From: a virus
Reading direction: 5' to 3' (one strand)
DNA: 20,225 nt
Virus record (IMG/VR): IMGVR_UViG_3300009159_000424
Location: 1 to 20,225 of that record
In this document: positions 1 to 20,225 of the stretch, in pieces
Layout: the number at the start of each line of letters is the position of its first letter
How positions within the stretch are numbered: position 1 is the first letter of the stretch
Program-made: the position numbers and the translations under genes
The notes under the pieces: generated by a model
Database searches by the model: none
Told to the model about the DNA's origin: nothing
The model's input: only the letters and a program-made list of their open reading frames with translations

Positions 1-585
1 CCTGAAGGTCATTATGCAGAAGATAATATGAAAGCAACAGTTGTTCCTAACAGAAACAAAATATTTGCTTCTATTACTCAAGCAGTAGCTTTATCAGTTG
101 CAAATCGTACAGGAGAGACTTGTAATATCGCTTTAGGTATTCACGCTGGAGATCATGCAATTTATCCTGATTGTAGACAAGAATTTAGAGATGCAGATGA
201 TGCAGCTTTTAGATTAGGAAATTGGGAAGCAGAAAGAGTAGGTTATTTTACACCTTACTTGGAAGGAGATAAATTTACTATCCTTCAAGACGGAGAAATA
301 TTATGTGAAGAGTTAGGATTAGATTTTGATGAAGTTTATTCAAGAACTAATACTTCTTATAAGCCAATTTTAATTCAAGAATTACCTGAAAATCCTATCT
401 CACCTATTGAAATGATTAATAAATGGTACTCAGATTACAAATCAGCTTCATCAGTTGAAAGAGTAGAAGCATTTATTAAATTAGGAAGAAAAGATCCAGC
501 TCCTTATGCAGACGAAACAGGACCAGTAACATGGGAACATGTAGTAGCAGAAGTAAATAAAGTATTAGATAATCATAACAAATAG
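1..585 (+). CDS. queC: QueC, 7-cyano-7-deazaguanine (preQ0) synthase, 3' part
   Basis: The frame is open from base 1, so the 5' end lies outside the window; 194 residues are visible. QueC converts 7-carboxy-7-deazaguanine to preQ0 using ATP and ammonia. The family motifs VPNRN (about visible residue 15) and GIHAGDHAIYPDC are intact. Phages use this pathway to put 7-deazaguanines into their DNA and so resist restriction; other pathway genes are not in the window. The C-terminal zinc site is odd. The positions that normally hold four cysteines (a C before Y-x-x, then CGxCxxC before VER) read TNTSYKP and YKSASSVERVEAF, so the cysteines are gone while the flanking residues are kept. Assignment is firm. 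Whether it is zinc-free or feeds DNA or tRNA modification is inference. Confidence 0.93.
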   Translation, partial: PEGHYAEDNMKATVVPNRNKIFASITQAVALSVANRTGETCNIALGIHAGDHAIYPDCRQEFRDADDAAFRLGNWEAERVGYFTPYLEGDKFTILQDGEILCEELGLDFDEVYSRTNTSYKPILIQELPENPISPIEMINKWYSDYKSASSVERVEAFIKLGRKDPAPYADETGPVTWEHVVAEVNKVLDNHNK

Positions 586-589
586 TATT

Positions 590-955
590 ATGAACGAAAC
601 AACAACATTTTCAGGAACAACAGGAACAACAGTAGACTATCCAGGAACTTATGGAAATGGATTAGCAACTCCACTAAATGAAGGAAGCGGTACATTTTTT
701 AGCAACGGAAGCAACTATAATTCAATATCAACAGCAATAACAAATTTAAATAACATGAACAAACAAGTAAAAGTAGCAGTATTCACTGTAAAAAGAAATG
801 AAGATAATAAAGTAATATCTTCAACATTCGTAAAAGAATTATGGGTAGAGATTAAAAATGGAGCATCATTAGAATTATCTGTCGCTAAGCAATTAGATAA
901 AGACTTTGATCCAAGTACAACGATCATTAGAGAGATCTACTCAGTTACGTTTTAA
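590..955 (+). CDS. Hypothetical protein, Thr/Ser/Gly-rich N-terminus
   Basis: A 121-residue protein starting four bases after the queC stop. The first 50 residues are rich in Thr, Gly, Ser and Asn with no signal peptide. The second half (KVAVFTVKRNEDNKV, then FVKELWVEIKNG) has an alternating beta-strand character. It could be a small structural or surface protein, but I recognise no family. It sits in a run of close + strand genes with queC and the secreted protein at 957. Confidence 0.75.
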   Translation: MNETTTFSGTTGTTVDYPGTYGNGLATPLNEGSGTFFSNGSNYNSISTAITNLNNMNKQVKVAVFTVKRNEDNKVISSTFVKELWVEIKNGASLELSVAKQLDKDFDPSTTIIREIYSVTF

Positions 956-956
956 T

Positions 957-1469
957 ATGAAAAAAGTATTTTTAGCAGCATTATTGCTAACAGCAATATT
1001 CTCTTCGTACTCCCAAAGTAAAAGGGCAGTAATCGATAAATGTATTAACAAATTAGAGATACAAGGACCAGATGGTGTTATATGTTCAAATGCCTCTAAA
1101 ACAAGATGGTTTACTTTAAGTCCTAGATATAAGATAGATGGCAACAGATTGTCTTGTAGTGGATTTACTGTAATAAGATCCGGTCTTGGTAGTTTAACTA
1201 AAAAAGATCAACTGTTTTTCTCATTTAAAGATGGAACCAAGTTAAGGTTAGAATCAGAAGGAGAATTAAAATTAAACAATACAGTTTATTTTAAACTAAG
1301 TGACTTAGAATTTTCACTAATAAAACTTAAAGCAATTAAATCTGTAAGATACATTAATGGAAATGACTATAAATCTCTTCAATATGTAATGATTGGTAAT
1401 AAGGAACGTAACTATTATACTAACTTATTTAATAACTACCACATCCAAGAGATATATTGTGGTAAATAA
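957..1469 (+). CDS. Secreted protein of unknown function
   Basis: 170 residues starting at MKKVFLAALLLTA, a clear Sec signal peptide with probable cleavage after SSYSQ. A longer reading starts at 906 but adds 17 residues inside the previous gene, so 957 (two bases after the previous stop) is preferred. The mature part has four or more cysteines (KCINKLEI, DGVICSNAS, RLSCSGF, EIYCGK), so disulfide bonds are likely outside the cytoplasm. No family recognised. Its first 21 coding bases are identical to those of the lipoprotein gene at 1496. Confidence 0.82.
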   Translation: MKKVFLAALLLTAIFSSYSQSKRAVIDKCINKLEIQGPDGVICSNASKTRWFTLSPRYKIDGNRLSCSGFTVIRSGLGSLTKKDQLFFSFKDGTKLRLESEGELKLNNTVYFKLSDLEFSLIKLKAIKSVRYINGNDYKSLQYVMIGNKERNYYTNLFNNYHIQEIYCGK

Positions 1470-1495
1470 CAAAAACAATTAATAAACAAACAAAA

Positions 1496-1657
1496 ATGAA
1501 AAAAGTATTTTTAGCATTAGCCATTATGGCTTTAGTGGCAGTAAGTTGTAACCAGGTAACACCACCTGCAAAATTAACATCAGTAGATTCAACAACAGTA
1601 CAAGTCGATTCAATGAGTATCGATTCAACTACAGTAGATACTACAACTGTAAAATAA
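1496..1657 (+). CDS. Small lipoprotein with Val/Asp/Ser/Thr repeats
   Basis: 53 residues: MKKVFLALAIMALVAVSC is a lipoprotein signal with the lipobox cysteine at residue 18. The mature peptide is mostly repeats of the type VDSTTV (TSVDSTTVQVDSM, SIDSTTVDTTTV). It is likely anchored to the inner or outer membrane; the tail is extended and low in complexity. The start has the A-rich leader typical of Bacteroidota genes. The gene ends at the left edge of the long non-coding region. Function unknown; superinfection exclusion is a guess from size and location only. Confidence 0.72.
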   Translation: MKKVFLALAIMALVAVSCNQVTPPAKLTSVDSTTVQVDSMSIDSTTVDTTTVK

Positions 1658-2395
1658 AACACACCCCAGTAGATAGGTCCGCCAAGAAAGTCTTTAAACA
1701 ACGTGGGAACTGCGGCTCTCCCAATGTGGCTGGAATGTTTTATTAAAAATAGGTTAAACATTGAATACCTTTGTACATATTAACTGCTCGTCACAGGGTG
1801 GTCAATGTATTTACATAAAGATACTATCAGTAATGGTAGATGTGTTGTTCCCTTGAGAAAGGAATGAGAGATGGTTCGGTAAAGTGCAAGTCCCAACACA
1901 AATGAGTTCTCAGCAAGTAGTTAATGATAATAAGGCGAGGCTAATTGTAATGAAGAGCTGTTAACTACGTGACCCTACTCTCATAGCAGACCCCCGATTT
2001 GGCGGTCTTAAGGCCCATGAATTGGCATGGAGCTATAAGAAAGAGGGTGCTAAATAAAAACTAATGGGAAGTAGCATTGATAGTATGCATCTTTTAAAGA
2101 GTTGTCCCCTAGTGGGAGTGTACGGACAAAAAGTCAACATCCAAGGAAATCGTTATTGGGTGTCACACGTAGGTGGTAACGAACCTCGTATCTTGGTGTA
2201 ACAACACACCTTTAGTTTAAAACAAATTACCAATGCTCGCTGTTAATTAATGATGGTGCTAAACGGATGAAAAAGGGTTTATAGTAATCTAGAGTACAAG
2301 CAAATCATTAATCAGAAACCCTGCTCTTGTTAACTTCTGAAGTTCTGTTGAACACTAGGGAGCACTAATAAGAAAGACCAAGGTTGGTAAAAAAA
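1658..2395 (+). ncRNA. Very large structured RNA, GOLLD/ROOL-like candidate
   Basis: About 740 bases with no credible ORF but many exact long-range complementarities on the + strand: 1704-1708/1719-1723, 1734-1740/1756-1762, 1841-1847/1894-1900 (TGTGTTG/CAACACA), 1917-1924/1961-1968 (GTAGTTAA/TTAACTAC), 1972-1976/2044-2048 enclosing hairpins 1988-1992/2004-2008 and 2015-2019/2026-2030, 2102-2107/2124-2129, 2141-2145/2192-2196 enclosing 2150-2155/2177-2182, 2246-2254/2304-2312 (9 bp), 2274-2280/2316-2322 (7 bp), 2332-2336/2340-2344. A GAGA tetraloop closes CCTT/AAGG at 1851-1862. The pair 2246-2312 and 2274-2322 cross, forming a pseudoknot; 1865-1869/1908-1912 may cross the 1841 helix. GOLLD and ROOL are giant phage RNAs usually found beside tRNAs, which fits the place and size. 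Membership is inference from context; ends are approximate. Confidence 0.72.
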
Positions 2396-2396
2396 G

Positions 2397-2480
2397 AGTA
2401 GGTTGGTGTCAACGGGAAGTTCCTGCTAGGGCTAACATGGACGGTAAGTCTAGATAGGGGTTCGAATCCCCTACCTACTC
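2397..2480 (+). tRNA. tRNA-like element, long variable region, anticodon uncertain
   Basis: Acceptor strands AGTAGGT (2397-2403) and ACCTACT (2473-2479) pair perfectly. The T arm is canonical: AGGGG, loop TTCGAAT, CCCCT. Between them lie about 50 bases, as in type II tRNAs, and TGGAC/GTCTA (around 2438-2452) would serve as a variable arm. The D arm is too short and no normal anticodon arm can be drawn. The best candidate is AGTTC/GGGCT around a six-base loop CTGCTA, which would give GCT (Ser) with position 38 missing. It may be a decayed tRNA-Ser or a tRNA-like domain of the neighbouring giant RNA. Confidence 0.55.
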
Positions 2481-2486
2481 CAAACA

Positions 2487-2565
2487 GTCAGGTGGGCGTA
2501 ATGAGGAACGGTCTCCGAATCCATGAAATACTGGTTGCTTCTCCGGTTCGAGTCCGGCCCTGACG
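2487..2565 (+). tRNA. tRNA-like element, anticodon uncertain
   Basis: GTCAGG (2487-2492) pairs with CCTGAC (2559-2564), and CCGG-TTCGAGT-CCGG is a clear T arm with four good pairs. The D loop has a plausible GAGGAA segment. The anticodon arm is irregular: CCA/TGG closes an eight-base loop TGAAATAC, possibly reading GAA (Phe). A homing endonuclease gene starts 37 bases downstream. It could be a functional but divergent tRNA or a decayed one. Confidence 0.5.
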
Positions 2566-2583
2566 CTAATGTTTTTGAAATTT

Positions 2584-2604
2584 CATACTATTTATTAATG
2601 TATG
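2584..2604 (+). promoter_or_regulatory. Hairpin over the start codon of the first homing endonuclease
   Basis: CATAC (2584-2588) pairs with GTATG (2600-2604), which contains the ATG at 2602. ATT/AAT pairs continue inside, and CTATTTATTA (2588-2597) lies across the tip. Transcripts entering from upstream would hide the start codon. The same motif and design recur before the other two homing endonucleases (6473-6497 and 12288-12311). Confidence 0.5.
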
Positions 2605-3228
2605 GCAAATATAAATAAAAACAAACAGGTACATTTTTTGTATAAAAGTACAAATACGTTAAATGGAAACTACTATATTGGAATTCATTCTACAAACAAA
2701 ATAGACGATTCTTACATAGGAAGCGGAACGAGATTTAGAAAAGAGGTTGGAAAGTATGGTAAGCAGAATTTTAAGAGGGAGATTTTAGATTTTTTTAATT
2801 CAAGAGAAGATGCTTTAGCTGCTGAGTATAGGGTAGTTTCTGAAGTGATTTTAGATGTAAATTGTTTAAATTTATGTCAAGGGGGAAGAGTAGGAGGGCT
2901 TAACGAGGAAGCTCGTAGGTTAAGTAAAGAAAAAAGAGATTGGCTTAGAAAACACGATAAAGAGTGGAATAAGAAAGTAAGCACAAATGTAAGTACAGGA
3001 TTACGTATACATTACGAAAACAGGCCTGGAACCTTTACAGGAAGGACTCACAAATCAGAGAGTATTGAGAAAATCAAAGCAGCAGCTAAAAATAGAGGGA
3101 TAGGTAAAACAAACTCACAATACGGAACCTGCTGGATAACAAACGAGACAGAAAATAAAAAAATAAACAGAACAGACATAATCCCAGATGGATGGAGATT
3201 GGGAAGAGTAATAAGAAACAAGTATTAA
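2602..3228 (+). CDS. GIY-YIG homing endonuclease with NUMOD3 region
   Basis: 208 residues. The N-terminal GIY-YIG nuclease core is seen as FLY (12-14) and YYIG (24-27), followed by SYIGSGTRF, and a candidate catalytic Glu in LAAEYRVVSE (about 76). A NUMOD3-type DNA-binding segment (THKSESIEKIKAAAK) lies near 150. The C-terminal block QYGTCWI followed by IPDGWRLGR is typical of phage free-standing endonucleases. Such enzymes cut a specific site and spread their own gene by recombination. It is a paralogue of the product at 6505, sharing the same ends and layout. It sits just downstream of a tRNA-like element and has a start-codon hairpin. Confidence 0.9.
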   Translation: MANINKNKQVHFLYKSTNTLNGNYYIGIHSTNKIDDSYIGSGTRFRKEVGKYGKQNFKREILDFFNSREDALAAEYRVVSEVILDVNCLNLCQGGRVGGLNEEARRLSKEKRDWLRKHDKEWNKKVSTNVSTGLRIHYENRPGTFTGRTHKSESIEKIKAAAKNRGIGKTNSQYGTCWITNETENKKINRTDIIPDGWRLGRVIRNKY

Positions 3229-3305
3229 AAGGATAAATTAACAAAAAGAACGGTAGTTATTTAACCAATTTTATTTAGTGTAATATTTATAATTAAACTA
3301 ATAGA

Positions 3306-4991
3306 ATGAAAAAATTAATTTTGTTGCTAATTTTATTTATTGGATTTAATAGTAATTCTCAAACTGTTTGGAATGGAACTACTTGGTCACTAGGAGCTCC
3401 TAATGAGTTTATAGATGCCACACTTCAAGGAAATTATAATGGAGTTAGTTTTAAATGTTATAATCTTCTTATTGAAGCAGGAGCTATGTTAACAATACCT
3501 CCTTTTCTATATGTATCTGCAACTAATAATTTAACTGTTAATGGAACTTTAGGTTTATCAGACAGTGCTTCTTTTATACAGGTAAATGATTCAGGAACAG
3601 TTAGCGGTACAGGAACAATATTCTGTATTAGAAATACTACCCCAATGATTGCTAATGACTATACTTATTGGTCAAGTCCAATGGTAGATAGTACATTAGG
3701 TTCTAGTTTTAGTTCTTGGGTAACAGATAGAATATTTAAGTTTAATACAAGTAACTTCATTGATATTGAGACCACTTATAACGGTACTTATATCAATGCA
3801 TTTCCTGATGGTCAAGATGATAATGGTGATGCTTGGCAACCAATGGATCAAACAGACATAATGGTTCCAGGTATAGGATTTGCAGCCAAAGCATCAAGTG
3901 ATGTAACAACACCAACTATTTATGCTGCTACTTTTATAGGACAACCTAACAATGGAATAATTTCAGTTCCTTTAGTTATGAGTGGTAATCCATTAAGTAA
4001 TACAGATGATTTTAATCTTGTTGGAAATCCTTATTTAAGCTCTTGCTTTTCTGATAACCTTATCAACGCAAATCCAGATATTTCAGGAACTTTATATTTT
4101 TGGACACACACAACAGTAATTTCTCCAAGCAATTCAGGGATAAACATTTTAAATTTTACAAGCAATGATTACTCTAGATTAAATTTAACTGGAGGAACTA
4201 AGTCAGTAACTAACAGTGATAGACCAACTAGGTATATTGCTTCTTGTCAAGGCTATATGGTAAGAGCATTAAATCCTGGCACATTTACACATAACAATTC
4301 TTTAAGAAACGAGGGATATTCAAACGAAGATTTTCATAGAATAATAGTTCCAAAACAGTACTGGATTGCTCTAACTTATGAGGAGCAGTATTCAGAAGTA
4401 CTAATAGATTACAGAAGTAATACTTCGCTTGCAAATGATTACAGGTATGATGAAGAAAATGGAAATGGTAATACTTGGATTAGCCTTTATACTGTAAATG
4501 AAAATAATTATAAGATTGAATCTAGAGGTTCTTTCAATGATGATGATGCTATTCAATTAGGTTACAAAGCAAATGTTCCTGGTAATTTTACTTTATCATC
4601 AGATGGATTCACAAACTTTGAAGGATACAATTTAATATTATTTGATTCTCAATTTGGCACATTCCATAACTTGCAAACACCTTATACCTTTAATACAGAA
4701 ATAGGAACTTTTGATAATAGATTTACTTTAATGTATATAAACTCATTAAATAATCCAGAAAATGAATTACTACAAGTTAAACTATTCCCTAATCCATCAA
4801 GTGATATTGTAAATATTAATATTGACAATGTTAAAAATTTACAAGTATTAATATTTGATGTAACTGGAAAAATTGTTAAAACATTTTTAGAAACAAATAA
4901 GATCTATGTAGGCGATTTAGCTAATGGATTTTATTTAGTTAAATTAAAAAGTAACGAAAATACTAAAACATTTAAGTTTTACAAAAAATAA
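3306..4991 (+). CDS. Secreted protein with type IX secretion sorting domain
   Basis: 561 residues. Residues 1-19 (MKKLILLLILFIGFNSNSQ) are a Sec signal peptide. The last 75 or so residues form a type A T9SS C-terminal domain (Por secretion tail): VKLFPNPSSDIVNI, then VLIFDVTGKIV, and the final GFYLVKLKS...TFKFYKK strand. In Bacteroidota this domain sends cargo through the outer membrane for release or surface anchoring. The central part (VWNGTTWSLGAPN, DDFNLVGNPYLSS) resembles large flavobacterial cell-surface proteins and has no catalytic motif I can identify. It is followed 51 bases later by a lipoprotein gene, so the two may act together at the cell surface. A T9SS cargo in a phage is unusual and suggests acquisition from a host. 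ATATTTAT at 3283-3290 may be part of its promoter. Confidence 0.9.
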   Translation: MKKLILLLILFIGFNSNSQTVWNGTTWSLGAPNEFIDATLQGNYNGVSFKCYNLLIEAGAMLTIPPFLYVSATNNLTVNGTLGLSDSASFIQVNDSGTVSGTGTIFCIRNTTPMIANDYTYWSSPMVDSTLGSSFSSWVTDRIFKFNTSNFIDIETTYNGTYINAFPDGQDDNGDAWQPMDQTDIMVPGIGFAAKASSDVTTPTIYAATFIGQPNNGIISVPLVMSGNPLSNTDDFNLVGNPYLSSCFSDNLINANPDISGTLYFWTHTTVISPSNSGINILNFTSNDYSRLNLTGGTKSVTNSDRPTRYIASCQGYMVRALNPGTFTHNNSLRNEGYSNEDFHRIIVPKQYWIALTYEEQYSEVLIDYRSNTSLANDYRYDEENGNGNTWISLYTVNENNYKIESRGSFNDDDAIQLGYKANVPGNFTLSSDGFTNFEGYNLILFDSQFGTFHNLQTPYTFNTEIGTFDNRFTLMYINSLNNPENELLQVKLFPNPSSDIVNINIDNVKNLQVLIFDVTGKIVKTFLETNKIYVGDLANGFYLVKLKSNENTKTFKFYKK

Positions 4992-5042
4992 ATCTTCCAG
5001 ATCTAACTTGACCTACAAGCTAACAATTTAAAAATAAATAAA

Positions 5043-5909
5043 ATGAAAAAAACAATTTTTTTTTTACTAGCTATCATTAGTTTAGTAAGCTGTTCAAATG
5101 AAACAGAAAACAACTCTACTAAAGCAGGGAGTAATTTAGCTACAGTATCTACTGTAAACAGTTATAATTTTTCAATTAACAGTAGCGTATACACACCGTT
5201 AGTTAACAAAACAGTATTTCAATCAGGAATACAATTAAATACAGATGCAACTTCTACTGCAATTACTTTACCTTTCCCATTTACTATGTACGGGGAAGCA
5301 ATGACAACTGTATACTTATCCAATAATGGCTTCATTGGCTTTGGAAGTGCACCAAATAGAACAACAATTTATAATGCAATTTCTTCAAGTGAAACATTAG
5401 CAAAGTACCTAATTTCATTCAGCAATCAAATTACAGCTTGGAATGGCGAAGGTTCACAACCAGAAGTAAGTTATGGTCAAAATGTTTTAGGTGATATGGT
5501 TTTTCAATTCCAAGATGTATCTATTCAAACAGCACCAGGAGTTAGAATGACTTTTCAAATAATATTAAAAGCTAATGGTTCAACAATACAAATTGTGTTT
5601 GGACCAAACTGTACAGGACAAGATCAAATATCAAATACATCAGTTAGATCTTTTGAGGTTGGATTAAGAGGTTTGCAAGTTGCTCCAAGTTGGAATCCAA
5701 CTAGTATTTTTAAACAAACAGTAACTGGAGGATACCACAACCGTGTATTAGTTTCAGGAAATTGGAATATACTTAGTAATGTAAAAGTGGGTACGTTAGC
5801 TAGTTCAGCTATGTCACCAAGAACAGGTATTAACATGCCACCAACAGTTATGCCTAATATAACTGTAATGCCAAGTAATGGAAGAACTTATCAATGGACA
5901 GCAAATTAA
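5043..5909 (+). CDS. Surface lipoprotein, beta-sandwich-like
   Basis: 288 residues with a lipoprotein signal, MKKTIFFLLAIISLVSC (lipobox Cys 17), then SNETEN, a Ser/Asn/Glu-rich tether of the kind seen in surface-exposed lipoproteins. The mature part contains LPFPFTMYG and VYLSNNGFIGFGS. This resembles a module common in secreted Bacteroidota proteins, in which a folded sheet shows 'FPFxxYG...SNNGFIxFG'. No enzyme motif is seen. It follows the T9SS cargo gene and may share its transcript. Possible roles are host-surface modification, receptor masking or adhesion (inference). The C-terminus is rich in Pro and Met (INMPPTVMPNITVMPSN). Confidence 0.85.
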   Translation: MKKTIFFLLAIISLVSCSNETENNSTKAGSNLATVSTVNSYNFSINSSVYTPLVNKTVFQSGIQLNTDATSTAITLPFPFTMYGEAMTTVYLSNNGFIGFGSAPNRTTIYNAISSSETLAKYLISFSNQITAWNGEGSQPEVSYGQNVLGDMVFQFQDVSIQTAPGVRMTFQIILKANGSTIQIVFGPNCTGQDQISNTSVRSFEVGLRGLQVAPSWNPTSIFKQTVTGGYHNRVLVSGNWNILSNVKVGTLASSAMSPRTGINMPPTVMPNITVMPSNGRTYQWTAN

Positions 5910-5940
5910 TAAAATCTTATAAAAATAAATAAGATAACTG

Positions 5941-5971
5941 TTGCATAATAAAATAAAAATTCGTATATTTA
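5941..5971 (+). promoter_or_regulatory. Promoter P1, TTG-N20-TATATTTA
   Basis: TTG at 5941-5943, 20 bases, then TATATTTA at 5964-5971, preceded by TTCG. This matches the Bacteroidota housekeeping layout (TTG near -33, TAnnTTTG near -7). It lies 71 bases upstream of P2; both serve the small gene at 6062. Confidence 0.8.
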
Positions 5972-6011
5972 TAATATATAAAAAGTAACATAAAAATAAA
6001 TCAACTTATAG

Positions 6012-6042
6012 TTGGTTCGGAAAGGAAAAGTTCATATATTTA
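6012..6042 (+). promoter_or_regulatory. Promoter P2, TTG-N20-TATATTTA
   Basis: TTG at 6012-6014 and TATATTTA at 6035-6042 with the same 20-base spacing; the extension is TTCA instead of TTCG. The 46-residue gene begins 19 bases after the box, so the leader is short. Confidence 0.8.
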
Positions 6043-6061
6043 TATATAGAAAGCAATTAAA

Positions 6062-6202
6062 ATGAAAGCACAACAAAACATACATCAACTTAATATAGTA
6101 GCGGAAAGAGCCATTAGTCAATGGTCGGATTCGTTATGTGGAGATATTGTCTTTGGCTTTACGTATAATAACGAACCGAAAACAACCAAAACCGGGATAT
6201 GA
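6062..6202 (+). CDS. Small protein, 46 residues, unknown function
   Basis: Starts MKAQQNIHQLNIVAERAI and ends KTTKTGI. No signal peptide or membrane segment; one cysteine (SLCGDIVFGF). I do not recognise it. Support for a real gene comes from its surroundings: two tandem promoters directly upstream and a strong intrinsic terminator 34 bases downstream make it a separate one-gene transcription unit, which suggests high early expression. Confidence 0.65.
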   Translation: MKAQQNIHQLNIVAERAISQWSDSLCGDIVFGFTYNNEPKTTKTGI

Positions 6203-6235
6203 TATAATTAACTTATACATATAAATTCTAATAAG

Positions 6236-6271
6236 AACCCGGATCAAATAAAAAAAGATTCGGGTTTTTTT
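6236..6271 (+). terminator. Strong intrinsic terminator
   Basis: AACCCGGATC (6236-6245) and GATTCGGGTT (6257-6266) form a ten-pair stem with one G-T pair, followed by TTTTT. It separates the 46-residue gene from the tRNA-Ser unit, whose promoter starts 12 bases later. Confidence 0.9.
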
Positions 6272-6282
6272 ATTAAAAAAAG

Positions 6283-6313
6283 TTGCTAAAAAGAATAAAA
6301 GTTCATATATTTA
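6283..6313 (+). promoter_or_regulatory. Promoter P3 for the tRNA array
   Basis: TTG at 6283-6285 and TATATTTA at 6306-6313, spacing 20, with TTCA before the box. It lies about 50 bases upstream of tRNA-Ser and is the only such promoter found before the 6365-7797 tRNA region. Confidence 0.8.
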
Positions 6314-6364
6314 GGTATAGAAAGAAAGAATAAGAGTTCATTGACATATTGGATAAAATTAAAT

Positions 6365-6452
6365 GGAGAGGTGGCAGAGTTGGTCGATTGCGCTAGTCTT
6401 GAAAACTAGAGATCCCTTAAAAGGTCCATGGGTTCGAATCCCATCCTCTCTT
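6365..6452 (+). tRNA. tRNA-Ser (anticodon TGA)
   Basis: Type II tRNA. The acceptor is GGAGAGG/CCTCTCT, with a G1-T72 wobble. The anticodon stem is CTAGT/ACTAG around loop CTTGAAA (anticodon TGA), followed by a long variable arm. The T arm is ATGGG-TTCGAAT-CCCAT. CCA is not encoded. A copy of the acceptor start, GGAGAG, recurs just after the gene at 6455-6460. An endonuclease gene follows. Confidence 0.93.
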
Positions 6453-6472
6453 CTGGAGAGCTGTTTTTGTAT

Positions 6473-6497
6473 TTCCTTGCTATTTATTAGAAAGGAA
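6473..6497 (+). promoter_or_regulatory. Hairpin hiding the ribosome site of the second homing endonuclease
   Basis: TTCCTT (6473-6478) pairs with AAGGAA (6492-6497). CTA/TAG pairs continue inside and the loop is TTTAT. The 3' arm contains the Shine-Dalgarno-like AAGGAA, 8-13 bases before the ATG at 6505. The tip carries CTATTTATTA (6480-6489), as in the other two homing endonuclease leaders. Confidence 0.55.
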
Positions 6498-6504
6498 GTA
6501 CATC

Positions 6505-7170
6505 ATGGCAAAGAAAGAATACGGTACAAGAAAAAAGTATCATTATATTTACAAAACAACTAATACGTTAAGTGGTAGGTATTATATAGGAATGCATTCG
6601 ACAGATAATCTTGAGGATGGTTATTTAGGATCTGGAACATACTTAAAAAGATCTATAAATAAACATGGAAAAGAAAATCATTTAATTGAGATTCTAGAAT
6701 TTTTAAATTCAAGAAGGGAATTAGCAGCAAGAGAAAAAAAAATAGTATCTCTTCAAGAAATTGCTAAAAAACAATGCATGAATCTAAAAGTTGGAGGAGA
6801 AGGAGGCTTCACAGAAGAAAATAAAATAAAGGGAAGAGTAGCAGCAAATATAGCAAGGGCACTACTCCTACAGACAGATCCTGAATTTAAAGAAAAATAC
6901 TGCAAAGCAATTAGGGAAGGTCAGAAAAGGGCAAAAGAAAGAGGAGTAAAATTTAATAACATATCACAATGCTATTCCTGGAAAGGCAAGAAACATAAAC
7001 CTGAAACTCTTGAAAAAATGAGAAATACTAGAAAAGAAAAAGATTTAGGAAAAGGAGCTGATAATTCTCAATATGGGACTTGTTGGATTACAGACGAAAC
7101 AGAAAGTAGGAAAATGGACAAAGGAGATCTAATCCCAGAAGGATGGAGATTAGGAAGAAAAATAAAATAA
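6505..7170 (+). CDS. GIY-YIG homing endonuclease, paralogue of the gene at 2602
   Basis: 221 residues. The GIY-YIG core reads YIY (14-16) and YYIG (26-29), with GYLGSGTYL after it; a candidate catalytic Glu lies in AAREKKIVS. A NUMOD3-like segment (KHKPETLEKMRNTRKEK) follows, and the C-terminal block is QYGTCWITDE...IPEGWRLGR. It is clearly related to the product at 2602 from end to end. The gene interrupts the tRNA array, lying between tRNA-Ser and tRNA-Glu, and is expected to be selfish. The better start is 6505: an overlapping frame opening at 6363 lies inside tRNA-Ser and is not a gene. Confidence 0.92.
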   Translation: MAKKEYGTRKKYHYIYKTTNTLSGRYYIGMHSTDNLEDGYLGSGTYLKRSINKHGKENHLIEILEFLNSRRELAAREKKIVSLQEIAKKQCMNLKVGGEGGFTEENKIKGRVAANIARALLLQTDPEFKEKYCKAIREGQKRAKERGVKFNNISQCYSWKGKKHKPETLEKMRNTRKEKDLGKGADNSQYGTCWITDETESRKMDKGDLIPEGWRLGRKIK

Positions 7171-7218
7171 GGGTGTGTGGGAACCCAAGAATATGTGATG
7201 AGCATATACCCATAATCT

Positions 7219-7289
7219 GGCCCGTTCGTCTAAAGGCAGGACATTTGGTTTTCGACCAAAGAAAGACGGATCGTTACCGTCACGGGCTA
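7219..7289 (+). tRNA. tRNA-Glu (anticodon TTC)
   Basis: Acceptor GGCCCGT/ACGGGCT (G1-T72 wobble), D arm GTCTAAAGGCAGGAC, anticodon stem TTTGG/CCAAA with loop TTTTCGA (TTC), T stem GACGG/CCGTC. The T loop is ATCGTTA, so position 54 is A rather than T, which is unusual. CCA is not encoded. Confidence 0.88.
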
Positions 7290-7295
7290 CAATAA

Positions 7296-7367
7296 GGGGC
7301 TATAGTATAACGGCTATTACAATGGTTTTGCAAATCATAAATTGGAGTTCGATTCTCCATAGCTCCA
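7296..7367 (+). tRNA. tRNA-Ala (anticodon TGC)
   Basis: Acceptor GGGGCTA/TAGCTCC, anticodon stem ATGGT/ATCAT with loop TTTGCAA (TGC), T arm TGGAG-TTCGATT-CTCCA, discriminator A. It follows tRNA-Glu after six bases. Confidence 0.93.
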
Positions 7368-7372
7368 CAAAA

Positions 7373-7436
7373 TCGACTATAAGAGGATTGACCAATGAGG
7401 CTAATTGGTAAGTAGTTGACAGCCTGGAAAGACAGG
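7373..7436 (+). other. Structured spacer in the tRNA array
   Basis: TCGACTA (7373-7379) pairs with TAGTTGA (7413-7419) and encloses CCAAT/ATTGG (7392-7396/7404-7408); CCTG/CAGG (7423-7426/7433-7436) follows. There is no T arm and no anticodon arm, so it is not a tRNA as it stands. It may be a decayed tRNA or a processing element. Confidence 0.4.
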
Positions 7437-7442
7437 TAATTT

Positions 7443-7514
7443 GGTCTATTTGTGTAATGGTAGCAGTACTGGCTTGTCACGTCAGAGGCGAGAGTTCGAT
7501 TCTCTCATAGACCG
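7443..7514 (+). tRNA. tRNA-Asp (anticodon GTC)
   Basis: Acceptor GGTCTAT/ATAGACC, anticodon stem CTGGC/GTCAG with loop TTGTCAC (GTC), T arm GAGAG-TTCGATT-CTCTC, discriminator G as expected for Asp. Confidence 0.94.
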
Positions 7515-7518
7515 CAAA

Positions 7519-7561
7519 CCTTGGGAGTAATTAACCTAAGGCTGAGAGGTTCGAAACTCTC
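7519..7561 (+). other. tRNA-like fragment (T-arm-like hairpin)
   Basis: CCTTGGG/CCTAAGG (7519-7525/7535-7541) forms one hairpin and GAGAG/CTCTC (7544-7548/7557-7561) a second, whose eight-base loop GTTCGAAA resembles a T loop. No matching acceptor strand is found. Probably the remains of a tRNA. Confidence 0.4.
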
Positions 7562-7565
7562 GGAA

Positions 7566-7643
7566 TGATTATGGTGTAAGGGTGCACACCACCTCTGAAT
7601 CTAAAGGAGGTAGGGGTTTAAGGTTCGACTCCTTATTAATCAG
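7566..7643 (+). tRNA. Divergent tRNA-like gene, possible Arg (TCT)
   Basis: TGATTAT pairs with TTAATCA except at position 7:66. The T arm TAAGG-TTCGACT-CCTTA is perfect, and GTGT/GCAC can form a D stem. The anticodon stem ACCTCT/GGAGGT leaves a nine-base loop GAATCTAAA with TCT at its centre. Read as a seven-base loop, the stem ends in a G-A mismatch and position 33 is A instead of the nearly universal T. Possibly tRNA-Arg, possibly non-functional. Confidence 0.5.
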
Positions 7644-7652
7644 CTAATAAAC

Positions 7653-7725
7653 TGCGTTAAAGTGTAAAGGTTGCATCCTAGTCTCATAAGCTAGGGGGGT
7701 GGTTCGAGTCCACGTTACGCTACCA
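7653..7725 (+). tRNA. tRNA with CAT anticodon, probably Met
   Basis: Anticodon stem CTAGT/GCTAG with loop CTCATAA (CAT); T loop TTCGAGT with GTGG/CCAC; the 3' end encodes ACCA, the only encoded CCA in the array. The acceptor (TGCGTTA/TTACGCT) has mismatches at 1:72 and 6:67. A 1:72 mismatch recalls initiator tRNAs, but the anticodon stem lacks their three G-C pairs, so elongator Met is more likely. Confidence 0.75.
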
Positions 7726-7797
7726 GGCCTTGTAGCTCAAAGGAGGAGCAGTTCGCTCATAACGAAAAGGTTGGGATATCATAATTCCCCAAGGCCA
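7726..7797 (+). tRNA. tRNA with CAT anticodon, probably Ile (lysidine type)
   Basis: Acceptor GGCCTTG/CAAGGCC is perfect, D stem GCTC/GAGC, anticodon loop CTCATAA (CAT), discriminator A. The GGCC...GGCCA ends resemble bacterial tRNA-Ile whose CAT is changed to read AUA. The T loop is irregular (ATCATAA). It starts on the base right after the CCA of the preceding tRNA, so one cut would define both ends. Confidence 0.75.
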
Positions 7798-7843
7798 CTA
7801 AATTTTATCCATTATGAGGTCAATTCCTTCATCTCCAATGTAG

Positions 7844-7860
7844 ATTAGCTATTAGCTAAT
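7844..7860 (+). other. Seven-pair hairpin just before a start codon
   Basis: ATTAGCT (7844-7850), loop ATT, AGCTAAT (7854-7860), followed by TT and the ATG at 7863. It may mark the 3' end of the tRNA transcript or restrict translation of the next gene. There is only a three-base T run, so it is weak as a terminator. Confidence 0.45.
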
Positions 7861-7862
7861 TT

Positions 7863-8096
7863 ATGACTCAGAAATTGAGAATTTGGAGAGTAGTCCCTAC
7901 CAGTAAGACTGGTGTTCAGGCTCCCACGTTTTTTGTTGAAACAACAGAGAACGGTAGAGAAGAAGCAGTAGCATCTGCAAACCGCCAAGCAAGACAAAGG
8001 TCAGGTTTGGGTAAGTTTAACAATTGGTATTTCGAATTAACTAAAATGAATGTCAGAGTTGACAGACATGGAAAGTATATTCGTCATCACCAATAA
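7863..8096 (+). CDS. Small basic protein, unknown function
   Basis: 77 residues with many Arg and Lys and a C-terminal RVDRHGKYIRHHQ. No signal peptide. Residues 33-48 (REEAVASANRQARQRS) look helical. The charge would suit binding to nucleic acid, but no domain is recognised. The start follows a stable hairpin with no Shine-Dalgarno sequence, which is normal for Bacteroidota hosts. It is the last gene before promoter P4. Confidence 0.75.
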   Translation: MTQKLRIWRVVPTSKTGVQAPTFFVETTENGREEAVASANRQARQRSGLGKFNNWYFELTKMNVRVDRHGKYIRHHQ

Positions 8097-8107
8097 GAAA
8101 AATATTC

Positions 8108-8139
8108 GGAGAAAGATTTGGATATCTGGATCTTTCTTC
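8108..8139 (+). terminator. Terminator-like hairpin interleaved with promoter P4
   Basis: GGAGAAAGAT (8108-8117) and ATCTTTCTTC (8130-8139) form ten pairs. The loop starts with the TTG of promoter P4. The T-rich right arm runs straight into TTCG. Confidence 0.6.
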
Positions 8140-8148
8140 GTATATTAA
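8118..8148 (+). promoter_or_regulatory. Promoter P4, TTG-N20-TATATTAA
   Basis: TTG at 8118-8120 and TATATTAA at 8141-8148, with TTCG before the box. It drives the gene block from 8176. It overlaps the preceding terminator-like hairpin. Confidence 0.78.
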
Positions 8149-8175
8149 AGTATAGAAATAAAATTAATAAAAGTT

Positions 8176-8415
8176 ATGGCAAGTTATTCAACAGACGAAG
8201 TACAGTTAGCATCTGAGTTAACTAATTATAATGCAACAAAAGAAGCAATCGTAGATGGATTAGTTAGAGAAGGGTTTCTAACCGAAGAACAGGGCACCAC
8301 AGTTAAAAACCAATATGCAGTAGCACTAGTTAAAAACAATTGGTTTGGTACTGCAATAGCAAAATTAATCAACAGAAAAGATACAACAATAATTAAATTA
8401 GTAAAAATCGTATAG
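8176..8415 (+). CDS. Small protein, unknown function
   Basis: 79 residues, MASYSTDEVQLASELTN. Mixed charge and probably helical, with a short hydrophobic C-terminus (TIIKLVKIV). No known domain. First gene after promoter P4, with start context AAAAGTTATG. Its stop is followed by TT and the next ATG (TAGTTATG), so it is likely cotranscribed with the coiled-coil gene. Confidence 0.78.
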   Translation: MASYSTDEVQLASELTNYNATKEAIVDGLVREGFLTEEQGTTVKNQYAVALVKNNWFGTAIAKLINRKDTTIIKLVKIV

Positions 8416-8417
8416 TT

Positions 8418-9329
8418 ATGAAGAATTCGTTATCAGCAAAAGGGTTATCAATGTCTCAAGCACAATCAATCTCTAATCTTTGCAATCAAAGAGCAAAAGA
8501 GATTTCTACTAAATTAGATAACATCAACAACGTAGAGAAAACTTTAGTAATAGGTACTGAAACCTATATTGAAACTCAAGGAAATCCTATTCCAGAAAAC
8601 GTAGTACAGTTACTACAAGCCAAAGCAAGATTATCTGCCACTCAAGCATTCTTGATGGAAAACATCAAAGCTAAGGATGAATTAATTAAAGATATTCAAA
8701 CTGAGAAATTCAACTATGAGGTAGAAGCTCCAATCCGTCCTACAACCATTTCAGAAAACCTTCCTTTAGAGGTAGATGGAGATTTTGGTTTAGATCAAAT
8801 GACTGCAGCCGAATATAATGAGTATTTAGAAGCAGAGGCTTATGCTTCACATATTGGTCAGTTCATTCATAAAAGAGGAACTCTAGACCGTTTAAGAGCA
8901 GAACTTCCTACCATTAAAACTTTAGAGTTTATGGATATTGAAGCAGGAAAAAGAACTCCTCTTAAAGTAACTATTCACCACACACCTGAGCAATTGCTTG
9001 CAATTCATGAAGAATTAGCAGGACTTCATAGAGGGTATGAGCAAAAAGTGAATTACTTCAAATCAAAAGCAAAGAATGCTGTTACTTCTGAGAATGCTAG
9101 AATTCAGAAAGAGAGAGGTGAAATTCAAGCAAGAGTTAATCAAGTAAACTTAGAATTAGCAAATGAGTATAAGTTGGCTTATGATAAGTGGTTAGCAGAT
9201 CAACGTAAGGCTCAACACGAGTTTGAAGAAAAACGTCAAGGTAAAATTCAAGATGCTGTTAACTTAAAAATTAATGTAGCAGAAAGATTCCAGGATGTAG
9301 TAGACGAATTCTTGAATCAATTAAAATAG
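8418..9329 (+). CDS. Predicted coiled-coil protein, unknown function
   Basis: 303 residues, soluble. Residues 10-105 and about 200-300 are long amphipathic helices rich in Gln, Lys, Glu and Ala (for example RIQKERGEIQARVNQ and RKAQHEFEEKRQGK). A central segment around 105-135 is proline-rich and acidic (EAPIRPTTISENLPLEVDGD). No catalytic motif. The size and helical plan would suit a scaffold or an assembly partner, but this is not shown. It is in the P4 operon, two bases after the preceding gene. Confidence 0.85.
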   Translation: MKNSLSAKGLSMSQAQSISNLCNQRAKEISTKLDNINNVEKTLVIGTETYIETQGNPIPENVVQLLQAKARLSATQAFLMENIKAKDELIKDIQTEKFNYEVEAPIRPTTISENLPLEVDGDFGLDQMTAAEYNEYLEAEAYASHIGQFIHKRGTLDRLRAELPTIKTLEFMDIEAGKRTPLKVTIHHTPEQLLAIHEELAGLHRGYEQKVNYFKSKAKNAVTSENARIQKERGEIQARVNQVNLELANEYKLAYDKWLADQRKAQHEFEEKRQGKIQDAVNLKINVAERFQDVVDEFLNQLK

Positions 9330-9330
9330 T

Positions 9331-9600
9331 ATGGGTCAAAAAGTTGATTGGGTATTTTGGTTTACAATAGAAAGAAGAGAAGGATGGTTTAAAAAGTTTT
9401 GGAAAACTAGAGGATCTAATGCTATGGAATTTCAAATCTATAATTATAGAATATCAATTGGTATGCCTTGGCACCCTGAAGTTATAAGAAAAGCTGATGT
9501 AAACTATCCAATGGAAGGAATTAATCATATGCTAAAGACCAATGAGCAAAATAGAATTGGAATAAAAAAATGGGGAAGATTTAGATTTATTAAAAATTAA
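9331..9600 (+). CDS. Hypothetical protein, aromatic-rich
   Basis: 89 residues with many Trp and Phe (VDWVFWFTIERREGWFKKFWKTRG). There is no true membrane segment because charged residues interrupt it. Starts one base after the previous stop. Not recognised. Confidence 0.75.
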   Translation: MGQKVDWVFWFTIERREGWFKKFWKTRGSNAMEFQIYNYRISIGMPWHPEVIRKADVNYPMEGINHMLKTNEQNRIGIKKWGRFRFIKN

Positions 9601-9615
9601 TATAAAATAATAGTT

Positions 9616-9903
9616 ATGAACGAAGTAGTAGGAATGCCAGAACCAGAATTATGTCAGGAAGCATGTGTAACCAAAACATATGACGACAGATCAGAAAAAT
9701 ACAGACCATCTAGAATGGAATGTCTAAGAGATTATGAAATAGGAATTAGATTTCTTTCAAGAGGATGTGTTATCAATGTAGGATGTAAACAAGTTGCATT
9801 TTCTACAATCAAAGAAGCAATGAACGCTTTTACTGATTACATAAATGATCCTTACGGAACAAGGCAGATTTGGGAGAAAAGATTCCAAGAAGAAGAAAAA
9901 TAG
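9616..9903 (+). CDS. Hypothetical protein with N-terminal cysteines
   Basis: 95 residues. Cysteines occur at LCQEACVTK near the start, in MECLRDYE, and in GCVINVGCKQ, so metal binding is possible though no standard motif fits. The second half (FSTIKEAMNAFTDYINDP) looks like a small alpha/beta fold. Start context AATAGTTATG. Part of the P4 operon. Not recognised. Confidence 0.75.
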   Translation: MNEVVGMPEPELCQEACVTKTYDDRSEKYRPSRMECLRDYEIGIRFLSRGCVINVGCKQVAFSTIKEAMNAFTDYINDPYGTRQIWEKRFQEEEK

Positions 9904-9905
9904 CT

Positions 9906-10070
9906 ATGAATCTCAGAGAACAGTATGCTGTGTACGAAAAAGTACCTGCACATGGTAGCGAAGAAAATGGGATAATATTAGGTCCATTTAATTCAGAAGA
10001 AGATGCTCAACAAGCTAGAAAAAAGTATGGGTATAGTAGCAGTAACTACTTTGTTGATAAAATAAAATAA
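9906..10070 (+). CDS. Small protein, 54 residues, unknown function
   Basis: The start at 9906 (MNLREQYAVYEKV), two bases after the preceding stop, is preferred over 9870, which would overlap the previous gene by 34 bases. The sequence GIILGPFNSEEDAQQARKKYG is a pattern seen in short beta-alpha modules such as SPOR-like or 'GPF...A..A' proteins. The resemblance is weak. Last gene before the second structured RNA. Confidence 0.7.
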   Translation: MNLREQYAVYEKVPAHGSEENGIILGPFNSEEDAQQARKKYGYSSSNYFVDKIK

Positions 10071-10074
10071 TTTG

Positions 10075-10394
10075 GTGCTAAGGAGGTAAGCACAAGCCGA
10101 TCCTCCAAAGCTTTATGCTGGGATAGTGGAGTCTTAAATTATAGATACATATAAAAATGACTTTTAATCATTCTATGAGACACTTAAATGGCCCCGTGCC
10201 ATTTAGACAGACACGCTTCCTTACAAACTTTCAAAACTGAGATAGAACTCAACAGCTAGACATGTTACTCCTACTGGGAGACTAAAAGTGGCTAGCAACT
10301 TTGAGACTTAGTTTTTGTCCTTGCCTTTGTGGTAAGGAAGGTCCTTGACCTTGATTTTAGCTTAGATTTAGTCTATATGCTTTACATCCCAGCA
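10075..10394 (+). ncRNA. Second structured RNA, about 320 bases, unknown class
   Basis: There is no ORF, but many helices. At the 5' end GTGCT/AGCAC (10075-10079/10089-10093) has GGAGG in its loop (10082-10086), which can pair with CCTCC (10102-10106), an H-type pseudoknot. Then TGCTGGGAT (10116-10124) pairs perfectly with ATCCCAGCA (10386-10394), enclosing 260 bases. Inside are a long hairpin 10131-10181 (GTCTT/GAGAC, ATAG/CTAT, AATGA/TCATT), TAAATGG/CCATTTA (10185-10191/10199-10205), CAAAACTGAG/CTTAGTTTTTG (10232-10241/10307-10317, one bulge) enclosing GCTAG/CTAGC and CTCC/GGAG, CCTTGCC/GGTAAGG (10319-10325/10331-10337) and AAGGTC/GACCTT (10338-10343/10347-10352). I do not recognise it as tmRNA, RNase P or a riboswitch. 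Confidence 0.7.
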
Positions 10395-10419
10395 ACATAT
10401 TTATTATAAAACATATATT

Positions 10420-10593
10420 ATGAAAAAAGAAGATTTAAAAAACCTTATTAAAGAAGCAATAACAGACCAGTTTCTTAAGAACTCAGATTTACAGCAATTA
10501 AATAAGATTGTATTTAAACTATATGATAGTGGAAAAATAGAGAAAAGTGAATATGCGTCAATCCAAACAATTTTAAAGAAATTAGATAAGTAA
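10420..10593 (+). CDS. Small helical protein, 57 residues
   Basis: Begins MKKEDLKNLIKEAITDQF and ends TILKKLDK; charged and almost wholly helical. No family recognised. It starts 25 bases after the closing helix of the structured RNA, and ATATTTATTA at 10397-10406 may serve as its promoter. It is followed by a terminator. Confidence 0.68.
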   Translation: MKKEDLKNLIKEAITDQFLKNSDLQQLNKIVFKLYDSGKIEKSEYASIQTILKKLDK

Positions 10594-10622
10594 ACTTAGA
10601 ATATTTTAAAAATAATTAACAA

Positions 10623-10648
10623 AAGGCTTGCTTCGGCAGGCTTTTTTT
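10623..10648 (+). terminator. Intrinsic terminator with UUCG loop, fused to promoter P5
   Basis: AAGGCTTGC (10623-10631), loop TTCG, GCAGGCTTT (10636-10644), then further T residues to 10648. The TTG of the next promoter (10628-10630) is inside the left arm and the T run leads into TTCG. Confidence 0.88.
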
Positions 10649-10658
10649 CGTATATTTA
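10628..10658 (+). promoter_or_regulatory. Promoter P5, TTG-N20-TATATTTA
   Basis: TTG at 10628-10630, TATATTTA at 10651-10658, TTCG before the box. Drives 10683 and the metallophosphoesterase/kinase genes. Confidence 0.82.
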
Positions 10659-10682
10659 GTTATAATTAATAAGATAAAGGTT

Positions 10683-10967
10683 ATGATAAAATCAATAATT
10701 ACCAAGGGGCATTTAATAGCCACATTAGACAATATAAGTAAAGTCAGAAAGTCTGGAACAATTCTTGAGATAACTAGAGCAGGAGCTTTTTTAGAAGGTA
10801 TTCTTTATTCTTTAGGTAAGCTATCACCAAAGGGAGGCTTTCAATATAAAAATATAGAATATATAGAAGTTGGATGGTTTGGTAAAGAGAAAGTAAAAAC
10901 AAGAGAACAAACATATATAGAATATATGATTGAAAGAATAGAAGAATTAATTGAAGAAATAGAGTAG
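10683..10967 (+). CDS. Hypothetical protein, C-terminal acidic helix
   Basis: 94 residues. The first half (LIATLDNISKVRKSGTILEITRAG) seems to be beta-rich; the end (YIEYMIERIEELIEEIE) is an acidic amphipathic helix. No signal peptide or known motif. First gene of the P5 operon, start context AAAGGTTATG, and its stop lies two bases before the phosphoesterase start (TAGTTATG). Confidence 0.75.
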   Translation: MIKSIITKGHLIATLDNISKVRKSGTILEITRAGAFLEGILYSLGKLSPKGGFQYKNIEYIEVGWFGKEKVKTREQTYIEYMIERIEELIEEIE

Positions 10968-10969
10968 TT

Positions 10970-11620
10970 ATGAAACTAACATTAGGAAAAGGACAACAGT
11001 TGTTCTTTACATCAGACACACATTACGCTCACTCAAACATTTGTAGTGCAACTACAAACTGGTCAGTGAATGATGGATATGCTCGTAAGTTTGATTCATT
11101 GGAAGATATGAACCAAAGACTAGTTGATAACATTAACAACATGGTTGGTGAAGATGATATCTTAATTCACTTAGGTGATTGGTCATTCGGAGGATTTGAT
11201 AAAGTGCAAGAATTTAGAGATAGAATTGTTTGTAAAAACATTCACTTGGTACTTGGAAATCACGATCACCACATTGAAAGAAACAAAGAAGGAATTCAAT
11301 CATTATTCTCTTCAGTACAGAACTACTTGAGATTAGAAGTAAGAAGACCAATTAATAAAGCAACAACTGAGAAGTTTATTTTCGTGTGTATGCACTATCC
11401 AATTGCGTCATGGCATGATATGAACCAAGGAGTAATTCACTTGCATGGCCACGTGCATTTACCGGCAAACCTACGAATAGCAGAGGGTAAAGCAATGGAT
11501 GTTGGAGTAGATGGAAATGAACTGGAGCCAATTTCAATGGACGAGATATTATCGATAATGAAAGATCGTCCAATTAAAAAATTAGCATTACCAAAGGATC
11601 ATCACGAAAAAAGAATTTAA
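10970..11620 (+). CDS. Calcineurin-like metallophosphoesterase
   Basis: 216 residues with all the family's metal-binding motifs in order: SDTH (Asp16, His18), HLGDW (Asp70), GNHD (96-99), MHYP (His142) and GHVH (160-163). These bind two metal ions and hydrolyse phosphate mono- or diesters. Phage members may act on nucleotides or on RNA ends, such as 2',3'-cyclic phosphates, but the sequence does not fix the substrate. In the same operon as a 5' kinase and upstream of an RNA ligase, so a part in RNA repair is reasonable (inference). Cytoplasmic; no signal peptide. Confidence 0.92.
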   Translation: MKLTLGKGQQLFFTSDTHYAHSNICSATTNWSVNDGYARKFDSLEDMNQRLVDNINNMVGEDDILIHLGDWSFGGFDKVQEFRDRIVCKNIHLVLGNHDHHIERNKEGIQSLFSSVQNYLRLEVRRPINKATTEKFIFVCMHYPIASWHDMNQGVIHLHGHVHLPANLRIAEGKAMDVGVDGNELEPISMDEILSIMKDRPIKKLALPKDHHEKRI

Positions 11621-11621
11621 T

Positions 11622-11885
11622 ATGTTAAACACAAGAGTAGAAGACAACCACTTTAATGAAGATGGTTCATTAATATCGTCACGGATTATAATTGAGGTTC
11701 CATTATCTCACGAAATGTTACAAGATTGTTATTCGTATACAGCAATGGATGCACCATCTGAAATTAAAAGAATGTTGATGGAATTTCTTGGTGATACAAT
11801 TGATGAAATCATTTTAGGTAAAAGACCTGATAATGTTGATGAACAATGGTTAAGAAGAAAACTAATAGAAGTAAAAGTAATATGA
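11622..11885 (+). CDS. Hypothetical protein between phosphoesterase and kinase
   Basis: 87 residues, acidic. The middle (EVPLSHEMLQDCYSYTA) and a helical C-terminus (EIKRMLMEFLGDTIDEIIL) show no known motif. It starts one base after the phosphoesterase stop, and its stop overlaps the kinase start (ATGA at 11882-11885), so translation is likely coupled and the product may work with them. Confidence 0.75.
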   Translation: MLNTRVEDNHFNEDGSLISSRIIIEVPLSHEMLQDCYSYTAMDAPSEIKRMLMEFLGDTIDEIILGKRPDNVDEQWLRRKLIEVKVI

Positions 11886-12283
11886 AGGAACTTTATCTAT
11901 TAAGAGGATTACCTGGATCAGGAAAATCAACATTAGCAAAATCAATAGGTGGAATGCATGTAGAAGCAGATATGTTTTTTATGGAACCATCCTTAGAATT
12001 TAGGACAGTACATACTTATAAGTTTGATCCTTCTAAATTAAAAGAAGCACATGCTTGGTGTCAAAAGACAGTTGAAGTATGTATGCTTAGGGATTTAAAA
12101 GTTGTAGTATCAAACACATTCACTCAGGAATGGGAAATGCAACCATACTATGATCTAGCAGAAAAGTACGGATACAGAGTTTATTCTTTAATTGTAGAAA
12201 ACATCCACAACGGAAAAAGCATTCATAACGTTCCAGAAGAAAGCATTAATAAAATGAGGGACAGGTTTATCGTTCGTTTATAG
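11882..12283 (+). CDS. P-loop polynucleotide-kinase-like protein (AAA_33 type)
   Basis: 133 residues from the ATG at 11882, which overlaps the previous stop; a longer reading from 11846 would overlap more and adds only a basic stretch. The Walker A motif is GLPGSGKST (9-17). VEADMFF (Asp30) supplies the Asp expected near the substrate, then VVVSNTFTQ and the HNVPEE segment common to this kinase family. It is the kinase domain only, with no 3' phosphatase domain of the T4 Pnkp kind. A role in phosphorylating 5' ends of broken RNA fits its neighbours. Other phosphotransfer on small substrates is possible. Confidence 0.85.
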   Translation: MKELYLLRGLPGSGKSTLAKSIGGMHVEADMFFMEPSLEFRTVHTYKFDPSKLKEAHAWCQKTVEVCMLRDLKVVVSNTFTQEWEMQPYYDLAEKYGYRVYSLIVENIHNGKSIHNVPEESINKMRDRFIVRL

Positions 12284-12287
12284 ATTT

Positions 12288-12311
12288 TAGTGCTATTTAT
12301 ATATAGTACTA
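12288..12311 (+). promoter_or_regulatory. Hairpin upstream of the third homing endonuclease
   Basis: TAGTGCTAT (12288-12296) and ATAGTACTA (12303-12311) form nine pairs including one G-T, with loop TTATAT. CTATTTATAT (12293-12302) covers the upper stem and loop. It ends seven bases before the ATG at 12319. Confidence 0.6.
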
Positions 12312-12318
12312 ACTATGA

Positions 12319-13092
12319 ATGTTGAAAACTATGGGAAAAGAACACAGAATCTGCGAATGCTGTAAGCAGCAGTATTATGGGCAAGGAAAATTATACTGCT
12401 CTATTGGATGTCGAAACAAGGCATCAAAAGGAAAACCTCAAAAGAAAAGAAGTGATGAAACAAAATCAAAAATAAGCAAAGCACATAAGGGTAAGACTAT
12501 TAGTGATGAAGTAAAACTAAGGACATCCAATACCCAAAAAAAATTATGGGAGAATGAAGAATACAGGGAGCAGCAAAGAAGTAGCAGAGTAGGTCGCATA
12601 CAAAGCGAAGAAACTAAAAAGAAAATCTCAGATGCTCAAAAAGGAGTCCCAAAACCTTCAACTACTCTTTATAATCTAACAAGACCTAAAGTATCAGGCT
12701 GGAATCATACAGAGGAAAGTAAAAAGAAAATAGGAGAAAAAGTATCAGGAAATAAGAACGGAATGTACGGGAAAGTTCCTATATATTCAAAATACTCCTT
12801 ATATGAAAAGGGTACTACTACGATAAAGATGCGATCTACTTGGGAAGTACTTTTTGCTCAATACTTAGACAGATTAGGATCTGACTGGGAGTATGAAAAA
12901 CACACCTTTAAACTAGGAGAAAAGCACACATACACTCCAGATTTTTACTGTAATGGCACCTTTTACGAAGTCAAAGGATACTTACATCCACATTCAAAAG
13001 TAAAGATGGAACAATTTATCGAGCAATACCCTGAACATACTCTAGTACTTGTTAATAAAGCCTACCTAAAAGAATTAGGATTACTAAAATAA
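12319..13092 (+). CDS. Homing endonuclease, zinc-finger, NUMOD3 and PD-(D/E)XK-like nuclease
   Basis: 257 residues if started at 12319; a start at 12331 (MGKEHR) is equally possible. Residues 12-31 have CxxC...CxxxC, a short zinc finger. Three or more NUMOD3-type repeats follow (SDETKSKISKAHKGK, SEETKKKISDAQKG, TEESKKKIGEKVSG). The C-terminal domain has MRSTWEVLFA (Glu176), then YTPDFY (Asp208) and FYEVKGY (Glu217, Lys219), the PD...ExK pattern of restriction-type nucleases. Unlike the other two it lacks a GIY-YIG core. It lies between the kinase gene and promoter P6, interrupting an otherwise continuous early region. Its leader hairpin resembles the others. Confidence 0.88.
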   Translation: MLKTMGKEHRICECCKQQYYGQGKLYCSIGCRNKASKGKPQKKRSDETKSKISKAHKGKTISDEVKLRTSNTQKKLWENEEYREQQRSSRVGRIQSEETKKKISDAQKGVPKPSTTLYNLTRPKVSGWNHTEESKKKIGEKVSGNKNGMYGKVPIYSKYSLYEKGTTTIKMRSTWEVLFAQYLDRLGSDWEYEKHTFKLGEKHTYTPDFYCNGTFYEVKGYLHPHSKVKMEQFIEQYPEHTLVLVNKAYLKELGLLK

Positions 13093-13104
13093 ATGTAAAT
13101 TTAT

Positions 13105-13135
13105 TTGGAAATACAAAGAATAGTTCGTATATTTG
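13105..13135 (+). promoter_or_regulatory. Promoter P6, TTG-N20-TATATTTG
   Basis: TTG at 13105-13107 and TATATTTG at 13128-13135, an exact TAnnTTTG box with TTCG before it. It drives the block leading to the RNA ligase. Confidence 0.82.
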
Positions 13136-13156
13136 AGTATTAAATAAACAAAAGTT

Positions 13157-13459
13157 ATGGAAGAAACATTTGAACAATACCTACAAAGACTAAAAGACAG
13201 ACGTACAGAAGACGATTATAAGTACACTGATGAGGATTTTATCCAATATGAAGAGTACATCAGAGATTGTTGTAAAAGTGGAATGAGTGTCTATAAATGT
13301 CTTGAGTTTATGTATTTTGCAGAAAAGGATATGGATGATCAATTATTTAATAGAGAATCTAGAGAAGAAATACACTTAGAACAAATTGCTTCAAAACAAT
13401 TCCAAAAGGATTTTAATAAAGAAGTAGGAGATGTATTAGTTCAACAATTAAACAAATAA
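13157..13459 (+). CDS. Hypothetical acidic protein
   Basis: 100 residues, acidic and helical (FEQYLQRLKDRRTEDDYKY). A Cys pair lies in IRDCCKSGM. No signal peptide, no domain recognised. First gene after P6, with start context AAAAGTTATG. It is followed five bases later by the next gene. Confidence 0.76.
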   Translation: MEETFEQYLQRLKDRRTEDDYKYTDEDFIQYEEYIRDCCKSGMSVYKCLEFMYFAEKDMDDQLFNRESREEIHLEQIASKQFQKDFNKEVGDVLVQQLNK

Positions 13460-13464
13460 AAATT

Positions 13465-13896
13465 ATGAAAACAGAAATTGCAGAATTAGAAATTGACCAA
13501 CTAAAATCAGAAGGGTTGAATTTTGATTATAAGTTCACACAAGGAAATTATAATAATTACTTAAACTTATGTATTGAAAAAGAAGGTTATGATATAAAAA
13601 CAATTATATCAAAATTAAAACAAAATGAGAAAATTATTTTTTCACTTAATTTAGGTGATAACTTTAATGGTTCAAAAGACCAAAAAGAAGGTAGCATTTA
13701 TTGGAAACATCCACAACATGGTTTGTGCGTTAGAGTTCAGTCAAGTGAAAAAAGTTTACAAGAATGGTCTTATGAATTAGAAAAAATATTCTCTTTAAAA
13801 CCTTCTGATTATATTGATGTGGAATTACCACCTTTTGATGATTTGGATGATGATGGTAATTACATTGGAACTGACCCAAAATTTAAAAAGAAATAA
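13465..13896 (+). CDS. Hypothetical protein, acidic C-terminus
   Basis: 143 residues. Central strands (KIIFSLNLGDNF) and a tail rich in Asp (PPFDDLDDDGNYIG) ending in KFKKK. No known motif; cytoplasmic. Part of the P6 operon, three bases before the RNA ligase OB-domain gene. Confidence 0.76.
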   Translation: MKTEIAELEIDQLKSEGLNFDYKFTQGNYNNYLNLCIEKEGYDIKTIISKLKQNEKIIFSLNLGDNFNGSKDQKEGSIYWKHPQHGLCVRVQSSEKSLQEWSYELEKIFSLKPSDYIDVELPPFDDLDDDGNYIGTDPKFKKK

Positions 13897-13899
13897 GAA

Positions 13900-14223
13900 A
13901 TGGAAAACAATAATTCAGTTTGCTTCATAGCAAAAATAAACGAAGTAAAAGCAATCGAAGGAGCTGACAACATCGAACAAGCAGTTATCGGAGGATGGAA
14001 TACGATTGTAAAAAAAGGAACACATCATGCAGGACAACTAGTAATAGTAGCAACTACTGATGCAGTTATCCCTGTAGAACTTTCTGACAAGTTTGGTGTA
14101 ACTAACTACCTAAGAAAAGGACAAAGAGTTAGAACTGTAAAACTAAGAGGAGTTTATTCTGAATGCTTAGTAATACCAATCACTCCTGACATGAGATTAA
14201 CTACTCAGAGGGTCAAGACATGA
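13900..14223 (+). CDS. N-terminal OB-fold part of a DraRnl-type RNA ligase (separate frame)
   Basis: 107 residues resembling the N-terminal OB domain of Deinococcus-type (Rnl5) RNA ligases: FIAKINEVKAIEGADNIEQ, GWNTIVKKGTHHAGQLVIV, then VRTVKLRGVYSECLVIP. In that family this domain precedes the nucleotidyltransferase on one chain. Here it ends in its own TGA, overlapping the ATG of the next gene (ATGA at 14220-14223). The last 11 or so residues (DMRLTTQRVKT) do not look like the family, while the -1 frame does. So this is either a coupled two-gene enzyme, a frameshifted gene or a sequence error. Confidence 0.8.
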   Translation: MENNNSVCFIAKINEVKAIEGADNIEQAVIGGWNTIVKKGTHHAGQLVIVATTDAVIPVELSDKFGVTNYLRKGQRVRTVKLRGVYSECLVIPITPDMRLTTQRVKT

Positions 14224-15023
14224 TGGTAAAACTTGGTATTGTGAAATACGAACCACCAGTTAAACAAATCCAACTTGCCTCAGGTAGAAAGATTAAGTGG
14301 AGAGACAATCAAAACTTCCACATCTACTACAAATTCCCAAACCTTAAAAACGTTGAAGGAATGTTTACAGAAGAAGATGAAGTTCAAATCACTAGAAAGA
14401 TTCACGGTACAAATGCTAGATACGGTATTGTAAAGAAAAGTAAATTAACATTCTGGGATAAAGTAAAAAAATTCTTAAGAATTGCTGATGAGTGGATTGA
14501 CTACGAATACATTTATGGTTCACATAATTGTGAGAAAGGAAGTGACTCTCAAGGATTCTATTCAACTGACGTTTGGAGAACAATTGCTGAAAAGTATGAT
14601 ATCAAAGCAAAGCTTCTAGAAGGAGCAAAGTGTAGAGGTGTAGAGAATTTAGGAGCAGGAATTATCCTTTATGGAGAAATTTATGGAGCTGGTATTCAAA
14701 AGAACTATGAATATGGTTTAAAAGATATTGAGTTTGCAGGTTTTGATATTAAGATAGATGGAGAATACCTAGCATCAGAAACAACAGAAATCCTAATCAC
14801 AGAGTTATTCAAACTTCCTCATGTACAAGTTCTCTATAATGGAATTTGGAATCAAGAAATTCAAGATAATTATATATTCAACAACTTCATTCCAGGGACT
14901 AAAACTCCTCACGAGGGAATAGTTATAAAGCACATATCTGGAGATCGTAAAAAGGTAGCAAAGGTAATCAATCCTGAATATTTAATTGCATCAGAGAAGC
15001 ACGATTATGGCGACAGCCACTAG
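14220..15023 (+). CDS. RNA ligase, nucleotidyltransferase domain
   Basis: 267 residues. LGIVKYEPP (5-13) is the family's entry motif. Motif I is KIHGTN (Lys60, the AMP acceptor), followed by LYGEIYGAG (150-158, motif III), FAGFDIKIDGEYL (172-184, IIIa), EGIVIK (232-237, IV) and KKVAKVI (244-250, V). The catalytic set is complete. The enzyme seals 3'-OH/5'-phosphate breaks in RNA. The frame is open upstream of the ATG back to 14190 and reads NYSEGQD, which suits the family linker, so the ORF may once have been joined to the OB-domain frame. Together with kinase, phosphoesterase and cREC genes it suggests tRNA repair. Confidence 0.9.
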   Translation: MMVKLGIVKYEPPVKQIQLASGRKIKWRDNQNFHIYYKFPNLKNVEGMFTEEDEVQITRKIHGTNARYGIVKKSKLTFWDKVKKFLRIADEWIDYEYIYGSHNCEKGSDSQGFYSTDVWRTIAEKYDIKAKLLEGAKCRGVENLGAGIILYGEIYGAGIQKNYEYGLKDIEFAGFDIKIDGEYLASETTEILITELFKLPHVQVLYNGIWNQEIQDNYIFNNFIPGTKTPHEGIVIKHISGDRKKVAKVINPEYLIASEKHDYGDSH

Positions 15024-15040
15024 CAAAAAATAATTACAAA

Positions 15041-15066
15041 AAGGCTTGTTTATTCAAGTCTTTTTT
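15041..15066 (+). terminator. Intrinsic terminator fused to promoter P7
   Basis: AAGGCTTG (15041-15048) and CAAGTCTT (15055-15062) make eight pairs with one G-T, followed by a T run to 15066. It starts with the same AAGGCTTG as the terminator at 10623, and again the promoter's TTG (15046-15048) is inside the arm. Confidence 0.87.
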
Positions 15067-15076
15067 CGTATATTTA
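15046..15076 (+). promoter_or_regulatory. Promoter P7, TTG-N20-TATATTTA
   Basis: TTG at 15046-15048 and TATATTTA at 15069-15076 with TTCG before the box. Drives 15094 and the secreted-protein block. Confidence 0.82.
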
Positions 15077-15093
15077 AGTATAAAATAAAAGTT

Positions 15094-15258
15094 ATGAGAG
15101 GAAAAAGAATTTACTGTGAAGATATATCACCCACTATAAAATCAATTAGAACATCTAAGAACCATGGAAAAACAGTGGAGATACACGGTCAACAGTATGA
15201 ATATGTGGGAGACGATATGTTATTCTGTTTAAAAACTTTTCGCATTAAAAAACTATGA
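15094..15258 (+). CDS. Small protein, 54 residues, unknown function
   Basis: Starts MRGKRIYCEDISPTIKS. A longer frame begins at 15046, but that piece is the promoter and terminator, so 15094 is the start. Its basic C-terminus overlaps the start of the next gene by four bases. Not recognised. Confidence 0.72.
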   Translation: MRGKRIYCEDISPTIKSIRTSKNHGKTVEIHGQQYEYVGDDMLFCLKTFRIKKL

Positions 15259-15728
15259 ATTATACAATACTCTTAATAATGCTACTTTTTCCGCTTGGAT
15301 GCGATAAACAGTACCCCACCACTATACCTATAGAATATCAATACAGTTATAGCGAACAAGAATTAGATTTAATGGATATTACAAATCAATATAGAGAAAG
15401 TCTACAACTAAGTACATTAACCCCTATTGAACATATAGGTCATTTATGTGAAGAACATAATCTATACATGATTAAAGAAGATACAATAACACATGATTAT
15501 TTTTATGATAGGCAAATAAATTTACAACAATTATATAGAGCAACTAGAGTTGGAGAAATATTAGCGTACAACTACCAAACTAACCAAGCAGTATTACAGG
15601 CCTGGATTAATAGTCCAATTCATTTTGCAACATTAACAAGACCTGGGTATACTAATTTTGGTGTATCAATAGTAACGAATCCTAGTAACAAGAAAAAGTA
15701 TTATACATTTATTTTTATTGCCAAATGA
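15255..15728 (+). CDS. CAP/SCP-like domain lipoprotein
   Basis: 157 residues. The signal MNYTILLIMLLFPLGC has its lipobox Cys at 16. The rest resembles the CAP (SCP/PR1) fold seen in bacterial secreted proteins: LMDITNQYRESLQL, IGHLCEEHNLYM, THDYFYDR, GEILAYN, QAWINSPIHFATL, then YTNFGVSIV and YYTFIFI. The two family histidines (THDYF and PIHF) and the Glu in GEI are kept. Bacterial CAP proteins are extracellular; functions vary and are mostly unknown. Starts with a four-base overlap with the previous gene and overlaps the next by four bases, so translation is likely coupled. Confidence 0.85.
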   Translation: MNYTILLIMLLFPLGCDKQYPTTIPIEYQYSYSEQELDLMDITNQYRESLQLSTLTPIEHIGHLCEEHNLYMIKEDTITHDYFYDRQINLQQLYRATRVGEILAYNYQTNQAVLQAWINSPIHFATLTRPGYTNFGVSIVTNPSNKKKYYTFIFIAK

Positions 15729-16189
15729 AAAAATTAACTTACATATTACTATGCATTGTATTAATTTCATGCAGTAATGATTCCGCACAAGAAATAGAAA
15801 ACGACTATTTATTTAATGATAGTGAATTAGAATTAATTGATATAATAAATCAACATAGAGTAGATATTAATTTAACTCAATTACAAATACTACCTCACTT
15901 AGGTTATCTTTGTTCTAAAAACAATCAAGAGATGATAGAAGCAGGGACTCTATGTAATTGCCATTTTATTGAATCAGTAAATAGTATTGATGAATTATAT
16001 AATACACAATATGTAAGTCAAATCATACTTTACAACTTTAGTAATACTCAATCAGCAATGAATGCAATAATGAGTGATATTACTTCAAAAACCATAATTG
16101 AAAGAAACTACACAGATATAGGAGTATCAATAATAAAAGATCCTAATACAAACAAAAAATACTATACCGTATTAATAATAAAAAGATGA
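15725..16189 (+). CDS. Degenerate CAP-like lipoprotein, tandem paralogue
   Basis: 154 residues with the lipoprotein signal MKKLTYILLCIVLISC (Cys 16). It aligns along its length with the preceding product: SELELIDIINQHRVDINL, LGYLCSKNNQEMI, YTDIGVSII, KKYYTVLII. The family histidines are only partly conserved: THDYF is replaced by LCNCHF, and the PIHF motif is absent (TSKTII). GEILAYN becomes SQIILYN, losing the Glu. It is probably a duplicated copy that has lost the original active site and may work as a partner or decoy. It overlaps both neighbours by four bases. Confidence 0.8.
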   Translation: MKKLTYILLCIVLISCSNDSAQEIENDYLFNDSELELIDIINQHRVDINLTQLQILPHLGYLCSKNNQEMIEAGTLCNCHFIESVNSIDELYNTQYVSQIILYNFSNTQSAMNAIMSDITSKTIIERNYTDIGVSIIKDPNTNKKYYTVLIIKR

Positions 16190-16566
16190 AATATTTAATA
16201 CTATTACTTTTACTAACACAATTTACCTTTAGCCAAGAAAGAAAATACTCTTTTGAGTATAGAGAAAATAGAACACCAGACGGATGGGAAAAAGTACACA
16301 CACCAGGTGATGTAATTTTCTATGAAGATAAATATAGTAATACAGTTTCTATTATAACTGAAAATAGATTTGAGCATTTGTATGTTAAGTCAAAGCAGTT
16401 ATTTTTAAGACTAGATACTTTTTTATATACTTTAGTTGATGAAGATTATAAGGAATGTAGCTTTAGGGTAATTGTATTAGGAACATTAGATAATTTAGAA
16501 TTATACTATTATTCAGATAGGAAAGAAGAAAAGTATTATAGATTAATATTAAAAAAATGTGAGTAA
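16186..16566 (+). CDS. Secreted protein of unknown function
   Basis: 126 residues with a Sec signal peptide MKYLILLLLLTQFTFSQ, probably cleaved before ERKYSF. The mature part is beta-rich (FEYRENRTPDGWEKV, SIITENRFEHLYV) without a lipobox. Its start overlaps the preceding stop (ATGA), so it is coexpressed with the two CAP-like lipoproteins and may act in the same envelope process. It ends just ahead of promoter P8. Confidence 0.8.
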   Translation: MKYLILLLLLTQFTFSQERKYSFEYRENRTPDGWEKVHTPGDVIFYEDKYSNTVSIITENRFEHLYVKSKQLFLRLDTFLYTLVDEDYKECSFRVIVLGTLDNLELYYYSDRKEEKYYRLILKKCE

Positions 16567-16570
16567 AAAG

Positions 16571-16601
16571 TTGCTTACTTAGAATATTCTTCGTATATTT
16601 A
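16571..16601 (+). promoter_or_regulatory. Promoter P8, TTG-N20-TATATTTA
   Basis: TTG at 16571-16573 and TATATTTA at 16594-16601 with TTCG before the box; no terminator hairpin seen here. Drives the glucosaminidase gene at 16631 and the following genes. Confidence 0.82.
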
Positions 16602-16630
16602 GGTATATTAATAATTAAAAACTAAAGGTT

Positions 16631-17191
16631 ATGTTTTACAAATTCAATCAAGATACTCTTGAATTCCAAAGAGTAAAACCATCCACTTATCTAAAAGGAG
16701 GATTATTAACATTAGCAATTACTGCTATTGTAGGATTTAGCTGTTCACCAAGAGCAGTTCTAAAAGATCTAACACCAGAAGAAAAAATTATTGTTGTTAG
16801 AGAATACAATGGATTTTCAGAAAAAGCATTAGAGGATAAAATTAAATCACTCAATTTTAAATTCCCTCATATTATACTAGCTCAAACATATCAAGAGACA
16901 GGTCATTACTCCTCAATTATTTTTAGAGAGAACAATAATTTATTTGGCATGAAAGAAGCAGTAGTGAGAACTAATCTAGCAAAGGGTACTAATAGAGGAC
17001 ATGCTTATTACGATACTTGGCAAGATTCACTTATAGATTACGCTCTATACTCAGCAACATATTTATCAGATATAAAAACGGAAGGAGAGTATTTTGAGTA
17101 TTTAAGACAAAATTATGCTGAAGATAAATCATATGTTACTAGATTAAAAGCATTGATTAAAAACAATAACTTAAAAGCTAAATTTAATTAG
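16631..17191 (+). CDS. Membrane-anchored glucosaminidase (GH73-like peptidoglycan hydrolase)
   Basis: 186 residues. One membrane segment at about 22-37 (GGLLTLAITAIVGFSC), with a Cys that might be a lipobox. The catalytic domain follows: PHIILAQTYQETGHYSS with the candidate acid Glu89, NNNLFGMK (102-108), HAYYDTWQDSLIDYALY, and RLKALIK near the end. This is the N-acetylglucosaminidase fold of FlgJ/AcmA-type enzymes, which cut peptidoglycan glycan strands. It is a candidate endolysin held at the membrane until lysis, or an entry/exclusion factor. It is transcribed from P8 with start context AAAGGTTATG. No holin was recognised nearby. Confidence 0.88.
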   Translation: MFYKFNQDTLEFQRVKPSTYLKGGLLTLAITAIVGFSCSPRAVLKDLTPEEKIIVVREYNGFSEKALEDKIKSLNFKFPHIILAQTYQETGHYSSIIFRENNNLFGMKEAVVRTNLAKGTNRGHAYYDTWQDSLIDYALYSATYLSDIKTEGEYFEYLRQNYAEDKSYVTRLKALIKNNNLKAKFN

Positions 17192-17193
17192 TT

Positions 17194-17925
17194 ATGAAAA
17201 ACATACACATATTATCAACAGATAAACCAAGTAGGTTAATATTACAAACCAACAATAAATTTAGATTATCTGCAATTAAATTTAGTGGTAAAATAGCAAG
17301 TGGTGTGACTCAAAACATATACATCACTTCTGATGAAGAAATTGAATGGGATAGTTATTGGTTAAACAGAGATAATAATGTTGTTTCTAATGGAGCAATG
17401 TTTGAATTAGCAGATAAAGCACCAAGTTGCAAAAAAATCATTTTAACAACAGACCAATCATTAGATGGTGTACAAGCTATTGATGATGAGTTCTTAGAAT
17501 GGTTTGTTAAGAATCCAAGTTGTGAGGAAGTTGAAATTTTTAAATTTAAAACAAGACTTCGTGATGAATGGAGATTTGAATACAAAATCATTATTCCAAA
17601 AGAAGAACCTAAACTAGAAGAAGATGAAATTATTGATATTTCAGACCATGATGGAATAGGTAATGCAGTAGACAATCTTAATAATGAACCACCACAAGAA
17701 ACACTTGAAGAAGCTAGTAAAAATTCCAAAAACTATACTAAAGAGTCAAATGGATACCCTAAAATCCAAGCTTTTATAGACGGTGCTAAATGGCAACAAC
17801 AGAATAGTTATAGTGAGGAAGATATGGCAGAATCATTTATGGCTTGTTGGAAAGCAAATGTATCTGATGGAATTGAATGTAAATTATCATTTAAAGAATG
17901 GTTTGAACAATTTAAAAAGAAATAA
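17194..17925 (+). CDS. Hypothetical phage protein with YSEE/KEWFEQF tail
   Basis: 243 residues. The N-terminal half is beta-rich (HILSTDKPSRLILQTNNKFRL, EFKYKIIIPK type strands) with a central acidic linker (EPKLEEDEIIDISDHDG). The C-terminal tail AFIDGAKWQQQ ... YSEEDMAESF ... FKEWFEQFKKK is a module seen in many Bacteroidota phage proteins. The same tail is repeated in the next gene. Starts two bases after the hydrolase stop (TAGTTATG). Function unknown. Confidence 0.82.
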   Translation: MKNIHILSTDKPSRLILQTNNKFRLSAIKFSGKIASGVTQNIYITSDEEIEWDSYWLNRDNNVVSNGAMFELADKAPSCKKIILTTDQSLDGVQAIDDEFLEWFVKNPSCEEVEIFKFKTRLRDEWRFEYKIIIPKEEPKLEEDEIIDISDHDGIGNAVDNLNNEPPQETLEEASKNSKNYTKESNGYPKIQAFIDGAKWQQQNSYSEEDMAESFMACWKANVSDGIECKLSFKEWFEQFKKK

Positions 17926-17926
17926 G

Positions 17927-18226
17927 ATGAAACAAACAGTAATGCAAGATTTGAGAGAAGATTTAATTTTAACTCAAACATCAGCAAAAGATGCCTTAAT
18001 TGAAATTGAAAATCAAGAAATAAGAAAAGCTTGTCAAGAAGTCGTGAGATTAACTTTGAGTAGTATCATTAAAAGAATTGATGAAGAACTTTTAGAAATG
18101 GAAAAGCAACAACAAGGATATAGTGAGGAAGAAGTGTTAATAATTATAGATGATTTATTTAGACAATATGCAAATTTATTTAGAATAGATGCAAAAGAGC
18201 ATTTTTTACAATTTAAAAACAAATAA
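17927..18226 (+). CDS. Hypothetical protein sharing the YSEE tail
   Basis: 99 residues from the ATG at 17927 (MKQTVMQDLRED), right after the previous stop; a longer frame from 17783 lies inside the preceding gene and is rejected. It has a helical N-terminus and the tail QQQGYSEEEVLIIIDDLF ... AKEHFLQFKNK, matching the tail of the previous product. The DNA is also similar there (TATAGTGAGGAAG in both). Likely a recent local duplication of the tail. Confidence 0.8.
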   Translation: MKQTVMQDLREDLILTQTSAKDALIEIENQEIRKACQEVVRLTLSSIIKRIDEELLEMEKQQQGYSEEEVLIIIDDLFRQYANLFRIDAKEHFLQFKNK

Positions 18227-18230
18227 GATT

Positions 18231-18848
18231 ATGAAAGACTTTTTTGAAGATTTAAAAAACAGACCAAGACCAAACTTATTCAGAAGAATATATCTTTGGT
18301 GGTATCATGACGGAAGGTATTATCACAAATACTTTAAACAAGGGGTAAAAAATATATGGTATTGGTTCCCAATTATCTGGAAAGATAGGCATTGGGATGA
18401 CCATTATATCTTTGAAGTACTAAAACATAAACTAAAAGCACAAGCCAAATACATTGGTAATAGTGATAGGCATACAAGAGCACAGCTTGATGCTAAAAGA
18501 ATGAGACTTTGTATTAAGTTGATTGAATTAGTTCAAGACGAAACATACCAAATGGAGTATATGGATTATGCAAAAGACAGACATTGGTTTACAGATTGTG
18601 AAGACAGCCCAGGATCTTCTCTTTATAATTCAGAAGAGGTATGGGAAAAGTATGATGACTTTTTTAAAAAGTACCCTCTTGTTTATAAACAAGTATTAAA
18701 CGGAGCAGGACCATTTACTTTGAATGGTAGAAGTGAAGCTGATATGAAAAGGATTATTGCACAGAATATTGCCCATGTAAATCAGGATAGAGTACAAAAA
18801 CTTCTATTTAAAATTTTAGAAGAAAATATAAATTCCTGGTGGGATTAG
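18231..18848 (+). CDS. Conserved phage protein of unknown function
   Basis: 205 residues from 18231 (MKDFFEDLKNRPRPN). Rich in aromatic residues: LFRRIYLWWYHDGRYYHKYF, then WYWFPIIWKDRHWDD, and a helical part with HKLKAQAKYIG and KRMRLCIKLIELV. This pattern, WKDRxWD followed by a helix and a conserved CIKLIE, belongs to a family I know from many large phages, without assigned function. No membrane segment or catalytic motif. An in-frame reading from 18189 overlaps the previous gene and is rejected. Its stop directly abuts promoter P9. Confidence 0.82.
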   Translation: MKDFFEDLKNRPRPNLFRRIYLWWYHDGRYYHKYFKQGVKNIWYWFPIIWKDRHWDDHYIFEVLKHKLKAQAKYIGNSDRHTRAQLDAKRMRLCIKLIELVQDETYQMEYMDYAKDRHWFTDCEDSPGSSLYNSEEVWEKYDDFFKKYPLVYKQVLNGAGPFTLNGRSEADMKRIIAQNIAHVNQDRVQKLLFKILEENINSWWD

Positions 18849-18879
18849 TTGGTAGATCAAAATAAATTTCGTATATTTA
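18849..18879 (+). promoter_or_regulatory. Promoter P9, TTG-N20-TATATTTA
   Basis: TTG at 18849-18851, immediately after the stop of the preceding gene, and TATATTTA at 18872-18879 with TTCG before the box. It drives the cREC gene at 18897, leaving a leader of only about a dozen bases. Confidence 0.82.
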
Positions 18880-18896
18880 GATATAAAATAGAAACA

Positions 18897-19331
18897 ATGA
18901 AAAAAAGAATATACTTAGACGATGTAAGAACACCTGTATCACCAAACAATGAATGGGTGGAAGGAACACCAGAATGGACTGTTGTTCGTTCTTATGATGA
19001 GTTTGTAAGTAAAGTAATTGAGATTGGACTAGAAAATATCGAAATAATCTCTCTAGATCATGACTTAGGACCTTCAGCAATGGCTGAATGGCATTCAAAT
19101 GTATATCACAATTACGAATTAAATTATGATAATATTCAGGAGAAAACTGGAATGGATTGCACAAAATGGTTGGTTAATCAATGGCTGGATGGAGCTCCTG
19201 TTGTTGATGTTGTAATACATTCTGCAAATGCAGTTGGTAGTGCTAATATGATGGGGTATATAAACAACTACAGACATATCCATAGACTGCCTCAGAATTG
19301 TGTAAGAGTAAGAATTAAACATACAGTATAG
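18897..19331 (+). CDS. Cyclic-phosphate-processing receiver-domain (cREC) protein
   Basis: 144 residues starting at MKKRIYLDDVRTP. A reading from 18849 would translate the promoter and is wrong. Motifs: YLDDVRTP (Asp8-Asp9), SYDEF (32-36), ISLDHDLG (Asp54, His55, Asp56), TGMDC (84-88), HSAN (108-111) and G..NM (114-118). These match the receiver-like domain predicted by Burroughs and Aravind to act in RNA repair on cyclic phosphate ends; that role is a prediction, not proven here. Its presence with the kinase, phosphoesterase and ligase genes supports an RNA-repair theme. Confidence 0.86.
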   Translation: MKKRIYLDDVRTPVSPNNEWVEGTPEWTVVRSYDEFVSKVIEIGLENIEIISLDHDLGPSAMAEWHSNVYHNYELNYDNIQEKTGMDCTKWLVNQWLDGAPVVDVVIHSANAVGSANMMGYINNYRHIHRLPQNCVRVRIKHTV

Positions 19332-19334
19332 ATT

Positions 19335-19520
19335 ATGAAAACAGAACAACAAATCAGAGAAAAGTACAAAGAGATGTTAAAGCATACAGAAGATTTAGAT
19401 GATATGGTTAACAACCCAAGTAAGTATAGTGGTATTGATATTGAAAATATTCAAGACCATATTAAAGTAAGGGAAGAACAGTATAGAATGAATGCTCTAA
19501 TTAAGTGGATTTTAAATTAA
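19335..19520 (+). CDS. Small helical protein, 61 residues
   Basis: Charged, mostly helical (TEQQIREKYKEMLKHTEDL ... DHIKVREEQYRMNALIKW). Phage genomes often have such short coiled-coil-like proteins of no known role. Starts three bases after the cREC stop, so it is in the same transcript. Confidence 0.74.
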   Translation: MKTEQQIREKYKEMLKHTEDLDDMVNNPSKYSGIDIENIQDHIKVREEQYRMNALIKWILN

Positions 19521-19526
19521 CAAACT

Positions 19527-20129
19527 ATGACACTAAAAAATAAAATAAAATATTTTATAAAAGATTTAGATTTTTTAAGAGCATATAACTCTCCATTCAA
19601 AGCACCAAAATTAAAATGGTATTGTGGAAAAATTGCTTTAGGAACTCCTTACTTCTTTCCTAGAAAATGGGTAAAAGCAACCCCAGAAAGAGCTCATCAA
19701 GCCACTTTAGATTATATAAAAAGCACTGAAGAGTTTAATGAACGTAACCCTAAATATACTCGTAGTATAAGGCCTTATGATGAAATATTTGCAGATAAAA
19801 TGAACTGCTCATATGCTGTTCCTAAGAAAATAGGATTTGATTTTGTTAGACTGGGATGGAAAACAAAATACGATTCATATAGACATGAGTGGAACCCAAT
19901 GATTAGTTTTGTATTTTTTAAATGGCAAATAGCACTTATGTTTATACCAGAGCATGATATGCATTACTGGGAGGCTTGGTTATATTATACAAGAGAAACT
20001 AAAGGAACTACAGCAGAAAGAGTAGCTCAATGCAGAAAAGAAGCACCACAGACTTGGACTAGTCATAGTGAAGGTAAAAAAGAAACAACAGATTATTATA
20101 ATTTAATTTTAAAAAAGAAATGGCTATGA
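19527..20129 (+). CDS. Conserved phage protein of unknown function
   Basis: 200 residues. Motifs: KLKWYCGKIALGTPYFFPRK, then KIGFDFVRLGWKTKYD, RHEWNPMISFVFFKWQIAL, HYWEAWLYYTRET. Aromatic-rich alternation of strands and short helices. I recognise it as a family repeated in large Bacteroidota phages but cannot name a function. Operon with cREC and the 61-residue gene. The stop overlaps the next start (ATGA). Confidence 0.8.
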   Translation: MTLKNKIKYFIKDLDFLRAYNSPFKAPKLKWYCGKIALGTPYFFPRKWVKATPERAHQATLDYIKSTEEFNERNPKYTRSIRPYDEIFADKMNCSYAVPKKIGFDFVRLGWKTKYDSYRHEWNPMISFVFFKWQIALMFIPEHDMHYWEAWLYYTRETKGTTAERVAQCRKEAPQTWTSHSEGKKETTDYYNLILKKKWL

Positions 20130-20225
20130 TAGGAGGGGTACAACCAAAAGTATTACTATCTCAAGAAGAGGATGGTACTTTACATTTAGACGAACTATTT
20201 GAACAAATTTACGGTAAACAAGAAG
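20126..20225 (+). CDS. Partial protein, 5' end of a gene
   Basis: Begins MIGGVQPKVLLSQEEDG and runs off the window (33 residues visible, LDELFEQIYGKQE at the edge). Starts by four-base overlap with the previous stop. Too little for a function call. Confidence 0.65.
   Translation, partial: MIGGVQPKVLLSQEEDGTLHLDELFEQIYGKQE

Follow-up and report, generated by a model that had tools for sequence, protein, structure and literature searches.

Two modular folded RNAs beside phage tRNA genes, almost certainly new families

A stretch of about 740 bases in a phage genome, which the earlier note had taken for one giant structured RNA related to GOLLD or ROOL, appears on locus comparison to be a row of separate folded RNAs and no single giant RNA (positions 1658-2395). 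Two of these elements, here called A and B, almost certainly represent new RNA families. Comparison between phages shows both to be conserved, structured, single-copy and non-coding, with exchangeable peripheral hairpins; together they occur in more than 100 phage contigs, with compensatory changes. The data support a view of A and B as independent units that act in trans and often lie in stable-RNA arrays. Our overall reading, to which we give a probability of about 0.5, is that they would be trans-acting modular RNAs belonging to the stable-RNA array of a virulent Bacteroidota phage.

Results

Layout of the array

The window is the whole stretch of DNA analysed, 20,225 nucleotides of IMG/VR record IMGVR_UViG_3300009159_000424. 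It comes from an immuto-like phage, and its endolysin is 61.6% identical to that of its relative, Flavobacterium phage immuto. The earlier note rightly placed a structured RNA, non-coding and beside tRNA-like genes, in a flavobacterial phage, and the covariation found in A and B agrees with it. Elsewhere in the window, a QueC-like gene lies at the left edge (1-585), as in immuto, and a phage gene at 3306-4991 encodes PF18962, the C-terminal sorting domain of the Por secretion system, which secreted Bacteroidota proteins also have. Two GIY-YIG homing endonuclease genes are present, one after the RNA array (2602-3228) and one inside a tRNA cluster at 6365-7797 (6505-7170). A polynucleotide-kinase-like ATPase (11846-12283) and an RNA ligase (14220-15023) are possibly a tRNA repair set. 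The array itself reads as follows.

1655-1742, plus strand: C, a conserved non-coding element of about 88 bases, defined by comparison
1748-2053, plus strand: A, the whole RNA unit of 306 bases, with ends set by the C-D junction in loci L151 and L177
2054-2224, plus strand: D, a conserved non-coding stretch, found at 98.9% identity in no loci but L151 and L177
2227-2390, plus strand: B, a pseudoknotted RNA with closing stem TTACCAA (2227-2233) / TTGGTAA (2384-2390), identified by a 17-mer in 51 contigs and aligned in 41 distinct copies
2396-2482, plus strand: tRNA-like gene 1, with acceptor stem and T arm, lacking a normal anticodon arm; relatives lie behind most B copies
2487-2566, plus strand: tRNA-like gene 2, from sequence reading and fold; relatives 81-85% identical lie beside A or B loci

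Locus comparison separates at least four elements with their own distributions within 1658-2395. The relative L177 has the order C-D-B and lacks A between C and D, which marks A as a discrete unit; the direct joining of C to D in L151 and L177 fixes its ends. About 25 IMG/VR contigs match C at 98-100% identity; in L052 the identity is 75%. Relatives carry C-B or C-D-B, and in many C stands directly before B. A occurs without B in Cellulophaga phage phi14:2 and B without A in immuto, where the A core pattern had no match in the genome and B precedes a gene annotated as tRNA-Cys. Elsewhere B comes before A, directly so in L028, L033, L130 and L157. A further element, E (CTACTTGAGTA...GTGGTCAATCAACA...), is absent from the window and adjoins A or B in other phages, with 16 copies in the loci analysed (among them L018, L048, L130, L150 and L186); its stem looks compensated (GTGGG/CCCAC, GGCGC/GCGTT).

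The stretch had been described as free of reading frames and rich in complementary segments. The first observation stands: positions 1762 to 2601 contain no open reading frame of at least 50 amino acids, and A is not crossed by a conserved protein frame, its longest stop-free frame having a median of 53 codons. The complementary segments are present, yet only moderately in excess of dinucleotide shuffles. There are 23 exact segments of at least 7 bases against 14.7 +/- 3.6 (a count reached by 1 of 30 shuffles), 7 of at least 8 bases against 4.3, and 3 of at least 9 bases against 1.1, the last two counts each being reached by 4 of 30 shuffles. By itself, this count is no distinctive mark. Fold energy was not better than that of shuffles for 1655-2400 (z +0.35) and was uninformative for A (z -0.33) and B (z -0.70) singly. 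With complement counts only modestly raised and fold energy at chance level, the single sequence would not be enough; it is comparison that proves structure.

Structure of A

Covariation was judged against a null in which the columns were simulated one by one along a FastTree tree, each keeping its observed count of changes (500 simulations). Slid registers served as controls and stood out less than the true P4, PE and P3. The trees were built from short, recombining sequences, and the null is to be read as a guard against relatedness that yields no exact P value. Beyond this tree-aware null P3, P4 and PE of A and X and Y of B vary together, as the covariation check proposed in the earlier note had asked. 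The parts of A are these.

1751-1770, plus strand: hairpin P1 (1751-1754/1767-1770), loop AAACATTGA at 1756-1764; stem of at least 4 bp in 68 of 86 copies
1773-1810, plus strand: variable module V1 in helix P2 (1773-1778/1805-1810), from sequence reading; V1 also in L087
1824-1839, plus strand: hairpin P3, CTATC (1824-1828) / GGTAG (1835-1839), loop AGTAAT; covariation
1841-1900, plus strand: helix P4 (1841-1847/1894-1900), around PE and variable module V2; covariation
1848-1864, plus strand: hairpin PE, TTCC (1848-1851) / GGAA (1861-1864), loop CTTGAGAAA at 1852-1860; covariation
1854-1912, plus strand: proposed pseudoknot of TGAGAA (1854-1859) with TTCTCA (1907-1912)
1901-1917, plus strand: near-invariant core AATGAGTTCTCAGCAAG, part of an exact 22-mer in 74 viral contigs
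1917-1968, plus strand: helix P5 (1917-1923/1962-1968) with variable module V3; pairing
1969-2053, plus strand: GTGACCC and helix P6 (1973-1975/2045-2047, 1980-1987/2032-2039) with variable module V4 and the 3' end GGGTGCTAA, from sequence reading

Three helices covary at levels that 0 of 500 simulations reached: P4 (1.394; null maximum 0.613), P3 (1.375; null maximum 1.039) and PE (1.271; null maximum 0.555), the last being 94% paired. P4 has 13 compensatory branch events and changes from TGTGTTG/CAACACA to ACGTGAG/CTCACGT, CATGCAG/CTGCATG, TATATTA/TAATATA and others, and PE varies likewise. P5 is 92% paired against 78% under the null (0/500), with covariation at 31/500, and is missing as a clean whole-helix deletion in L120, L124, L125, L129 and L134. 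The count of P1 stems given above compares with a mean of 49 and a maximum of 57 after the 3' flanks were re-dealt. The PE loop (UGAGAA) would form a pseudoknot with the core (UUCUCA); this pairing is possible in 98.7% of cells and near-invariant, so covariation is uninformative for it. The CUC..GAAAGA loop of P6 is present in 44 of 86 copies.

Two other ideas concerned the conserved parts of A. Their loops have one 9-base match each to E. coli 5S and 23S rRNA, about as many as expected over all tests, and complementarity to rRNA was rejected as not significant. TACCTTTG at the 5' side was considered as a Bacteroidetes promoter and dropped, as P1 variants lose TACCTTTG and retain the stem.

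Distribution and neighbours of A

Conserved segments are confined to about -290 to +220 of the A core in 75 loci, and shared k-mers bound A from the P1 loop (TAAACATTGA) to GGGTGCTAA. The exact 22-mer of the core, with its 74 IMG/VR contigs, spans 1902-1923. Two additional anchors occur in 68 and 44 contigs. Two exact anchors (a 23-mer and a 19-mer) were found in 0 of 84,980 bacterial and archaeal genomes by exact matching, to which diverged copies would be invisible. BLAST placed conserved A blocks in Cellulophaga phage phi14:2 (Crassvirales), where A lies outside any gene; in phi4:1 and phi17:2 the P6 piece alone remains, at the same gene boundary. Some carriers have a T4-type gp23 capsid gene, with genomes of up to 373 kb, and others, such as phi14:2, have none. 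A was present once per record in all 23 records with a match.

Every tRNA or tmRNA gene within about 1 kb of A (27/27) lies on its strand. Directly 3' of A stands a tmRNA in 15 of 99 loci and an open reading frame as first feature in 47; B or a tRNA comes next in others. In 12 of 35 records, phage-encoded tmRNA genes (L002 4030-4500 and many A loci) pass the Rfam threshold; matches to a looser tmRNA pattern proved unreliable and were set aside. The next protein genes fall into 57 clusters among 72 and are unrelated between phages, with no one gene family downstream across genomes. A is therefore not cis-regulatory. A leader or riboswitch acting on the next gene, suggested by the intergenic position of A, usually on the coding strand, was rejected as scarcely credible, since it is largely refuted by these unrelated downstream frames, and RNA genes often follow A instead.

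Structure and neighbours of B

B was aligned by motif in 41 distinct copies, all of which have TTACCAATGCTCGCTGTTA, AAAGGGTT and GAAAGAC with few changes. An exact 17-mer of its 5' core occurs in 51 IMG/VR contigs; a 20-base piece of B used as an IMG/VR query found 2 contigs only. B was present once per record in 11 of 11 records with a match. Its internal helices are the following.

2246-2312, plus strand: helix X, 2246-2254 (ATTAATGAT) / 2304-2312 (ATCATTAAT); covariation in both sequence classes
2274-2322, plus strand: helix Y, 2274-2280 (AGGGTTT) / 2316-2322 (AAACCCT), crossing X; coupled variants
2324-2378, plus strand: exchangeable tip helix, with a CUC..GAAAGA joint in common with A; tip ACAAGCTCCGTAACTGATAACTCGGTAAGCT in both

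Helix X is 100% paired in class 1, with covariation at 1/500, and reaches 0/500 in class 2. Helix Y has the coupled variants GGGTTT/AAACCC or GGGTTA/TAACCC, and its covariation is 1/500 over all copies, 0/500 in class 2 alone and 80/500 in class 1 alone. Both helices are present exactly as first described; they cross, and both covary, which confirms the pseudoknot proposed from the single sequence.

About 31 of 41 copies of B have a tRNA or tRNA-like gene behind them, and the gap is a few bases in nearly every case. In predicted folds of 26 such tRNA-like relatives, the acceptor stem is mostly 8 bp and a T arm is present, while hairpins occupy the D region and replace the normal anticodon arm. 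ARAGORN names these genes inconsistently, and the Rfam tRNA model did not score the two in the window. In L047 and L111, a B-like pseudoknot (AAGGGTTT ... CAGAAACCC GAAAGACCC) is nested inside the P5 helix of A.

Exchange of hairpins

The variable modules of A sit in P2 (V1), inside P4 (V2), in P5 (V3) and in P6 (V4). Among 133 locus pairs with a common hairpin module at one A site, 125 differ at another site, and the four peripheral hairpins have thus been swapped independently from phage to phage. V1 and V2 of the window are seen again in L087 and L025. Three modules were found at different sites in different phages, and the tip ACAAGCTCCGTAACTGATAACTCGGTAAGCT is common to B and to the P6 of A in other phages, behind the CUC..GAAAGA joint. 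Recombination at the conserved segments would explain exchange at the same site. Swaps between sites and between families require something beyond such recombination.

Comparison with known RNA families

No Rfam 15 family scored above its own gathering score in the stretch of the array, searched up to E<=10, in line with the suggestion of an undescribed family. Membership of GOLLD or ROOL did not hold up. The GOLLD model (RF02032; a member was to exceed 150 bits) had no match in 1450-2700 at E<=10, and the ROOL covariance model had none there at E<=10 or in the related loci scanned. Ten related loci yielded only tRNA, tmRNA, one permuted tmRNA (L012) and one true GOLLD. This last (292 bits; L124, also G034, IMGVR_UViG_3300046787_000353) is the only GOLLD among 35 records and stands at a site distinct from A, about 3.5 kb away in the same tRNA array. 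Since GOLLD and A are both present in one tRNA array of one phage, A is not GOLLD. Besides GOLLD and A, that array contains tmRNA and about 30 genes for tRNAs.

The elements of the window nevertheless share with GOLLD a phage location near tRNA genes. GOLLD is a phage RNA of tRNA islands with a conserved and a variable part and pseudoknots (PMC12286853), features that A resembles. GOLLD is also found in prophages, whereas the two exact anchors of A are absent from cellular genomes. ROOL is a phage and prophage RNA of unknown function, often near tRNA islands (PMC12286853), as are A and B; they measure about 300 and 165 bases, compared with 659 for one described ROOL. tmRNA is pseudoknotted like A and is often the next gene after it, but A has neither a tRNA-like domain nor a tag frame, and the tmRNA is a separate downstream gene. 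The tmRNA model did not match over a whole element; its sole hit, of 13.2 bits, was a T-arm piece of 17 bases (2456-2472) within a tRNA-like gene.

The tRNA cluster of phage T4 encodes two small stable RNAs, RNA C and RNA D, whose role is unknown. A and B can be likened to them, by description and not by sequence, as small RNAs beside phage tRNA genes. We know of no exchange of hairpin modules in T4 RNA C or RNA D.

Discussion

How might A and B work? We propose that they are two separate compact pseudoknotted RNAs that share their coding strand with tRNA, tRNA-like or tmRNA genes, and that they are probably excised from a common precursor. The fixed core of A would consist of the loops of P1, P3 and PE together with AAUGAGUUCUCAGCAAG, and most likely gives A one unchanging surface for binding a conserved partner in the host's translation or RNA turnover. 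The comparison of sequences shows that the four peripheral helices of A and the tip of B are sockets for hairpins swapped between phages. These hairpins presumably adjust the stability or packing of the RNA or help it to evade host nucleases. Both RNAs would act in trans during lytic infection, with the phage tRNAs and tmRNA. That their function lies in the take-over of translation is a tentative suggestion, which we hold at below even odds.

Could A and B instead be processing or self-cleaving elements, with B freeing the 5' end of the tRNA-like gene and A that of the tmRNA? B is a compact pseudoknot, and in most copies only a few bases separate it from the tRNA or tRNA-like gene on its 3' side; A is often just 5' of a tmRNA. 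However, protein genes often follow A, A itself comes directly after B in four loci, and known ribozyme models gave no match. We consider this reading unlikely.

It is improbable that C, A, D and B form one RNA of about 740 bases that self-assembles into a cage like GOLLD or ROOL. The parts are contiguous, on one strand and next to tRNA-like genes, and their niche is that of GOLLD, as the array with both A and a true GOLLD illustrates. In other phages, however, the elements occur singly, in other orders or nested, with A alone in phi14:2, B alone in immuto, B before A, and a B-like fold within P5, and the GOLLD and ROOL models found no match at E<=10. The claim of a single large RNA is not borne out.

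We think it very improbable that A is what remains of a mobile element or of an intron that splices itself. Its clean presence or absence between C and D would suit such an origin, as would the two GIY-YIG endonuclease genes nearby. Against this, A is single-copy in each genome and in phi14:2 lies outside any gene, and among group I and II intron models the only match was a 13-bit group-II fragment (E 9.1; gathering score 36).

Trans-acting modular RNAs of a phage array remain our preferred reading of A and B. Two results tell against it: in nearly half of the A loci (47 of 99) an open reading frame is the first feature downstream, and the conserved loops have no significant complementarity to E. 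coli rRNA. In the literature searched, with subscription papers outside the search, we found no description of the A and B elements or of hairpin exchange between sockets. The compensatory changes in A and B beyond the phylogenetic null argue for new families; as orphan folded RNAs encoded in phage tRNA islands, however, they belong to a broad kind of which GOLLD and ROOL are known examples (PMC12286853). A bolder version is rather unlikely in our estimate: A and B would found a new phage RNA machine, with a constant pseudoknotted core and sockets for interchangeable hairpin cassettes that move from one site or RNA family to another and perhaps also to the D loop of tRNA-like genes; on the host ribosome, this machine would work together with the tRNAs and tmRNA of the phage.

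What would such RNAs mean for phage biology? GOLLD and ROOL established that large folded RNAs without a known role are encoded by phages, and two further, unrelated families would make this phenomenon broader. The new families span T4-like, jumbo and crAss-like phages and have numerous carriers among the viruses of Bacteroidota-type bacteria. A is small and single-copy and is present in the cultured Cellulophaga phage phi14:2, which makes its expression, structure and knock-out directly testable. Finally, RNA evolution in which entire hairpins are traded among defined sockets would be a mode undescribed in the literature that we searched.

Follow-up and report, generated by a model that had tools for sequence, protein, structure and literature searches.

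For I-TevI and segB of phage T4, a late promoter placed within a hairpin has been described as the means of control (PMC2988022), and for I-TevI, I-TevII and I-TevIII the early or middle read-through RNA is folded and blocked, while an internal late promoter yields a translatable RNA (PMC2988022, PMC3014915). The free-standing homing endonuclease gene (HEG) mobE of Aeromonas phage Aeh1 likewise has a hairpin that sequesters its ribosome-binding site (PMC2988022), and the T4 lysozyme gene e, a late gene, is kept silent on early transcripts by a hairpin whose 5' strand contains late promoters (PMC3014915).

The window analyzed here, a whole stretch of 20,225 nucleotides, is part of the genome of a T4-like phage akin to vB_FspM_immuto, a 160-kb Flavobacterium phage of the genus Immutovirus (about 83% identity across 11%), and carries three HEGs, HEG1 to HEG3, which are probably selfish DNA-cutting genes that each start with the phage's own predicted late promoter next to the start codon. 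T4 segB belongs to the same protein family as the SegB-like genes (about 40% identity), is likewise located among tRNA genes, and has a start-covering hairpin that holds a late promoter (PMC2988022); unlike segB, however, the Flavobacterium lineage has TATTTAT rather than a TATAAATA-type motif, and some relatives would be leaderless or have a 5' arm that pairs with codons. The other systems stand further apart: the three I-Tev enzymes are intron-encoded and studied by experiment, whereas the window HEGs are free-standing and their control is predicted; mobE belongs to the HNH family, whereas the window genes are of GIY-YIG and PD-(D/E)XK type; and gene e is a phage gene and no mobile element.

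On computational evidence, we consider it very probable that CTATTTAT is a late promoter of the -10 type and that the surrounding fold blocks early translation of the endonuclease while the late RNA escapes. Each HEG would be part of an early transcription unit, and in the early read-through RNA the sequence ahead of the promoter would pair with the start region, so that the start codon or leader is masked and synthesis of the endonuclease is prevented. Late in infection, RNA polymerase would start about 5-6 nt past the motif, and since the resulting RNA would lack the 5' arm, the hairpin could not form and the endonuclease would be translated; in one class, which includes HEG1, the late RNA would begin at the ATG itself and thus be leaderless. 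The arrangement is that of segB and I-TevI with a different late promoter; in our analysis it proves widespread and re-tuned between phage lineages.

Endonuclease starts in the window

The window comes from an early region that holds small genes, a cluster of tRNAs and nine promoters of the early type, TTG-N18-TTC[GA]TATATTTA. This early form (TTG-N18-TTCGTATATTTA) differs from the late motif CTATTTAT, and a transcript from the copy upstream of tRNA-Ser would cross both that tRNA and the HEG2 hairpin (Table 1).

Table 1. Features at and near the three endonuclease genes of the window
Feature	Position	Strand	Basis or remark
Weak hairpin across HEG1 start codon, 5-bp stem	2584..2604	+	z about -0.2
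Predicted -10-type late promoter of HEG1, CTATTTAT	2588..2595	+	6 nt before ATG
HEG1, GIY-YIG homing endonuclease (SegE/SegB-like)	2602..3228	+	sequence homology; 3' of tRNA-like stretch
Early-type promoter -7 element (TTCATATATTTAGG) and upstream TTG	6302..6315	+	consensus only
tRNA-Ser (tga), directly 5' of HEG2	6365..6453	+	tRNA prediction
HEG2 upstream hairpin, stem TGTATTTCCTT/AAGGAAGTACA, CTATTTAT on loop side	6468..6502	+	folding
CTATTTAT, predicted late promoter of HEG2	6480..6487	+	motif match
HEG2, SegB-like GIY-YIG homing endonuclease	6505..7170	+	between tRNA-Ser and tRNA-Glu
Early-type promoter (TTCGTATATTTAGT), operon ending in HEG3	10647..10660	+	consensus only
Hairpin spanning upstream kinase gene end and HEG3 start	12276..12320	+	folding
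CTATTTAT, predicted late promoter of HEG3	12293..12300	+	motif match
HEG3, NUMOD3 repeats and T7 endonuclease I-like PD-(D/E)XK domain	12319..13092	+	domain matches

An earlier note on this DNA had reported a hairpin and CTATTTAT at the starts of all three genes, an observation that is largely real and that our analysis confirms in part. The motif is indeed common to the three starts, each copy lying on the + strand shortly 5' of one HEG; the two remaining copies (3916 and 15805) are both within genes. The total of five is not raised over the 3.1 expected on both strands, but the probability that any one start has a copy in the 25 nt or so before it is low (P about 0.002). The argument that the genes represent two unrelated nuclease types, which would exclude common descent, applies to HEG3, which sequence comparison finds unrelated to the others, but not to HEG1 and HEG2, which are homologous (41% identity, E 2e-54), SegB-like and tRNA-linked; common descent can therefore explain the motif for these two but not for HEG3. 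HEG2 also matches phrog_314 (E 6e-34), and for both SegB-like homing endonucleases DNA cleavage and homing are putative activities.

Of the three hairpins, those of HEG2 and HEG3 are strong. The former, placed by the earlier note at 6473-6497, proved longer (11 bp plus 3 bp, -15.2 kcal/mol, z -3.7), holds AAGGAA within its stem and persists in relatives with altered stems; in immuto, no endonuclease gene separates tRNA-Ser from tRNA-Glu. The latter had been drawn at 12288-12311, ending seven bases before the ATG; it is real but larger (-15.6 kcal/mol, z -3.8 to -5.0), an outer arm (12276-12283/12313-12320) bringing the ATG at 12319 into the 3' side of the stem and the kinase gene stop codon into the 5' side. 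Translation of HEG3 could start at this ATG or at 12334, the first ATG being absent from its relative L045, which shows a different pairing with z -4.0 only when coding sequence is included; a second relative, L044, folds weakly (z -0.8 to -1.5), and relatives carry ACTATTTATA and GATATTTATA in the same position behind the same kinase gene. The HEG1 hairpin, in contrast, folds no better than shuffled sequences, so that the proposed likeness to I-TevI, with a late promoter inside a hairpin, holds well for HEG2 and HEG3, whose motif lies in the loop, while for HEG1 the promoter is supported and the hairpin block is weak. A clear Shine-Dalgarno site is lacking in HEG1 and HEG3, where pairing involves the start codon itself, and tRNAs were the sole Rfam matches at the three genes.

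The start-codon hairpin across the family

The same layout recurs well beyond the window, in dozens of distant phages. Among 49 SegB-like genes on viral contigs, mostly directly 3' of a tRNA gene and, on uncultured contigs, with starts taken from a simple ORF caller, 44 have a significant start-codon hairpin (z below -2), although these counts are not fully independent, since both phages and genes have common ancestry. The mean z is -5.4 as against -0.75 for other genes of the same loci (P 8e-17); the T4 segB hairpin, which has the same layout, reaches -5.5, and 19 non-HEG late promoters of immuto average 0. As MAFFT misaligned stems of unequal length, column covariation was replaced by arm swapping and by sense/antisense folding: the 5' and 3' arms of one gene pair at -17.8 kcal/mol, swapped arms at -11.1 (P < 5e-5). 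Predicted pairing of the start region falls from 0.72 in a long RNA to 0.25 in one that begins past the motif, 99% of the partners lying upstream of this point; in non-HEG late genes it falls from 0.51 to 0.35, with 59% dependent on upstream sequence, so part of the drop reflects simply less RNA.

The layout is often shared by unrelated endonucleases of these phages. The resident late motif precedes 9 of 11 HNH genes and 10 of 13 NUMOD3 matches, some of which are GIY-YIG genes themselves, and in each set five also have a significant hairpin, as against 86 with the motif and 20 with the hairpin in addition among 412 control genes (P 0.0002 and 0.0004).

A first alternative accepts the late promoter and takes the inverted repeats for DNA operators through which the endonuclease represses its own gene, rather than for RNA hairpins. 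There is a precedent in I-TevI, whose late promoter overlaps an operator to which the enzyme binds (PMC2988022), and the motif is flanked by inverted repeats here as well. Yet sense folds are stronger than antisense folds in 40 of 43 cases (P 6e-10) and contain more G-U pairs (89 versus 50), a strand bias that favors a role in RNA over one in DNA; moreover, arm sequences vary among relatives with complementarity kept, and the stems extend into coding sequence and cover the ATG. We regard operators in place of RNA hairpins as unlikely, while operator use may occur alongside the RNA hairpin.

The late motif and its distance to the start codon

Copies of CTATTTAT and GATATTTAT are found in immuto 10-40 nt 5' of the genes for portal, sheath, tail completion, tape measure, tail spike and further late products, a placement that makes CTATTTAT the phage's probable late promoter. 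Fifteen of its 20 copies are at most 60 nt upstream of a start, where shifted positions give 1.6 and never more than 6 in 2000 shifts, and by annotation the motif occurs in the run of 15/24 late genes but also, a point against the reading, of 6/32 early genes (P 0.002). In nine other phages the respective resident motif precedes 27/53 homologues of immuto late-module genes and 14/171 of early-module genes (odds ratio 11.6, P 9e-11). The late-promoter reading of the earlier note, which had named beforehand a lack of enrichment before late genes as fatal to it, is thereby upheld.

The lineage of the window uses CTATTTAT/GATATTTAT and departs from the gp55-dependent T4-type late consensus TATAAATA, while T4-type ATAAATA is present in other lineages of the set. 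A profile search found no gp55-like late sigma factor in immuto or in most TATTTAT phages; phrog_234 matched 3/6 ATAAATA and 3/4 ATATATA phages, with a weak match in a single TATTTAT phage, several of these records being fragments. The single T4 gp55 sequence retrieved homologues in ATAAATA phages only, whereas the profile reached some ATATATA phages. A literature search on late promoters of Flavobacterium phages returned nothing relevant.

The distance from motif to ATG is bimodal, at 4-6 and 13-30 nt with few cases at 7-12, both in HEGs and in 395 non-HEG late genes, as if transcripts either began at the ATG or carried a leader; such spacing is expected if the start lies 5-6 nt past the motif and very short leaders are avoided. 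With CTATTTAT only 6 nt before its ATG, the late HEG1 mRNA would be leaderless, and the very short leader that the earlier note saw as a demand of its reading thus fits a real class. In 14 phage genomes and contigs (e.g. L215-L224 of G003), the motif sits only 3-7 nt ahead of the ATG in about 12-15% of the non-HEG genes that carry it, suggesting that leaderless late mRNAs form a class.

Closeness to start codons also invites the idea that TATTTAT is no promoter but a translation-initiation or RNA-protein element ahead of the late genes of AT-rich phages, the more so as Shine-Dalgarno pairing plays a small part in hosts of the Flavobacterium type. Against this idea, which we judge very unlikely, the dip at 7-12 nt between the two distance clusters is absent from most control 7-mers of the same composition, the known T4 late promoter occupies the same place in ATAAATA phages, and the motif class follows the genome and not the gene. 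In G001 and G008 (L188-L197, L161-L167) there is another upstream motif with a strong sense bias, ACGTATAA(T), which is probably their early or middle promoter.

Loop motifs and resident phages

Depending on lineage, the hairpin loops of SegB-like genes contain TATTTAT, ATATATA or ATAAATA. In 14 of 14 phages (13 contigs carrying a SegB-like gene, with immuto in place of the window) the loop holds the same motif class that shows sense-strand enrichment ahead of other genes (permutation P < 1e-5). For eight further contigs the class was predicted from the loops before the sequences were fetched, with endonuclease genes excluded from the motif counts, and all eight agreed, which brings the agreement to 22/22, eight of them predicted beforehand. 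The preceding base tends to agree too, with sense/antisense counts of 8/1 and 8/0 for CTATTTAT, 39/3 and 21/2 for GTATTTAT and 34/3 for ATATTTAT; agreement is weakest in G013 (7-mer 9/7, 8-mer 8/1) and G021 (22/10). On a tree of 51 SegB-like genes the loop class changes at least nine times, several times inside supported clades, indicating that the promoter was exchanged with the hairpin kept or that both were rebuilt together.

Since most SegB-like relatives follow tRNA genes, the hairpins might instead be signals for tRNA 3'-end processing or termination; HEG2 and most relatives do lie directly behind tRNAs, with a T-rich run. However, HEG3 stands behind a protein gene and has a hairpin nonetheless, no such hairpin was seen at the tRNA-Ser/tRNA-Glu junction of immuto, and the hairpins co-vary with the endonuclease start, many lying within its codons, and are centered on the late motif, so that we give this explanation very little credence. 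An AT-rich coincidence of a shared 8-mer and small hairpins, for which the composition of the window, the unremarkable CTATTTAT total and the HEG1 fold might speak, is the least credible of all, being refuted for the family as a whole by position-specific enrichment and hairpin statistics over 49 relatives and 22 phages, and survives for the first hairpin only.

The hairpin and loop-match statistics indicate that T4's I-TevI/segB device is widespread, with the promoter rewritten to fit the resident phage. We think it likely, with less assurance than for the mechanism itself, that free-standing HEGs carry a portable timing device in which the hairpin is kept while the loop promoter is repeatedly rewritten to the resident phage's late promoter, the leaderless form included, and that the loop of such a gene reveals the late promoter of an uncultured phage. 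A control device known from T4 textbooks would hence extend to phages that infect Bacteroidota or other hosts and have different late promoters, uncultured T4-like phages would yield their late promoter from sequence alone, and a class of leaderless late phage mRNAs is proposed. The findings further suggest that timing control is a general need of homing endonucleases, answered by homologous and by apparently independent solutions.

Some other features of the window deserve mention. About 900 bases without a clear gene (1660-2570) separate a YcfL-like gene from HEG1; they include a segment with 74% identity to Cellulophaga phage phi14:2 (1830-1924) and, near 2395-2480 and 2483-2566, stretches of tRNA-like sequence left uncalled by ARAGORN and Rfam. 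At 3306-4991 the phage encodes a protein of 561 aa whose C-terminal sorting domain is of the Por secretion-system type; upstream of its gene, AATATTTATAATTA at 3283 looks like a variant of the late promoter. Finally, the intergenic stretch 10115-10394, which matched no Rfam family, is predicted to form a closed multi-branched RNA fold with the ends TGCTGGGAT/ATCCCAGCA (-92.5 kcal/mol, z -4.8 for 10077-10400), and is a possible candidate for a phage RNA of a new type.
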